DNA of 64,000 nucleotides from Planktothrix agardhii NIES-204 (lineage in GTDB: Bacteria > Cyanobacteriota > Cyanobacteriia > Cyanobacteriales > Microcoleaceae), in contig AP017991.1 in assembly GCA_003609755.1 (NCBI GenBank), forward strand, positions 3,117,501 to 3,181,500, in the 5' to 3' direction. Under the pieces are notes generated by a model that was not told the origin of the DNA, did not search any database, and was given only the letters and a program-made list of their open reading frames with translations. Below are positions 1 to 64,000 of the stretch, piece after piece. A program made the position numbers and the translations under genes. Position 1 is the first letter of the stretch, and every line of letters begins with the position of its first letter.

Positions 1-679
1 TTAATATCCGCTTTCCCAGGGAAATGGGTTGAAATCCGACCGCGATGCCTCGGTGAATTTCCTCCTCCGTCCAGCCCCCTTCTGGCCCCGTTGCTAGGAT
101 AATTTTATTCAGTCTTTTTTCTGCTGCTAGTGGGATTAATTCTTGGGTTAAAGAGGGATAATTTCCCCGACCTTCACAAATATATTGATCACAAGAATGA
201 TCGTTTTTTTCTAATCCTATTTGAAATGAAACCGGATCAAAAATATTAGGAATAATCAGACGTTCCGATTGTTCGGCGGCTTCTCTAGCAATTTTTCGCC
301 ACCTTTCTACCTTTTGTGGACTGGGTTTTAATACCGTTCTTTTACTAATTACCGGGATAAATTGTGTCACCCCTAACTCCGTACAACAACGCACAATTTC
401 CTCAAATCCATCGGCTTTTGGTAAGGCAACTATTAATATAACTTCAATCGGTAATTCAGTTTGAATCGAGACTTTTTCAATTAATTTAGCCTGGGGAGAA
501 GATGCAGGTAAATTAACGATTAATTCTGCTATCCACCATTGACCCTGAATAATAATAAAGCGATCGCCCTGTTTCAACCGTAACACCCGACCCAAATAAT
601 GCTGTTGTTCAGCCGTTAAAGATAGGTATTCATTTTGAAGTTGTTCCGGGGCGATCGCAATCCGTTGAAGTTGAACCAT
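1..679 (-). CDS. rsmE: 16S rRNA (uracil-1498-N3)-methyltransferase RsmE, C-terminus cut by window edge
   Basis: The reading frame starts with ATG at 679 (MVQLQRIAIAPEQLQ) and stays open to base 2, so about 226 residues are visible and the C-terminal tail lies outside the window. The N-terminal part reads as a PUA-like RNA-binding region (QQHYLGRVLRLKQGDRF). The C-terminal part has the SPOUT signature GPEGGWTEEEI followed by a G..LG-type knot motif (GFQPISLGKRIL). RsmE methylates U1498 of 16S rRNA in the cytoplasm using S-adenosylmethionine. The gene lies just downstream of sir on the same strand with a 63-base gap, so the two may be co-transcribed. The family call is firm. Confidence 0.88.
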   Translation of the reverse strand, partial: MVQLQRIAIAPEQLQNEYLSLTAEQQHYLGRVLRLKQGDRFIIIQGQWWIAELIVNLPASSPQAKLIEKVSIQTELPIEVILIVALPKADGFEEIVRCCTELGVTQFIPVISKRTVLKPSPQKVERWRKIAREAAEQSERLIIPNIFDPVSFQIGLEKNDHSCDQYICEGRGNYPSLTQELIPLAAEKRLNKIILATGPEGGWTEEEIHRGIAVGFQPISLGKRIL

Positions 680-742
680 GAATAAAACCGATTAAATTCT
701 TGGTTAGATACTCTAACCTAAAACCCCCTCAGTTCAACTGGA

Positions 743-2743
743 CTATTCTACTTTCAGTTTTTCCAAATATTCTTCAATCGCTTGGGTGGCTAACTCAACC
801 ACTGGTTTTCCCAAACGTTTAGATTCAGCTTTCAACTGATTATAAACAGAATCGCGCACACTGACCCGATGCCGAATTTTGCTCGGATCAACCGGGTTAT
901 CAGAATCAGCATCAATCATCTCTGGTAGGGTCTGGCTACCTGTAAAAACGGGTGCTTCTTGAGTTTCAATATTCATTGAGGCAGTCGTTGAGTAAGAGGT
1001 CATAAATTTGCGAAGCTCGTCAAAGCCGACACGATCACAAAAATCACCAAAACTCTCCCCAACTTTCCGATCCTGTTTAAAATAAACTAAAATCGGAGTC
1101 AGAAAAGTTTCAAGATCGTGAATGGATAAGCGATTAACAAAAGCTTGAGCTAATCGTGTCTGATTCGGAGAGCCCCCCAGCCAAATCTGGTAGGCATCGG
1201 GGGCGCTGCCAACAAAGCCTAACTCCGCCATGTAGGGTCTGGCGCAACCATTGGGGCATCCAGTCATCCGAATGACAAAATGCTCTGGTTGCAAACCCAC
1301 ATTGTCCAACAATACCCGAATCCGTCCCAATAGACTAGGGATGACCCGTTCTGATTCTGTGATCGCTAATCCACAGGTCGGAAATGCCGGACAAGCCATG
1401 GCATAACGTTCTAGGGGATCAATTTCGGTTTCGGTTTTGATTCCGTGTTCTTTGAGCAGGGTTTGAATTTTGGGTTGAACTTCTGGGGAAATTTCATACA
1501 GAATCACATTTTGGTTTCCGGTGACTAACATCGGAGTTTCAAACTGTTCTACAATTTGGCGTAAAACTGTTTTAAGGCGGAAATTTCCTTCATCTTTGAT
1601 CCGACCATTTTCAATCGAAATGCCCAGAAATAATTGACCATCCCCCTGTTCATGCCATCCCAAATAATCTTGATATTTCCAAGCAGGTAAAGATTTAAAG
1701 GGTTTAAAGGCTTTGCCAAAATATTCTTCAGCTTTTGCCTTGAATTTATCCACCCCCCAATCATGAATTAAATATTTCATTCGGGCGTGACGTCGGTTGC
1801 TGCGATCGCCATAATCCCGTTGAGTTGCAACAATGGCTTTTACCGCATCATAAATATCTGCTTTATCGACATAGCCAATTTCATCGGCGACCCGGGCAAA
1901 GGTTTCTTCCTTATTATGCGTGCGTCCTAAACCTCCCCCAGCTAAAATATTAAATCCTTCTAACTCTCCAGCAGCATTTGTAATTACCACTAAACCCAAA
2001 TCTTGGGTGTAGATATCAATGGAATTATCCCCCGGAACTGTGACCGCACATTTAAACTTCCGAGGCAGATAATAAGTGCCATAGATCGGTTCTTCCGAGT
2101 CGGTATAATTCGTGCCATTGGTATTCCGAATTCGGGCAGCTTTAACCTCCGGGTGTTCTTCGGCGGTAATAACTTTTTCCCCGTCTAACCAAATTTCATA
2201 ATAGGCTCCGGTTTGGGGAGTTAATAGATCGGCAATATTATTAGCATAAGTCCGGGCATATTCATAATCAGAACGATTTTTATAAGGTGCGGTCGGCGCC
2301 ATCACATTGCGGTTAATATCTCCACAAGCCCCTAAAGTTGACCCCATACTATTAACAATAGAAGCCAAAACCGTTTTCAGATTTTTCTTTAAAATTCCGT
2401 GTAATTGGAACCCTTGACGAGTGGTAGCCCGAATCGTATGGTTGCCATATTCGTCGGATAACTGATCAATCGTTAAATACAATTGAGGCGGAATAAAACC
2501 CCCAGGACTGCGGGTTCGCAGCATCATTCCATAGTCTTTTTCTTGCCCTTTTACCCGATTATCTCGGTTATCTTGTTGGTAGGAACCATGAAACTTGAGA
2601 ATCTGAATCGCATCTTCAGAGAAGTAGTTCAAATCATTTAAAAGTTCTGTGGCGAGGGGTTCTCGCAAGCTGTTACTGCGTTCTTTGAGCCCTTCTACTT
2701 TTGAGGGTTTACTGACCTTGGGAGGTGTTGTGGATAAAGTCAT
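743..2743 (-). CDS. sir: Ferredoxin-dependent assimilatory sulfite reductase with C-terminal extension
   Basis: This 666-residue protein reduces sulfite to sulfide with electrons from ferredoxin, using siroheme and a 4Fe-4S cluster. The cluster and siroheme ligands are visible as Cys451 and Cys457 ([11 protein letters not shown]) and Cys496 and Cys500 ([11 protein letters not shown]). The N-terminal half has the arginine-rich substrate region ([33 protein letters not shown]). The tail after about residue 620 is additional: residues 624-663 ([20 protein letters not shown] and onward) resemble a ribbon-helix-helix fold of the CopG/Arc type. Start ATG at 2743 is natural. The upstream 243 bases to the next gene should carry its promoter, but I see no clear operator. 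Enzyme identity is firm; the tail interpretation is inference. Confidence 0.95.
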
Positions 2744-2986
2744 GCGTGGGATACCTATTTCAATAAAAAACTCTACGAGTTAAGCGTTTTAGTTACAGCT
2801 AACCCGCCAGTTAAACCCGCTTTTTTTCTAACCCATGTAATTCGGTCGGAATTATCGGTATTGAATTTGATTTTAACATGGGACTAACCACAAATCATAC
2901 CACTGATGTAAATAGCATGAGAGTTTGGGCGCTTAGGTGGCTTTAGCCCAGCAGAGGAAAAATGACTTGGGGAATATTTAACGCCT

Positions 2987-5900
2987 TTAAGTCCGGTCTA
3001 AATCACTCAACCCATACAGCCGCGCCACTATTTCATCTATTTCCTGTTCCCATTGCCCAACATTTTGACCTTTAGCTTCAAGGCATTTCTGGACTAGGGT
3101 TTCTATAGTTTTTTGTTCTGCTTCGGTGGCGGTGGGGATTGGGATTTGAGAAACATAGATAGATTTGAAGCGCCTAAAATTTCCTCGAATAGCCGGAAAA
3201 ATTTGACTAATAAAAAATTGAATAATACTTGAATTAAGAAATCCTAACAAATATTCTGATTCTGATGGAATAAAAAAGAGGGTACAGTCAGGAAAAATAG
3301 AATTATTATCAAATGCAAACTCACAGCTAGATGCAATATCAGGATAAACAATTTTTCTACGTTCAAAACGATTTACTTCAGCAGGAGAGGCTTGTAATTC
3401 AAACCATTTAGAATCTCCAGCCCTGATTTCAAGCCTATTTTTATATTGACTAAGATAATTCTCAATTGCAGGATATTTTTTAATATCAATTCCTTTCTTT
3501 GTAAAAATTAAATATAAATCTTGATATTCCATTCTCCATCTTTTAACGTCACGACCTCGTAAAAAGGGCTTAATTATTTCAGCAGATGATGAATGTTCAG
3601 CAATTAATTTATCTCTTGTTGCTCGATCGATCACAAAAGCCTCATTAAATCCTGTCTTAATCCCATAATAAAACTTACCGTTTACATATTCCCCCAAAGG
3701 TTTACCAGCATTTCTCAACTTTGCCAATAAATCTAAAACCTGTGTATTTTCCAACCGCCAACCATCAGCTTTAAGTGCAGATTGGGGCATTAAGAAATTT
3801 TGAGCATCAAATACACTTGGAAACTGATTTAAAGCCTCCGTTTGTTGCCAAGAAAGAGCCTTTAACTTTGCATCCTTACTAGCCTTTTCCTTACTAAATA
3901 AAATAATACTGGGATAGGCGATCGCTGTAAAAACATCCGTATCCCCAAAATCAATAAGCTGCTGAATTGTTGTATTTTTACCCAGAAAATCCCGTAACTT
4001 TTCCCCATAACCCGAACGGAAATATTTATTCGAGCAAATATAACTCAAAACGCCGCCAGTATTTAGTAACTGATAACCCCGTTCAAAGAAATAAACAAAC
4101 AAATCAGCAACGCCTGTATAACAATCAAATTGCTTTTGTAAAATTGGCTTAAATTCCTTAATTTGTTCCTGTCTCACATAGGGCGGATTGCCAATCACAA
4201 TATCAAAACCATCAGCAATCCCAAACATCCACTCAGGATCGAAAAAATCCGCCGAAGTATTTTGATTGTAAGGATTCCAGGTTGCCAAACTATCAGCCAA
4301 AGCCACCTCCAACCCCGTCGCCTTCAACAAATCCCCGATCGCCTTCCGCAACTCCTGATCCCGCTCACGATACTTATCCTTAGTCGCCTTAGACCGCGCC
4401 GTAAAATGCTTTTTCTGCACCTCCTTTAGCTCTTGCTCCGTTGCTATTACCTCATTACTCCGCAAATTCAACTGATCACTAAACCTAATCAAACTATTCG
4501 CCGCCACAAACTTAGTTTCCAAATTTGGCAAAGGCAAAATCCCCCGATTAGGTTGATTATTGTCCACCTTCTGCTCCACAATCAACGAAATAAAACAGCG
4601 TAACTTGGCAATCTGGAGAGCGATCGGCTGAATATCCACGCCATAAATGCAATTCTCAATCAAAAACAACTTACGCGGATAGTCCTTTTCATTATTAGCA
4701 AAATCATCCTCAATCTGCCCCAGACGCTCCTCTAATTGTCTAACTGCCGCCTCCCTTGCTTGCTCATAACTAATCTTTTGCGCCTGCCGTAAATCCTCCA
4801 AAACAGGTAAAATTTCCCGTTCTTTTTGTTGATGTTTCCAACGCTCATTATGGCGATCAAGCTTGCTTAAAATATGCACCATCTTCTGTAAAATACCCAT
4901 TGGAAAAGCCCCCGATCCACAAGCCGGATCGAGAATCTTACAATTATCCAAAGCCTGAATTAAACGCTCTACTTCGGCATCTGTAAACTGGTGTGGCTCA
5001 TCGGTATAGGAAAGTAAGTGGCGAAGTCTGCCCTCATCCCCCCGGCCCCCTTCTCCCTGGGGAGAAGGGGGAGTAAGACTCTGGCTCTCCTCTTGCTTCT
5101 TACCCTCCTCTTGCTTCTTACCCTCCTCTTGCTTCTTACCCTCCTCTCCCTGGGGGAGAGGGGCTGGGGGTGAGGGCAAATAATTCTTAAGATAAGCAAT
5201 TAAACTCTCATCCACCATGTAATTCACAATCTCACGGGGCGTATAAAAAGAACCCGTTTGTTTCCTAGCTGTTGTCTGAGTTTCTGGATTATAAGCCGCC
5301 AATAAATTCTCAAAAACTTGACCTAATAATTCAGGATCAAGCGCCACATCTTCCTCAAAAGGTGTATTTTCAGCGATCGTAAACTTATAACTCTTAAAAA
5401 TTTCGACTAAACCCCGTACCTGATATTTCTTGCGACTCGTCCCAAAATCTGCATTTAGATCCACATCCTGAAAATTACCAAAAAATAACTCATTAGGAAC
5501 TGACAAAGAATTTTTAGAATTATCACTAAATCCGTCAATTCTAATCTCTGGTTCAGCCTTATTTTTCTGCGGCGGAATATCCAAACACTCAAACAAACCA
5601 CCATTTAAAAAAGGAATACCCGCAAAATAGCGATCAATTACTTGATCAGGTTCTTGGAAATAGCTCTCATAGCGAAATACATTATGCACCATGTAATGAT
5701 GACTCTGACTACCAGAACGCTTAATAAACGCCCGATCTTTTTCTGTATTCAGGGTTGCAAAGAATAAATTCTGCAAAATTGCCTTGTAATAGGTGCTTTC
5801 CTGCGGTTCTAAACTCTTGAGAAGCGATCGCATATCTTCGTGATCAAACAAAGCATCAGGAACTAAGCCCTTTTCCTTCAAAAACCATACAAACATTAAC

Positions 5901-6628
5901 CGTGTAATTAACCTAATTAAACTCTCTTGATTGTCCTTAGCATCCTTGGGGAAAACCACCTGCTTACAAGCATGAAAATACCAAGCTGAAACCTCTTGAT
6001 AAAACTTTTTATTTAACAGATTAACATCAAGAACCTTCCGCCAATATTTATATAACTTCTCAAAGGAATCTACCCGATCTTTACCCACAGTTGGAATCTT
6101 GAGATCCGCTAAAATTCTTTCATGTCCCGTATGGGGCTGCCTAATATCAATATCCCTTAAGAGTGTCACCTTTCCTGCCTTCTCACCTTCACGATTATCC
6201 TTATATTTCAATCTCTCCGTATTGGCAAACGCCAGATATTCACCATACTTAAACACAACTACCACAGGTGTATAGCAAAACTCCCGATTAAAAGCCCGTG
6301 ATATTTCTGCTAACTGCGATCGCGTTGGCAATAAACTATCATCACACCCCCGCAAAGTTATCCCAAAAATCAATATCCCATCATAATCCGACTTAATTTT
6401 ATCAATTGCTAAACTCTTACCACCCTTGAATGCTGCATCATCAACCATCCCCAAAAAATAAACATCATCAATGAGACGAAAAGATTCCCGATCTTTGTAA
6501 CTATTTTCCAGAATTTCCCTAGCAGGAATTGGCGCATCCGTTAGAGAAGCGATCGGTACTTGCAACTCCGCAAAAAAAGCCCGTAAAGCAGGCAAAAAGT
6601 CTAATTCATTAAAAATAGTGAGTTTCAT
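2987..6628 (-). CDS. Eco57I/type IIG-like restriction-modification protein (N6-adenine methylase with nuclease-like and specificity regions)
   Basis: About 1213 residues. The methyltransferase core is clear: motif I is DPACGSGAFPMGIL, the catalytic motif IV is NPPYVRQEQI, and the preceding GSFYTPREIVNYMVD is typical of N6-adenine methylases in type I and IIG systems. The C-terminal part (GRDVKRW, YLIFTKKG, LLGFLNSSIIQFF) matches TaqI-like target-recognition domains. The long N-terminal region (about 1-450) is where a nuclease or associated domain would sit; I see no certain PD-(D/E)XK motif. I prefer ATG at 6628 (MKLTIFNELDFLP) over a TTG six codons upstream. No separate partner gene lies nearby, which fits a single-polypeptide system. 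A 150-base repeat element is carried in frame just before the catalytic domain (5028-5177). Confidence 0.85.
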   Translation of the reverse strand: MKLTIFNELDFLPALRAFFAELQVPIASLTDAPIPAREILENSYKDRESFRLIDDVYFLGMVDDAAFKGGKSLAIDKIKSDYDGILIFGITLRGCDDSLLPTRSQLAEISRAFNREFCYTPVVVVFKYGEYLAFANTERLKYKDNREGEKAGKVTLLRDIDIRQPHTGHERILADLKIPTVGKDRVDSFEKLYKYWRKVLDVNLLNKKFYQEVSAWYFHACKQVVFPKDAKDNQESLIRLITRLMFVWFLKEKGLVPDALFDHEDMRSLLKSLEPQESTYYKAILQNLFFATLNTEKDRAFIKRSGSQSHHYMVHNVFRYESYFQEPDQVIDRYFAGIPFLNGGLFECLDIPPQKNKAEPEIRIDGFSDNSKNSLSVPNELFFGNFQDVDLNADFGTSRKKYQVRGLVEIFKSYKFTIAENTPFEEDVALDPELLGQVFENLLAAYNPETQTTARKQTGSFYTPREIVNYMVDESLIAYLKNYLPSPPAPLPQGEEGKKQEEGKKQEEGKKQEESQSLTPPSPQGEGGRGDEGRLRHLLSYTDEPHQFTDAEVERLIQALDNCKILDPACGSGAFPMGILQKMVHILSKLDRHNERWKHQQKEREILPVLEDLRQAQKISYEQAREAAVRQLEERLGQIEDDFANNEKDYPRKLFLIENCIYGVDIQPIALQIAKLRCFISLIVEQKVDNNQPNRGILPLPNLETKFVAANSLIRFSDQLNLRSNEVIATEQELKEVQKKHFTARSKATKDKYRERDQELRKAIGDLLKATGLEVALADSLATWNPYNQNTSADFFDPEWMFGIADGFDIVIGNPPYVRQEQIKEFKPILQKQFDCYTGVADLFVYFFERGYQLLNTGGVLSYICSNKYFRSGYGEKLRDFLGKNTTIQQLIDFGDTDVFTAIAYPSIILFSKEKASKDAKLKALSWQQTEALNQFPSVFDAQNFLMPQSALKADGWRLENTQVLDLLAKLRNAGKPLGEYVNGKFYYGIKTGFNEAFVIDRATRDKLIAEHSSSAEIIKPFLRGRDVKRWRMEYQDLYLIFTKKGIDIKKYPAIENYLSQYKNRLEIRAGDSKWFELQASPAEVNRFERRKIVYPDIASSCEFAFDNNSIFPDCTLFFIPSESEYLLGFLNSSIIQFFISQIFPAIRGNFRRFKSIYVSQIPIPTATEAEQKTIETLVQKCLEAKGQNVGQWEQEIDEIVARLYGLSDLDRT
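5028..5177. repeat. In-frame composite repeat element inside the restriction-methylation gene
   Basis: Three exact 18-base tandem copies (ctcctcttgcttcttacc at 5087, 5105 and 5123) are flanked by two G/C-rich palindromic arms (about 5028-5075 and 5141-5177) that are near inverted copies of each other. The element is about 150 bases, a multiple of three, and is read through as a low-complexity segment with three GKKQEE units between PPAPLPQGEE and PPSPQGEGGRG. It interrupts the linker between the YTPREIV motif and the DPACGSG motif of the methylase. Confidence 0.8.
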
Positions 6629-6647
6629 ATCAAAACAAAGCCACAAT

Positions 6648-6778
6648 CACGGATTATGCGGATTAAAGGATTTCACGGATTTTACTTATTTTTATCATAT
6701 AGCTTTCAACAAAGAAAATCCCTTAATCACTCTTAATCCAAAAAATCCGCGAAATCCGTGTAATCCTCTTAATCCTTG
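6648..6778. repeat. Imperfect inverted repeat between restriction gene and trpD
   Basis: The left part (ggattaaaggatttcacgg, near 6660) and the right part (ccgtgtaatcctcttaatcc, near 6755) are imperfect reverse complements separated by about 70 bases. The gap lies between two divergently transcribed genes. It could fold as a large hairpin; the function is unknown. Confidence 0.5.
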
Positions 6779-6838
6779 TTTAACTCCTCTCAAAAAATAC
6801 GGTAAACTGAACAATGGTTAATATAGGCTCCACTTTTC

Positions 6839-7918
6839 ATGACAAATCCTGATCCATCCCAAACTAATCCCAATCTTTGGCCGCAATTATTACAACAACT
6901 GTTAGACCGCCAATCCCTTTCTATCACCCAAGCCTCACAATTAATGCAGGGATGGCTCTTAGAAACAATTCCTCCCGTCCTTTCTGGGGCGATTTTGGCG
7001 GCGATACAAGCCAAAGGAGTATCAGCGACGGAATTAACCGGAATGGCCTCGGTTTTACAATCCTTTGGCTCCTCGGATACCCTCACCAAAAGCAATTCCG
7101 GCATCATTTCTAACTACCGCGTGATTGATACCTGCGGCACCGGGGGTGATGGAGCTTCCACCTTCAATATTTCCACCACCGTTGCCTTTATTGCGACCGC
7201 AGCCGGGGTTCCCGTGGCAAAACATGGAAATCGTTCGGCATCGAGTAAAGTTGGCTCTGCGGACGTATTAGAAGCCTTGGGGATTAACTTAAAAGCACCT
7301 TCGGAAAAAGTCAAACAGGCATTATCAACTGTCGGAATCACCTTTTTATTTGCCCCAGGTTGGCATCCCGCCCTCAAAGCCGTGGCCCAACTACGTCAAA
7401 CTCTGAAAGTCCGAACCGTATTTAATTTATTAGGGCCATTGGTGAATCCCCTATATCCAACCGGACAAATTATTGGGGTTTTTGATCCTAAAATGCTCCC
7501 AATTATTGCCCAAGCCTTAAACCAATTAGGTACGGAGGTTGCGATTGTTTTACATGGACGAGAAAGACTTGATGAAGCGGGATTAGGAGATATTACCGAC
7601 TTAGCAATTTTATCCCAAGGAGAGGTTAAAGCAGCCACTCTCAACCCCCAGGAATTGGGGTTAACTTTCGCTCCCCTAACAGCCCTGAAAGGGGGAGAAG
7701 TGCAGGAAAATTCGGAGATTCTAAGAAATTTATTGCAGGGAAAAGGTACACAGGCCCAAAAAGATGTGGTAGCCCTGAATGGGTCTTTAGCCTTACAGGT
7801 TGCGGGTGTTGTACCTATGGGCGACCATCAGCACGGAATTCGTTTAGCCCAAGAGATTTTACACAGTGGTGCGGCTTGGTCAAAACTGGAAGAATTGGTC
7901 AAATTTCTTCAGGATTAA
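6839..7918 (+). CDS. trpD: Anthranilate phosphoribosyltransferase
   Basis: This 359-residue enzyme transfers phosphoribose from PRPP to anthranilate, the second committed step of tryptophan synthesis in the cytoplasm. The glycine-rich PRPP loop ([17 protein letters not shown], near residue 98) and the [21 protein letters not shown] segment are the family signatures, followed by [14 protein letters not shown] and [13 protein letters not shown]. The length is slightly above the usual 340-350 because of an N-terminal lead. ATG at 6839 follows closely on the inverted-repeat region and has no strong ribosome-binding site. No other trp gene is next to it, as is usual in cyanobacteria where trp genes are dispersed. 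Confidence 0.96.
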
Positions 7919-7929
7919 TGTTAACGCAC

Positions 7930-7967
7930 GAAACAGGCAACAGGCAACAAGCAACAGGCAACAGGGG
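7930..7967. repeat. Short tandem repeat (CAACAGG-type)
   Basis: About five copies of the heptamer caacagg, one of them varied to caagcaa, lie between the convergent ends of trpD and the UPF0182 gene. This is a cyanobacterial short tandemly repeated sequence; it has no coding value. Confidence 0.8.
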
Positions 7968-7984
7968 GAATGGTTCACTTATAT

Positions 7985-10900
7985 TTAACTGGCTTCTGGA
8001 GTTGGTAAAGTTAGGGGAAGATCCGGTTGAATCGGTGGGGCTTGAAAGACATCTCTTAATGCTTCTTCTAAGGTTGGTCGCATCACAATCCGGTTTTCAC
8101 TAGCAACAATTACTCGAACTAAGGTGGGTAAACTATTTTCCTCTGCTTCTAAATATAAAGGTTCAACATAAAGTAGGGATTGTTCAATGGGAATCACTAA
8201 TAAATTCCCTTGAATTACCCGTGATCCTTGACGACTCCAGAGGGAAATCTGCTCGGAAATTTCGGGTTCTTGATTAATTAAAGCTTCTACCTGTTCCGGC
8301 CCAAATACTAATCGTTGTTTAGGAAAACGATATAATAGTAAACTGCCATAATGTTCGAGATCAGAGCGAGCGGCTAACCAAGCGATTAAGTTATTCCGAC
8401 TAGCTGGAGTAAAAGGCAGCAGCAGCATAAATTCCTCGGTTTTTTCCGTCGGTAATCGCATGATTAAATAATAGGGTTCCATGGGTTGTTGTTTACTCGC
8501 ATAAATTTCTACTGGAACCCGCCAGAGGTCTTCCCGATTATAAAAAACAATCGGATCACTCATGTGATAAGTTAGTAAATGTTGAGATTGAACACTAAAT
8601 AAATCAACGGGATAGCGAATATGTTGACGCAGGGTGAGAGGCATTTCTTCAATAGAATTAAATAAATCGGGAAAAACCTGTTTCAGTGTGGATATGATCG
8701 GATCTTGATCTTCCTCTAATGAATAGAATTTAACCTTACCGTTATAAGCATCAATAATCACTTTCACCGAATTTCTAATATAGTTAAATCCGGCTCCTTC
8801 AGGATCGGAATAGGGGTACATATTACTGGTAGTATAAGCATCAATCATCCAATATAAATAGTTATGGTCAATGGATGGCGAGTTAGAATCAGCAACTACT
8901 AGATAAGGGTTACTATCATAATGTAGAAAAGGGGCGATCGCTTTTACCCTTTCTAAAATATTGCGCCGAAAAAGTAATTTAGTTTCGGGGGTGAAGTTAT
9001 CCGTAAATAACATTTGCCAATTTTTTAAATAATAGGCAAATAACAACCGTTTCCATCCAGTTCCAATCACAATTCCGCCCTCGCCATTGTAGATGTTATA
9101 AACATTCTCATTTCCTAGGGGAAAATCGAGTTCTTTTACTTTAGTTGAAGTCATTATTTGAGTATTGGTAAGTAACCCGTAATAAAGTCGAGGTTTACCA
9201 ATAGGAATTATATTTTTAATACGGGGAGAAACTTCTAAGGTTGTATCTTGATCTAATCGTGGATCAGCACCAATATTTTTCACAAAAAATTCAGGAAGAC
9301 CACCCTCCGCAACCCGATTAACCGGGGAGAGAGTAAAACCATAACCATGGGTATAAACCAAATGTTCGTTAACCCAAGTTTTGGCTTTTTCTGGGACTAA
9401 TTCATAGTTTAATTCCCTGGGAGAAATGAGTACCTGTTGTTTTTGTAAACCTGTATTGAACTTTCCTAAAAACTTATCGGGTAGAATAGAATAGCGATCA
9501 TAATCGGCGTCGGAAAATTCATAATAGAGGCGAATTTGTTGTAATTGACGATTAGTTTGTAATAACGGTCGTTTATCCCAAAGACGAATATTATCGATCG
9601 TTAAATTATTATTTTGAATATCGGTATAACTTAGTTTAGCATTTGGATCAAAAGTTTCAACATTAATTTTATCTAAATTAAATCCTTGGCGAGTATATTT
9701 AATACTGTATTTAATATAAGGTAATTCTCGTTCTAATTCATTAGGTTGAACAATTAACTGTTGAACTAAATTTGGTATAATACTTACTACCAGAATCGCA
9801 AATCCTAAATACCAAGTAAATATTACTCTAAGGGAATAGCTATCTGCGAATAATTTATCTCGGCGTGAATTTCGGTTTTTAATTAGAGATAGTACCCCTA
9901 TTTTTCTTAAAAAAATATCAATATATGGTCTAACTTTTTTAACCGAAAAAAGAGATTGCCAAATCAGAAAAATAGAAAGAAATATAGCAATTATAGATAA
10001 CAATAAATAACTGGGTTTTAAGATATTGACATCAGTAAAATCTGCCCCAAATACTACCCCCTGAGTGGAGTATAAAAGTTCATAACGGGCTAACCAATAC
10101 CGCATCGCACAACTGAACATCAGAAGCCCTGCTAATCCGTGCAGGTGACGTTGCTGAGGGTGAGAAAAACTTGGGAATCGTCCTTGACTGATACTATTTC
10201 CAGAGAGTAAATAGATTAAACTACAAGTAATAAAACTAACTGAAAACAATCCAATTAACCAAAATTCTAGGAGGTGAGCAATGGGGAGACTAAAAATATA
10301 AAAGCTAATATCTCTATTTAATAAGGGTTCGATTTGGTTAAAAGAAGTGGGATGAAAATATTGCAAGAAACTTGCCCAATGACTGGATAATAATAAGCTG
10401 AAACCAAAACCAAAGATTAAAGCAATAAAACTAAAAATAATTAGAGGATTCCAGATAATAGAAATTACTAAAATTAATAAAACAGGGATTTTCCAACTGT
10501 AGGCTTTAAAATTTTTAATCCATTGCTCAAAAATATGAGGTTCAAACTGGGCGGGTAGATTAGAAAATAGAGCTTGACTCGCATCCCAATGCCAATAACT
10601 AATAAAAATCTGGCTATAATGAATAATAATCAAACCCAGCAACAGGGATAAACCCATCACCAGCATTAAAAGCGAAGGTAATCCCAAGGAAAATCGAGGT
10701 AAATTCTGATGAGATAAATCAAAAAGATGATCGGGAGGTTTATTTTGTAAATGTTGAGGTAAATATCGATGGCGTCGAGCTATAACTAAATTTCCCATTA
10801 ACCAAGCTACAGTGATTAATAAACCCAATAGTGCTAACCCAACTTCTATCCATAATCTTCCTTTAAAAACCGACAAATAATCGACTTCTTCAAACCAAAG

Positions 10901-11002
10901 AAATTCACCCCAAAACTTAGCAGTGAAATCGAGGATAAAGCCCAAACTAAATCCCGCTAAAATCACTTTAAAAAACAGATTTTTTCTCGACATGAGATTC
11001 AA
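7985..11002 (-). CDS. UPF0182 family membrane protein
   Basis: This 1005-residue protein belongs to the UPF0182 (COG1615) family, widespread in cyanobacteria and actinobacteria and of unknown function. The N-terminal 440 residues hold about seven hydrophobic segments (for example VILAGFSLGFILDF and LALLGLLITVAWLMGNLVI). A large extracytoplasmic part follows, with the conserved NLTIDNIRLWDKRPLLQTNR, VYTHGYGFTLSPVN and NMYPYSDPEGAGFNYIRNSVK stretches. ATG at 11002 is preceded by a positively charged start (MNLMSRKNLFFK). It is convergent with trpD and divergent from the small gene at 11172. The family call is firm; the biochemical role is not known. Confidence 0.92.
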   Translation of the reverse strand: MNLMSRKNLFFKVILAGFSLGFILDFTAKFWGEFLWFEEVDYLSVFKGRLWIEVGLALLGLLITVAWLMGNLVIARRHRYLPQHLQNKPPDHLFDLSHQNLPRFSLGLPSLLMLVMGLSLLLGLIIIHYSQIFISYWHWDASQALFSNLPAQFEPHIFEQWIKNFKAYSWKIPVLLILVISIIWNPLIIFSFIALIFGFGFSLLLSSHWASFLQYFHPTSFNQIEPLLNRDISFYIFSLPIAHLLEFWLIGLFSVSFITCSLIYLLSGNSISQGRFPSFSHPQQRHLHGLAGLLMFSCAMRYWLARYELLYSTQGVVFGADFTDVNILKPSYLLLSIIAIFLSIFLIWQSLFSVKKVRPYIDIFLRKIGVLSLIKNRNSRRDKLFADSYSLRVIFTWYLGFAILVVSIIPNLVQQLIVQPNELERELPYIKYSIKYTRQGFNLDKINVETFDPNAKLSYTDIQNNNLTIDNIRLWDKRPLLQTNRQLQQIRLYYEFSDADYDRYSILPDKFLGKFNTGLQKQQVLISPRELNYELVPEKAKTWVNEHLVYTHGYGFTLSPVNRVAEGGLPEFFVKNIGADPRLDQDTTLEVSPRIKNIIPIGKPRLYYGLLTNTQIMTSTKVKELDFPLGNENVYNIYNGEGGIVIGTGWKRLLFAYYLKNWQMLFTDNFTPETKLLFRRNILERVKAIAPFLHYDSNPYLVVADSNSPSIDHNYLYWMIDAYTTSNMYPYSDPEGAGFNYIRNSVKVIIDAYNGKVKFYSLEEDQDPIISTLKQVFPDLFNSIEEMPLTLRQHIRYPVDLFSVQSQHLLTYHMSDPIVFYNREDLWRVPVEIYASKQQPMEPYYLIMRLPTEKTEEFMLLLPFTPASRNNLIAWLAARSDLEHYGSLLLYRFPKQRLVFGPEQVEALINQEPEISEQISLWSRQGSRVIQGNLLVIPIEQSLLYVEPLYLEAEENSLPTLVRVIVASENRIVMRPTLEEALRDVFQAPPIQPDLPLTLPTPEAS

Positions 11003-11171
11003 TTAAGCGATGAGAAACTCTTGGGTTTTATTGTAACCGATCAAATCTACATCCTGAATTTAAACAAACCCTAGCATGGAATATTACAACCCTCACTACA
11101 GATTGCTATACCCCGGCTAACTCAGAAACGTCTACAATCAAAAGCGTATTCAGTGGAGTTGATTACCAAAA

Positions 11172-11294
11172 ATGGATATTAAATTAATCCTGACCGTATT
11201 AACGGTGTTCTTTACCTTGGGCTGTCTGTTCTTTGGAACCAAAAACGGCTTCTATAACAGCGACGATTACCATGGTAACGGTTCCGCTCATTAA
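11172..11294 (+). CDS. 40-residue single-helix membrane peptide, conserved-looking tail (possibly NDH-1 subunit NdhP)
   Basis: The frame encodes 40 residues: a hydrophobic helix (LILTVLTVFFTLGCLFFG) followed by a polar tail GFYNSDDYHGNGSAH. The layout of one helix then a short tail resembles the small one-helix subunits of cyanobacterial photosynthetic and NDH-1 complexes. My recollection links the YHGNGSAH tail to NdhP, but I cannot verify that, so no symbol is given. ATG at 11172 lacks a strong Shine-Dalgarno sequence. Being a full coding frame from ATG to TAA with a coherent membrane topology, it is probably real despite its size. Confidence 0.65.
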   Translation: MDIKLILTVLTVFFTLGCLFFGTKNGFYNSDDYHGNGSAH

Positions 11295-11298
11295 TTAG

Positions 11299-11361
11299 AA
11301 GGGCAGGGGGCAGGGGGCAGGGGGGCAGGGGGAGCAGGGGGAGCAGGGGGAGCAGGGGAGG
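11299..11361. repeat. G-rich tandem repeat tract
   Basis: Repeats of gggggca and gggggagca units directly follow the 40-residue gene. A short run of ttaccatt/ttaccca units follows at 11371-11398. The G runs could form quadruplexes. The whole 11295-11585 gap contains nothing else recognisable. Confidence 0.8.
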
Positions 11362-11585
11362 TAAACTCTTACCATTACCAATTACCCATTACCCATTTAT
11401 TGGACTAGCTTTCTGGACACCTTATATGGCACACTGAATTGACTAAGATCAAGATCTGGGAGTAATAATCCTCTGGCCGGGATATCTGATAACACTGTTG
11501 ACTCTAGGGTTGAGGTCTTCTTCGCCCTTTGTGTCCGGTGGTGAGCTTGAAATCATGGTGTGTGTAGTGAACGAGGACGAAAAAA

Positions 11586-12443
11586 TTGCTGCGGTCAATC
11601 AAGGGTTTTGTCAGAAGTTCGGGGCGTGGGAGTCAGTGGTCGCTTGTCGATAGCAAATTATCCCTCAAACTGAATCTGCTCAGTACATTAGTCCGAAGGG
11701 ACTTAGAGGCACGATACAAAGGTTCTATTCTCGGCAACCTCTGGCCTTTATTGAATCAGTTGTCCCAACTGCTGATTTATACCTATGTTTTTTCCATTGT
11801 TCTCAAGGTCAAACTCAATCTTGAGGGTTTTCCCGATAACGAATTAGCCTTTGGCCTGTGGCTATTTGCGGGTTTAATTCCTTGGTTTGCCTTCACAAAT
11901 GGATTAATTCAAGCAGCCAGTTCCGTTGTCGGACAGCCGAATTTAGTCAAAAAGGTGGTTTTTCCCCTGGGACTATTGCCCCTGGTACCTATTTTCTCCT
12001 CCTTTATTGAAAGCTCCTTTGGCTTAGTGGCCTTAATTGGCTTAACCGCCTTGTCTTCTCAAATCCTCCACCCTACCCTTTGGTTACTGCCGTTAGTTTG
12101 GATACCCCAAGTCCTATTAACCGCCGGGTTAGGCTACTTAACAGCCGGATTGACCGTATTTTTACGGGATATTCCCCAGAGTTTAGGCGTAATTTTGAAC
12201 CTTTGGTTTTATGTGACGCCGATTCTATATCCCGTCGGTAAAGTTCCTGAATCCTGGCAATTTTGGATTGTTTGGTGTAATCCGATTACTGGACTTTCAG
12301 AAAGCTATCGAGATTTAGTTTTAGTCGGGGAAATGAGCCATTGGGGAGAATTAGCCATGTCCTCAATATTCGCCTTGGTTATGTTTTGTTTAGGCCTATG
12401 GGTTTATAGACGGTTGCGTCCAGCCTTTGCTGACGTTTTGTAG
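11586..12443 (+). CDS. ABC-2 type polysaccharide export permease (Wzm-like)
   Basis: This 285-residue membrane protein has the ABC-2 permease signature near the N-terminus (LVRRDLEARYKGSILGNLW) followed by about six membrane segments (LLIYTYVFSIVL, LAFGLWLFAGLIPWFAF, and a final FALVMFCLGLWVYRRL). Such permeases pair with Wzt-type ATPases to export O-antigen, teichoic acid or capsule chains across the inner membrane. The start is TTG at 11586, supported by a GAGG motif about 10 bases upstream; no ATG is in frame upstream before a stop. The cognate ATPase follows 67 bases downstream. Confidence 0.92.
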   Translation: MLRSIKGFVRSSGRGSQWSLVDSKLSLKLNLLSTLVRRDLEARYKGSILGNLWPLLNQLSQLLIYTYVFSIVLKVKLNLEGFPDNELAFGLWLFAGLIPWFAFTNGLIQAASSVVGQPNLVKKVVFPLGLLPLVPIFSSFIESSFGLVALIGLTALSSQILHPTLWLLPLVWIPQVLLTAGLGYLTAGLTVFLRDIPQSLGVILNLWFYVTPILYPVGKVPESWQFWIVWCNPITGLSESYRDLVLVGEMSHWGELAMSSIFALVMFCLGLWVYRRLRPAFADVL

Positions 12444-12510
12444 CGGTGACAGTTCCTCACACAACTCACACACAAACTGATCACTGATAAACCACCGAAA
12501 TCAACATCGA

Positions 12511-13923
12511 ATGACCGAAATTGCTATATCTGTTAATCACGTCTCTAAATGCTTCAAACGTTATCGCCATCCGGTGGATAGATTGAAGGAAATTTTTGTG
12601 CCTGGAAAGAGTCTGGCTCATAATTTTTGGGCATTGCAAGATATTAATTTAGAAGTTTGGAAAGGCCAAACTTTAGGGGTTGTTGGGCGCAATGGTTCGG
12701 GAAAAAGTACCCTATTACAAATAATTGTTGGAACTTTAACCCCAACTCAAGGAGATGTGCAAGTTAATGGTCGAGTTTCAGCATTATTAGAACTCGGTAG
12801 TGGGTTTAATCCTGAATTTACTGGGCGACAAAATGTATTTTTTAATGGTCAATTATTGGGATTAAAAACCCATGAAATTGAAGCCAAATTTGATAGTATT
12901 GCTGCTTTTGCTGATATTGGAGATTTTATTGATCAACCTGTCAAAACCTATTCCAGTGGAATGTATGTGCGTTTAGGATTTGCGGTAGCTACCAGTGTTG
13001 ATCCTGATATTTTAATTGTTGATGAAGCGTTATCCGTTGGGGATGAAGCCTTTCAACGTAAATGTTTTAGTCGAATTCATGAAATCAAAGATCGGGGTGG
13101 AACCATTTTATTTGTCTCCCATTCAGCCCCTTCAATTATTCAACTCTGTGACTCGGCTGTATTAATGGATCGGGGAGAATTGTTACTCGAACATACTCCT
13201 AAAATGATCATTTCTAAATATCAAAAAATGATCTATGCCGATGCTGATCAAATGATCATGATTAGAGATGAAATTCAACATTTAACCCGTAAATCCTCCC
13301 AACCTTTAGAGGTAATTGAAGAAGATTCTCAAAAAAATCAGTCCCATCCTAAAAACCCAGCCTCTCCCTCCGTCCTACCTTCTTGGAATACAAAAAATGG
13401 ACATTATAAAGATTATTTTGATCCCAAATTAGTTCCTGATCATCCGATTAAATATCCTTCCCGTGGGGCTGAAATTTTAGAACCCCATATTATTACTTTA
13501 GGGGGTGAAACGGTTAATCATTTAGTCGCTCGAAATAGTTATATTTACACCTATTCCGTGAAATTTGATAAACTCGCCTCCCATGTTCGCTTTGGAATGT
13601 TAATTAAAACCGTGAGTGGATTTGAATTAGCGGGAGCTTCCTTTTTAGCCACATCTCAGTCGATTAAACAGATTGAACCCGGAACAACCATTGCCATCAA
13701 ATTTAAGTTTGAATGTCAATTATCACCGGATGTTTATTTCCTGAATGCGGGAGTTTCTGGTATTGTAGAGGGTGAATTCACTTATTTAGATCGCTGTATT
13801 GATGTTGGGATGTTCCGAGTTCAACCCTATGAAGATTCCTGTAGCACTGGGGTAGTGGACTTGTTGATTGAACCCAGTTTAAAAATCAAGTCCGGTTTAG
13901 TAAAAACAGCATCGGAACTATAG
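12511..13923 (+). CDS. ABC transporter ATP-binding protein, Wzt-like with C-terminal substrate-binding domain
   Basis: This 470-residue ATPase has Walker A GRNGSGKST (about residue 59), the signature YSSGMYVRLGF (about 146), and Walker B ILIVDEALSVGDEAF (about 166). Residues from about 310 form an extra C-terminal domain (THIITLGGETVNHL-type, then FGMLIKTVSGFELAG), as in Wzt proteins that recognise the modified end of the glycan before export. A proline/serine-rich linker (about 265-295) joins the two. It forms the exporter with the permease just upstream. The chain-ending modification it recognises could be made by the methyl- or sulfotransferase proteins that follow. Confidence 0.93.
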   Translation: MTEIAISVNHVSKCFKRYRHPVDRLKEIFVPGKSLAHNFWALQDINLEVWKGQTLGVVGRNGSGKSTLLQIIVGTLTPTQGDVQVNGRVSALLELGSGFNPEFTGRQNVFFNGQLLGLKTHEIEAKFDSIAAFADIGDFIDQPVKTYSSGMYVRLGFAVATSVDPDILIVDEALSVGDEAFQRKCFSRIHEIKDRGGTILFVSHSAPSIIQLCDSAVLMDRGELLLEHTPKMIISKYQKMIYADADQMIMIRDEIQHLTRKSSQPLEVIEEDSQKNQSHPKNPASPSVLPSWNTKNGHYKDYFDPKLVPDHPIKYPSRGAEILEPHIITLGGETVNHLVARNSYIYTYSVKFDKLASHVRFGMLIKTVSGFELAGASFLATSQSIKQIEPGTTIAIKFKFECQLSPDVYFLNAGVSGIVEGEFTYLDRCIDVGMFRVQPYEDSCSTGVVDLLIEPSLKIKSGLVKTASEL

Positions 13924-14015
13924 CAATCCGCACCGAGGTTGTAAGAATATTATCTGGTATTCCCTATTCCCCTTTTTGTGATTAAAACGCTGAAATAGAA
14001 ACCCAAGACAAGAAC

Positions 14016-17000
14016 ATGATGGATACAACTAACACCACCTCTCCCGTTATTATTATTGCTGGAATGCACCGTTCAGGAACCTCTTTAACCGCTTCCCTAC
14101 TGCAAAATCTAGGGGTTAATATTGGTAAACAGTTAGTCGGTGTAGACTATGGGAATATTAAAGGTCATTTTGAAAATGTTGATTTTGTAGACTTTCACAA
14201 ATCTGTTTTTAAAAGCCATGATATTGATGAACTGGGGTGTGTATTCTCAGGGGAAGTCTCTCTCACAGAACAACAGATAGAATCCGCTAAAAAACTGATT
14301 GAAATTAATCAAGATTCTTCTTCAGCCTGGGGATGGAAGGATCCTAGAACTACTTTATTTTTAGACTTTTGGCATCAATTATTACCCCAGGCTAAGTTTA
14401 TTTTTGTCTATCGTTCTCCCTGGGAAGTTATCGACTCTTTGTATCGTCGGGCGACGGATGCTATCTTACTAGACCATCCCGAAATTGCTATCCAAATGTG
14501 GAGCAATTATAACCGCAAAATTTTAGAATTTTATCATAAATATCCCGATAATTGCCTATTAGCAAATGTTTATACTGTTGGCAATCAAACGGCTGATTTT
14601 ATCAAACAAATCAATCATAAATTTAATCTTAATTTACAGGGTGAATTTTCCAATCAATTTGAACCGTCCCTATTAGTAAATCGGATTTTAGCGACTCCAA
14701 AACCCCTATTTATTAAAGCCTATTTTCCTGAATCCATCGAACTATATCAGACCTTAGAAAGCAATGCTTATCCATTAAATAGCCATTTAACGGCATTGGA
14801 ATTAGAGAGTTTAAATCAACCTTTATCAGCCGATTGGGTGTTTGAAGATTGGGCAAAACTTAGAAAATTAGAAAAAAATCAAGCTATTTTGGCAAAAGAT
14901 TTAGATATATTGCTCAAAGATAGAGATATTTTAGAAACGGATATTCAACAATGGCAAGAACGTTTTGACGATGCCGTTGAACGTTTAATTAAAACTGAAA
15001 ATCTCCTGGGTGAAACTCAATTAAAACTCAATGGTATAGAAGTTAAAGCCGAGGAAGCTATAACTAAGTTAATCTCTACCGAAGCAGAATTAGGCAAAAC
15101 CCAAGGGGAATTAGAAGGGTTTAAAACCCGATTTGAGCAGGCGGTAGATAAACTCGTCACCACAGAAATAGAATTAGGTCAAACCCAGGGGCAATTACAA
15201 GCTGTAGATGCCAAATATCAAGAAATATTAAGGCGCTGCCTTCAATCAGAAACGGAACTGGGAATTACTCAATTTCAATTCCAAGATTTAAGTATTCAAT
15301 ATCAAGATGGACTGACCAAACTTTTAACCTTAGAAGATGAACTAGGTCGAACTCAAATGAAATTGTTGGGGGCAGAATCTCAATTTGAACAAGCCTTAAA
15401 TAAAATATTCAGTTTAGAAGATGAACTAGGTAAAGCCCAACAGGAAATTGTCGCTATGAAGTCCTCCAAATTTTGGAAACTGCGAGGAAAATGGCTGGGT
15501 GCTAAACGACTTTTAAAACAATTCCGCCGTCGATTTATTTACTCGCTGGATTTTCCCCTGAATTGGGAATTAATTGGATTTACGGAGAAATTTTTGAATA
15601 TTTCCGGTTGGTGTTTTTATACTGGGAATCAACAACTAAAAGCGGTGAGAGCTAGAATAGGCAAGGATATTTTTGCCGGAGAATATGGAATTGAACGTCA
15701 AGATGTGGCGGATATTCATTCAGTTTATTCTCAGGCAAAATCATCAGGATTTTATTTGCAAATTCGCGTTCCTCAAGGCAATTCCTTAGTAGAATTAGAA
15801 GCCCAAGATAGTAATGGAAAATGGACGGTATTTGCCCGTTATCCCCTAACGGCTTCTAGCTTGAGAGCCTCCTTTGATGTGCCGTCACAGTGGGAACAAC
15901 GACAGGGACAAATCCTATTTGCAGGTTGGTGTTGCCATCCGAATCAGCGAATTACACAATTAAAATTAATCCATGGAAATCAATGGGTGATTTGCGCCTA
16001 TGGGTTACGTCGCGTCGATGTGGGGCAGGTTTTTCCTAATTGGATAGGAAGTGCCGAAAGTGGGTTTGAAGCCTTAATTGATTTACCCCCAGGAACTTGG
16101 GAAATTAGTTTAGAAGCGCATTTAGAAAATGGGGAAATTCTGATTTATAACTGTCCCCAAACCTTACAAGTTTCCCGCTACGGACTATTAGAAAAAAGCA
16201 CCGCAAAAGTCAAACAAGTTTCTCGTTATACCGCAGCCATTCAAAAACGAATAGGAGAACGAAAACAACGTTTAGGGCGTCTTTTACCGATGCCTTGGGA
16301 AATCCCAGCAATTCTGCGGCAAATGAGCCTAATGTATCGGCAAACAACTGTTCCTCAAGGTGATTTTTTACCCCCGCAAGGCTTTGAATTACTGCAACCA
16401 ATTGAACCCTATCAGGCTTGGTTAGTTGCTAATCAATGGACAGAACGCAGTTTAGAGTCTTTAAAAACTCGATTAACAGTTTATTCGCCAGAAATATTGC
16501 CTAAAATTTCCGTGGTTATGCCCGTTTATAACCCCCCGATTGAATTCTTGGAAAAAGCGATTCAAAGTGTAATTAACCAAGTTTATACTAATTGGGAATT
16601 ATGTATTGCCGATGATTGTAGTACCAATACCCAAGTCGTAGAATTATTAACTGAATATGCAGCAAAAGATGCTCGAATTAAAGTCTATTTACGCACCGAA
16701 AATGGCAATATTAGCGCGGCTACTAATAGTGCAGCCAGTCAAGCTACCGGGGAATTTATTGCCTTTTTAGATAACGATGACGAATTAACCCCCGATGCTT
16801 TAGGGGAAATGGCATTATATTTAATCCAATATCCTGAAACCGATTTTCTCTATTCCGACGACGATAAAATTGATCCCGATGGCAAAAGATTTGCCCCCCA
16901 ATTTAAGCCCGATTGGTCGCCCCAACTCTTGCTTTCCTATATGTATATGGGGCATTTATTAGTAGTTAGACGAGGGATTTTTGAGAAATTAGACGGATTT

Positions 17001-20000
17001 AGAATTGGATTTGAAGGGTCACAGGATTATGATTTTGCCCTGCGAGCAACGGAAATTTCTCGCCAGATTGGTCATCTTCCTTTAGTTCTCTATCATTGGC
17101 GCACCGCCCCCGGCTCAACGGCCGTTTCTGGAGCGGCAAAACCCGCCAGTTTTGATGCCGGAAAACACGCAATTCAAGAAGCCTTAACCCGTCTTCAAAG
17201 TTCAGGAAAAGTTTATCAACCGAATTGGGCCAGTGAACTGAATCTAGGAATTTTTTATCATCAATTTCCCGACCAAGGGCCGTCCGTAACGATTATTATT
17301 CCGACTAAAAATCAACTTAAATTACTCCAGGCTTGTGTCGAATCAATTAAAAAAACAACCTATCAAAATTATCGGGTTGTGATTATTGATAACGAAAGCG
17401 ATGACCCGAAAACCCTAGAGTATTTCAAGAAAATCAGCGACACCGAAAAAATATCAGTTTTAAAAATAGCTAATCAAGGAAAATTCAACTTTGCTGCGAT
17501 TAATAATCGGGCGGTGGAACAGGTAAATACGGATTATGTATTATTCCTGAATAATGACACGGAAGTGATTAATTCCCATTGGTTAACTCAGATGATGGGT
17601 TATGCTCGCATCCGAGGCGTAGGGGCAGTCGGGGCGCGGTTAATTTATCCCGATGACCGGATTCAACACGCTGGAATATTGCATGGGCTCCATCATGGTT
17701 TGGCGGGTCATGCTTTTAAGTTAACCCACCGTCAAGATTTCGGTTATTTAGCCTATTCTAAAGTCGTCAGAAATTATTCGGCGGTGACGGCGGCTTGTTT
17801 ATTAACTCCTCGTCAATTGTTCTTAGATTTAGGAGGATTTAATCAAGTTGATTTTGCCGTTGCTTACAATGATGTGGATTATGGATATAGATTATTTGAA
17901 CAGGGTTATCAATCGGTTTATTGCCCGGAAGCGGAATTAATTCACCGAGAAGGAACCAGTCGCGGTTATAAAGATGACCCGAAAGAAGTGGCAAAATTCC
18001 GTCGCCAATATGCCGATAAAATTGATCCTTTTTATAACCCTAATTTATCCTTAGATAATGAATGGTTTCAAATTCAACCTCGACGCTATCAATTAAAATT
18101 GACTGCTAATTTTGCCCCCATTCCTAAAGTTTTAATGTGCAGTAATGCCCTGGAATATACGGGCGCACCGTTGCATCAATTTGAAATTGTGGTTAAGTTA
18201 GTCTCAGAAGGAAAACTAGAACCGACAATTTTCTGTGTTGATGATGGGCCGTTACGCTATGCCTATGAACAGCAGGGAATTAGAGTTATTGTTCGAGAAC
18301 ATCCTCTGGCTAATATTTATCAACAGGAAGCCTATAATACTGCTATTGAAAGTTTGGCAAATGAACTTCAAATAGAACAATTTGATCTAGTTTATGCTAA
18401 TACTTTAGAAACATTTTTTATAGTCGATTGTGCTAAACAAAAATCAATTCCTTGTGTGTGGAATATCCATGAAAGTCAGGCTTGGCAAACCTATTTTAAT
18501 GGATTGGGTTCGGAAATTTCAGCCCGAGCCTTAGAGTGTTTTCAATTCCCCTATCGGGTGATATTTGTTGCCGATGCAACCCGCCATCTTTATCACTCTT
18601 TAAATAGTCATCATAACTTTACGGTGATTCATAATGGTTTAGATATTCAAAGGTTACTGAAAACATCGGAACAGCTAACTCGAATTGCAGCCAGAACCGC
18701 GTTATCAATAGCAGAAGATGAAATTGTGATTCTGTTACTAGGAACGGTTTGTGAACGCAAAGGACAAAAGGATTTGCTCGAAGCGTTACCCCTATTATCA
18801 ACTAATTATCATAACAAAATTCGTTGTTTTATTGTTGGCGATCGCCCCAGTATTTATAGCACCGAATTAGCTCAATTAAAAGCCCAACTTCCTGATACTT
18901 TAAAACAGCGATTAACCCTAGTTCCAGAAACCCCAGAAACCGCCCAATATTTCCTAGCTGCGGATATTTTCGTCTGTACTTCTCGGATTGAAAGTTATCC
19001 TAGAGTGATTATGGAAGCCATGGGATATAACCTACCAATTATCACGACCCCCGTATTTGGAATTCCTGAACAGGTGCGTCCTGAAATTAACGGTTTATTT
19101 TACACTCCTCACCAACCGGAAGAATTAGCAAAATGTCTTAACTCGCTATTAGAAAACCCCGATTTAAGACAGGAATTTGCTCAAAATTCCCAGTATGTTT
19201 TGGAGTCTCTGAATACCTTTGAGGAAATGACTCAAAGTTATTTAGAAATCTTCCAAGAAGCCTATTTTATTAATCCATATCCGGCTTCTAATTCCTTCTT
19301 TTCTTCCCAATCCGTTGAATCCTTAGAGATTCAGATTAACCCCCCTGCTCCGGTCAAGATTTCCGCCGTCGAAGTCAATCATCCTGAACCTGAAATTGCC
19401 GAACCTCAAGCGAAAAATTATTGGGAAACAAATCCTAATGCCGCCGCCAGTCAATGGGTTTCTAATCCGATTATTGCGGATACTATCCATCAACGAATGT
19501 CTGGAGGTCAAACCCAAAAATATTGGTTACGGTGGTTAATTGAAGATTATTTTGTGGGTCAAAACTTTAATCATCTGATTTCCTTGGGATGTGGGATTGG
19601 GAATCATGAAATTTTGATGGCGGAATTGGGATTTGCTCAACACATTGATGCCTTTGACTTTTCGGAATCTTCCTTAGAAATTGCGCGAAAAGACGCTGAA
19701 AAAGCTGGAGTTAAGGTTAATTTTTATCAGGAAGATTTTAATACCTTTAACCTGAATCCAGAGGTTAAATATGATGTAGCATTTTGTTCCGGTTCTCTGC
19801 ATCACGTTCGGGAACTAGAACGCTTTTTAGAAATGGTTCATAAGGCGTTACATCCCCAGGGCTATTTCATTATTAATGAATATGTTGGGGCTAATTATTG
19901 CATCTACAATAAACGCCAGGTGGAACTAATTAACCGCCTATACCAATGTTTCCATAAATTAATTCGTTCTGGGATTATGGAAAATAAATTTATTAATCCC

Positions 20001-20285
20001 AGTATTCATCAAGTCTTTGCCACTGACCCATCAGAAGCGGTTCGTTCTCAACTGATTTTACCCTTTATTGAGTATTATTTTGATATTGAACTATTCAATC
20101 CGTTTGGGGGCGCAATTCTTCATCCTCTGTATCCTTTATTAGATCATAATCAGTTTTTACCCGGTGATCCCAAAGGCGAAACACTAATTAAACTTTTGTT
20201 GGAATTTGAACAAATATTAATGGAAATTCCTGGGGGTTTAGAATCGGATTTCTGTTTGTGTGTATTGCGTCCTAAACGCTTTTAA
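14016..20285 (+). CDS. Giant multidomain glycan-modifying protein: sulfotransferase-like, coiled coil, two GT2, GT4, methyltransferase
   Basis: This 2089-residue protein has, in order: a sulfotransferase-like domain (about 7-275) with the PAPS loop GMHRSGTSLTASLL and VYRSPWEVIDSLYRR; a coiled coil (about 280-490) built of 28-residue repeats; a basic WKLRGKW segment and two beta-rich modules (about 515-720); GT2 domain one (PKISVVMPVYNPP, about 829, with FLDNDDE); GT2 domain two (PSVTIIIPTKNQ, about 1090, with FLNNDTE); a GT4 domain (about 1370-1750, VIHNGLDIQRL, LGTVCERKGQKDLLEAL, PRVIMEAMGYNLPIITT); and a class I methyltransferase (about 1850-2050, LISLGCGIGNHEI). It probably elongates and modifies one exported glycan in the cytoplasm. 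It lies directly behind the exporter genes. Linear order and frame are uninterrupted. Confidence 0.9.
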   Translation: MMDTTNTTSPVIIIAGMHRSGTSLTASLLQNLGVNIGKQLVGVDYGNIKGHFENVDFVDFHKSVFKSHDIDELGCVFSGEVSLTEQQIESAKKLIEINQDSSSAWGWKDPRTTLFLDFWHQLLPQAKFIFVYRSPWEVIDSLYRRATDAILLDHPEIAIQMWSNYNRKILEFYHKYPDNCLLANVYTVGNQTADFIKQINHKFNLNLQGEFSNQFEPSLLVNRILATPKPLFIKAYFPESIELYQTLESNAYPLNSHLTALELESLNQPLSADWVFEDWAKLRKLEKNQAILAKDLDILLKDRDILETDIQQWQERFDDAVERLIKTENLLGETQLKLNGIEVKAEEAITKLISTEAELGKTQGELEGFKTRFEQAVDKLVTTEIELGQTQGQLQAVDAKYQEILRRCLQSETELGITQFQFQDLSIQYQDGLTKLLTLEDELGRTQMKLLGAESQFEQALNKIFSLEDELGKAQQEIVAMKSSKFWKLRGKWLGAKRLLKQFRRRFIYSLDFPLNWELIGFTEKFLNISGWCFYTGNQQLKAVRARIGKDIFAGEYGIERQDVADIHSVYSQAKSSGFYLQIRVPQGNSLVELEAQDSNGKWTVFARYPLTASSLRASFDVPSQWEQRQGQILFAGWCCHPNQRITQLKLIHGNQWVICAYGLRRVDVGQVFPNWIGSAESGFEALIDLPPGTWEISLEAHLENGEILIYNCPQTLQVSRYGLLEKSTAKVKQVSRYTAAIQKRIGERKQRLGRLLPMPWEIPAILRQMSLMYRQTTVPQGDFLPPQGFELLQPIEPYQAWLVANQWTERSLESLKTRLTVYSPEILPKISVVMPVYNPPIEFLEKAIQSVINQVYTNWELCIADDCSTNTQVVELLTEYAAKDARIKVYLRTENGNISAATNSAASQATGEFIAFLDNDDELTPDALGEMALYLIQYPETDFLYSDDDKIDPDGKRFAPQFKPDWSPQLLLSYMYMGHLLVVRRGIFEKLDGFRIGFEGSQDYDFALRATEISRQIGHLPLVLYHWRTAPGSTAVSGAAKPASFDAGKHAIQEALTRLQSSGKVYQPNWASELNLGIFYHQFPDQGPSVTIIIPTKNQLKLLQACVESIKKTTYQNYRVVIIDNESDDPKTLEYFKKISDTEKISVLKIANQGKFNFAAINNRAVEQVNTDYVLFLNNDTEVINSHWLTQMMGYARIRGVGAVGARLIYPDDRIQHAGILHGLHHGLAGHAFKLTHRQDFGYLAYSKVVRNYSAVTAACLLTPRQLFLDLGGFNQVDFAVAYNDVDYGYRLFEQGYQSVYCPEAELIHREGTSRGYKDDPKEVAKFRRQYADKIDPFYNPNLSLDNEWFQIQPRRYQLKLTANFAPIPKVLMCSNALEYTGAPLHQFEIVVKLVSEGKLEPTIFCVDDGPLRYAYEQQGIRVIVREHPLANIYQQEAYNTAIESLANELQIEQFDLVYANTLETFFIVDCAKQKSIPCVWNIHESQAWQTYFNGLGSEISARALECFQFPYRVIFVADATRHLYHSLNSHHNFTVIHNGLDIQRLLKTSEQLTRIAARTALSIAEDEIVILLLGTVCERKGQKDLLEALPLLSTNYHNKIRCFIVGDRPSIYSTELAQLKAQLPDTLKQRLTLVPETPETAQYFLAADIFVCTSRIESYPRVIMEAMGYNLPIITTPVFGIPEQVRPEINGLFYTPHQPEELAKCLNSLLENPDLRQEFAQNSQYVLESLNTFEEMTQSYLEIFQEAYFINPYPASNSFFSSQSVESLEIQINPPAPVKISAVEVNHPEPEIAEPQAKNYWETNPNAAASQWVSNPIIADTIHQRMSGGQTQKYWLRWLIEDYFVGQNFNHLISLGCGIGNHEILMAELGFAQHIDAFDFSESSLEIARKDAEKAGVKVNFYQEDFNTFNLNPEVKYDVAFCSGSLHHVRELERFLEMVHKALHPQGYFIINEYVGANYCIYNKRQVELINRLYQCFHKLIRSGIMENKFINPSIHQVFATDPSEAVRSQLILPFIEYYFDIELFNPFGGAILHPLYPLLDHNQFLPGDPKGETLIKLLLEFEQILMEIPGGLESDFCLCVLRPKRF

Positions 20286-20286
20286 A

Positions 20287-20322
20287 TCAGTTATCAGTCA
20301 TCAGTCATCAGTTATCAGTGAA
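20287..20322. repeat. ATCAGTT/ATCAGTC tandem repeat
   Basis: About five imperfect heptamers of the atcagtt and atcagtc kind lie between the convergent ends of the giant gene and the methyltransferase gene. The same family recurs at 22897, 36241, 55860 and 62300. Confidence 0.8.
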
Positions 20323-20389
20323 AGAGTTAAGCTTTTACGAATAAATTCCAGCTACAACTCTTTCGGTGTTACCTGTTCCCTGTTCCCTA

Positions 20390-21097
20390 CTATACTTTTC
20401 TGATGATAGTGATCAGTTCATTCCAATTATCAAAAATCTTTTCCAAAGTAAAAGGAAACCCAAGTTGGTGTTTTAAGGTGAGCAGAAAATCCACAAAATC
20501 GGCAGTTGTCCAAACATGAAAATGGATACTAAAATCTCGCCTCATCAATTCTTTAACCATCCATTCTGCTTTGGTTTCATCTGTTTCTTTTTCTACTAAT
20601 TCAATCCATTCTTCATAATGATTTTGTCGAGACCATTCCGCGCCCTGTTGGTAATCTTTTAATAAATGTTCAATAGAAGTGACTGGGCGATCGCAATCAA
20701 AACAAGTTCGTTTTTCGGGAACAGCTAAATATAAAATCCCGTCTTTCTTAATCACCCGTAATAAATTTTCAATCGTCAGGATCGGGTTTTGGCAATGTTC
20801 AATAAAATGATTTGCAATCACAAAATCCTGGGTTTCATTCTCAACTGTTTTTAGGAATTCACCATTATCAATAATATCGACAGGAACTAAATTAACATCA
20901 GCTAACTCAGGATAATGTTTTCTTAAATCAGGAACACTCATCCGATCCACATATTGAACATGAGCGGATAAAGGAACCTCCAGAGGATGATTTAATGCTC
21001 CAACTTCAATGCCATTTCCCTGTAAATATCGGTTGGCAAAAAAACGACGAAACGTATAAATTGGAGAAAGTGTTTCAGCATCAGCCGTGAGTGTCAT
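20390..21097 (-). CDS. Class I SAM-dependent methyltransferase
   Basis: This 235-residue protein has a methyltransferase type 11 layout: motif I GIEVGALNHPLEVPL, an acidic loop after VDRMSV, and the motif DFVIANHFIEHCQNPI with LRVIKKDGILYLAVPEK downstream. The substrate is not visible from sequence. Its location in the glycan region suggests modification of a sugar nucleotide or of a polysaccharide. It faces the giant gene convergently and is divergent from the sulfotransferase fusion at 21326. Start ATG at 21097 gives a natural N-terminus (MTLTADAETLSPIYTFRRFF). Confidence 0.82.
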   Translation of the reverse strand: MTLTADAETLSPIYTFRRFFANRYLQGNGIEVGALNHPLEVPLSAHVQYVDRMSVPDLRKHYPELADVNLVPVDIIDNGEFLKTVENETQDFVIANHFIEHCQNPILTIENLLRVIKKDGILYLAVPEKRTCFDCDRPVTSIEHLLKDYQQGAEWSRQNHYEEWIELVEKETDETKAEWMVKELMRRDFSIHFHVWTTADFVDFLLTLKHQLGFPFTLEKIFDNWNELITIIRKV

Positions 21098-21200
21098 AAT
21101 TTAATGTCCTCAGCAGTTCATTCTTAATTTACATTTAATTTTCAGTCAATTCATAACCGAAACAGTTAACCCTTTAGAGTATAATCCTAAATTGAGTTGA

Positions 21201-21329
21201 AAATTTATTCAATTTTGTTCAGTTCCTGCGGTGCGAAGTTATCTTGATTTGGACAGGCGGAAAATTGAACGAATGGGAATTATTCCCGTTGATGATTTAA
21301 CTCTCAATCTGGAGGCATATCACCGTTGA
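21201..21329 (+). pseudogene. Possible 3' remnant of a lost gene
   Basis: The frame from 21201 to TGA 21327-21329 has no ATG before its middle, yet reads as ordinary protein (RSYLDLDRRKIERMGIIPVD then DLTLNLEAYHR). It ends by overlapping the TTG start of the next gene (TTGA), as in translationally coupled pairs, and carries the GGAGG ribosome-binding site for that gene. It may be the stub of an upstream operon partner. I do not recognise the family, and a chance open frame is possible. Confidence 0.3.
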
Positions 21330-22912
21330 TTCAACAAGCAAGGACAATTGATTCAAAACCGATCACTGCACCCCAGTTTATCATTCTTGGGGTACAAAAG
21401 GGGGGAACCAATTCCCTCTATCAATATCTATGTCAACACCCTCAAATTGTAGCGGCAACCCAAAAGGAAATCCATTTTTTTACGCTAAATTATCAGCAGG
21501 GTTTAGAATGGTATGAATCCCAGTTTTCCCCGGAAGCTGATGGAAAGCAATTGATTAGCGGGGAAGGTTCTCCCTATTATTTCTTTCATCCCTTAGTACC
21601 CCAGCGAATTTATGAATTTTTTCCTAAAACTCGGTTTATTGTATTATTGAGAAATCCGGTAGATCGGGCGATTTCCCATTATTATTGGGAAGTGAAACTG
21701 GGGTATGAATCTCTCTCTTTGGAAGATGCGATCGCCCAAGAAACTCAACGGCTACAAGGAGAAGCCGAAAAAATGGGTTCAGATCCGACTTATTTTAGTT
21801 TTAACCATCAACATTATTCCTACCTTTCCAGGGGAATATATATTGATCAACTACAAAGATGGATGAATTTTTTTCCCAGGGAACAATTTTTGATTCTGAG
21901 GAGTGAAAATTTATATTCAGATTCCGAAAAAGTGGTAAATCAAGTTTTTGATTTTTTAGGGATACCAAATTATCAATTATTGAGTTATGATAAATACAAT
22001 GTTAATAGTTATCCCAATATTGACCCAATTATTCGTAAGCAGTTACAAGATTATTTTCAGCCGTTTAACCAAAAATTAACAGATTTTTTAGGTCAAGATT
22101 GGAGTTGGGAAATCCCCAATAGTTTCTCTAATTCAACGCCTAAATTACTAGATTCATATGAAAATACAAGTTCTCAACCCATCTTAAACTCAGTTAAAAT
22201 CATGAAAAAAGTTGATTATGAATCCGCCTGGGATGACTATGCTAAAAATTGGCAAAGTGTCAGATCTGAAGAAGTTTATAGAGGAGATGAATGGATTGGA
22301 TTTGCTGCGGGTGCAGCGACTTCCTTAGCGGAATATGAAGCCCTAATTGAAAACCAATTTATTGCCCCTTATATTCAGAAACACCATCAGGTTTTAGAAA
22401 TTGGTGTGGGGGGAGGAAAAACGGCAGCTTTGCTCCTGAAATATTGCGATCGTCTGGTCTGTGCTGATATTTCCAAAGAACTCTTAAAGGCGACCCAAAA
22501 CCGCTTAGGAGATGAACGGGTTAGATATGTTAAATTAGATGGTTTAACCTTAGATGGAATTGCGCCTAACTCCCTAGATGTTTGTTTTTGTTATGACACC
22601 CTGGTACACATAGAACCACGAGATATTTTTAACTATTTAACTCGAATCCCCGCTTTATTAAAAGGCGATCGCATCTGTATTTTTCACCATACCAATCTAT
22701 TAAGTGAATTAGGCTGGGAAAAATTCTTACAGGATTGGGATAAAAACCTATTGGGAAACCGACATGGAACCGCTTTTTCCTTAATGACTGATACCATTAT
22801 GGAGAAATTTTTAACCCATCTTAACTATGAAATTATCCGAAAAGATAATGAGTCTGTACCCAGAGATTGCGTTTGGGTTTGTCAAGCACCCGAAGTTATC
22901 AGTGATCAGTGA
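21326..22912 (+). CDS. Fusion of sulfotransferase and SAM-dependent methyltransferase
   Basis: This 528-residue protein has two parts. Residues 14-275 are a PAPS-dependent sulfotransferase: 5'-phosphosulfate loop ILGVQKGGTNSLYQYL, KEIHFF, and the 3'-phosphate motif VLLRNPVDRAISHYYWE. Residues about 295-525 are a class I methyltransferase with motif I VLEIGVGGGKTAALL, followed by VCADISKELL and LDVCFCYDTLVHIEP. It probably O-sulfates and methylates sugars of the exported polysaccharide. The start is TTG at 21326, supported by GGAGG 10 bases upstream. The last residues (VISDQ) come from the start of a repeat tract, so the C-terminus has probably been altered by repeat expansion. Confidence 0.87.
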   Translation: MIQQARTIDSKPITAPQFIILGVQKGGTNSLYQYLCQHPQIVAATQKEIHFFTLNYQQGLEWYESQFSPEADGKQLISGEGSPYYFFHPLVPQRIYEFFPKTRFIVLLRNPVDRAISHYYWEVKLGYESLSLEDAIAQETQRLQGEAEKMGSDPTYFSFNHQHYSYLSRGIYIDQLQRWMNFFPREQFLILRSENLYSDSEKVVNQVFDFLGIPNYQLLSYDKYNVNSYPNIDPIIRKQLQDYFQPFNQKLTDFLGQDWSWEIPNSFSNSTPKLLDSYENTSSQPILNSVKIMKKVDYESAWDDYAKNWQSVRSEEVYRGDEWIGFAAGAATSLAEYEALIENQFIAPYIQKHHQVLEIGVGGGKTAALLLKYCDRLVCADISKELLKATQNRLGDERVRYVKLDGLTLDGIAPNSLDVCFCYDTLVHIEPRDIFNYLTRIPALLKGDRICIFHHTNLLSELGWEKFLQDWDKNLLGNRHGTAFSLMTDTIMEKFLTHLNYEIIRKDNESVPRDCVWVCQAPEVISDQ

Positions 22913-23046
22913 TCAGTTATCAGTGATCAGTTTAAGAGTTAAAATTACCAATTACCCATTACCAATTACCCATTACCCATTACCCATTACCCATTACCCA
23001 TTACCCATTACCCATTACCTATTCCCTATTCCCTGTTCCCTATTCC
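22897..23046. repeat. Tandem repeats: ATCAGTG units then ATTACCC heptamers
   Basis: Units of atcagtg(atcag) at 22897-22931 are followed by a tract of about thirteen attaccc/attacca heptamers (22943-23019). These decay into attccct units that run right up to the ATG at 23048. This replaces the usual leader of the next gene. Confidence 0.9.
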
Positions 23047-23047
23047 C

Positions 23048-24310
23048 ATGAAAGCATTATTTTTACACCCTAACTTTCCCGCCCAATATCGCCATATTAT
23101 TACAACATTAGGTGCAGATCCCAATAATCAAATTGTATTTGGGACAAAAAACGAACGTCCTGAATGGAGTATTCCCGGAGTTGAAAAAGCTGTATTTAAT
23201 CCTAGTCGAGAACCCAGTGCAGACACCCATCAATATGTCCGGGTTTTAGAAAGTGCAGTATTACAAGGACAAGCAGTATTTAGAATGGCTGAACAACTCA
23301 AAGCCAAAGGATTTGTCCCCGATATAATTTGCGGTCATTCCGGTTGGGGGCCAACTTTATTTGTCAAAGAAGCCTTTCCAAATACCCCATTATTATGTTA
23401 TTTCGAGTGGTTCTATCATGCAGAAGGTTCAGATGCGGACTTCGATCCGTCTGACCCCCTGAGCATTGATGATAAAGCCCGAATTCGGGTTAAAAATACC
23501 CCAATTTTAATTGATTTATATTCCTGTGATTGGGGACTTTCACCCACCCATTGGCAACAATCCCAATTTCCCCCGGAACTGCGCGAAAAAATTTCTGTGC
23601 TTCATGATGGAGTGGATACTAGCTATTTTAAACCGAATCCCGGTGCTAAATTAGTTTTACCAAATTTGGATTTATCCGGTGTAGAAGAACTGGTAACCTA
23701 TGTGGGACGGGGAATGGAACCCTATCGGGGATTTCCCGAATTTATCGAAGCCGTGGCCTATATTCAGGAACGTAGACCCAAATGCCATGTTGTAGTTGTG
23801 GGATCGGAACGAGTTTGTTATGGTAAACCTTTACCCAACGGCATGAGCTATAAAGACTATATGCTCAAGAAAATCCCCTTGGATCTTTCCCGAATTCATT
23901 TCGTTGGGCCTCTAGCTTATGGCCAATATCTGCAAGTGATCCAGGCTTCAGATGTTCATATTTATTTAACGCGGCCTTTTGTTCTATCCTGGTCAATGAT
24001 TGAATCCATGTCAACCGGTTGTTTAGTCCTGGGTTCAGATACCGCTCCCGTGCGGGAAGTGATTCAAGATGGGGTAAACGGCTTACTGGTGGACTTTTTC
24101 TCTCCCAAACAGATTGCGGATCGAGTTGATCAAGTCTTGGATCATCCTGATCGGATGGCTCAGTTGCGAGTTAAAGCTCGTGAAACGGCTTTAGAACGTT
24201 ATGATCTGAGCAAACTTCTATCAAAACATCTGCAACTGATTACCCAAGTCGCCAATCGTTCCCTCCCGGCCACCGTTGGCCGGGTTGAGTCGGCAATGGT
24301 TTTGGGGTAG
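23048..24310 (+). CDS. Glycosyltransferase family 4
   Basis: This 420-residue GT-B enzyme has an N-terminal acceptor half (MKALFLHPNFPAQYRHII, CGHSGWGPTLFVKEAFP, LLCYFEWFYHAEG). The C-terminal donor half carries LHDGVDTSYFKP, TYVGRGMEPYRGFPEFIEAV, and the EX7E-like region STGCLVLGSDTAPVREVI. It transfers a sugar from a nucleotide donor to a glycan or lipid acceptor in the cytoplasm. ATG at 23048 follows immediately on a heptamer repeat tract with no visible ribosome-binding site. The donor sugar cannot be told from sequence. Confidence 0.9.
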   Translation: MKALFLHPNFPAQYRHIITTLGADPNNQIVFGTKNERPEWSIPGVEKAVFNPSREPSADTHQYVRVLESAVLQGQAVFRMAEQLKAKGFVPDIICGHSGWGPTLFVKEAFPNTPLLCYFEWFYHAEGSDADFDPSDPLSIDDKARIRVKNTPILIDLYSCDWGLSPTHWQQSQFPPELREKISVLHDGVDTSYFKPNPGAKLVLPNLDLSGVEELVTYVGRGMEPYRGFPEFIEAVAYIQERRPKCHVVVVGSERVCYGKPLPNGMSYKDYMLKKIPLDLSRIHFVGPLAYGQYLQVIQASDVHIYLTRPFVLSWSMIESMSTGCLVLGSDTAPVREVIQDGVNGLLVDFFSPKQIADRVDQVLDHPDRMAQLRVKARETALERYDLSKLLSKHLQLITQVANRSLPATVGRVESAMVLG

Positions 24311-24683
24311 AGTGGGAACTTGATCTGAGTTCCGTTCGTCCACCGGGAAGATATTTTGATTAGAAGATAATAAATGGTCAATGAGGAACATTGTTGTCTA
24401 TAAACCCGTCTGACGGAGGTAAGCAAGTTAAGATAAAGTGCCTTTTATGAGTTAAGAGTGATGGCTTCAAGACCAGTTGAGGATGAAAATTTTCAATACA
24501 TAATTGATAATAAAATCCAGCCATCGAAACTGCCATATCTATCAACTAGACAAGAAGGATCACAAAGGACTAGACTTGCTGGAGACAAACAGGTTAAACT
24601 ACTGCCGAACAAGTTATGGTGTTTTAGGCAGTGTCTGTCATCCCAACAGAGCTAATGACATTATTGCAGAGGAGTGAAATCAA
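24311..24683 (+). promoter_or_regulatory. Leader region of the RTX gene (373 bases without a convincing gene)
   Basis: The stretch holds only a GTG-started 65-codon frame (24458-24655) of unremarkable composition, which I do not accept as a gene. It ends with a strong GAGGAG ribosome-binding site about 10 bases before ATG 24684. It probably contains the promoter and a long 5' leader; I could not place -35/-10 boxes. Confidence 0.4.
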
Positions 24684-26678
24684 ATGGTAACAGCTTTAGG
24701 CGCGGGGCCACAATTTTACGATCAGGATGTGGGCTTTGCCCCCAGACCCGATACTATTCTGGGTGAAGCAGGAAATGACACAATCCTTTCTTCTACCCTC
24801 GGTGGAAGTCAGGTACAAGGCGGTACAGATAATGATATCCTCACATCCAGAGGCCCTGGCGACACAATTTTCGGGAATGAGGGGAATGATTCCATCCGGT
24901 CTCAACAACTTCGTACCCTTCTGCTCGGTGGCCCAGGCCGGGACACCCTATCGGCAGATTTAACCGCCAGCCTTTATGGGGGGGTAGACCGAGATTTTCT
25001 CATAGGTCAGGCTGCCAGTAACTACCTCTTTGGTAATAAAGATGAAGATACCCTACTGGGCGGTATTCAAGGTGGAGATTTCCTGTATGGGGGTTCAGGA
25101 GCAGACCTCCTAGGATTTGTGGGTACCAATGGTCAAAGTAACCTCACAGGGGTTGCGGTGAGTGGGGCTATCGGTGGCCTGAACCAAGGAAACAACTATG
25201 TTTCTGGAGATATTGGCGCAGATAGTATTGTTGGGATTAACACTGGAGATAGCCTCCTCGGTGGTGACGATAACGACTCCATCGTTGGTGTAGGCAGTCT
25301 TAACTTACTTGATGGTGGCAGTGGGAATGACACCGTAAGAATCCAAAACCCTCTCTCAACCCAACAATTCTCAACGAATTTGGCCATTGTTGGTGTAAGC
25401 CAAACGACCCTACTGGGTGGGGCTGGTGACGATTCTCTCTACGGTGGTGTAGGTCGCTTTGGAGAAGGCCAGAACTACTTTGAGGGTGGAGATGGTAACG
25501 ATACAATCCGAAGCTTTGCGCTTCAAGACGTCCTGTATGGGGGTGAAGGCAATGACTTGATTATCACAGCCAATCCTAATATTTTGACCATTCAGGGTAG
25601 CACCAGTCAACCGGGCTTTGCCGGTGAAAGCACCCTGTACGGTGGTGGTGGCAATGATACCTTACTAGCCGGCTTTAGTACAGATTTCCTCTATGGTGAT
25701 GCCGGAAATGACAGCCTGAGTGGAAAATTCTCCCTATTAGACGGTGGCGATGGTAACGATACCCTCTATGGCGGAAATTGGACATTAGATATCCCAGGAG
25801 CTACTAAAGTACCTGCTGTTACCTTATCCGGTGGTTCGGGTAGCGACTATATCTACGGTGCCTTAGGGTCAGTGGCTAATATTTATAATGGTGGTCTCGG
25901 TGATGACACTATTATCTTTACCACAACCAACGATAGCCTCTTAGGTGAAGGTTCCGTCGAAGGGAACGACAAAATTTCCTTTGTGGGTGGTTTAGCCAAG
26001 GGAGGCACCGGAGTCAGCTTTGTCTTGTTTGACACCCTCGGCAACAACACCATTTCCGGTAGTGATGGCAACGACAGCATCGTTACTGGTAGTGGGGCTG
26101 ACTTCCTGCAAGGGGGCAGCGTTGCCGCATCTGCGCAATTGGATGTTGGTTTCGGAGATGACACCCTAATTGCTGGTGGTGGTAATGACTACCTGTTTGG
26201 CGGTTCGGGCAGTGATGTCCTGTTCGGTGAAGCGGGTAACGATACCCTGCAAGGTGATACTCAACGAGATACATTAGTCGGCGGTGAAGGTTCTGATGCC
26301 TTCCTGTATCAGTTCAAATCCGATCTTAGCGGTACTATTGCTGACATCATTACTGACTTTAAATCTGGTGAAGATAAACTATTCTTCTCCCGTGGGCCTG
26401 GAGGCTTTGCCTTTGAATTGCGCCCAGGTGTCCCGACCACTGAAATTTCCTTTGAGCAATTTATTGTTCTCGATAAAGGCAGTTACGATGGCGGTGGTGC
26501 AAATACTCAAGCCCCAACCAGTGTTGGCCCTGTGTTAGTGTACGAGAAAGCCAGTGGAGTCCTATGGTATGACTCCGATGGTGGTGGCTCTAACCCAGCC
26601 GATATCGTTGCATTCATGGCACAACCGAACAACACAATTCCGACCATAACCCGAACTGATATTGTGATCGTTCTCTAG
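24684..26678 (+). CDS. RTX-type calcium-binding secreted protein
   Basis: This 664-residue protein is largely RTX nonapeptide repeats of the GGxGxDxL type, for example LGEAGNDTIL, FGNEGNDSI, LYGGGGNDTLL, FGEAGNDTLQG and LVGGEGSDAFLY. They span roughly residues 25-560 in clusters. The last 100 residues form a non-repeat tail (DIITDFKSGEDKLFF, VLWYDSDGGGSNPADIVAFM) typical of the C-terminal secretion region of type I substrates. No N-terminal signal peptide is present. It should bind calcium outside the cell and may be a surface or sheath protein. The likely exporter is the isomerase-HlyB-HlyD operon at 32452-38295. ATG 24684 has a good GAGGAG site. Confidence 0.9.
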   Translation: MVTALGAGPQFYDQDVGFAPRPDTILGEAGNDTILSSTLGGSQVQGGTDNDILTSRGPGDTIFGNEGNDSIRSQQLRTLLLGGPGRDTLSADLTASLYGGVDRDFLIGQAASNYLFGNKDEDTLLGGIQGGDFLYGGSGADLLGFVGTNGQSNLTGVAVSGAIGGLNQGNNYVSGDIGADSIVGINTGDSLLGGDDNDSIVGVGSLNLLDGGSGNDTVRIQNPLSTQQFSTNLAIVGVSQTTLLGGAGDDSLYGGVGRFGEGQNYFEGGDGNDTIRSFALQDVLYGGEGNDLIITANPNILTIQGSTSQPGFAGESTLYGGGGNDTLLAGFSTDFLYGDAGNDSLSGKFSLLDGGDGNDTLYGGNWTLDIPGATKVPAVTLSGGSGSDYIYGALGSVANIYNGGLGDDTIIFTTTNDSLLGEGSVEGNDKISFVGGLAKGGTGVSFVLFDTLGNNTISGSDGNDSIVTGSGADFLQGGSVAASAQLDVGFGDDTLIAGGGNDYLFGGSGSDVLFGEAGNDTLQGDTQRDTLVGGEGSDAFLYQFKSDLSGTIADIITDFKSGEDKLFFSRGPGGFAFELRPGVPTTEISFEQFIVLDKGSYDGGGANTQAPTSVGPVLVYEKASGVLWYDSDGGGSNPADIVAFMAQPNNTIPTITRTDIVIVL

Positions 26679-26692
26679 TTTGGGTTAACACC

Positions 26693-26722
26693 AGTAGAGA
26701 CGTTGCGTGCAACGTCTCTACT
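26693..26722. repeat. Interspersed palindrome of the GTAGAGACG family
   Basis: A perfect 14-base inverted repeat (agtagagacgttgc and its complement) with a 2-base loop sits just after the RTX stop codon. Related palindromes occur at 38304, 41642 and 42845. Confidence 0.85.
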
Positions 26723-26754
26723 CAACTTTCGGGATTTCAATAGATTCAAATATA

Positions 26755-26789
26755 AAAAAGACCGAGAAATTGTTTCTCGGTTTTTTTTT
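26755..26789. terminator. Bidirectional Rho-independent terminator
   Basis: The stem ACCGAGAAA, loop TTG, and TTTCTCGGT (26761-26781) are followed by a run of T and preceded by a run of A. It therefore works for the RTX gene on the plus strand and for the convergent gene ending at 26820. Confidence 0.9.
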
Positions 26790-26819
26790 CCCTATTACCT
26801 ATTACCTATTACCTATTAC

Positions 26820-27686
26820 CTATTCCCCGCCATACTTAACTTGTCGCCCAATTAAATTAATAAAACCAGAACCAAAATGCTGAATTTCCAAGAAATTAGC
26901 ATGGGAAGCCGTAGGTTTATAAACTTTAAATGTTTTCATAATTCCTAAAGTTGCGGCACTTTCTAATGGCCCAATAAAACCACAATCTCGATCTAAAAAA
27001 TAGGGTTGTTTAGCCCAATATTCCATCTGTTCAGCATTCAAAAAGAAACAACCGGAATGGGGATTCAAGGGGCGTTTAAATGAAACCGCCTGTTCCATCA
27101 CTTTCCCAATAAATTGTGGCTGATCTTGAATATTTTGATAATTAGCCGTGACATGGGGTAAAATGTCTCCATCAATATAGGCTTTAATTGCTTGGCTATG
27201 GGGAGAAACTTCATAACGGTTGGGCTGTAATAGACAACTATTTCCAGCATGACGATTAAACCAATTTAACTTAGTAAATAACCAGGGATCACGCAAAATT
27301 AAATCATCTTCTAAATAACAATAATAATCATATTGACCCAAATATTCACGCAAAACTTGATGACATTGAAATCCCAGTAACATCGGTTCTACCTGGGTAG
27401 GATAATGTTTACAAAACCAGGAAGGTAAGGGAATTTGGGCCAGTAAATGATAATCTTGAGTTGTACAAATAACAATATCAACTTGATAATTTTGTTCCTG
27501 ATTCACAGGAATAGTCTGACATTGAGCAATATCAATCATGCACTGAGACTGACTATAAAGTTCCCGCAAAGCAGTTAAAGCAAATACTAACCCCGTAATT
27601 CGAGGGCGTGGATCTTTACTTAAAGATGCGTGTTTTCCATCTCCATCCGGGTTAAAAAAGTGAGGAATTGTAAATAAAATCTGCAT
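26820..27686 (-). CDS. Putative GT-A-fold glycosyltransferase-like protein
   Basis: This 288-residue protein (MQILFTIPHFFNPDGDGKHA) contains YDYYCYLEDDLILRDPWLF, where LEDD resembles the DxD metal and nucleotide-sugar motif of GT-A enzymes. Further on are HSGCFFLNAEQMEYW and GFIGPLESAATLGIM, consistent with an acceptor-side pocket. I do not recognise a named family. Its place among glycosyltransferases supports a role in surface glycan synthesis. It ends against a bidirectional terminator shared with the RTX gene. It may be co-transcribed with the gene upstream on the same strand (99-base gap). Confidence 0.6.
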   Translation of the reverse strand: MQILFTIPHFFNPDGDGKHASLSKDPRPRITGLVFALTALRELYSQSQCMIDIAQCQTIPVNQEQNYQVDIVICTTQDYHLLAQIPLPSWFCKHYPTQVEPMLLGFQCHQVLREYLGQYDYYCYLEDDLILRDPWLFTKLNWFNRHAGNSCLLQPNRYEVSPHSQAIKAYIDGDILPHVTANYQNIQDQPQFIGKVMEQAVSFKRPLNPHSGCFFLNAEQMEYWAKQPYFLDRDCGFIGPLESAATLGIMKTFKVYKPTASHANFLEIQHFGSGFINLIGRQVKYGGE

Positions 27687-27785
27687 AATTTATAACTGAA
27701 CCTTTTAACATTAATTGTTTAATATCCCATAGCACAAATTAGAAGAAATTAAAGGCAGCCGCCATCTAATTTGTGCAATCCTTGC

Positions 27786-29489
27786 TCATAATTCTGGAAC
27801 TCGTTGACGCAATTCTTGATTTAAACTGGGTAAATTATCTCGCATTTTTAAATACCATTCTCGTCGCTGTTGATAATGTTGACATAGTAAACGATGATCT
27901 CGTACCCAAAGATAGGCATTATTGGCGATTTTTTGCCGAAGGGAGGTATTAATAATTAATTCATTCAAATACATTTCAAACTGTTGAATACTGCGATAAA
28001 TTAAACCTGTTTTTTCATGAATCACCGATTGTTCATAGACCGTTGGACTAGCTAAAACCGCAACCCCATGACCCGCACATTCTAAAAACTTTAAATCCGA
28101 TTTCATCAGATTAACAGGTGTGGGGGTTAAGGGTAACAAACCAATATCACAGGTTTGCAGAATCTGATGATATTTATTATAACTGCAAAAGGGTTCAAAT
28201 TCTTTATCAGATATTGCCAAATGATCAAAAAAACGTCGATCATGAATTACCTTAACCTTAACTAAATTTTGATGACGAATTAAAACCCGGTTTAAGGTTT
28301 CCATAATAGGTTGCCAATCCTGTTCTCGATTTAATGCTCCAAAAAATAAAGTAACTTTTGAATCAGAATAATTTCGCGGGGGAGGTAAAGTCAATAAATG
28401 ATTTTTAAAGATAGCAATATGGGGATTAAATTGTTGTAAAAATTCCCCTAAAGGCGCGGTTGAAGTCTGTACACCATGACAACCACGATAGCTGAGATAA
28501 CGATTATCTGCATACTCCTTCCTTCGTAACGGATTATCGTCAATTTCAGCAATAATTAAATAATCCTGTTGTAACAAATTTCTTAATATTTCTAAGTGAT
28601 GATCATAGGATAAAATCGTCCGTTGCCAAATAAAAACTTTTTCTTCTTCGGGTAAAATTGAACCATTGGGAATTGATTTAGAGGCGGAAATGGTGCGGGT
28701 TCCAGGTATGGTAACACTCAATTGATCGGGTTCCAATACCCGCAGGCGATCGCATCCTGTAGGAGCCATAATCGCTGTTTGAATCAACAAACGACGGGGA
28801 GGTTGTAATGATTTAATCGCCCGCACAATATAAAATTCAGCCGCGGTTTGAGTCGCAAAACGATTGGGATCTAAACCCAAAGTATTCCTAAGCGGTTCCA
28901 CTAATTGCAGAAAATTTTGAAACTGATCATCTTTTTTTCCCCGAGTTTGAATTTCATAAATATATAATCCAGCTTCCCAGAATATTTTTTGAATAGCTTC
29001 TAAAGTTAATCCGCTATAATCTATATTTTCTTCAATTGAAATCTCTGATTTTCCCTGTAACAAATCAATAATATTCCGCCAATACTGACTATTAGGAATA
29101 TAAGCTAAAACCTGACCTTGATCTTTTAACCATCGAGTGTGATATTGTAAAACCTTGAGGGGGTTTCTGATTTGGGGTAAAATCCCATCATAAATTAAAC
29201 AATCTACGGTTTGTTCTTCTAGTTCTAACCGGATTGTTTCTAATTGATCAATCGAACTCAGAGTAATCTGATCTAGACCTTGAGTTATTTCTGAACTTAA
29301 CTCAGAATCAATTAAAATTCCCCAATAAAAACTTTGGGGATTAATTCGTTTATAATGATAACCTGTACTTCCATTTCGACAACCTACGTCGATCAGGACT
29401 TGAGCATTAGCGGGTAAAAAGTCCAATAACTCTGAGGGTTTCCGGTTCAAATTATGATCATTGACCTGATCTATAGTATCTCTATTCAT
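27786..29489 (-). CDS. Two-domain methyltransferase-like and GT4-like glycosyltransferase protein
   Basis: This 567-residue protein begins with a methyltransferase-like half (about 15-220): motif I VLIDVGCRNGSTGYHYK, then DCLIYDGILPQIRNPLKVL, resembling degenerate class I methyltransferases. The second half (about 230-550) is GT-B-like: EEEKVFIWQRTILSYDHH, TLFFGALNREQDWQPIMETL, and the donor-side region CDIGLLPLTPTPVNLMKSD then KFLECAGHGVAVLAS. The latter is like glycosyl transferases group 1 lacking strong N-terminal similarity. It is divergent from the GT2 gene at 29597, with only 107 bases for both promoters. The exact reaction is unknown. Confidence 0.7.
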   Translation of the reverse strand: MNRDTIDQVNDHNLNRKPSELLDFLPANAQVLIDVGCRNGSTGYHYKRINPQSFYWGILIDSELSSEITQGLDQITLSSIDQLETIRLELEEQTVDCLIYDGILPQIRNPLKVLQYHTRWLKDQGQVLAYIPNSQYWRNIIDLLQGKSEISIEENIDYSGLTLEAIQKIFWEAGLYIYEIQTRGKKDDQFQNFLQLVEPLRNTLGLDPNRFATQTAAEFYIVRAIKSLQPPRRLLIQTAIMAPTGCDRLRVLEPDQLSVTIPGTRTISASKSIPNGSILPEEEKVFIWQRTILSYDHHLEILRNLLQQDYLIIAEIDDNPLRRKEYADNRYLSYRGCHGVQTSTAPLGEFLQQFNPHIAIFKNHLLTLPPPRNYSDSKVTLFFGALNREQDWQPIMETLNRVLIRHQNLVKVKVIHDRRFFDHLAISDKEFEPFCSYNKYHQILQTCDIGLLPLTPTPVNLMKSDLKFLECAGHGVAVLASPTVYEQSVIHEKTGLIYRSIQQFEMYLNELIINTSLRQKIANNAYLWVRDHRLLCQHYQQRREWYLKMRDNLPSLNQELRQRVPEL

Positions 29490-29596
29490 AACCTTTAGTA
29501 AAACTAGAGCTATGTTATAAATAACAGGTTTTAGGTCACACTGGCAAGTTAATTTTAGAATTAAAAACTTTTGATCATATTTTCACCCTAAATTTT

Positions 29597-32191
29597 ATGG
29601 CTAGAGTCACCGTTATTATTCCAACTTATAACCAAGATTCCTACATTTCTGAAGCAATTGATAGTGTTTTAAACCAAACCTATCAAGATTTTGAAATTGT
29701 GATCACTAATGATGGTTCTACGGATCAAACATTGCAAATTATTCGAGAAAAAAAAGATCCTAGAATTCGCTATTTTTCTTTTGATCAGAATCAAGGAGTG
29801 AGTACAGCAGCTAACCATTGTATTCGTCAGGCGAGGGGAGAACTAATTGCTATTTTAGATTCTGACAATATTTTTTTACCAGATAAACTTGAAAAGCAAG
29901 TTAGTTTTTTAGATAAAAACCCCGGATTTGATGCGGTTTTTACCCATGCTATTATTATTGATAAAAATGGTGATTTTCACCAGGGTAAAGAATCCTCCTT
30001 TCAACAGTTATTTGCTCAAGAAAATAAAAATCGTTTTCAGTGGTTAAATTCTTTTTTTTACTCTGATAATTCCTTGTGTAATACCAGCGTTTTAATTAAG
30101 AAAAAATGCTATGATCAGGTAGGACTATATGATCCGCGATTACATCAAATTCATGATTTAGATTTTTGGATACGTTTATGTCTGAAATCAGAAATTTATA
30201 TTCTACCCGAACCTTTGCTTTTATTTCGATTTCATGATCGCAATATTAGTGGTGTAACGGCTGAAAATATGATTCGACATACTTGGGGAATCCCTCAAGT
30301 GCTTGAGCATTATCTCTGTCCAGAGGTTAGCCAAAATTTTTATAATATTTTTCCTCAACAGCAACGGATTAATACCCCGATTACCCTTGATGATCTTAAT
30401 TTTTTAATTGCAAAATTGGCTTTAAAAATTCACCGTCCCAGTCATCAATATTTTGGGATTTTTACCTTATATCGGTTGATGAATAATCCTGAATCGGCTG
30501 AATATATTGAAAAACAGTATTCCTTTAAATATACTGATCTAATTCATCTTACTGGAACTCATGATATTTTTAAAATTATCAGTTATAGGAAATTACAGCA
30601 AGATATTGATCAAACCAAAAAGCAACTAGAAGCAGTACAAAATCAGAATCTAATTTTACAACAAAAACTAGATATACATAGTGAAACTGAATCTCAACCG
30701 CTAGTTAGTATATTAATTCCGACTTATAATGGAGAACAATTTTTATCTAAAGCGATTCAAAGTGCTTTAGATCAAACCTATTCTAACCTAGAAATTATTA
30801 TTTCTGATGATGGGTCAACAGATGAAACTGTAAAAATTGCCGAATCTTTTAAAGATAATTGTTCTATTCCTTATCGGATTATAACTCATTCTAACTATGG
30901 ATTAGTCAAAAATCTAAATTTTTGTATTCAACAAGCTCAAGGTAAGTATATCAAATTTATTTTTCAAGATGATTGGTTAGAACCTAATTGTATTGAAGAA
31001 ATGGTCAATTTAGCAGAACAAGATCCAGAAATAGGATTGGTTTTCTCACCCCGTCAAGTTTTGATTGACCCTGATTCAAAATCTGATTTAACCTGTAAAT
31101 CTGCTTATAATGGGGCGATTAATTTACATCAAAAATGGTCTGATTTAAAACCAATACAATCAGGTCAAGATCTATTGTCCAATCCTAATTGTCTAATCGG
31201 AGGATTAAATAAAATTGGAGAACCGACAACGGTATTAATTTCTAAACAAGTTTTTGAAGAATTAGGAGAATTTGATTCTACACTTCAGCAACTTTTGGAT
31301 GTTGATATGTGGTTTAGGATTATGGGACGTTATAAAATTGCTTTTGTAGATAAAATATTATCTGCTCTCCTAATTCATAAAAAACAACAAACTCAAGTTA
31401 ATATTGTTCAAAAAGAAAATTATAAAGATTATGAAAGACTTTATTTAAAACTCTTGCTAGATTCTCGCTATAGTTTTTTGAATCAATCTTTTAAACAGAT
31501 GGTTTTACAAAAAACTTTATTTAACTCGCAATTTTATCTCAATTTAATCACTAATTTACTGAATCAATACCAAGAAAACCCTACGGAGAGAGTCATAGAG
31601 TGTCTGAAATTAGTTCGTCAAACCCTAGTTAAATATTGGTTAAGTTTAACTCCTGGGGATTTAGAAACTCGATATTCTAGCGAAATTCGTCCAATTTATC
31701 AACATTTATTGAATAGTAATATTATTGATCAAGGAGTCGGTGAGACTGAACAATCATGGGTTGAATCAATCAGAAAAAAACTTTCTCAAGGTCTGTATTC
31801 CTGTGATTTAATTCCTGGGTTGATGGGATTGATGTTATATCAAAGAGCTTATGATATTGATTTTATATACGAAAATGCGATCATTCCTAAATATTTTTTC
31901 CCTGAATTTATTAGTTGGCTGTTTGCTCCAGTTCAATGTTTTCGGTGTTCAGAAGACAGATTAAAATATATTAATTTTCAGGAGAATTTATTGGCTTATA
32001 TTATTCAAAACTTAAATACGGATTCATCTTTTTGTGATTTGTGGATCTATGTCGCCCAGTGTTATCTTAAATATTCTCAGTTGAATTTTGAGGGTTTCGC
32101 CGAAATTAATCTCCAGAGGATTTATGATTACAGGAAAAAAATGATTGATTTTTTAGCATTGAACTCAAAGGATAATGTTCTGAACCGATAG
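29597..32191 (+). CDS. Tandem GT2 glycosyltransferase
   Basis: This 864-residue protein has two GT2 domains. The first (residues 1-260) starts MARVTVIIPTYNQDSY, with VLNQTYQDFEIVITNDGSTD and ILDSDN as the DxD-like motif. The second (about 365-620) starts PLVSILIPTYNGEQFLSKAI, with ISDDGSTDETV and FQDDW. A short coiled-coil linker (about 335-360) joins them, and an unassigned helical tail of about 200 residues follows. It probably adds two sugars in succession to a glycan. ATG at 29597 is well placed. Codon use is markedly AT-rich compared with the operon downstream, which hints at a separate origin. Confidence 0.88.
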   Translation: MARVTVIIPTYNQDSYISEAIDSVLNQTYQDFEIVITNDGSTDQTLQIIREKKDPRIRYFSFDQNQGVSTAANHCIRQARGELIAILDSDNIFLPDKLEKQVSFLDKNPGFDAVFTHAIIIDKNGDFHQGKESSFQQLFAQENKNRFQWLNSFFYSDNSLCNTSVLIKKKCYDQVGLYDPRLHQIHDLDFWIRLCLKSEIYILPEPLLLFRFHDRNISGVTAENMIRHTWGIPQVLEHYLCPEVSQNFYNIFPQQQRINTPITLDDLNFLIAKLALKIHRPSHQYFGIFTLYRLMNNPESAEYIEKQYSFKYTDLIHLTGTHDIFKIISYRKLQQDIDQTKKQLEAVQNQNLILQQKLDIHSETESQPLVSILIPTYNGEQFLSKAIQSALDQTYSNLEIIISDDGSTDETVKIAESFKDNCSIPYRIITHSNYGLVKNLNFCIQQAQGKYIKFIFQDDWLEPNCIEEMVNLAEQDPEIGLVFSPRQVLIDPDSKSDLTCKSAYNGAINLHQKWSDLKPIQSGQDLLSNPNCLIGGLNKIGEPTTVLISKQVFEELGEFDSTLQQLLDVDMWFRIMGRYKIAFVDKILSALLIHKKQQTQVNIVQKENYKDYERLYLKLLLDSRYSFLNQSFKQMVLQKTLFNSQFYLNLITNLLNQYQENPTERVIECLKLVRQTLVKYWLSLTPGDLETRYSSEIRPIYQHLLNSNIIDQGVGETEQSWVESIRKKLSQGLYSCDLIPGLMGLMLYQRAYDIDFIYENAIIPKYFFPEFISWLFAPVQCFRCSEDRLKYINFQENLLAYIIQNLNTDSSFCDLWIYVAQCYLKYSQLNFEGFAEINLQRIYDYRKKMIDFLALNSKDNVLNR

Positions 32192-32451
32192 CCAGTCTGA
32201 ATCAACGATAACAATACTAGGGTTCGATCAGCCGAACACCGGAACTTGAAACCATTGATCCGCGTCATATTAGGCAAAAGCAATTTTTTTGAGCAGTTTA
32301 CCGAAAGTTGAGGTAATTTAAAGATCATCAATTTAAGGTAAGGAGTAGACGGTCTGCTATTATTTGGACAATGTAGATTGGATACAGTAGTCAATTTAGG
32401 ACTAGCAAGGGTAAATTTGAAAGGGGTAGTGAAAGTGGGTTGGAGAGTTCA

Positions 32452-33204
32452 ATGACAGGATTGTTCAAAGTCGGAGACACTATTATCACAGCAGAGGACT
32501 TGCCATCTCTGCTCAAGCGTTATCAGTTAATGCCATTATTTCTGCGAGAAGTGATTTTGGAGCAAGCGATCGCTAAGATCACTTGTACAGAAGCAGAACA
32601 GGCGGCGGCCATCGAACGATTTGAAAGTCAACACCAACTCACGTCCCCGGAAGCAAAATCGGCTTGGTTAGCGGCCTATGATATGACCCCAGAACAACTT
32701 GTGGAAATGGCAGAACGCCCGGTAAAAGTTGAAAAATTTAAACAAGAAACTTGGGGTGGTCGAGTCGAGAATTATTTTTTGACTCGCAAAGGTGGTTTAG
32801 ATCAAGTTGTATATTCTTTAATTCGGACGAAAAATCCTGGCTTGGCTCAAGAACTCTATTTCAGAATTTTGGAGGGAGAAAATTCCTTTGCTGAGGTAGC
32901 CCATGATCATTCCGAAGGGCCAGAATCTCGATCTGGGGGGGTCTTGGGGCCGGTTCCCGTATCCCAACCTCACCCGGCGATTAGTAAACTGTTATCGGTG
33001 AGTCAACCCGGTCAATTGTGGGCACCGCGCCCCTTAGCGGAATGGTTCGTGATTATTCGGTTAGAAAAATTCCTTCCCGCCCAGTTAGATGAATCGATGC
33101 GTCGCCGTATGATCGAAGAAATGTTTGAAACTTGGCTACGAGAGCAAATGGCTCAAGTTGGCTCCCTACAACCTGTTCGCACTTCAGTGTCTTCTGTGTC
33201 ATGA
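32452..33204 (+). CDS. Parvulin-like peptidyl-prolyl isomerase of the secretion operon
   Basis: This 250-residue protein has an N-terminal SurA-like helical part (TAEDLPSLLKRYQLMPLFLR) and a C-terminal parvulin domain (about 120-215: ELYFRILEGENSFAEVAHDH, SGGVLGPVPVSQPHPAISKLL). No signal peptide is visible. ATG at 32452 is chosen over TTG 12 bases upstream because GGAG lies about 7 bases before it. Its stop overlaps the next start (ATGA), so translation is coupled to the ABC transporter. In cyanobacteria such isomerases commonly sit beside HlyB-type exporters, where they may help keep the substrate unfolded. Confidence 0.85.
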   Translation: MTGLFKVGDTIITAEDLPSLLKRYQLMPLFLREVILEQAIAKITCTEAEQAAAIERFESQHQLTSPEAKSAWLAAYDMTPEQLVEMAERPVKVEKFKQETWGGRVENYFLTRKGGLDQVVYSLIRTKNPGLAQELYFRILEGENSFAEVAHDHSEGPESRSGGVLGPVPVSQPHPAISKLLSVSQPGQLWAPRPLAEWFVIIRLEKFLPAQLDESMRRRMIEEMFETWLREQMAQVGSLQPVRTSVSSVS

Positions 33205-36200
33205 CAACATCCGCCGTTTCTCAATCCCAAATTCAGACCTTCTTAGCTGAAACGACTCCCTTTGATCGACTCTCGGAGAAGGCACTTCAGAACCTGTTGC
33301 CCAAATGCCAACTCCTGGGCTATCGTACCGGACAACCGATCTTTGAGCGGGATAAATTGCCGACTCAAATCACGATTATTTATCAAGGACAGGCTCGATT
33401 GCTGGGGTTTGATCCCAGAGCGCAACGCCATGTTAGTTTGGGCTTGCTCGGAGCCAGAGAAATCATCGGTTGGGCGGGGTTAATTCGAGGAGTTCCCTGT
33501 GAAACCGCGATCGCTTCAACCGACACGATTTGTATTACGTTGGCGGCCGCGGATTTTTTGCAATGGGTCGTAAAAGAACAGGCTTTTGGAGAAGCCTTCC
33601 GAGATCAAGCCGGGTTGAGCGAAGTTTTTGACCTGTTAAGCCAACATCTACAGGCCCAGGCCGTTCCGGTTAACAATATCAAGAATTTAGCAGTTGATCT
33701 AGGGCAGGATGCCGTTGTACTGAACTTGGCGGCGGGTAACAAGAAAACCAAGGAATTGACTAGCTTACTTGATCCTAATCGGATTTGGTTAGTCAGTAGT
33801 GGGACTTTGGGGGGTTTTGCCCCAGGTAGCCGGTTTTTATTAGAAGAAAGTAATTCATCTTATAAGATTGAAGGGCCCCAGGGCGTTCGGTTAGTGGGGT
33901 TGCGAGAGCCTGTTTATGAAGTGGAAACCTCGGTAGAAACCGCCGATGGAGAGGTGAGTGTTCAAGACTCGAATAATGGCAACGGTAATCGCACCATCGA
34001 TCTATCGGCGGTGACTTCGGCTCCTGAAGTCCCCCCCACTCCAGAAACTAATGTCCCGAAATCGGCTCTGAAGTTTCCCGTAGTTCGGGGTAGAGGCAAG
34101 ATTGACGCGCCTCTAGCTTGCTTTAATATGATTGCTAAGTTCTTCGGGATTAGCTTTAAAAAAGATGTTGTTCGTCGTGTTTTAGATAATCAGTTAGCAA
34201 CGGTTGGTAATATTAGTTTGCAGGCTTGCGGGGCCGTGACCCAAATGTTGGGAATCAATGCTCAGTTAGTCCAGGTGCCATCCAAAGCCATTGGTCGCCT
34301 CAAAGCCCCGGCCATGGTGGTCTGGAAAGATAGCTTTGCCATTCTCTATAGCATTACCGAACGGGAAATCATCCTGGCATCCCCGGAAAAGGGTTTAGCC
34401 CGGATGCGTCCAGGGCAGTTTGCGGAAATTTGGGGTGAGGAAGGACAGGTACTCCTGTTACAAGCGCCCCGAGTTGATCAAAAAGAACAATTTAGCTTCT
34501 GGTGGTTTCTCCCGGCCTTGATGGAGCATCGAGCAACATTTGTGGAGGTGTTGCTGTCTTCGTTTTTCATCCAAGTGTTCGGTTTAGTTAACCCCTTAGT
34601 CAGTATGGTGATCATCGACGCGGTGATCGCACAACAGAACTTGGATGCTCTGAACGTCCTGGGGATTCTACTGTTAGGGTTTGCTCTGTTTGAAGGTTTA
34701 TTAACGGCGTTACGAACCTATCTGTTTGTGGATAGCTCCAACCGCGTTGATATCAAACTCACAGCAGAAATTATTGACCATATGTTGCGGCTACCCTTGG
34801 GTTACTTTGATAGCCGCCAGGTCGGGGACTTGATGAGTCGTTTTAACGAGTTAGGAAATATCCGTAACTTCCTAACGGGGACAGCCTTAACGGTGGTTTT
34901 GGATGCGGTGTTCTCGGTGGTCTACATCGCCGTGATGGTTGCCCTAAGTCCAACTCTGACCCTGGTGGCTTTAGCTCCCTTACCCCTATTTGCTGGAATT
35001 ATTTTTGTCTTCTCCCCGGTGATTATGCGGTTAATCCGCAAACGGGCAGGTTTGGGGGGGACATCCATGGCCTATATTGTGGAGGTGATTAGTGGAATTC
35101 AAACCATTAAATCCCAAACTATTGAATTAACAGCCCGTTGGCGGTGGCAAGGAATGTATGCCCGTTTCATGAGTGCGAGTTTACAAACCACTCTTACCCA
35201 AACGGCCGCGGGAACCATGAGCGACTTCCTGAATAAAATTGGGGGGATTGCCCTGTTATGGGTTGGTGCCTATCTAGTCATTGAACAGCAGTTGACCATC
35301 GGGGGATTAATTGCCTTTCGGATTATCTCTGGAAACGTCACGGGCTCGTTATTACGGTTTATTAGTGTTTATCAACAGATCCAAGAGGTGTCGATTTCGG
35401 TGGAACGGTTGCGGGATATTATTGATACCCTTCCTGAAGCCGATGAAGCCGATCGCAATAATATTCCCTTACCTGAAATTGAAGGGTCAGTTACCTTTGA
35501 GGAGGTGTCCTTCCGATTCAATCCCACGGGGCCCCTGCAACTGGCTAACATCAATTTAGATTTTCCCTCCGGGTCGTTTGTGGCGATTGTGGGGTTGAGT
35601 GGATCGGGTAAAAGTACCCTGATGAAGTTATTGCAGCGTCTATATGCTCCCCTATCGGGACGAATTTTAATTGATGGCTACGATATTAATAAAGTGGAAC
35701 TCTATTCTGTCCGCCGTCAATTGGGGGTGGTATTGCAGGATACCCTCCTATTTAACGGAACCGTTCAGGATAACATCGGCTTGAGTAACCCCGAAGCCAG
35801 TAGCGACGAAATTATTCGGGCGGCTAAAATTGCTGCGGCCCACGATTTTATTATGGGTCTTCCCAATGGTTACAATACCCAGGTCGGAGAAAGGGGATCG
35901 GCTTTATCCGGGGGACAACGACAACGGGTGGCCATCGCCCGCACGGTATTACAAAATCCTAAACTGTTAATTTTGGATGAAGCCACCAGTGCCCTAGACT
36001 ATCAATCGGAACGGGCTGTGATCAATCACTTGATGGATGTCTTTCACGATCGCACGGTCTTTTTTATTACTCACCGTCTGAGTGCCGTCAAAAACGCGGA
36101 TGTAATTATTATGATGGATCAAGGATCTGTGGTTGAGCAGGGAAATCATGATGAGTTAGTTGCCCTGAAAGGACGTTATTACTGCCTGTATCAACAACAG

Positions 36201-36212
36201 GAAGCGCCCTAA
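33201..36212 (+). CDS. Type I secretion ABC transporter with N-terminal cNMP-binding-like domain and degenerate C39 domain
   Basis: This roughly 1003-residue protein has: a cyclic-nucleotide-binding-like domain (about 14-135, FDRLSEKALQNLLPKC, GAREIIGWAGL); a C39-like peptidase domain (about 290-430, KIDAPLACFNMIAKFFG) in which the DCG cysteine and the HF histidine (here DSFAILYS) are replaced; an ABC exporter membrane domain (about 440-720); and an ATPase with Walker A GLSGSGKST (about 799), LSGGQRQRVAIA (about 902) and LILDEATSALD. Loss of the catalytic residues matches RTX exporters such as HlyB, which recognise rather than cleave their substrate. ATG 33201 overlaps the upstream stop as ATGA. 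The likely substrate is the RTX protein at 24684. Confidence 0.92.
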   Translation: MTTSAVSQSQIQTFLAETTPFDRLSEKALQNLLPKCQLLGYRTGQPIFERDKLPTQITIIYQGQARLLGFDPRAQRHVSLGLLGAREIIGWAGLIRGVPCETAIASTDTICITLAAADFLQWVVKEQAFGEAFRDQAGLSEVFDLLSQHLQAQAVPVNNIKNLAVDLGQDAVVLNLAAGNKKTKELTSLLDPNRIWLVSSGTLGGFAPGSRFLLEESNSSYKIEGPQGVRLVGLREPVYEVETSVETADGEVSVQDSNNGNGNRTIDLSAVTSAPEVPPTPETNVPKSALKFPVVRGRGKIDAPLACFNMIAKFFGISFKKDVVRRVLDNQLATVGNISLQACGAVTQMLGINAQLVQVPSKAIGRLKAPAMVVWKDSFAILYSITEREIILASPEKGLARMRPGQFAEIWGEEGQVLLLQAPRVDQKEQFSFWWFLPALMEHRATFVEVLLSSFFIQVFGLVNPLVSMVIIDAVIAQQNLDALNVLGILLLGFALFEGLLTALRTYLFVDSSNRVDIKLTAEIIDHMLRLPLGYFDSRQVGDLMSRFNELGNIRNFLTGTALTVVLDAVFSVVYIAVMVALSPTLTLVALAPLPLFAGIIFVFSPVIMRLIRKRAGLGGTSMAYIVEVISGIQTIKSQTIELTARWRWQGMYARFMSASLQTTLTQTAAGTMSDFLNKIGGIALLWVGAYLVIEQQLTIGGLIAFRIISGNVTGSLLRFISVYQQIQEVSISVERLRDIIDTLPEADEADRNNIPLPEIEGSVTFEEVSFRFNPTGPLQLANINLDFPSGSFVAIVGLSGSGKSTLMKLLQRLYAPLSGRILIDGYDINKVELYSVRRQLGVVLQDTLLFNGTVQDNIGLSNPEASSDEIIRAAKIAAAHDFIMGLPNGYNTQVGERGSALSGGQRQRVAIARTVLQNPKLLILDEATSALDYQSERAVINHLMDVFHDRTVFFITHRLSAVKNADVIIMMDQGSVVEQGNHDELVALKGRYYCLYQQQEAP

Positions 36213-36240
36213 TACAGTTATCAGTTACCAGTTATCAGTT

Positions 36241-36315
36241 ATCAGTTTAAGAGTTATCAGTTTAAGAGTTATCAGTTTAAGAGTTATCAGTTTAAGAGTT
36301 ATCAGTTTAAGAGTT
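36241..36315. repeat. Five exact 15-base tandem repeats (ATCAGTTTAAGAGTT)
   Basis: Five consecutive exact copies of atcagtttaagagtt fill the gap between the hlyB-like and hlyD-like genes, with degenerate copies on both sides (36219-36240) and ctgatga units at 36371-36395. No spacer variation exists, so it is not a CRISPR array. Confidence 0.92.
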
Positions 36316-36420
36316 GAGAGGCAGTTACAATTGCTCTCCATTAGTAAAAATCTTGATTTTATTTCTTGCACTGATGACTGATGACTGATGACTGATTTTG
36401 CTGTTTACCAATTAATATTT

Positions 36421-38295
36421 ATGAAATCTGTATCACTTATTGATCAACCGGTTATTCTTGAGAAACCAGCGATGTGGTCTCATCTGTTTCTCTGGCTGAT
36501 TATGTTAATCACCACATCAGGCGTTGTTTGGGCTTATTTTTCTCAGGTTGAACAAACAGTTCCCGCCGCGGGTGAACTCGAATATAAAGAAGGTGCTAGG
36601 GAAATTCAAGCCCCAATAACCGGAGCCGTGGTTAGATTGCACGTTGAAAATGGCGATCGGGTTCAGAAAAACCAGCCGCTTTTAACCTTTAGTCAGACAA
36701 ACCCCAGCGCGGATATTAAATCTTTAGCTAATTTGCAAGGGACTCTTAATCAAGAAAACGAATTCTATAAGAATATTATTCAGGGGAATGGTCGAGGAAC
36801 TTTACCGCCTGAATGGGAAACAATGGTTAAAGATCGAGATACCCGAATCCAAGAAAATAACGTTTTAAGTTCTTTGATTAATGAACTTTATAATAATCAA
36901 GGTCGAGCGATTAATTATAGTTCTGCTCAGTCAGGTTTAGTCACTAATTACCGAGCCGAATATCAATCGCGTGTGTCTGCGGTGGAAGGGCGAATTATTG
37001 AATTTAACAAACAACTGGAACAGACAGCAAATTTGATTCGGGCAACGAGAGAACAGGTGCAATACGCAACCAATCAAATTCGCTATTCCGAAGAACAATT
37101 AAATTCAGCCAGGGATCAACTTAATAAGTCTCAAGAAGGTTTAGATCTAAACCAATCTATTTTGGGTCAAATTGCCCCTTTAGTTGATGAAGGCGCCATG
37201 TCTGACCTCAATAAAAAACGTCAGGAACAGGAGGTTTTGAGAAGCCAAAATGAATTTTTACGACAACAGGATCAAATCACCACCCGTCAAAGTGAAATTA
37301 ATGCCCGTAAAGGTGATGTTGAAAAACAGCAATCTGAAATTAAACGCCTAGAAGATGAAAAACAAAAAGTTCTAGCCTCTATTGAGAGAACTCAACAAGA
37401 ATTGCAAAATACAAAAGATGCTTGGGCAAAAGACCTGTATCTTCGCATTGAAGAAAACAAAAAACAGATTGCTAGTATTGACTCTCAACTCAGTCGATAT
37501 AAACTGGAAAACGAAAAACGATTAGGCGATGTTAATGCTCAACTGGAAAAAGTTGAAGAACAACGGGATACTCAAGTTTTACGTTCACCAGTGGCGGGGG
37601 TAATTTATGATTTAAAACCCTCAAAGAAACAGAATTCGGAAGTTGATATGAATAAGGATGACATTTGCAATTATGTGAATCAGCAAGTGTTAAAATCGGG
37701 CGATCCGAAAATGAAGCGCTGTAATGAGGCTTATTATGAAGCGCAACAAACCGAAAAATTGATGCAAATTTTAGCCGATGATAAAGGATTAGAAGGCACA
37801 ATTTTTATTAAAAATACGGATCTGGCTTTAGTTTTAAATGCCCTACGGGTCAAACGTAAATTCCTACAGCCCTATGATGGAAAAACCGTGGCTGGAGAAG
37901 TGATTGAATGTAAAGCAGAAAAGGATTGTATTTGTCCAGATTCTCCAGAAGCTCGAGCAGAAATTGGAATTACTGATCCAGATTGTATTCCGGTGGAAGT
38001 CACAATTGATGCTTTTCCCAATGATCAATTTGGGATGGTTTCTGGACAGTTAAAATGGCTGAGTCAAGACGCGATTAAACCTGATCCCGAAAAAGGCCGT
38101 CAGTATTTTTCGTTTAAAGGAAAAGTGAAATTGGATAAACAAAGCTTTGTCTTAGACGAGGATAAAAATATTAAGATTGGTTTACAATCAGGGATGTCGG
38201 TAAATACTAAGATTAATGTTGGTAAACGCTCGGTGTTAGATATCTTCTTAAACCGCTTTACCGGTCGGATCAACAGTATTACAAACTTGAAGTAG
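36421..38295 (+). CDS. HlyD-like membrane fusion protein (periplasmic adaptor) with cysteine-containing inserts
   Basis: This 624-residue adaptor has one membrane segment (HLFLWLIMLITTSGVVWAYF), a lipoyl-like half (GELEYKEGAREIQAPITGAV, LHVENGDRVQKNQPLLTF), a long coiled coil (about 170-390) and the second lipoyl half (DTQVLRSPVAGVIYDL). It links the inner-membrane ABC transporter to an outer-membrane TolC-like channel. Unusually, the region after about residue 410 carries six cysteines in inserts (DDICNYVN, MKRCNEAYY, VIECKAEKDCICPDSPE, DPDCIP). I prefer ATG 36421 (MKSVSLIDQPV) because the ATG at 36388 lies in a repeat tract. It completes the secretion operon. Confidence 0.9.
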   Translation: MKSVSLIDQPVILEKPAMWSHLFLWLIMLITTSGVVWAYFSQVEQTVPAAGELEYKEGAREIQAPITGAVVRLHVENGDRVQKNQPLLTFSQTNPSADIKSLANLQGTLNQENEFYKNIIQGNGRGTLPPEWETMVKDRDTRIQENNVLSSLINELYNNQGRAINYSSAQSGLVTNYRAEYQSRVSAVEGRIIEFNKQLEQTANLIRATREQVQYATNQIRYSEEQLNSARDQLNKSQEGLDLNQSILGQIAPLVDEGAMSDLNKKRQEQEVLRSQNEFLRQQDQITTRQSEINARKGDVEKQQSEIKRLEDEKQKVLASIERTQQELQNTKDAWAKDLYLRIEENKKQIASIDSQLSRYKLENEKRLGDVNAQLEKVEEQRDTQVLRSPVAGVIYDLKPSKKQNSEVDMNKDDICNYVNQQVLKSGDPKMKRCNEAYYEAQQTEKLMQILADDKGLEGTIFIKNTDLALVLNALRVKRKFLQPYDGKTVAGEVIECKAEKDCICPDSPEARAEIGITDPDCIPVEVTIDAFPNDQFGMVSGQLKWLSQDAIKPDPEKGRQYFSFKGKVKLDKQSFVLDEDKNIKIGLQSGMSVNTKINVGKRSVLDIFLNRFTGRINSITNLK

Positions 38296-38303
38296 TTTTA
38301 ATC

Positions 38304-38357
38304 AGTAGAGACGTGCCAATAGCCTACGGCATCGCTGCGCTCGGGCGCGTCTCTAAT
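38304..38357. repeat. Interrupted GTAGAGACG palindrome with a second repeat nested in its loop
   Basis: The left arm agtagagacgtgcc (38304-38317) and right arm gggcgcgtctcta (38343-38355) match the two halves of the palindrome at 41642. They are separated by about 25 bases (agcctacggcatcgctgcgctc) that look like another cyanobacterial repeat. Confidence 0.7.
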
Positions 38358-38377
38358 AGTTATTGAATTGATAGTTA

Positions 38378-40150
38378 ATGGCTCAAAAATCCCCCTCTTT
38401 TGTCACTTTTCCTGCTGTTATTTTATGGCTGATGTATTTAATCCCTATTTTGGGAGTAACGGGATTTATTATTTATTTTGGGGTGAATGTTCCCTTTTAT
38501 GATCAGTGGGTTTTACCTGCTTTATTTGAAAAAATAGCCACGGGAACATTACAATTTAAAGACTTATTTGAACTGCATAATAATCATCGTATTCTATTTC
38601 CGCGATTAATTTTTATTGCTTTAGGATTTATTTCAAGTTGGAATATTAAATTAGAGCTTTTTTTGAGTTTAGGATTGGCAATATTAACCTTTATATTGTT
38701 ATATAAAATTTCTGCTAATACCTCAAAAAATCAAAATTATTTCTTTCATTTTACTAATTTATTAACAGCTTTAATATTTTTCTCCTTAGCTCAATCAGAA
38801 AACTGGCTTTGGGGATTTCAAATTGCTATATTTTTCATAAATTTTTGCGTAATTTTCAGTTGTTTTATTTTAAATAATAATAAAATTAAACCTAAAAGAA
38901 AGTTATTATTTGCTGCGATTCTTTGTTTGATTGCGAGTTTTTCATCTGCTCAAGGTTTAATGAGTTGGTTGGCTTTAATACCTGGAATTATCATGATTTC
39001 AGAATCAGGTTATCAAAGAAGAAAATACCTAATTTTTTGGATGACTTTATTTTTAAGTTCAAGTTTAATTTATTCAATTGGATACACTCAAGAACCGAAA
39101 ATAATTAATCTCTCTCTCCTTGAAAAGTTATTTACTTTTATTCAATTCTTTTTTAATGTAATTGCTGCGCCCGTGACAAATTCTCAAAATTTTAGTATTT
39201 GGATCGGAATAATTATTATCTTAAATTTTATTGTTTTAGGAAGTTACTGTCTGATTAATCTGAAAAACAAAAAATATTTAATAAAATTATGTTCTCCTTG
39301 GTTTTCGATTGGAATATTTTCTATCCTATGCTCGATTGTAATTACATTAGGTCGTTATGATTATGGAGCGAATTATGCTATTTATACCTCTCGATATACA
39401 ACTCATTCTTTACTATTAATTATTGCCGTTATTCAACTTTGGTTTATAATTATTTCAGAAGGTAATTTCTATTTAAAAAATTATTACCCTAAACTGATTT
39501 ATAGTTTTATTGGGGGAATTTTAGTCTGTTTAATAGCGGTAAAATCAGAAATAGCGATCGCTCAAGCTCAAACGGATGTCATCAATAAACAACGGGGGGA
39601 AACCTGCTTAGAACTAATTAACTATTTAGAAGACTCTCAATTCTTTAAAACCCATCCTGAACGTTGCTTATTAAGATTAAGTAAAACAACTTGGTGGATT
39701 CAAGATGGGGTTAAACAACTTCAGGGCGTTAATCTTAGAAATTGGGCAAATAATATCACATTCAAAACCGAATCAGAACAACTTTATGGTTATATTGATT
39801 TTCCTCTTTTTGGTGATCAACCATTAAAGTTAAAGCCAAAAGATGACCTGACATTAAAAGGATGGGCAATTTTTCCCCAGCAACAAAATCAGCCCCAACT
39901 CGTCTTTCTCAGCAGGGGAAATCAACAAACCTTTTTTGCCAATGCTAATATTGGTTTAAATAGTCCAGATATTGCTCAAGTATTGAGTTCTCCCCTCTAT
40001 AATTATGCGCGATGGGAAGTTACAATTCCTACTGTACAATTGTATAATGATTTGGGAAACACAAGGGTTAAAGCTTGGGTCTATAATCCTGATGGGAATG
40101 AATTTATCCCGTTAAAGGGAGAAGTCAATATTATTCTTGAAAAAAACTAA
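38378..40150 (+). CDS. Polytopic membrane protein, function unknown (possible glycan-related)
   Basis: This 590-residue protein has about ten or eleven membrane helices over residues 10-400 (for example ILWLMYLIPILGVTGFIIYF, LFLSLGLAILTFILLYKI, LIYSFIGGILVCLIAV). A soluble C-terminal part of about 190 residues follows (LTLKGWAIFPQQQNQPQLVF, ARWEVTIPTVQLYND). The N-terminal loop VPFYDQWVLPALFEKIATG contains acidic residues, as in lipid-linked-sugar GT-C enzymes, but I cannot confirm a catalytic motif. Its place between secretion genes and the rml genes suggests a role in surface glycan assembly. Composition is more AT-rich than its neighbours. Confidence 0.6.
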   Translation: MAQKSPSFVTFPAVILWLMYLIPILGVTGFIIYFGVNVPFYDQWVLPALFEKIATGTLQFKDLFELHNNHRILFPRLIFIALGFISSWNIKLELFLSLGLAILTFILLYKISANTSKNQNYFFHFTNLLTALIFFSLAQSENWLWGFQIAIFFINFCVIFSCFILNNNKIKPKRKLLFAAILCLIASFSSAQGLMSWLALIPGIIMISESGYQRRKYLIFWMTLFLSSSLIYSIGYTQEPKIINLSLLEKLFTFIQFFFNVIAAPVTNSQNFSIWIGIIIILNFIVLGSYCLINLKNKKYLIKLCSPWFSIGIFSILCSIVITLGRYDYGANYAIYTSRYTTHSLLLIIAVIQLWFIIISEGNFYLKNYYPKLIYSFIGGILVCLIAVKSEIAIAQAQTDVINKQRGETCLELINYLEDSQFFKTHPERCLLRLSKTTWWIQDGVKQLQGVNLRNWANNITFKTESEQLYGYIDFPLFGDQPLKLKPKDDLTLKGWAIFPQQQNQPQLVFLSRGNQQTFFANANIGLNSPDIAQVLSSPLYNYARWEVTIPTVQLYNDLGNTRVKAWVYNPDGNEFIPLKGEVNIILEKN

Positions 40151-40224
40151 CCTTCAATTCAGTTTTGATCAAGTAGCAACAATTTGGTACAATATTTAGT
40201 CGCTGATCACAATTCCACCTAAAA

Positions 40225-40773
40225 ATGACTATTACTCCTACAAAAATCCCAGATGTTTTCATCATCGAACCCAAAGTATTTGGAGATGAGAGAGGCTTTT
40301 TCTTTGAAAGCTTTAATCAGAAAAATTTCACCGAAAAAACAGGAATTACCTCAGAGTTTGTACAAGATAACCATTCCCGTTCCGTACAAGGAGTTTTGAG
40401 AGGTTTACATTATCAAATACAACACACCCAGGGCAAATTATTGCGCGTTATTGCGGGCGAAATCTTTGATGTTGCCGTAGATATGAGAAAAAGTTCTCCA
40501 ACTTTTGGAGAGTGGGTTGGTTGCATTCTCAGTGCAGAAAATAAGCGACAATTTTGGGTTCCCCCGGGATTTGCCCATGGGTTTTTAGTAACTTCAGAAA
40601 TTGCTGAAGTGTTATATAAAACCACCGACTATTATGCACCCACCTATGAGCGATCTTTGCTTTGGAATGATCCTGAAGTTGGCATTGATTGGCCATTAGA
40701 GGGAATTACACCCATTTTGTCAGCAAAAGATCAAGCAGGTCAACCTTTGAAAACGGCGGAATTTTTCTCATGA
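40225..40773 (+). CDS. rfbC: dTDP-4-dehydrorhamnose 3,5-epimerase
   Basis: This 182-residue cupin epimerises C3 and C5 of dTDP-4-keto-6-deoxyglucose on the way to dTDP-L-rhamnose. Family marks are IEPKVFGDERGFFFESFN, QDNHSRSVQGVLRGLHYQ with the catalytic His (about residue 61), GEIFDVAVDMRKSSPTFG, and FAHGFLVTSEIAEVLYKTTD. Its length is normal. The stop codon overlaps the rfbD start (ATGA), so the two are translationally coupled. It forms an rml group with rfbD and rfbA. The dehydratase rfbB is not in the window. Confidence 0.95.
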   Translation: MTITPTKIPDVFIIEPKVFGDERGFFFESFNQKNFTEKTGITSEFVQDNHSRSVQGVLRGLHYQIQHTQGKLLRVIAGEIFDVAVDMRKSSPTFGEWVGCILSAENKRQFWVPPGFAHGFLVTSEIAEVLYKTTDYYAPTYERSLLWNDPEVGIDWPLEGITPILSAKDQAGQPLKTAEFFS

Positions 40774-41645
40774 AACCCATTTTATTGATCGGAAAAGATG
40801 GCCAACTCGGTCAAGAATTGCAGCCTTTCCTCACTTCTATGGGGTCGTTAGTGAGTGTCGGACGAGACACCCTGGATTTATCCCAAACCCAAGAAATTGA
40901 AAGCTTAATTGAGGAAATTAAACCGGAATGGGTGATTAATGCTGCCGCTTATACCGCAGTGGATAAGGCAGAAAGTGAACCGGAGTTAGCCCTAACAATT
41001 AACGGAATTGCACCCGGTATTTTAGCTAAAACCTGTCAAAAATTAGATGCAACATTGATTCATATTTCTACGGATTATGTGTTTGATGGAACCCAAAGCC
41101 ATCCTTATCTTGAAACCGATCCGACTCACCCTTTAGGTGTTTATGGAGAATCAAAATTAGCCGGAGAAATTGCAATTCAAGACACCCAAGCTAAATTTGC
41201 AATTCTCAGAACCGCTTGGGTTTATGGTGTGGGTGGAACCGGAAATTTTGTTAAAACTATGCTACGGTTGGGCAAAGACCGGGAAGAAATTCGGGTGGTC
41301 AGTGATCAAGTAGGAAGTCCTACTTGGACGGGAGATTTAGCACAATCTATTGTGCAATTAATGCCCCTTTTGAATGATCAAAACTACGGAATTTATCACT
41401 GTACAAATAGCGGTGTTACCAGTTGGTATGATTTTGCGATCGCAATTTTTGAAGAAGCCAAACTATTAGGTTTTTCCCTAAAAATTGAGCGCGTTATTCC
41501 TATTACCACCGCCGAATATCCAACGCCTGCTAGTCGTCCCGCCTATTCGGTTTTAAGTGGGAAAAAATTAGCAAATCTTTTGGGAAATCATACTCCCCAA
41601 TGGCGACAAGGACTGCGGAAAATGTTACAGGAATTAAAACCGTAG
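40770..41645 (+). CDS. rfbD: dTDP-4-dehydrorhamnose reductase
   Basis: This 291-residue short-chain dehydrogenase reduces dTDP-4-keto-L-rhamnose to dTDP-L-rhamnose with NAD(P)H. The cofactor loop is LIGKDGQLGQELQ. The active-site Tyr-Lys pair lies in GVYGESKLAGEIAI (Tyr near residue 126), with the Thr in STDYVFDGTQ. ATG 40770 is chosen because it overlaps the rfbC stop as ATGA and gives the standard N-terminus (MKPILLIGKDGQ); a longer frame upstream has no family match. A palindrome of the GTAGAGACG family begins at the stop codon. Confidence 0.95.
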   Translation: MKPILLIGKDGQLGQELQPFLTSMGSLVSVGRDTLDLSQTQEIESLIEEIKPEWVINAAAYTAVDKAESEPELALTINGIAPGILAKTCQKLDATLIHISTDYVFDGTQSHPYLETDPTHPLGVYGESKLAGEIAIQDTQAKFAILRTAWVYGVGGTGNFVKTMLRLGKDREEIRVVSDQVGSPTWTGDLAQSIVQLMPLLNDQNYGIYHCTNSGVTSWYDFAIAIFEEAKLLGFSLKIERVIPITTAEYPTPASRPAYSVLSGKKLANLLGNHTPQWRQGLRKMLQELKP

Positions 41646-41665
41646 AGACGTGCCACGGCGCGTCT
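41642..41665. repeat. GTAGAGACG-family palindrome after rfbD
   Basis: A 24-base imperfect palindrome (gtagagacgtgcc, loop, ggcgcgtct) overlaps the rfbD stop codon. It is identical over all 24 bases to the copy inside the GT2 gene at 42845-42868. Confidence 0.88.
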
Positions 41666-41708
41666 ATCTTACTCTTGCCTATCAACTACTAACCCTTAAC
41701 TATTAATT

Positions 41709-42782
41709 ATGAAAGCACTGATTCTTTCCGGTGGAAAAGGAACAAGGTTACGCCCTTTAACCTATACGGGTGCAAAACAACTCGTTCCCGTCGCTAATAA
41801 ACCGATTTTATGGTATGGAATTGAAGGAATTGTGGCGGCTGGAATTACAGAAATTGGGATTATTATTAGTCCAGAAACCGGAGAAGAAGTTAAAAATTTA
41901 ACCGGAAATGGCGATCGCTTTGGCGCAAAAATTACCTATATTTTACAAGAACAACCCGCCGGACTCGCCCATGCAGTGAAAGTGGGTCAACCATTTTTAG
42001 GAGATTCTCCCTTTATTATGTACTTGGGAGATAACTTAATTGAAAGTCAACTAAGTCAGTTTTCTGAGAGGTTTAAACAGCAACAACTGGATGCTTTAAT
42101 TTTACTCAGAACAGTGAGTAACCCTAGTGCTTTTGGGGTAGCCGTTGTTGATGATCAAGGACGAGTATTAAAGTTAGTTGAAAAGCCTAAAGTTCCCCCA
42201 TCTAATTTAGCTCTAGTTGGGGTTTATTTTTTTGATAAAACCATTCATGAGGCGATCGCTAAAATCCAACCTTCTCCCAGAGGAGAACTGGAAATTACCG
42301 ATGCAATTCAACAACTGATTGATGATCGTAAAAATGTTGAAGCTTGTACCTTAGAAGGGTGGTGGTTAGATACGGGAAAAAAAGATGATTTACTCAGTGC
42401 AAATCAAATTATTTTAGATTCCTGTATTACCTACGATGTAGCAGTAGAAATAGATGAAAAGAGTCAAATATTAGGACGGGTTAAAATTGGTAAAAACACG
42501 AAATTAGTCAACTGTAGTGTGCGGGGGCCAGTAATTATTGGGGAAAATTGCTATTTAGAAAATTGCTTTGTTGGCCCCTATAGTAGTATTGATAATAAAG
42601 TCACTTTAATTGATGCTGAAATCGAACATAGTGTCATCTTAAGTGAAGCTAAAATTATTGGAATTAACCAACGCATTGTAGATACGGTTATTGGTCGTCG
42701 GGCTAGTTTAAGTACCGCCCCTCAACGACCCAAAGCCCTACGTTTTATGATTGGAGATGATAGTCAAGTTGAATTAGCGTGA
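41709..42782 (+). CDS. rfbA: Glucose-1-phosphate thymidylyltransferase (long type)
   Basis: This 357-residue nucleotidyltransferase makes dTDP-glucose from dTTP and glucose-1-phosphate. The N-terminal signature is MKALILSGGKGTRLRPLTYT, with LVPVANKPILWYGIEGI and the metal-site region FIMYLGDNLIE. The C-terminal hundred residues are left-handed beta-helix repeats (VKIGKNTKLVNCSVRGPVII, GENCYLENCFVG). This long form resembles StrD-type enzymes of antibiotic and rhamnose pathways. The GTG start of the next gene overlaps its stop (GTGA). Together with rfbC and rfbD it supplies rhamnose for the glycosyltransferases that follow. Confidence 0.93.
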   Translation: MKALILSGGKGTRLRPLTYTGAKQLVPVANKPILWYGIEGIVAAGITEIGIIISPETGEEVKNLTGNGDRFGAKITYILQEQPAGLAHAVKVGQPFLGDSPFIMYLGDNLIESQLSQFSERFKQQQLDALILLRTVSNPSAFGVAVVDDQGRVLKLVEKPKVPPSNLALVGVYFFDKTIHEAIAKIQPSPRGELEITDAIQQLIDDRKNVEACTLEGWWLDTGKKDDLLSANQIILDSCITYDVAVEIDEKSQILGRVKIGKNTKLVNCSVRGPVIIGENCYLENCFVGPYSSIDNKVTLIDAEIEHSVILSEAKIIGINQRIVDTVIGRRASLSTAPQRPKALRFMIGDDSQVELA

Positions 42783-43651
42783 TTTACTGGATAACGGTTA
42801 ATTATTACTCCACCGAATTGATTCAACGGTTAATCAATTCGATTGTAGAGACGTGCCACGGCGCGTCTCCACAGGGGATAAATTATCAGGTAATTATCAT
42901 TAATAACTCTCCTGACGATCTTTTTATTCATCGGTTAAAATCTCCGTATATTATAGTATTTAACGCACCCAAAAATATTGGGTTTGGTCGAGCTTGTAAT
43001 ATTGGGTTAAATTGGGTTTATCAACAGGATTCTCAAGCCCTTGTTTGGTTAATTAATCCTGATGCTTATTTATCTAAAAATACCCTATCTCCAGCAATTG
43101 ATTTCTTTAAATCTTACCCAGAATTGTCTATTTTAGGAACAGTTATTTACAATCATAAGGGAGAATTAGAATTTACAGAAGGTCAATTTAACCGAAAAAC
43201 TGGTATAATTAAAGTCTGTAATCAACTATCAGAATCTTTGCAAAATCAACCTTACCAGTTAACAGAATGGGTATCGGGATGTAGTCTGTTAATTAATTTC
43301 AAAAACTTTAACGAGTGTCCTCAATTTGATCCTAACTATTTTCTCTATTATGAAGATTTTGATTTCTGTTTAAGGTATCGAAATCAAGGACATAAAATTG
43401 GGATTACTGCACAAATTCAAGTATTTCATCAAACTTCATCTATTACCCAGAGAAACCCTAACCTCAAACTTCAATATAGTATTTATAGTTACCTCCTCAG
43501 TCTTCATAAACATACCTCTAAAGCTGTTTTTATCTACTGGTTATTTAGAATTAGTTTTATTGGTTTAATTACAATCTTAATTACGCCTCAAACATCTTGG
43601 TATAAATTCAAAGGAGTTGTAAAATTTATTGTTAAAATATATCAGAAATAA
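42779..43651 (+). CDS. GT2 glycosyltransferase (rhamnosyltransferase-like)
   Basis: This 290-residue enzyme of the GT2 family starts with GTG at 42779, overlapping the rfbA stop as GTGA. Its marks are IYWITVNYYSTELIQRLI, VFNAPKNIGFGRACNIGLNW, LVWLINPDAYLS (DxD-like) and FDPNYFLYYEDFDFCLRYR, typical of dTDP-rhamnosyltransferases. Residues about 23-31 (VETCHGASP) are encoded by an inserted palindromic repeat and are absent from the usual family pattern. The frame is intact across the insertion, so the protein may still work. It fits as a user of the dTDP-rhamnose made by the upstream genes. Confidence 0.87.
   Translation: MIYWITVNYYSTELIQRLINSIVETCHGASPQGINYQVIIINNSPDDLFIHRLKSPYIIVFNAPKNIGFGRACNIGLNWVYQQDSQALVWLINPDAYLSKNTLSPAIDFFKSYPELSILGTVIYNHKGELEFTEGQFNRKTGIIKVCNQLSESLQNQPYQLTEWVSGCSLLINFKNFNECPQFDPNYFLYYEDFDFCLRYRNQGHKIGITAQIQVFHQTSSITQRNPNLKLQYSIYSYLLSLHKHTSKAVFIYWLFRISFIGLITILITPQTSWYKFKGVVKFIVKIYQK
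42845..42870. repeat. GTAGAGACG-family palindrome inside a GT2 coding region
   Basis: The first 24 bases are identical to the intergenic copy at 41642. It lies in frame within the GT2 gene between the first helix (LIQRLINSI) and the second strand (INYQVIIIN), where GT2 enzymes normally have only a short loop. Confidence 0.9.
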
Positions 43652-43692
43652 GCTATTATGGATTTAGTAATATTTTCAATTATAGATTTTTT

Positions 43693-44766
43693 ATGAGTAA
43701 TTCACTCTTGATTAATTTATCATTTTTAATTCCTGAACCTACGGGAATATCTATTTATGCTAGTCATATTTTACCCGCTTTAAAACCTTTGCAACCTACC
43801 TTATTAACCTCTCAAGAAAACCTCGATTATTCCTGTTATTCTGTTCCTAATAATATGACCCCCGACCAAGGAACAAAGGGACATCTTAGGCGGTTACTTT
43901 GGACACAGTTTAAACTCCCTAAACTTTATCAGCAATTAAAGGGAAATCTGCTATTTTCTCCGGTTCCAGAAGCTCCTTTATATTCTGGATGTCGGTCAAT
44001 AGTTATGGCCCATGATATTATTCCGTTAAGATTTCCCAGACGAAGTTCTCGGTTAACAGCTTATTTTAAATATTATATTCCCTTGGTATTATCCCAAGCC
44101 GAACATATTGTCTGTAATTCTATCGCCACGGCTGAAGATTTAATCGAATTTTTTAAGATTCCAGAACAGAAAATCACACCAATTCCCCTCGCCTACAACC
44201 CGCAACGATTTCAATTTTTAGACTTACCAACCCGCAATTATTTTCTCTATATTGGTCGTCATGATGCTCATAAAAATGTATCTCGATTAATTAGTGCTTT
44301 TGCTAGGTTAAAAAAACCATCAGACTATGAATTATGGTTAGCTGGCCCAACGGATGAAACCTATACCCCCGAACTCAAAAGGCAAGTTCAAGAGTTAGAA
44401 TTAACTCAACAAGTAAAGTTTTTAAATTATGTTCCGACCGATGAATTAACTAAAATTATTAATCAAGCCATTGCTGTTGTTTTTCCCAGTCTTTGGGAGG
44501 GGTTTGGTTTTCCTATTTTAGAAGCAATGGCTTGCGGAACTCCCGTAATTACTTCTAACCTATCTTCTTTACCTGAAGTGGGAGGAAATGCGGCATTATA
44601 TGTTAATCCTTATCAAGTTCAAGAAATTACAGAAGCAATGGAAAGTATAGTAAATAATACGGAAATGCGATCGCATTTAAGACAATTAGGACTAACACAA
44701 GTTAAACAATTTAGTTGGGAAAAAACCGGAAAAGAAACAGCAAAAATCATCCAAAATCACCTATAA
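43693..44766 (+). CDS. Glycosyltransferase family 4 (mannosyltransferase-like)
   Basis: This 357-residue GT-B enzyme has [20 protein letters not shown] at the N-terminus, [18 protein letters not shown], and [20 protein letters not shown]. The donor-binding half has [20 protein letters not shown] and [20 protein letters not shown], where the E-x7-E glutamates lie. It is last of the glycan genes before the GTPase cassette. ATG at 43693 is 41 bases after the previous stop, so it is likely in the same transcript as rfbA and the GT2. Confidence 0.92.
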
Positions 44767-44772
44767 ATTATC

Positions 44773-44849
44773 CCGTTGTTGTGCTTCAGCGCATCTTATT
44801 CGTTGTAATATAGCATCAGAAAAGAATGCGCTTGAAGCGCAACAACAGG
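44773..44849. repeat. 77-base imperfect palindrome (miniature repeat element)
   Basis: Arms ccgttgttgtgcttcagcgc (from 44773) and gcgcttgaagcgcaacaac (to about 44847) pair over about 28 bases with a short loop. It has the look of a miniature inverted-repeat element placed between genes. Confidence 0.75.
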
Positions 44850-44862
44850 ATTTCCAACCGGA

Positions 44863-44893
44863 TTTGGTTCCCTGGTATAACCAGGGAACCAAA
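44863..44893. repeat. Perfect 14-base inverted repeat upstream of the GTPase cassette
   Basis: Arms tttggttccctggt and accagggaaccaaa with a 3-base loop form a strong hairpin 95 bases before the first cassette gene. No T run follows, so it is not a classical terminator; it is probably a repeat element or an attenuating hairpin. Confidence 0.8.
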
Positions 44894-44987
44894 GGCGAAG
44901 CAAAAAATATTAGTACACAGAGGTTATTTTATTCGGACTCATGATAAAATTGGGAGACTTCATCAAAGACCAGTCAGCCAGGTTAAA

Positions 44988-47291
44988 ATGAACATAACAA
45001 CAGCTAACAGATCTGCGCGAATTGCTGAAATTATTCAAAAACGCCAGCCCCTGGCCCAGAGGATCATCAGTGTAGAAGCTAATTTAAAGAATCTGCAAAA
45101 TGCAATTCAAATTTTAGAGACTGACCGAAAGCAACAACTAAACCAATGGCCAAACGAGGCTAAAATTGTCGATAAGTTAAATAAAATTCATTTTTCTCCA
45201 ATTTTATCAACAATAGAAAAAGAATTACGAGAACTACATAAGTTAAGGATTCGTTTCGCTCGTCAAACCCTCAATATCGGCGTGGTTGGACGAATGAAAC
45301 AAGGGAAAAGTACCCTACTACAAACCCTCAGTGGACTCTCTAATGATGAAATTCCAGCCCGTTCAGGAAAAGCCTGTACTGCGGTTCGTAGCACAATCTA
45401 TCATCAACCGGAAAATCTAACTGAAGCGTTAGTTACATTTCATACTGAAGAATCATTTTTACAAGAGGTAATTCTTCCCTACTTTGACCATGAAAAATTG
45501 GCTAATATTTTACCTAAAACCCCACCTCAGAGCCTAGATGATTTTCACAAAATCCAACTTCCATCACAGGATTTACTGCAAGGAAATGATGCCACCACTA
45601 AAACAATCTATAAACGTCTTTGTGATGATTATCACTTCAATTTTAACGATTATTCCCCGTTTATTGGTAAACAACCGATACGGATAACCAAAGAAAAAAT
45701 CCGAGAATATGTTGCTCAGAAAGAAGAAAATGGAAAACTCACCGATAGCAAACATTTAGCGGTTAGGAAAGTAGAAATTTCCTGCCCTTTTCCTAATGCC
45801 AATGAAATCGGAAAAATTGCATTAGTTGATTTACCAGGGTTAGGAGATTTTAAACTGGGTGATGAAAAATTAATGTTGACAACTTTAGGGGAAGAAGTTG
45901 ACGTAGTTTTATTTATTCTTAAACCCAATGAGAATGGTTCTGTGTGGACAATTAACGACACAGAACTTTATAATACAGCCAGTCAAGCTTTAAATGAATT
46001 ATCAGCCAGATCATTTTTTGTTCTTAACAATAAAGTTAATGGTGATGACAGTGGTAACTTAAAAAGCTGTCAAGATCTTAAAGCTAGTATTGATCAACAG
46101 CAAGTTAAAATTAAGGTGGTTGAATGCCTGATTGCTGACTGTCGTAATCCAGAACAAGCGAATCAAGTCTTAGATCAAGTTTTAGATTATTTAGAAACTC
46201 AAGTCATTGAATTAGATGCGCGATATGCAAAATCTAATCAAGAGCGTTTAATTCAACTTCATGAACAATTAAAAACTGAGTTAGATCATGCAAAAAATGC
46301 TCTGGGTGGAACGGGATCACATTTTGATAAATTTATGGAACGAGAGTTTGGTAAGTTATTTGGAAATAATACAAAAGGTTGGTGGAAAGACGTTATCCTT
46401 GGCTTAGAAAACTTGCGCTCAGACCTGTGGTTATATCGGGATAATCCAGATAAAAATTTAGAGGATAAGGTCACTGAAGCGATTCAAAATTGTAACAAAA
46501 ACAAAGGTGTTTTGTCCTCGGAAAATCCCTTAGAAGAAATTAATGAACGAATCAGAACCAGTGGTGCGTTGATAACCTATGCAGATTATCAAGATAAGTT
46601 GCGGGTGTTATTATCCCATCATTTTATCACCTTAGATGATGGACTAAAAAAAATGATAGAAGATACCAAAAAGCAGGTTGCTGAAGTTTTGATTGAAAAA
46701 GGTCGGTTGGGAGTCTTAACAAATGCGAGAGGATCGGAATTTATCCGAGAATTGGAAAAAATGATTGTTTTATTCGATCAGGATCAAGACTATTTTCCGC
46801 ATTTAAAACAAGGATTGAGAATTTTTATTGATTTTGAACTGTCCTATCGAGGATTAGTACAACACCGAATTCGCAAGCATTTAGATCAACTCACGAATGT
46901 TTTACCGTCGAATAATTCAACGGGACAATTACTGGATAAAGATGAAATATTGCGTCCTGATGCTTCAACTACGGCACAAGAAATTCTAACGGCACTAGAG
47001 ATTAAATATGATACTGCGGTGCATCGTATTCAACCTGCTTTGGAAGAATTGCTCTGGGAACCAAATCAAGCCGCTTATGCCATGGTTGAAGAATTTGTTG
47101 ATAATATTATCCGTCAAGAAGATGTTCAGGAAGAATGGAAAAATTTCTTGCGGGAAGTGCGATCGCAAGTTTGGCCAGAACAACTCGGTCAACTCGAAAA
47201 TAATCACGAACTTCGAGCTCATTGGCTGCAATTAGTTAAGAATGTAGAAACTACTAATCAGCCGGAATTATTGCAGTTTTTAAACGTTTAA
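44988..47291 (+). CDS. Dynamin-like large GTPase (first gene of GTPase cassette)
   Basis: This 767-residue protein has a GTPase domain with P-loop GVVGRMKQGKSTLLQTL (about residue 98), a possible switch-I threonine in GKACTAVRSTIY, G3 DLPGLGDF (about 281) and G4 NKVNGD (about 346). It is flanked by long helical regions (about 20-90 and 450-760), as in bacterial dynamin-like proteins. Such proteins bind and remodel membranes. I see no clear membrane-spanning helix, so it is probably cytoplasmic or peripheral. ATG 44988 (MNITTANRSARIAE) is chosen because the longer frame upstream runs through repeat palindromes. It starts a four-gene same-strand group. Confidence 0.82.
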   Translation: MNITTANRSARIAEIIQKRQPLAQRIISVEANLKNLQNAIQILETDRKQQLNQWPNEAKIVDKLNKIHFSPILSTIEKELRELHKLRIRFARQTLNIGVVGRMKQGKSTLLQTLSGLSNDEIPARSGKACTAVRSTIYHQPENLTEALVTFHTEESFLQEVILPYFDHEKLANILPKTPPQSLDDFHKIQLPSQDLLQGNDATTKTIYKRLCDDYHFNFNDYSPFIGKQPIRITKEKIREYVAQKEENGKLTDSKHLAVRKVEISCPFPNANEIGKIALVDLPGLGDFKLGDEKLMLTTLGEEVDVVLFILKPNENGSVWTINDTELYNTASQALNELSARSFFVLNNKVNGDDSGNLKSCQDLKASIDQQQVKIKVVECLIADCRNPEQANQVLDQVLDYLETQVIELDARYAKSNQERLIQLHEQLKTELDHAKNALGGTGSHFDKFMEREFGKLFGNNTKGWWKDVILGLENLRSDLWLYRDNPDKNLEDKVTEAIQNCNKNKGVLSSENPLEEINERIRTSGALITYADYQDKLRVLLSHHFITLDDGLKKMIEDTKKQVAEVLIEKGRLGVLTNARGSEFIRELEKMIVLFDQDQDYFPHLKQGLRIFIDFELSYRGLVQHRIRKHLDQLTNVLPSNNSTGQLLDKDEILRPDASTTAQEILTALEIKYDTAVHRIQPALEELLWEPNQAAYAMVEEFVDNIIRQEDVQEEWKNFLREVRSQVWPEQLGQLENNHELRAHWLQLVKNVETTNQPELLQFLNV

Positions 47292-47307
47292 ATAGGAGAA
47301 AATTTTC

Positions 47308-48573
47308 ATGCTAAATGACGAGTTAAAGATTATCATGGTTGCTCCTAGACAGATTGGTAAAACCAGCCTGTTAGCAGCGATGCACGAGGAATTTCATAAA
47401 ACGTTTGAACGAGCTAATCTTCAAACCTGGACTGATGATACTAGAACATTACAAGCTATAACGGAATGCAAGCGAGTTTTAAAAACGATAGATCCTAAAT
47501 TTCAAAAATCCGTAAAAAGAACTGAAATCTTTGATGATCTTTGGGAGGATGAAGGATTTGTTTTTGAGCTAGGTAGTGGGGGCAGAAAATTTATCAAACT
47601 TAGATTTACTGACCCATCAGGTGAGTATTTCAAGCTCAATGCAACACAAAAACAGAAAGAGTATATAAAGCAGCAATTATTAGCTTGTGATGCTGTAATT
47701 ATTCCCATTGATGCTACTGCATTAATGGAAAAAAAGACAGGAAGGGTCAACTATAGTGAAGTGGGAACTTGGCATGAAGAAAAAAATGATCCTGAACGGA
47801 TCACAACCCTGTTAAAAGATGCCTATGCAGGTTTGACCGTTCCCAGATTAGTCATTTTAGCTCCTGTTAAATGCGAAACCTACATGAGAACTTCTCAAGA
47901 TGCTGAAAACTTACTTCAGCACGTTCAAATCGGATATCAAAAACTGTTAAATTTTTTAAAATCCGATGGGTTATTTGGTCAAGTTGCAGTTCTGGTAACA
48001 CCTGTTCAGACCGTTGGAAATGTTGTTTTTGCTTACCATAAAACTGGTGATGATGGTTTCATAAAATTTGAATACAATAAAACGGAGATTAAAGCTCCCT
48101 ATGCGCCTAAAGATGGAGATCAACCCCTGAGATATGTTTTACGGTTTTTGCTAAATCTTTCTAATGAGGCAAAAAAACGTCAACTAGAGCAAGATCAAAA
48201 GGAATTATCTGAGCTTGAAAAAAGTCTATCTACAGAAAAAGATAAACTTGATGCAGCTAAACAGAAATTTGCTCAAAGAGAGAAAGCATTTATAGAACGA
48301 AAGCAAACGTGGTTTCCGTTTAGATTTGTAGCCAACTTATTTGATGATGCGTACACACCTTATAAAGAAGCCAAAGAAAATGTCAAATCCACTGAAAAAA
48401 CGGTTCACGAAACTCAAACTAAAGTTAAAAACTCTGAAATAAAAGTTCAAGCAACACAGGAGGAAATTGATATTTTTAACAATGCTATCTTTTCTTTTGC
48501 CATTGGCTGTAAAAATAGTGATGGTTTTGCTATTTTGCAAGGTGCTAAATGGTTGCAAATTCCCCATAATTAA
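47308..48573 (+). CDS. P-loop GTPase-like protein with C-terminal coiled coil
   Basis: This 421-residue protein starts MLNDELKIIMVAPRQIGKTS, a P-loop in which the first glycine is alanine (APRQIGKTS). A D-x-x-G motif follows in FTDPSGEYFKL, and hydrophobic strands CDAVIIPIDATAL and VPRLVILAPVKCE suggest the rest of a TRAFAC-like fold. The phrase DPSGE recalls the double-GTPase families reported in bacterial conflict systems, but that link is tentative. Residues about 290-390 form a coiled coil (EKSLSTEKDKLDAAKQKF). It begins 17 bases after the dynamin-like gene and has an AGGAG site, so the pair is co-transcribed. Confidence 0.72.
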   Translation: MLNDELKIIMVAPRQIGKTSLLAAMHEEFHKTFERANLQTWTDDTRTLQAITECKRVLKTIDPKFQKSVKRTEIFDDLWEDEGFVFELGSGGRKFIKLRFTDPSGEYFKLNATQKQKEYIKQQLLACDAVIIPIDATALMEKKTGRVNYSEVGTWHEEKNDPERITTLLKDAYAGLTVPRLVILAPVKCETYMRTSQDAENLLQHVQIGYQKLLNFLKSDGLFGQVAVLVTPVQTVGNVVFAYHKTGDDGFIKFEYNKTEIKAPYAPKDGDQPLRYVLRFLLNLSNEAKKRQLEQDQKELSELEKSLSTEKDKLDAAKQKFAQREKAFIERKQTWFPFRFVANLFDDAYTPYKEAKENVKSTEKTVHETQTKVKNSEIKVQATQEEIDIFNNAIFSFAIGCKNSDGFAILQGAKWLQIPHN

Positions 48574-48592
48574 TATACAAGGAGATTGAAAC

Positions 48593-49594
48593 ATGAAAGA
48601 GCTAGAGGTTTATGTGAGAAGTTATGCCCTAGGTAACACTGGAATTCATTGGCGCAAGATTGAAAATATCCAGTCTATCTCAGAATCTCCTAATATGCTT
48701 AAAGAAAGGTTGGTTAAGAAAAAAACAGGAGATTCAGGAACAATTGGATATTTGATAAATTATCAAAATCCTTCGCTTGTTCTCATGCGTTATTCTCAAC
48801 AATTATTATTCATGGTTGGAGGAATTGAGTCTGTAAAAAAACAAACTAACAAATTTGGAAGTACAATAGAAACCGAAGTATATAATGCAGTTGTATGGGT
48901 TGTTAATCCTGATGAAAGTGAAACTTTTTCACCTGAAAACGAATTAAGGTTACGACATCTAGCAGCACGCGCATTATTAAGCTTTGTAGGTAAAGATCCA
49001 GAGTTTATTAATACAATCAATGAGGCAATTAATTTTAAAGGATTAGAGGAATTTGAGGTTAATCTCAATAAAATCAATCAATTGACTGAAAATTCAGCAG
49101 ATAAGCTCAAACAATTACTTTCAAATTTAGATGAAGCTGAAGCTGATCAACAAATTTGGTACAAAAAAGTTGAAAAAATAGGTAATGAGCAAGAAATTAT
49201 TAGTTTGGCTGAGAAAATCATCAACACCGGATTACCGGAAGATGATTTAGCAATTTTAATCAGTAAGGGTGATGAGAATGCAGTCTCGGTTTTATCTATT
49301 GATCTTAAGCCTGAAATATCTGATATTAAGATTGAAACATCTACGGATAATCAAGCTCAAGAAGTGACTGAACAGACCGAAAATATTGTTGAAAATAAGG
49401 AGGTTGTTGAAGGCACGCTGGGAAAGAAACGAAAACAACTCCTCCTGTTAATAATACTGATAGTCAGTCTCCTGGTGGTCATTCTGTTTTCCTTGAAAAC
49501 AATGGAAAATCAGAAAGAGAAGCCCGAGAAAATCCCAGTACCACAGACGTTGATAAATCCACAGTCACTGACCTTAACCAACACAAAGATATGA
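48593..49594 (+). CDS. Unknown protein with one C-terminal membrane helix (GTPase cassette)
   Basis: I do not recognise this 333-residue protein. The N-terminal 130 residues look globular (ELEVYVRSYALGNTGIHWRK, SLVLMRYSQQLLFMVGGIES, LRLRHLAARALLSFVGKD). A helical middle and an acidic linker (about 215-275) follow, then KKRK and a single hydrophobic helix (LLLLIILIVSLLVVILF, about 282-299) and a short tail. This predicts a tail-anchored protein with its bulk in the cytoplasm. It has a strong AAGGAG site, starts 19 bases after the previous gene, and its stop overlaps the next start (ATGA). The small last gene's frame is also open upstream across the whole membrane-helix region. Confidence 0.72.
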   Translation: MKELEVYVRSYALGNTGIHWRKIENIQSISESPNMLKERLVKKKTGDSGTIGYLINYQNPSLVLMRYSQQLLFMVGGIESVKKQTNKFGSTIETEVYNAVVWVVNPDESETFSPENELRLRHLAARALLSFVGKDPEFINTINEAINFKGLEEFEVNLNKINQLTENSADKLKQLLSNLDEAEADQQIWYKKVEKIGNEQEIISLAEKIINTGLPEDDLAILISKGDENAVSVLSIDLKPEISDIKIETSTDNQAQEVTEQTENIVENKEVVEGTLGKKRKQLLLLIILIVSLLVVILFSLKTMENQKEKPEKIPVPQTLINPQSLTLTNTKI

Positions 49595-49887
49595 ACGATC
49601 AAAATAAAGAATGGCTAAAATATATTCGTGATTTAGTCGATAATCCCTGGGTTCCTATAAAAGATGAATTACGTCGTTGGCTAAAAAAACGATTGATTGT
49701 TGAAGACAAATTATCAGAAAAACAGAAAAAAGACTTGTTTGAAGTTGCTGATTTTTTAATTCTCGATAACGAATTAAAAAATCAGAAAAAAAAACAGTTA
49801 ACTCCTAAAGATAATCAGTTATTAGACTCAGTTGAAACAATTCTGAATGACTGTTTAAAAAGGTTGAAGGAAATTAAAGGTGAATAA
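49591..49887 (+). CDS. Small charged protein, last gene of the GTPase cassette
   Basis: This 98-residue protein (MNDQNKEWLKYIRDLVDNPW) is highly charged and mainly helical (ELRRWLKKRLIVEDKLSEKQ), without cysteines or membrane segments. I know no family for it. Its ATG overlaps the previous stop as ATGA, so translation is coupled. Its frame continues open upstream to 49411, reading a hydrophilic segment (NNGKSEREARENPSTTDVDK), so a longer product or a fusion by frameshift is conceivable. Confidence 0.6.
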   Translation: MNDQNKEWLKYIRDLVDNPWVPIKDELRRWLKKRLIVEDKLSEKQKKDLFEVADFLILDNELKNQKKKQLTPKDNQLLDSVETILNDCLKRLKEIKGE

Positions 49888-49964
49888 TCTTTTATCCTGA
49901 TCAAAAATAAATCGTGGTAATCTCTTTAGGGCTTCAATCCATCCTAGTTACTAATCTGGGGATT

Positions 49965-49980
49965 AAGCCCTGAAGGGCTT
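49965..49980. repeat. AAGCCCT..AGGGCTT hairpin
   Basis: A perfect 7-base inverted repeat with a 2-base loop lies between the convergent GTPase cassette and galE. The same core (agccctgaagggct) recurs at 62120-62133. It could serve as a weak terminator or be an interspersed repeat. Confidence 0.6.
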
Positions 49981-49989
49981 ACTACGGGG

Positions 49990-50988
49990 TTAGGTGTGTC
50001 GTTTTTGATGCCAATTCCAAGCATGGGTGATAATATTTTGAAGATCGGGATATTCAGGATTCCAACCTAATATTGTTCGGGCTTTTTCTCCACTTCCAAC
50101 TAAACTTGGTGGATCTCCGGGGCGGCGATCGCATTCAATCGCTTTAATCTCTTTTCCCGTAATTTCTCTAGCGGTTTCTATCACCTCTTTAACGGAAAAT
50201 CCTTTCCCATTTCCTAAATTAAAAACATCCGTTTTTCCACTATTTAATAAATATTCTAACCCTAAAATATGGGCGGTTGCTAAGTCCGTAACGTGAATAT
50301 AATCTCTAATACAAGTACCATCGGGTGTGGGATAATCGGTTCCAAAAATAGAAATAGAATCTCGTTTTCCTAATGCTGCTAATAAAATTAAAGGAATTAA
50401 ATGGGTTTCGGGATTATGATCTTCCCCTAATAACCCTTCTGGGTCGGCTCCGGCGGCATTAAAATAACGGAAACGTACCGATTTAAAATCATAGGCGACA
50501 TCAAAATCCGATAAAATTCTTTCTACCATTAATTTAGTCGCCCCGTAGGGATTAATCGGATTTTGGGGATGTTCTTCAGGAATGGGAACAATTTCAGGAA
50601 CCCCATAAGTGGCGCAGGTTGAGGAAAATACAAACTTATTAATTCCCGCCTCTTTCATTGCTTCCAATAACGTTAAAGTTCCGACCACATTATTGCGATA
50701 ATATTTATCAGGATTAGTAACAGATTCCCCCACATAAGCATAAGCAGAAAAGTGCATCACCGCATCAATTTTGCGACTAGAAAATAACTTATCAAGCAAC
50801 GGACGATCATTAGTATCTCCAATAATTAATTCGGTTTTTAAGACCGTTTCCACTAAGTCTTGATGTCCATAAACTAAATTATCGAGAATAATCACATCAT
50901 AACCCGAACGTTGTAGCGCCAGGACAGCATGGGAACCAATATAACCCGCTCCTCCAGTAACTAAAATAGTAGTTTTATCTTCCGACAT
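49990..50988 (-). CDS. galE: UDP-glucose 4-epimerase
   Basis: This 332-residue enzyme interconverts UDP-glucose and UDP-galactose with bound NAD+. The cofactor loop is LVTGGAGYIGSHAVLAL, the serine-threonine region FVFSSTCATYGVP, and the catalytic Tyr-Lys pair NPYGATKLMVERIL. The substrate region RYFNAAGADPEGLLGEDHNP is typical. ATG 50988 (MSEDKTTILVTGG) is chosen over a TTG nine codons upstream because GGAG lies 10 bases before it. It supplies UDP-galactose for glycan synthesis and may be co-transcribed with the small gene 38 bases upstream. Confidence 0.95.
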   Translation of the reverse strand: MSEDKTTILVTGGAGYIGSHAVLALQRSGYDVIILDNLVYGHQDLVETVLKTELIIGDTNDRPLLDKLFSSRKIDAVMHFSAYAYVGESVTNPDKYYRNNVVGTLTLLEAMKEAGINKFVFSSTCATYGVPEIVPIPEEHPQNPINPYGATKLMVERILSDFDVAYDFKSVRFRYFNAAGADPEGLLGEDHNPETHLIPLILLAALGKRDSISIFGTDYPTPDGTCIRDYIHVTDLATAHILGLEYLLNSGKTDVFNLGNGKGFSVKEVIETAREITGKEIKAIECDRRPGDPPSLVGSGEKARTILGWNPEYPDLQNIITHAWNWHQKRHT

Positions 50989-51025
50989 AAATTTATGCTC
51001 CTTTGTTTTATTCAATGAATTTAAT

Positions 51026-51406
51026 TTAATCTTCTAACCTTTGAACTGAAACATCAACCGCTTGCACATCAATAGTTCCTGGGGGTGTTAACCGACTAAA
51101 ACGACCCTGTTCGATTTTTAACGGTTCCCCACAGTTAGGACATTGAAATTGAATGTTATTAAAAGCCGGAAATTCATGGCTACAAACCGGACATTGATCT
51201 TGAATTAGATTGCGTTTTAACCACCACTGGACACCCAAAATCACCAAAATCGGAGTAATCGCAATCACCGCAATTAAAATCAGAACGCCCTTGACTAACC
51301 AACCCAAACCAATAGAGATTAAAATGCCAATTACAGCTAAAGTAATCAGCCAGTTAGTCAAACCAGAAAGTCTGATTTGTAGAGTTTTGAACCGCTGTTG
51401 GTTCAC
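51026..51406 (-). CDS. Membrane-anchored zinc-ribbon protein
   Basis: This 126-residue protein has two hydrophobic helices (LTNWLITLAVIGILISIGLG, VLILIAVIAITPILVILGVQ) followed by a two-CxxC zinc ribbon (CPVCSHEF, CPNCGEPL). The tail ends VQAVDVSVQRLED. Such proteins are common in cyanobacteria and lack a defined role. It precedes galE in the same direction with a short gap. The start at 51406 (MNQQRFKTLQIRL) follows an AAGGAG sequence in the correct orientation. Confidence 0.72.
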   Translation of the reverse strand: MNQQRFKTLQIRLSGLTNWLITLAVIGILISIGLGWLVKGVLILIAVIAITPILVILGVQWWLKRNLIQDQCPVCSHEFPAFNNIQFQCPNCGEPLKIEQGRFSRLTPPGTIDVQAVDVSVQRLED

Positions 51407-51558
51407 AGCTATCTCCTTAATTATTCAAGCCAGATTTAATCTGATGGAACCCTTAAAAATTTGAACTTTGATATTTTAATTTCTATGATATTATAGCAAC
51501 CAGCAGGTTAATATTCACAACTTCTTTGTGTCTTCGTGTCTTTGTGGTTAAATTAGGC

Positions 51559-52740
51559 TTACCCCTGGTTTTGATTCAGCAACTCTTGGACTCGACCCTC
51601 AAAGGCGGGTTTTCCGAAATGGGCCAAACATTGCTGCCGTAACCAAGGCCCATTGCAGCGTTGATCCTCACCCTGAAGTAGTTGAATACAAGCCTTTGCC
51701 ACGGCCTCTACATCGCGGTGGGGCACTTGCCAGCCCAATTTTCCATCCTGTAGGGGATCGGCTGAACCATCGCTATCCCCGGCAATAACGGGTTTCTCGC
51801 AGGCCATCGCCTCTAAATAAACAATCCCAAACCCCTCTTGAGAGGGCATGACATAACCATCACAAACCCGATAATGATTAACTAATTCCTCGGTAGGAAC
51901 AAATCCGGCAAAAATGACCCGATCGCTTACTCCCAAATCCTCGGCCAACTGTTGTAATCTGAGTTGGTCATCTCCCCGACCAATAACTAAATATTTGACA
52001 TTGGGAAAGACTTGGGCAATTTGGGAGAGGGCACGAATGGTAACATCAACTCCCTTATAGGGGTCGCCTTTCCATAGACGAGCAACGGTCATTAATACCC
52101 GGGCATCCTGTAAATCATAGCGTTGGATTAACTGTTGGGGTTTGGGGCTGGGAGTAAATTTTTCCCCATCTACCATACAGGGTAACATTTGAAATTGATT
52201 CGGATTTAACTGATTAGCAAGACAGGCTTGATCGCGACTATATCGGCTAATTGTCCAAATTTGATCGGCATTTTGTAGGGCTTTTTGCTGTTTTTTCGGC
52301 AGAGGTTCCCAGACTTCTTTACCATAGGTTAATACGGTGTAAGGAATACTCAAGGGTTGACAAATTATTTGCACCAAGGGGGCTAAATTAATATGACCAC
52401 ACAACACCCGTCGAGGTCGATATTGGACTAAATTAGTTAGTAAAGATATTGCTAATTTAATCCTTCCCCAGAGGGGATTTTGAGATTTAAAATACTCAAA
52501 TTGAAAAGAACTGGATGGGGTTTCAAAAGGGTTAGGACATCCGGGATAATCCCGTAAAATTAAAACCTGATTCTGGGGATTAATATTAATCTTTGAGTCG
52601 GGAGAAACGGGTTTAATAGTCTGGGAAGCATCTAAAATATCTTTAACATAGGATTGAATTCCTCCTTCACAAGAAAAAACAGCTAAAAAGCACCAAAGTA
52701 ATTGATTTTGATCTAGGTTTGGGTATTTTTTTAATAACAT
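51559..52740 (-). CDS. Glycosyltransferase family 4
   Basis: This 393-residue GT-B enzyme has SCEGGIQSYVKDILDA near the N-terminus, VLCGHINLAPLVQII and YTVLTYGKEVWEPLP in the acceptor half. The donor half has LMTVARLWKGDPYKGVDVTI, YLVIGRGDDQLRLQQLAEDL and the glutamate motif PSQEGFGIVYLEAMACEKPV. It probably adds a sugar to an exported glycan or a glycolipid. It stands alone between the galE pair and petD on the minus strand. Confidence 0.9.
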   Translation of the reverse strand: MLLKKYPNLDQNQLLWCFLAVFSCEGGIQSYVKDILDASQTIKPVSPDSKININPQNQVLILRDYPGCPNPFETPSSSFQFEYFKSQNPLWGRIKLAISLLTNLVQYRPRRVLCGHINLAPLVQIICQPLSIPYTVLTYGKEVWEPLPKKQQKALQNADQIWTISRYSRDQACLANQLNPNQFQMLPCMVDGEKFTPSPKPQQLIQRYDLQDARVLMTVARLWKGDPYKGVDVTIRALSQIAQVFPNVKYLVIGRGDDQLRLQQLAEDLGVSDRVIFAGFVPTEELVNHYRVCDGYVMPSQEGFGIVYLEAMACEKPVIAGDSDGSADPLQDGKLGWQVPHRDVEAVAKACIQLLQGEDQRCNGPWLRQQCLAHFGKPAFEGRVQELLNQNQG

Positions 52741-52802
52741 AGCCAGGGTTCAAGAATAATATTGTTTTGTATTCCGTCTTTTCCAATTGTTCCTATAAAA
52801 AA

Positions 52803-52863
52803 GGATACCTGTGACGCTCCCAGACCTAGCCTAACAAGCTATTCCGGTAAACCCACAGGTATC
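52803..52863. repeat. Inverted repeat after petD
   Basis: Arms ggatacctgtg and cacaggtatc enclose about 40 bases in the gap downstream of petD. It could form the 3' hairpin of the petBD transcript. There is no clear T run. Confidence 0.5.
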
Positions 52864-52899
52864 ATATCATCAAAAATTTTGAGAGGATGAGGATGTGGT

Positions 52900-53379
52900 T
52901 TAAAAGCCCAAAGTTAAAGACTTATCAATGGGAAGTGCCGCACCAATTCCTAACCACAGCGTTACTAAAGTTCCAAATAAGAAAACAGCCGTTGCCACAG
53001 GACGACGGAAGGGGTTTTGGAACTTGTTGACGTTCTCAATTAAAGGAACCGCAATTAAACCCACAGGAATCGAAGACATCAACATAATTCCTAGCAATTT
53101 ATTGGGAACGACCCGCAAAATTTGGAAGGTTGGCCAGAGATACCATTCGGGTAAAATTTCTAACGGCGTTGCAAAAGGATTAGAGGGTTCTCCCATCATG
53201 GCGGGGTCGAGAACCGACAATGCCACCACTAAACCAAAGGTTCCCAAAATTACAATCGGGAACGTATATAACAAATCATTCGGCCAAGCCCGTTCACCAT
53301 AGTAGTTGTGACCCATGCCTTGAGCCAATTTAGCGCGAAGAACTGGATCACTGAGATCCGGCTTTTTTAAGATGGACAT
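52900..53379 (-). CDS. petD: Cytochrome b6f complex subunit IV
   Basis: This 159-residue thylakoid protein is subunit IV of cytochrome b6f, which moves electrons from plastoquinol to plastocyanin or cytochrome c6. It begins [20 protein letters not shown] and contains the quinol-site motif PEWY ([16 protein letters not shown]), followed by three membrane helices and the end FPID-like [14 protein letters not shown] 53379 gives the standard N-terminus; a longer upstream frame is not family-like. It follows petB with a 178-base gap, as in the usual petBD operon. The gap holds a perfect 14-base palindrome. Confidence 0.97.
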
Positions 53380-53481
53380 AATTAAAACGTCGCTCCTTTT
53401 TGGGAAATTTAACAGGTTGTTGCTTGTCTTTGAATTTGGCAAAGGCTACTCCTAACCCTTGGATGTTTGAGACCCGTTATC

Positions 53482-53495
53482 GAAAGTTAACTTTC
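53482..53495. repeat. Perfect palindrome in the petB-petD gap
   Basis: gaaagttaactttc is a perfect 14-base palindrome in the 178-base gap between petB and petD. It may form a small hairpin in the shared transcript or be a processing site; the role is inferred only from position. Confidence 0.4.
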
Positions 53496-53557
53496 TCGGA
53501 ACAAACCGCCACCGATGCCGGAGTAGTGCCGAAACGCCAAACCCGATCCACGTCCAT

Positions 53558-54226
53558 TTACAGAGGGCCCGAAATCCCTTGCTTCCGAATCATCAAGAAG
53601 TGGGCTAACATAAAGACGGCAATCAGCCAAGGTAGGACAAAGGTATGTAAGCTGTAAAAACGGCTAAGAGTACCTTGACCAACGGCCGTACCACCCCGCA
53701 TCAGTTCCACAATGGTTGAACCGACAACGGGAATCGCTTCAGGAACCCCAGATACAATTTTCACCGCCCAGTAACCAACCTGATCCCAAGGCAGAGAATA
53801 GCCTGTAACCCCAAAAGAAACCGTAATCACGCCTAAAATCACACCCGTGATCCAGGTTAATTCCCGGGGCTTTTTGAAACCCCCGGTGAGATAAACGCGG
53901 AAAACGTGCAGGATCATCATTAACACCATCATACTGGCAGACCAGCGATGGATGGAGCGAATTAACCAACCAAAGCTCACATCCGTCATAATGTATTGAA
54001 CAGAAGTAAAAGCTTCCGCGACGGTCGGTCTATAATAGAACGTCATCGCAAATCCAGTGGCAAACTGGATTAAAAAGCAAACTAAAGTGACTCCACCCAA
54101 GCAATAGAAAATGTTGACATGAGGGGGCACATACTTACTGGAAATGTCATCATCAAGTGCTTGGATATCCAGCCGTTCATCAAACCACTTGAAAGTCTGA
54201 GATTCTTTGATTCCCTTAGAAAACAT
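53558..54226 (-). CDS. petB: Cytochrome b6
   Basis: This 222-residue protein is the haem-carrying core of cytochrome b6f. The covalent haem c-i cysteine is visible in [17 protein letters not shown] (Cys42 here). The b-haem histidines lie in [20 protein letters not shown] and [12 protein letters not shown] with [11 protein letters not shown]. The signature [19 protein letters not shown] is intact. Four membrane helices are present. The N-terminus [20 protein letters not shown] is the longer cyanobacterial form. It is the first gene of petBD and is divergent from ctpA. Confidence 0.98.
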
Positions 54227-54579
54227 GAAGCTAGAATTCCTAAAAATAAATGGCTACCTATCGTTATTCCTTTAAGACATCATTAATAGATATCTTTAGA
54301 TTAGACTGTCTGAAGCCAGAGAACTCTGGATATCAAAAAGCCATCACCATAAGGAATAGGGAGGTCGGTTTGATCCGATTGACAGATTAGGCTAAAAGAC
54401 TTGCGTGTTCTCCCCTACTCTAAAAAATGTAACATAACTTCAACTCAATTTTCACAAAACTAGGGAATCAATCTGCCCCGGATCGAATCCCCCAAGGGTG
54501 AGGCTGAAAATCAAGCCGTGAAAGGTCTTAAATCGGTTGATTCCCCAATCTAATTTGAAAGCAACGTTAAATCACCACC
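54227..54579. promoter_or_regulatory. Divergent promoter region of petBD and ctpA (353 bases)
   Basis: This gap contains the promoters for petBD on the minus strand and ctpA on the plus strand. A TTGACA-like hexamer occurs near 54378, but I find no well-spaced -10 partner. No gene, RNA motif or long repeat was recognised in it. Confidence 0.5.
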
Positions 54580-55815
54580 ATGCAAAAGCGCGTTTTTCCC
54601 ATAGCATTTCTAATTATTCTGCAAGTCTGTTTAACCTGGATCACCTGGACAACCCCGGTTCTGGCCCTGACCGAAGACCAAAAAATCTTTAGCGAAAGTT
54701 GGCGAATTATTAATCGCTCCTATGTGGATGAAAGTTTCAACCATCAAAACTGGTGGTCTATCCGCGAGAAACTAATCCGGCAACCCTTCAAAAGCCGCGA
54801 GGACACATATTCTGCCATTGAGAAGATGTTAGCCACCTTGGATGACCCATTTACGCGGTTATTGCGACCGGATCAATATCGCAGTTTACAGGTGAATACC
54901 TCCGGGGAACTGATGGGGGTGGGGTTACAAATCTCCCAGGACGGGGAAACGGGCAATTTAACCGTTATTGCTCCGATCGATGATTCTCCCGCAGAACGGG
55001 CGGGTATCCAACCCCAGGATCAGATTGTGAAAATTGATGGCTTTTCTACTTCTGAGTTAACCCTGGATGAATCCGCGGCTCGGATGCGGGGGCTAAGGGG
55101 TAGCCAAGTTACTTTAACGGTGTTAAGAAATAGCAATAAAACCACGGAAGATATTATTTTAGTTCGGGATCGGATTGCCCTGAACCCGGTGATCACGGAA
55201 CTACGTTCTGATTTGAAAGACACTCCATTAGGTTATATTCGTTTAAATCAATTTAATGCCAATGCCACGGAAGAAGTAGCTCAAGGGATTCAATCTTTAG
55301 AAAAAAAAGGGGCAAAAGCCTATATTTTGGATCTCAGAAATAATCCAGGGGGATTATTACAATCTGGCATAGAAATTGCCCGACTTTGGTTAGATGAAGG
55401 GACGATTGTTTATACGGTTAATCGTCAAGGTTTATTGGGAAGTTTTGAAGCGGTGGGTTCGGCTTTAACTCAAGCTCCTTTAGTGGTTTTAGTCAACCCA
55501 GGAACCGCTAGTGCCAGTGAAATTTTAGCCGGGGCTTTACATGACAATCATCGAGCAACTTTAGTGGGAGAAAAAACCTTTGGCAAGGGATTAATTCAAT
55601 CTTTATTTGATTTATCCGATGGTTCGGGATTAGCAGTAACAGTTGCTAAATATGAAACTCCCAATCATACTGATATTAATAAATTGGGAATTATGCCCGA
55701 TCGGGTAATTCCTTCGGAACCTTTACTTAGAAATCAAGTGGCAACGGAGGCAGATCACCAATATCAAACGGCTTTGGAATTGCTATCTTCTCAATTGGTG
55801 GTGGCTCAAAATTAA
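54580..55815 (+). CDS. ctpA: Carboxyl-terminal processing protease CtpA
   Basis: This 411-residue serine protease works in the thylakoid lumen or periplasm, where CtpA matures the D1 protein of photosystem II. A signal peptide (residues 1-29, ending PVLALTEDQ) is followed by a helical part, a PDZ domain (about 95-180, MGVGLQISQDGETGNLTVIA) and the protease domain. The catalytic Ser311 (NPGTASASEILAGAL) and Lys336 (GEKTFGKGLIQS) are 25 residues apart, as in the family. Paralogs exist in cyanobacteria, so CtpA versus CtpB is not certain. It is divergent from petBD, a common arrangement. Confidence 0.92.
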   Translation: MQKRVFPIAFLIILQVCLTWITWTTPVLALTEDQKIFSESWRIINRSYVDESFNHQNWWSIREKLIRQPFKSREDTYSAIEKMLATLDDPFTRLLRPDQYRSLQVNTSGELMGVGLQISQDGETGNLTVIAPIDDSPAERAGIQPQDQIVKIDGFSTSELTLDESAARMRGLRGSQVTLTVLRNSNKTTEDIILVRDRIALNPVITELRSDLKDTPLGYIRLNQFNANATEEVAQGIQSLEKKGAKAYILDLRNNPGGLLQSGIEIARLWLDEGTIVYTVNRQGLLGSFEAVGSALTQAPLVVLVNPGTASASEILAGALHDNHRATLVGEKTFGKGLIQSLFDLSDGSGLAVTVAKYETPNHTDINKLGIMPDRVIPSEPLLRNQVATEADHQYQTALELLSSQLVVAQN

Positions 55816-55888
55816 TAGGTAATGGGTAATTGGTAATAGGTAATGGGTAATGGGTTTTAGACTGATAACTGATAACTGATAACTGATT
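55816..55888. repeat. GGTAATG and TGATAAC tandem repeats
   Basis: Units of ggtaatgg/ggtaattg (55818-55856) are followed by three ctgataa units. They fill the gap between ctpA and the oxidoreductase gene almost to the start codon at 55894. Confidence 0.85.
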
Positions 55889-55893
55889 TTTGT

Positions 55894-57309
55894 ATGTTGG
55901 ATTATGATTTGGTGATTTTAGGAGGGAGTTTAACCGGACGTTATGCAGCATTATTAGGCAGTCAAATACAAGGACGAATTGCTTTAGTTGAGCCGGAAAA
56001 AACTGGGAATTCGGGGTTATTTTCGATGGCTTTATCCCTCCCTAAACTTGAGTTAATACCCACCTGGTGCGGGTCGGATATTAGGAGAAAACCGATCAAA
56101 CCTTGGATTGATTTAGTTAGAAATAATTGTGAGGAAATTTATTCCCATCAACGGTTAGGGGCAGGGGGAGTGGATGTGATTGTTGGTGAAGGTGAATTTA
56201 TCAAATCTCCCCGTCTGGGATTTAAAGTTAATAATAGAATATTGCGATCGCGCAATTATTTATTAGCCCCAGCTTCCACCCCTAAAATTCCCCCCATTGA
56301 AGGGTTATTATCCACAGGATTTATTACTCCAGAAACCTTGGATTTATTTTTAGAAAAATTACCTAATTTATCAGAAATAATTCCCCAGAGATTAGCAATT
56401 ATTGGGGGTGATCCCAAGGGAATTGAATTAGCCCAATATTTCGCTCGTTTGGGTTTAGAGGTGATTATAATTACCCCAGCTACTCAAATTTTAGCCCAGG
56501 CAGATCCCGATGCGGTGCAGTTGATTCAATGTCAATTAGAAGCCGAAGGAGTAAAAATTTTAACCCAAACTCCAATTATTCAGGTTAAAAAAATTGCCGA
56601 TAAAAAATGGATTCAAGCGGGAAATACTGCTATAGAAGTCGATGAAATTTTGGTGGATTATGGCTCTCAAACCGACGTCGAATCCTTAAATTTAAGCCTG
56701 GTCGGTGTTGAGTTTAAAGGGAATCATTTATGGGTGAATCAAAAACTACAAACCACCAATCCTAGAATTTATGGGTGTGGACAAATTTTAGGGGGATATC
56801 CCTTTGAACATATCGCCCAATATGAAGCACAAATTGCCCTCAAAAATTCCCTATACTGGCCGAAGTTTCAAGTTGATTATCAAAGCATTCCTTGGGCTAT
56901 TTTTTCTGACCCCCAATTAGCACAGGTGGGGTTAACAGAAACCCAAGCTAAACGACGCTATGGAACTCAAGTAATTGTAGAGCAACAACCCCTAAAAATG
57001 ATCGCTCAGGCGCAAATTTCCGGGGAAACAACGGGATTTTGTAAATTTGTGGGTTTGGCGAATGGTAAACTCTTAGGGGCTACGGTGGTCGGTTCCCAGG
57101 CAAGTGAATTAATCAATACCCTAGCTTTGGCAATTCGTCAAGGGGTAAACCTTAAAACCTTAGCTGAATTTCCTCCGATTTTTCCCACGTTTTCGGAGGT
57201 TTATCATCAAAGTGCGATCGCTTGGATTGATCAACGCCGTTGTCAAAATAGGATATTATTTAATTGGACAGAAAATCTGTTTCATTGGCGACGATATTGG
57301 GGAAATTAA
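55894..57309 (+). CDS. FAD-dependent pyridine nucleotide oxidoreductase lacking the redox cysteine pair
   Basis: This 471-residue protein has the fold of dihydrolipoamide dehydrogenase or mercuric reductase: FAD loop YDLVILGGSLTGRYAALLGS, NAD-binding loop RLAIIGGDPKGIELAQYFAR, FAD-closing motif NPRIYGCGQILGGYPFEHIA, and a C-terminal dimer domain (IFSDPQLAQVGLTETQAKRR). The CxxxxC disulfide normally after the first loop is missing: the matching region reads TGNSGLFSMALSLPK. The dimer-domain motif that usually has His-x4-Glu reads PTFSEVYHQS. It can hardly act as a classical disulfide reductase. ATG 55894 directly follows repeat units. Confidence 0.82.
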   Translation: MLDYDLVILGGSLTGRYAALLGSQIQGRIALVEPEKTGNSGLFSMALSLPKLELIPTWCGSDIRRKPIKPWIDLVRNNCEEIYSHQRLGAGGVDVIVGEGEFIKSPRLGFKVNNRILRSRNYLLAPASTPKIPPIEGLLSTGFITPETLDLFLEKLPNLSEIIPQRLAIIGGDPKGIELAQYFARLGLEVIIITPATQILAQADPDAVQLIQCQLEAEGVKILTQTPIIQVKKIADKKWIQAGNTAIEVDEILVDYGSQTDVESLNLSLVGVEFKGNHLWVNQKLQTTNPRIYGCGQILGGYPFEHIAQYEAQIALKNSLYWPKFQVDYQSIPWAIFSDPQLAQVGLTETQAKRRYGTQVIVEQQPLKMIAQAQISGETTGFCKFVGLANGKLLGATVVGSQASELINTLALAIRQGVNLKTLAEFPPIFPTFSEVYHQSAIAWIDQRRCQNRILFNWTENLFHWRRYWGN

Positions 57310-57317
57310 GAATTAAA

Positions 57318-57836
57318 ATGTCTAACATGAAAGTTCAAAAAATACGAGTTTTTAACCGGGCAACGATTATCGGTTTTAGTGTTTTATTATTAACTGTTAC
57401 GGGTTGCCAAAAACCACCTGCTCAAGTTAAGTTAGGTCAAGATCAAGAATGTTTTGGATGTGATTTTAGCGGAAAAAGTTTGCAAGGGCAAAATTTAACC
57501 GGGGCTAAACTGAATAATTCTAACTTTAGTAAAGCGGATTTAAAAGGAGCTAATCTCAAGGGAGCATTTTTAGATACTGTTGATTTTACTGGAGCGAATT
57601 TAACCGGGGCAGATTTAAGTGAAACTACTTTAAATCAAGCTAATTTAACAAATGCTAATTTGAGTCAAGCGAATCTGACTGGGGCATTTATTCGAGGAGC
57701 TAAACTGAATAATGCCAAACTGAATGGAGCAATCTTTAAAGATGCGGATTTGAACTCAGCCGATTTAACCGGAGCAGACCAGAAAGGAGCTAATTTTCAA
57801 GGGGCAATTATGCCGGATGGTTCGATTCAAAAATAA
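57318..57836 (+). CDS. Pentapeptide-repeat lipoprotein
   Basis: This 172-residue protein has an N-terminal lipoprotein signal (IIGFSVLLLTVTGC, lipobox VTGC), so it is likely anchored to a membrane on the outer side. Residues about 50-165 are pentapeptide repeats of the A(D/N)LxG type (LTGAKLNNSNFSKADLKGAN and similar), which fold as a right-handed beta-helix. Such proteins are abundant in cyanobacteria and mostly of unknown function. ATG 57318 (MSNMKVQK) is chosen over an upstream GTG/ATG inside the previous gene. It starts 8 bases after the oxidoreductase stop, so the two may be co-transcribed. Confidence 0.85.
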   Translation: MSNMKVQKIRVFNRATIIGFSVLLLTVTGCQKPPAQVKLGQDQECFGCDFSGKSLQGQNLTGAKLNNSNFSKADLKGANLKGAFLDTVDFTGANLTGADLSETTLNQANLTNANLSQANLTGAFIRGAKLNNAKLNGAIFKDADLNSADLTGADQKGANFQGAIMPDGSIQK

Positions 57837-57934
57837 TGTGTAGAAGGGAATAGGGAATGGGCAATAGGCAATAAATAGGATTGCTATGGAATTAAATTCG
57901 GTTAAAAACTCCAGTTTCTATACTTTATACAATC

Positions 57935-58585
57935 ATGCTCAAAGCGATTTTATTTGATTTAGATGGAACTCTCGTTAATAGTGACCCATTGCACTATTTA
58001 ACTTGGGCAAAGGTTTTAGAGATTTATCAATTTAATATTGATCATCGTTTTTATCAAACTCGAATTAGTGGCAGAACAAATGCTGAAATTGTAGCGGATT
58101 TATTTCCTGAATTTTCCGATGAAGATATAGTAAAAATGGTGGATTTAAAAGAATTAAAATTTCGAGAACTAGCTATTGATTTACAGCCCTTACCTGGGTT
58201 AATAGAGTTTTTAGATTGGGTGAATCAGCAAGGCTTTAAAACAGGTTTAGTTACCAATGCACCTCGGAAAAATACGGATTTTATCCTAGAAATTCTGAAG
58301 TTATCAGATTCTTTTGATAGTGTGGTTTTGTCCGATGAAATTGGTATTGGTAAACCCGATCCTGCGCCTTATCAGTATTGTTTGGAACAGTTGAATATTT
58401 TACCAGAAGAAGCGATCACTTTTGAAGATTCTCCCTCTGGAATTCGTTCGGCAATGGCGGCAGGGATTAAAACCATTGGAGTTGCATCTACCCACAATCC
58501 CAATAGTTTAAAAGATTTGGGTGTGGCATTTGTAATTGAAGATTTTAACCATTCTGACCTACAAAAAATTAATGCTAAAATCTAA
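57935..58585 (+). CDS. HAD-superfamily phosphatase/phosphomutase
   Basis: This 216-residue enzyme has the HAD motifs: nucleophile ILFDLDGTLVNSD (Asp8 and Asp10), motif II LVTNAPRKN, motif III lysine in GIGKPDPAPYQY, and motif IV FEDSPSGIRSAMAAG. The helical cap (about 15-85) is of the beta-phosphoglucomutase or phosphoglycolate phosphatase kind. It acts on small sugar phosphates in the cytoplasm; the substrate is not determinable here. Confidence 0.87.
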   Translation: MLKAILFDLDGTLVNSDPLHYLTWAKVLEIYQFNIDHRFYQTRISGRTNAEIVADLFPEFSDEDIVKMVDLKELKFRELAIDLQPLPGLIEFLDWVNQQGFKTGLVTNAPRKNTDFILEILKLSDSFDSVVLSDEIGIGKPDPAPYQYCLEQLNILPEEAITFEDSPSGIRSAMAAGIKTIGVASTHNPNSLKDLGVAFVIEDFNHSDLQKINAKI

Positions 58586-58631
58586 GAGTATCTTGAATCT
58601 ATGTAAACCGGAGGATTCCATCCGAGAGTAG

Positions 58632-58850
58632 AAAAAACTATTTTTTCGCTGGTTTAGTCGAAATATTAGTTGGAAATTAAAAATTCCTCCCAATCTTGAT
58701 AACTATTGGGAAGAAAATATGGGCAGTAAGGTGAGTTGTACTATTTATTTTGAAGCCTATCTCTTTTCCACTATTAGAACCAATAATGATTCCGGTTTAC
58801 AAAATCTTCCTAGTTTGCCAGTTGTTATCCTCAAAGATTTAATTAGATAA
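58632..58850 (+). pseudogene. Possible degraded coding remnant
   Basis: The frame after a TAG stop at 58629 is open for 72 codons with protein-like content (FRWFSRNISWKLKIPPNLDN, YWEENMGSKVSCTIYFEAYL) but no start codon near its beginning. It lies between the HAD gene and the intron-split gene and may be the tail of a lost gene. I do not recognise it. The rest of the 358-base gap 58586-58943 holds nothing else apart from the leader of the next gene. Confidence 0.3.
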
Positions 58851-58932
58851 TGAGGAACAATAAAGCGATTCTATCGACTATTAGGTTATAAGAGTTAAAT
58901 CAGAACTTGAAAAAATAAGGATGTTTTGGTAT

Positions 58933-58943
58933 ATGTTAAAGGC
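58933..58943 (+). CDS. Exon 1 (11 coding bases) of the intron-split secreted-protein gene
   Basis: ATG TTA AAG GC precedes the group II intron 5' end (GTGCG at 58944). Joined to the T at 61443 it gives Met-Leu-Lys-Ala-Lys-Leu-Ser, in frame with the signal peptide downstream. An in-frame ATG at 58921 with AAGG directly before it could add four residues (MFWY). Confidence 0.65.
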
Positions 58944-59564
58944 GTGCGATTCGTTTAACCTAAAGTAAGCTGAAAAGATTACGGGACGGTTAACCCAGTT
59001 GATGAAACTGGTTAACTGATTACATTTGTGGGTGAAATTCGGTGAATTAAGTCCCACCCCTCAAGTGCTGAGGTGAAAGCATAACCCCTAGTCTGTTTGG
59101 GTAGCATCCAACAGACTAAAGCGGGGTTAAAAGGTAGAACTACTGGTAGCCAAATCTGGTAACTATTGAGCAAGAAGTCCATGCGTAGCGCAAGCAAAGA
59201 TGTGTCTGAACCATCGAAACATAGCAATGGTGGAATGGCTAAATCAAAAGATAAACCCGTTGAGAAATACGGTAAAGACTGATTAACACCAAGCCAAAAG
59301 GCAAGGCTAGGGCATAAGCGGTGGTCGTTCCGACTTATAAGCACCGCCCAATAAACCCGGTGGAAAGCATCACGCTAAAGACTTCAAACAAATGTGTAAT
59401 CGGAACGAAGTAACCCCTATATATCTCTGGAAAAGGTCGAAATCCAGTAAGTAGCTAACGAACGATATATAGAGGAGGGATGGTGTCAAAAGCGAATGCC
59501 CTTGGTAATGCAAGGGATATGCTGACAGACGCTCGGTAATTCCAAAGAAATAGAACAAGTAGCA

Positions 59565-61334
59565 ATGAATATATCTAAAACGCAGAACAATCTGACGGTG
59601 GAGTGGAAAGACCTTAACTGGCGCAAGTTAGAAAAGGTAACTTTTAAGTTGCAAAAGCGAATATTTCAAGCGAGTGAACGAGGCGATGTTAAAGCAGTTC
59701 GCAAACTTCAAAAGACCCTGATTAGGTCTTGGTCGGCAAAATGTATAGCGGTTCGTCGGGTAACACAAGATAACCAAGGTAAAAATACGGCGGGTGTGGA
59801 TGGGGTTAAATCTCTGACCCCAAAGCAACGTATAAACCTTGTAGGACGATTAAAGTTAACCAATAAAGTCAAACCAACTCGTAGAGTTGAAATACCTAAA
59901 CCTGGTTCAACAGAAACCCCCCCCCAAGCCCCCCGTGCACGGGGGGTTTGGGGGGGCGGAATACCCACAATCAACGACCGCGCATTACAAGCGTTAGTCA
60001 AACTAGCGTTAGAACCAGAATGGGAGGCGATCTTTGAGCCAAACAGTTATGGCTTCAGACCAGGACGTTCCTGTCACGATGCAATTGAAGCAATATTTAA
60101 CAGTATTAGAAGCAAACCCAAATTTGTACTCGATGCTGATATCTCAAAATGCTTTGACCGCATAGACCAAAAAGCATTAATCTCCAAAATACACACATAC
60201 CCCACATTAAGCCGTCTTATTAAAACATGGCTTAAAGCAGGGTACTGTGACGGAAAAGAAATTTTCCCCACTAATGATGGTACACCACAAGGCGGGGTAA
60301 TTTCACCCTTACTTGCGAATATTGCCCTACATGGTATGGAAGAAAGAGTCATGCAATTCGCAGAAACTCTAAAAGGAGCAAAACGGGATAACCGTCAAGC
60401 CCTCAGTCTAATCCGTTACGCCGACGACTTCGTAATCATCCATGAGAATTTAAACGTTGTCAAAAAGTGTCAAAAGATAATCGCCGACTGGTTGAGTAAC
60501 ATGGGACTGGAATTAAAACCAAGTAAGACAAAATTAACCCATACCCTCAATGAAATCGATGGAAATGTCGGGTTTGAGTTTTTAGGGTTCCATATCCAAC
60601 AACACAAAGTAGGGAACTACCGATGTGCCAACAACAGGAATGGAACACCGCTAGGTTTTGGTACATTAATCACACCCTCAAAAGCCAAAATCAAAACCCA
60701 CCTTGTCAAAATAGCTGAAGTAATAGATGCCCATAAGACCGCCCCACAAGCTGCTTTAATTAGCAAGCTGAATCCAATTATAAGAGGCTGGTCAAACTAT
60801 TACTCAACAGTTGTTAGTAAAGAAACCTTTAACAAGGTTGACCATCTAACTTACGACAAGTTAAGAGCTTGGGCAAGAACGAGGGGAAAAGGGAACATCA
60901 ATAAAGATAAATACTGGAGAACAGTAAATGACAGAAATTGGTGTTTCAGTACAGAAGACGGAACGGAATTACTCACCCATAGCAGTACGCCAATCGTAAG
61001 GCATACAAAAGTTAAGGGTGAAACCAGTCCGTTTGATGGAAACTGGATTTATTGGAGCAAGCGTAGAGGCAAATATCCTGAAACTCCTATAAGGGTTTCT
61101 AAACTAATTAAGAAACAAAAAGGTATTTGTTCTAACTGTGGTTTGTATTTTACAAGTACAGACATTGTAGAAGTTGACCATATTAAACCCACATCATTAG
61201 GTGGGAAAGACACTTATGATAATCTACAACTTCTACACAAACATTGTCACGACATAAAGACGGCAAATGATGGTTCTCTAACGAAAAATAAGAAATTATC
61301 AATAGTTGAGAATTATGACAATAATCCGTTTTGA
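59565..61334 (+). CDS. ltrA: Group II intron-encoded reverse transcriptase-maturase-HNH endonuclease
   Basis: This 589-residue protein helps its intron splice and move. The RT domain (about 60-350) has GFRPGRSCHDAIEAIF, DADISKCFDRIDQKALI, GTPQGGVISPLLANI and the catalytic LIRYADDFVII. A maturase X domain follows (GWSNYYSTVVSKETFNKVDH). The C-terminal HNH endonuclease (about 520-575) has two zinc-type cysteines and the core ICSNCGLYF, VEVDHIKPTSLGGKDTYDNL and LLHKHCHDI. In the early RT region, the usual GSTEKRPLGIPTI-type stretch reads ETPPQAPRARGVWGGGIPTI because a palindromic repeat is inserted in frame. That may impair activity. Confidence 0.93.
   Translation: MNISKTQNNLTVEWKDLNWRKLEKVTFKLQKRIFQASERGDVKAVRKLQKTLIRSWSAKCIAVRRVTQDNQGKNTAGVDGVKSLTPKQRINLVGRLKLTNKVKPTRRVEIPKPGSTETPPQAPRARGVWGGGIPTINDRALQALVKLALEPEWEAIFEPNSYGFRPGRSCHDAIEAIFNSIRSKPKFVLDADISKCFDRIDQKALISKIHTYPTLSRLIKTWLKAGYCDGKEIFPTNDGTPQGGVISPLLANIALHGMEERVMQFAETLKGAKRDNRQALSLIRYADDFVIIHENLNVVKKCQKIIADWLSNMGLELKPSKTKLTHTLNEIDGNVGFEFLGFHIQQHKVGNYRCANNRNGTPLGFGTLITPSKAKIKTHLVKIAEVIDAHKTAPQAALISKLNPIIRGWSNYYSTVVSKETFNKVDHLTYDKLRAWARTRGKGNINKDKYWRTVNDRNWCFSTEDGTELLTHSSTPIVRHTKVKGETSPFDGNWIYWSKRRGKYPETPIRVSKLIKKQKGICSNCGLYFTSTDIVEVDHIKPTSLGGKDTYDNLQLLHKHCHDIKTANDGSLTKNKKLSIVENYDNNPF
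59917..59956. repeat. C/G-run palindrome inserted in the intron reverse transcriptase gene
   Basis: A 40-base near-perfect palindrome (nine C, AAG, six C, GTGCAC centre, six G, TTT, seven G) lies in frame inside the RT gene. It encodes PPQAPRARGVWGG where related maturases have a short KRPLG-like loop. The G runs could form quadruplex structures. Confidence 0.9.
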
Positions 61335-61366
61335 ATCGTACCTATAACAAAGGTGGAGTTATCAAG

Positions 61367-61400
61367 GAGCCGTGTGAGGTGAAAGTCTCATGCACGGTTC
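61367..61400 (+). ncRNA. Group II intron domain V
   Basis: The 34-base hairpin starts GAGCCGTGTGAGG, has a GAAA tetraloop, and ends CTCATGCACGGTTC, matching the conserved catalytic domain V with its AGC-type triad at the base. It marks the 3' part of the intron. Domain VI follows at 61401-61442. Confidence 0.92.
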
Positions 61401-61442
61401 TGAAGGAGAGGTAGGAGTGGTAACGCCCCTATCGACTCTAAC

Positions 61443-62079
61443 TAAATTATCACGTTCAGGACTATCGGTTTTCCTCGCCTTGGGTTTAACAACAGCCGTA
61501 GCCACACCTCTGCTGCAAGCTATTCCCGCCACAGCCCAAGCCTTCCCCAATACCTTACAACGGGATAGAATTTTAGCCGGAACCGAGATTCCGGTAGAAT
61601 ACTCCCAAGCGGAAAAAATTGTGGTTATGCCGAACGAAACCGTTTCCATAACAATCACGGTAGCACGGGATATTGTTACCAGTCAGGGACGGGTTTGGAT
61701 TCCGGCAGGAGCTGAAATTGTCGGACAATTAAAACCCGCTTCCGGGGGGTCTCAATTTGTAGCGAGTGAGGTGATTCTCGGTGTCGGAAAACGGTTTCGC
61801 CTAGATGCGAATTCTCAGGTTGTCACCCACACCGAAACCGTCCGCAAAGGGGCTTCGGCGAAATCTATTGTCGGTGGGGCAGCTATTGGGGCGGCGGCGG
61901 CGGCAGCTATTGGGGCAGTAGCCGGGGATAATGCGATCGCAACGGAAGAAGTTTTAGTAGGTGCGGGACTCGGCGCGATTACCGGAGTCTTTGTTGGACG
62001 GAGTAAAGTGGATGTGGTGGTGATTAATCCGAGTCAAGACCTCAGTTTAACCTTACAATCGGATATCATCTTCCGCTAA
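61443..62079 (+). CDS. Exon 2 of a secreted glycine-zipper protein split by the group II intron
   Basis: Joined to exon 1 at 58933-58943 this gives a 215-residue protein beginning MLKAKLSRSGLSVFLALGL, a classical signal peptide with cleavage near ATAQA. The mature part has a beta-rich region (GTEIPVEY, ETVSITITVARDIV, GRVWIPAGAEIVGQL) and a glycine-zipper segment (SIVGGAAIGAAAAAAIGAVA, GAGLGAITGVFVG). It is probably a periplasmic or outer-membrane protein; I know no function. A start codon in the intron sequence at 61390 would give an N-terminus from domain VI and is unlikely to be the real one. Expression should depend on splicing. Confidence 0.75.
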
Positions 62080-62088
62080 ATTGTAGTG

Positions 62089-62137
62089 AGGCGTTCACGC
62101 CTCCTTCTTTCTTTCAAGACAGCCCTGAAGGGCTCAC
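62089..62137. repeat. Interspersed hairpins after the split gene
   Basis: A gaggcgttcacgcctc hairpin (62089-62104) and agccctgaagggct (62120-62133, the core shared with 49965) lie in the 250-base gap before the convergent GTPase gene. Either could terminate the upstream transcript. Confidence 0.55.
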
Positions 62138-62298
62138 TACCTATGCGGATTTCCACGGCTAAAAAATACGCGATCGCATTCTGCCTAACTTTAGGGTTAT
62201 AGCAGTCGCCACATCTATTAGGACATTCTTGAAGGCTAAAAGCTGCTCACAGTAAGTATTTACCTATAGCGAGATTGCCTATTCCCTATTGCCTCTTG

Positions 62299-62334
62299 CT
62301 ATAACTGATAACTGATGACTGATTACTGATTACT
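62299..62334. repeat. CTGATAA/CTGATGA tandem repeat
   Basis: About five heptamers of the ctgataa, ctgatga and ctgatta kinds abut the 3' end of the GTPase gene at 62330 and overlap its stop region. Confidence 0.8.
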
Positions 62335-63928
62335 CATCTTCCCAATCATCTAAATAACGCTTTAATAACGGTTTAATATCTGCTGCGATGGGTTGTTCTT
62401 CTTCCTCTAATTCAGTATTATTAAAATTCAGGGGTTCAATAATTTTAGCAAAGGCATCCTGAACAAATTGTTTCACAAATTCATCCCGACGGGTTAACTG
62501 AAATTGTCGTTGTACTACTTCTGTCATCCCTCCATCTCCCCAGTCTTGATCCTGGCGGAAATATTCAATAAAACTTTTACCTGCAATTCGGGTTAAATAA
62601 GCAGCACTCACCGCTTGAATTGCCCGTCCGACTACTAAGGTTGCTAAATTTAATTGTAAGGCGGTTGAGACTAACTGAATTACCCCTTTTACTACACCTA
62701 AACTCCCTAAAGTTTTTGCTAGGGATAGGGCTAATTCTCTACCGCGATCGCTATTTAATTCACACCCATAAATTTTACCAATTTCTATCACCATTTGGGT
62801 ATTAACAGCCGCCGTAGCAATTAAATCAATTACGGGTAAAGGTGTTACGGCAATTACCCCCGCACCTATCCATTGAAACCGCTCCACAATTTTTTCGGCT
62901 TCCCGTTTGCGTTGACTATCAATTAAGAGTCTAGCTTCTTCTCCTAACCGTTGGGATTGTAATAAAATATTATCAGCAATTAATTCTTCTCCTTCGGATC
63001 TTAAAATTAGGGCGATGCGTCTAATTAAGGGCATAATATCCGGTTCCTGTTGAATTATTTCCCCCGTTTCTAATTTAATTGATTGCGGATTCGCGGCGAT
63101 AGAAATGACATCATTTGCATCTAAAAATAGTTTAACTCTATCTTTAAGTTTTGCTAAAATAATATTTTGATCTGCTGCTGTGTACAAATCTTTTTTATTT
63201 AAAATAATTAGCGATCGCTTGCCAATTTCAATTAAAGCTTGTAAAGATTGATATTCCGATTGTCTTAAATCATTATCTAAAACAAATAATAATAAATTAG
63301 CATCAGTCGCCAGCGAACGGGCTAATTTTCCCCGCTCAGACCCGGCTATTCCTGCTTCTAAAATTCCGGGGGTATCGGTAATTAAAATTTCCCGCTCAAT
63401 TCCATCTAATTTTAAATGATAGGTTTCTCCCACTTCTGTTGTTCCCATGGGTGCATTAACTTTCCCCACCATTCGACCCATTAACGCATTAACTAAAGAG
63501 GTTTTTCCTGCCGAACCCGTACCAAATATAACCACCTGAATATTACCTTTAGCTAATTCTAAAGCCATTTCTTGAGAGCGACTTAATAAGGCTTTTTTAG
63601 ACACCTCATCCTGAATTTGAGTTACCTGTTCTTGTACAGATTTGATCGATGCTTCCGCCGCTTCTATCTTGTCTAAAGGTATTTTTAAAGGTCGCCGTTT
63701 TTTGCGAGATTTCCCTGATTTTTGGAAGAATCGAGTATAATAAAAAAAGGCAAAAATTGCCAATCCTAACAATATAATTAACAACAAAAGTAGCAAATTT
63801 GCTAAAATAGGATTTGCTGACCAAATTACCTGACTATAAAGATCCGATAGGGAACTAACCAGCCAAATCATTAACCCTAAAATTAGGCAAATTCCAAAAA
63901 TTAAAAGTAAATAGCGAGAGATGGGCAT
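62330..63928 (-). CDS. Era-like membrane GTPase with C-terminal DUF697-like domain
   Basis: This 532-residue protein has two N-terminal membrane helices (residues 5-27 and 41-63), a coiled-coil linker, and a GTPase domain with P-loop GTGSAGKTS (136-144), G3 DTPG (185-188) and G4 NKKD (244-247). The C-terminal part (about 345-470, GAGVIAVTPLPVIDLIATAA, AYLTRIAGKSFIEYF) matches DUF697-type hydrophobic domains. Such GTPases are common in cyanobacteria and chloroplast-related lineages, with no firm function; roles in membrane or thylakoid homeostasis are guesses. It is separate from the GTPase cassette at 44988 and faces the split gene convergently. Confidence 0.88.
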   Translation of the reverse strand: MPISRYLLLIFGICLILGLMIWLVSSLSDLYSQVIWSANPILANLLLLLLIILLGLAIFAFFYYTRFFQKSGKSRKKRRPLKIPLDKIEAAEASIKSVQEQVTQIQDEVSKKALLSRSQEMALELAKGNIQVVIFGTGSAGKTSLVNALMGRMVGKVNAPMGTTEVGETYHLKLDGIEREILITDTPGILEAGIAGSERGKLARSLATDANLLLFVLDNDLRQSEYQSLQALIEIGKRSLIILNKKDLYTAADQNIILAKLKDRVKLFLDANDVISIAANPQSIKLETGEIIQQEPDIMPLIRRIALILRSEGEELIADNILLQSQRLGEEARLLIDSQRKREAEKIVERFQWIGAGVIAVTPLPVIDLIATAAVNTQMVIEIGKIYGCELNSDRGRELALSLAKTLGSLGVVKGVIQLVSTALQLNLATLVVGRAIQAVSAAYLTRIAGKSFIEYFRQDQDWGDGGMTEVVQRQFQLTRRDEFVKQFVQDAFAKIIEPLNFNNTELEEEEQPIAADIKPLLKRYLDDWEDE

Positions 63929-64000
63929 AATGCGATCGCTCCAACCTTAAATCAGCCAATTTTATCTTTCTATACTATAGCAATCATAAACAAGCATTGT

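Follow-up and report, generated by a model that had tools for sequence, protein, structure and literature searches.

On the sequence comparisons presented here, a dynamin-like GTPase, a GTPase of the DO-GTPase2 family and a usually membrane-anchored protein form a conserved gene unit, which is kept together on one strand across cyanobacteria and at least in one actinobacterial relative from soil. The unit comprises the first three (Dyn, DOG2 and p333) of four consecutive genes in the window, i.e., the 64,000-nucleotide stretch of the filamentous cyanobacterium Planktothrix agardhii NIES-204 that was analyzed. From what can be inferred of their roles, the DO-GTPase would be the switch, p333 the membrane platform and Dyn the effector of the cassette.

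Results

Organization and linkage of the cassette

All four genes lie on the forward strand at the coordinates originally predicted, with Dyn at 44988..47291 (767 aa), DOG2 at 47308..48573 (421 aa), p333 at 48593..49594 (333 aa) and p98, which encodes a small charged protein, at 49591..49887 (98 aa). The predicted first gap of 16 bases and the 4-base overlap of p98 with p333 (spacing −4) stand, whereas the second gap is 19 rather than 18 bases. Inverted repeats are present at all three sites where palindromic elements upstream and a hairpin downstream had been proposed: an imperfect repeat with 19-nt arms (44770-44788/44833-44851) and a perfect palindrome with 14-nt arms (44863-44876/44880-44893) precede the cassette, and a repeat with 22-nt arms that are 82% complementary follows it (49913-49934/49965-49986).

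After dropping three fragment rows of the same genes and counting loci fetched twice only once, we compared 36 distinct DOG2 loci, of which 28 lie in 25 of the 386 cyanobacterial genomes searched, one comes from a genus search and seven come from named contigs or plasmids. Rather than being scattered among relatives, the trio is linked far beyond chance: p333 follows DOG2 in all 36 loci and Dyn precedes it on the same strand in 35. The proposed four-gene unit therefore holds as regards linkage, but its core consists of three genes and the fourth varies. The lone locus without Dyn (L059) is the third copy in the window's own genome and consists of DOG2 and p333 only, so that this genome holds two trios and one dynamin-less pair. 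An RRXRR-HNH gene, which we take to be IscB-like, lies between DOG2 and p333 in L019, a transposase splits p333 in L084, and both DOG2 and p333 are in pieces in L079. A Dyn profile found 32 places above 300 bits in 30 of the 386 cyanobacterial genomes, and 27 of these places adjoin DOG2; the other five comprise one beside another DO-GTPase (L175), one in two pieces (L173), two at contig ends (L174 and L177) and one followed by a LysM protein (L176).

The two GTPases

The first gene had been predicted to encode a dynamin-like GTPase, and its product indeed scores above the curated Pfam cut-off for Dynamin_N (PF00350; 1.8e-8, 35 bits, cut-off 27) and contains the motifs G1 (GRMKQGKST), G2 (CTA) and G3 (DLPGLGD), all three conserved among relatives. 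Identity to 21 other aligned sequences amounts to 36-46% for 19 of them, 96% for P. rubescens and 32% for the actinobacterial Nonomuraea. The reading frame is open already from 44826, but comparison with relatives favors the start at 44988. By hydropathy, the window's Dyn has no transmembrane (TM) segment; of 34 rows, 33 lack one, and the remaining row is a fusion protein (L061).

For the second gene, the original prediction envisaged a P-loop GTPase-like protein with an altered Walker A motif, in a cassette without a recognized family assignment. Its GTPase character is supported by a match to Pfam DO-GTPase2 (PF19993; 3.5e-7, 30.6 bits), which exceeds the curated cut-off of 27 and hence supplies the family that had been thought missing. 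All three DOG2 copies of the window's genome score above this cut-off, and each of 24 family members examined matches PF19993 with an E-value of 0.01 or less. The Walker A motif (APRQIGKT) is not altered: the ordinary form is [AG]x4GK[ST], with which APRQIGKTS agrees, as do the motifs of sister loci (GPSGVGKTS, ALRGMGKTS and similar). The protein further contains a G3 motif DPSGE, a G4-like PVKCE and a C-terminal coiled-coil-like insert that is typical of its clade. A conserved glutamate in Walker B has been described for DO-GTPases (Kaur 2020, PMC7159879); here, the position after the G in DPSGE is E in 16 of 35 rows and otherwise mostly G, with D, R and K also occurring (the 36th row is gapped).

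In the trees of both DOG2 and p333, the group with long DOG2 (11 of 32 rows) forms a single clade (100/100 and 100/99, respectively), the trees being computed without L079 and L084, whose genes are split. The Dyn tree divides this group, but an AU test does not reject a single clade (p 0.343), and for this reason swapping of dynamins between cassettes was dropped as a claim.

The third protein and the variable fourth gene

p333 consists of an N-terminal alpha/beta domain, a variable linker, a single TM segment at residues ~283-301 and a short C-tail that is predicted to lie outside the cytoplasm, in keeping with the tail-anchored protein first proposed. A C-terminal TM segment occurs in 32 of the 37 family proteins examined, the window's included, and 23 of these 32 are richer in K/R before the segment than after it. 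The last two genes had initially been left unmatched to any described GTPase-centred conflict system. Neither p333 nor p98 reached a curated cut-off of Pfam or NCBIfam (matches lay far below) or gave any PADLOC match at E up to 10; p333 represents a conserved, usually membrane-anchored family, which could not be assigned to any family of these three collections. Nor could 27 p333 relatives be assigned to any of the best 25 of 111 Pfam families listed for them, GAP1 being absent from these 25, and sequence searches against solved structures returned only weak, short matches. An AlphaFold2 model of the N-terminal domain is weakly longin-like, sharing the strand-helix order that is characteristic of longin domains.

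In the long-DOG2 clade, p333 is followed by small proteins, which fall into separate sets. When p98 was compared with nine other fourth genes, a selection that covers part of the short-DOG2 loci, it clearly matched that of P. rubescens (2e-26) and weakly those of L065 (2e-6) and L018/L019 (2-3e-4; E-values computed for the set of ten sequences), and the fourth genes of Nostocales match one another. The fourth gene is best seen, to judge from these similarities, as a variable accessory.

Distribution, flanks and divergence

The cassette is, as its occurrence indicates, accessory and mobile. A DOG2 relative is found in four of ten Planktothrix genomes and the window's own version in two of the ten. 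Plasmids of Nostoc carneum and Aulosira laxa carry copies, that of A. laxa being typed as conjugative, and the Nonomuraea cassette belongs to a record of 11.9 Mb that bears the label plasmid; no relatives were found in phage records or viral contigs with one protein query each. In eight other Planktothrix genomes, similarity to the window sets in only at 49964-49995, about at the downstream repeat, and extends rightwards, with two contigs starting ~0.2 kb (L116) and ~1.2 kb (L117) left of the match; the left border of the empty site is not defined, as the region of sugar genes differs as well.

In P. rubescens PCC 7821, to which the window's genome is close, an insertion just upstream of the cassette carries an N6/N4 DNA methylase gene and a gene for 368 aa without a Pfam match at 0.01. 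It is bordered by a duplication of the cassette 5′ end (508 bp, 97.8%), which starts inside the upstream palindrome (44863..44893). Between the two genomes, dN/dS climbs along the operon from 0.29 (Dyn) through 0.34 (DOG2) and 0.62 (p333) to 0.79 (p98), with dS values of 0.06, 0.26, 0.25 and 0.32, respectively. The upstream glycosyltransferase has a dN/dS of 0.14 and a dS of 0.22, five downstream genes have dN/dS of 0-0.25 and dS of 0.01-0.09, and no ratio above 1 occurred among the genes compared. As dS is high on both sides of Dyn, these values suggest that pieces of the cassette region were exchanged with more distant alleles.

Companion modules and neighborhood

Among the neighbors named, HEPN, CHAT, AAA_35 or WD40 modules are joined or adjacent to the trio in 4 of 36 loci, and effector-type modules were not seen in the other 32. 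HEPN and CHAT are well-known components of conflict systems. In another Planktothrix (L061), AAA_35, HEPN_Swt1 and Dyn are fused in one open frame of 1300 aa; an AAA_35 gene lies upstream of it, and the gene downstream has AAA matches below the cut-off. L078 has an AAA_35 gene, which also matches vWA below the cut-off, directly behind p333; and WD40 repeats stand behind the p333 TM segment in L069. In Nonomuraea (L055), the stop codon of a TPR-CHAT gene overlaps the start of Dyn as ATGA.

Location in defence islands was considered and rejected. For 29 of the 36 loci, we scanned 121 proteins (the two nearest of at least 100 aa on each side plus genes inside) with PADLOC at 1e-20, together with 112 control proteins from 20 places that were hand-picked at round coordinates from 17 genomes. 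Counted as families matched rather than proteins, 36 defence families occurred near cassettes and 49 near controls, with at most two and three members each, respectively, so enrichment was absent and the defence-island argument is not used here.

Discussion

Relation to known systems

The early likening of the cassette to GTPase-centred conflict systems fits its DO-GTPase2 membership, the conserved linkage, the plasmid copies and the few effector-type modules. The membrane-sensing or abortive-response role that was suggested along with it is still conjecture. In System 2 of Kaur 2020 (PMC7159879), DO-GTPases come by definition with GAP1, a protein of three globular domains, and with GASH or FNIII. 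Such systems are predictions from genome analysis, and two paralogous DO-GTPases are present in 38% of them, hence not required. The cassette resembles these systems in its DO-GTPase, its membrane-anchored component, its constant core with apparently varying companions and its mobility, and may by analogy work like System 2. It differs in that a single DO-GTPase is paired with one dynamin-like GTPase instead of a paralogous DO-GTPase, dynamin being absent from the main text of that paper, in that a protein of ~333 aa takes the place of the long GAP1, and in its occurrence in cyanobacteria, where System 2 was called nearly absent (PMC7159879). Since GAP1, GASH and FNIII were not found in the four window proteins (Pfam, E up to 10), the cassette was not filed as System 2. 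HEPN and CHAT, found near some cassettes, are not named as effectors of GTPase systems in the covered parts of PMC7159879. A sister arrangement of Dyn, a DO-GTPase and proteins of ~1000 and ~500 aa, present on Stanieria plasmid pSTA7437.02 (L089) and in L175 (DO-GTPase2 scores of 24.8 and 47.7 bits, respectively, at a cut-off of 27), may link the two kinds.

Dyn also weakly matches the PADLOC model LeoBC (9.3e-7, 26.3 bits), with the best stretch covering only model positions 17-98 of 601, while LeoA has no match in the cassette and DOG2, p333 and p98 have no Leo match at all in PADLOC. Eleos is the name for the paired dynamins LeoA/LeoBC. The cassette shares with them an operon that pairs a dynamin-like GTPase with another GTPase (PMC4159319), but its second GTPase is not a dynamin and a membrane-anchored protein is added. 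Another bacterial dynamin, Bacillus DynA, is reported to delay lysis via clusters at the membrane (PMC8844932) and provides a precedent for such an effect; in the covered parts of that paper it is described without a DO-GTPase or anchored partner. A GTPase with a partner whose modelled N-terminal domain is longin-like further recalls GTPases regulated by longin or roadblock domains (FLCN complexes, TRAPP and bacterial MglA-MglB). In the open-licence literature, subscription papers being mostly outside the search, no paper was found that treats both "DO-GTPase" and "dynamin"; one article on alignment methods (PMC8998981) has "dynamin" once and "double-GTPase" once in its covered text.

Possible functions

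We give about even chances to a membrane-anchored GTPase switch that controls a dynamin effector in an anti-phage or membrane-damage response. p333 would be inserted in a membrane, the N-terminal domain facing the cytoplasm and the variable tail the outside, and the modelled longin-like domain would bind and regulate the DO-GTPase, as longin and roadblock domains do with small GTPases. A trigger at the membrane, such as phage entry, lysis proteins or other damage, would make the DO-GTPase change state, upon which the dynamin would assemble on the membrane and either hold it, delaying lysis in the manner of Bacillus DynA, or remodel it as part of an abortive response. Some lineages have further effector modules (HEPN, CHAT) fused to the trio or placed ahead of it.

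A role in membrane maintenance, in which the trio repairs or remodels the thylakoid or plasma membrane under abiotic stress and the DO-GTPase and p333 provide the position, seems rather unlikely to us but deserves the most weight among the alternatives. Dynamin-like proteins of cyanobacteria have been investigated for membrane remodelling (SynDLP, PMC10104851), and both the absence of defence enrichment around the cassettes and the 32 of 36 loci without an effector-type module among the neighbors named agree with such a role. Patchy occurrence in the single genus Planktothrix (4 of 10 genomes), residence on plasmids, two trios plus a dynamin-less pair in one genome, and HEPN or CHAT partners would all be unusual for housekeeping.

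Full membership in System 2 (Kaur 2020, PMC7159879), in which p333 would be a reduced GAP1-N protein and Dyn an extra effector, strikes us as improbable, and the relationship of p333 to GAP1-N is kept only within this alternative. DOG2 does match DO-GTPase2, N2-type GAP1 is often fused to C-terminal TM segments (PMC7159879), and the sister arrangement of L089 and L175 points the same way. Against GAP1-like N-domains from cyanobacterial two-DO-GTPase operons, p333 scored 23.2 local and 17.1 global in hhalign, compared with 16.7 and 6.6 for the best of 38 control windows, and the untrimmed set scored 21.8 compared with 17.0 for the best of 200 column shuffles. The HH probability of this domain-level comparison is only 12%, however, and comparison of the full families came back empty (probability 0.1). 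The comparison proteins themselves lack a Pfam GAP1 match, both in members listed in full and among the best 25 of 45 families, so that it is by gene order and size that they are called "GAP1-like". The absence of GAP1, GASH and FNIII matches in the window proteins, the near absence of System 2 from cyanobacteria and the lack of dynamin in the main text (PMC7159879) also argue against it.

That the cassette is a selfish element or maintains plasmids in the manner of a toxin-antitoxin pair, with the p98-like protein as antidote, is very improbable: the plasmid copies and the overlapping, fastest-changing p98 gene would suit it, but only four of nine other fourth genes match p98 (E <0.001), one of them clearly, while the trio persists, and the DOG2-p333 pair stands without Dyn in L059.

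Significance

A membrane-anchored longin-type regulator, a DO-GTPase switch and a dynamin might form one bacterial signalling line. The logic of GTPase-controlled membrane remodelling in eukaryotes, in which a longin platform, a small switch GTPase and a large dynamin take part, would then serve cyanobacteria as a mobile immune device, a reading that we regard as unlikely. The cassette places a DO-GTPase in cyanobacteria, where DO-GTPase systems were described as nearly absent (PMC7159879), and its compact three-gene arrangement ties this GTPase to a dynamin, a class for which an anti-phage role has been reported in Bacillus (PMC8844932). Because the trio is small enough to be transferred whole to a laboratory strain, it would permit a direct test of DO-GTPase function in what could be a mobile device against stress or viruses.

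Further copies and variants of the cassette

Two more DO-GTPase2 loci were found in the P. agardhii genome itself, a complete trio of dynamin-like GTPase, DO-GTPase2-family GTPase (DOG2) and third protein (p333) at G000:C1:3856518-3859551 (locus L058) and a DOG2-p333 pair without a dynamin at G000:C1:467185-467979 (L059). A sister arrangement, in which a dynamin, a DO-GTPase and proteins of ~1000 and ~500 aa are encoded consecutively, occurs on a Stanieria plasmid (L089, 8004-15910) and in the stretch L175 (8061-16411); the Stanieria plasmid also carries an EAD4-NB-ARC gene on the opposite strand, ~3 kb from this row. Dynamins of the cassette family are also encoded on Calothrix plasmids (L087, 7872-10316; L088, 7929-10304) near haemagglutinin-like or outer-membrane (D15) genes, and no DO-GTPase was found in these two stretches.

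A different operon with DO-GTPase-like genes, only one of which in L090 passed the Pfam cut-off for DO-GTPase2 (27 bits), is present on five cyanobacterial plasmids (L090, L179-L182). It encodes a ~615-812-aa protein that has relatives in 20 of 386 genomes and no Pfam GAP1 match among the matches listed, together with an annotated vWA protein in four of the five operons, and is followed by an ARC6/PARC6-family gene in three.

Rearrangements in relatives

In another Planktothrix, a single open frame encodes an AAA_35-HEPN_Swt1-dynamin fusion (L061, 9279-13181). In Brasilonema, an IscB-like RRXRR-HNH gene (L019, 9461-10777) is inserted between DOG2 and p333. In P. rubescens, an insertion upstream of the cassette (L013, 2160-5570) includes one gene for an N6/N4 DNA methylase and one that encodes 368 aa. 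A duplicated 508-bp stretch from the 5' end of the cassette flanks this insertion, an arrangement reminiscent of restriction-modification insertion with long target duplication.
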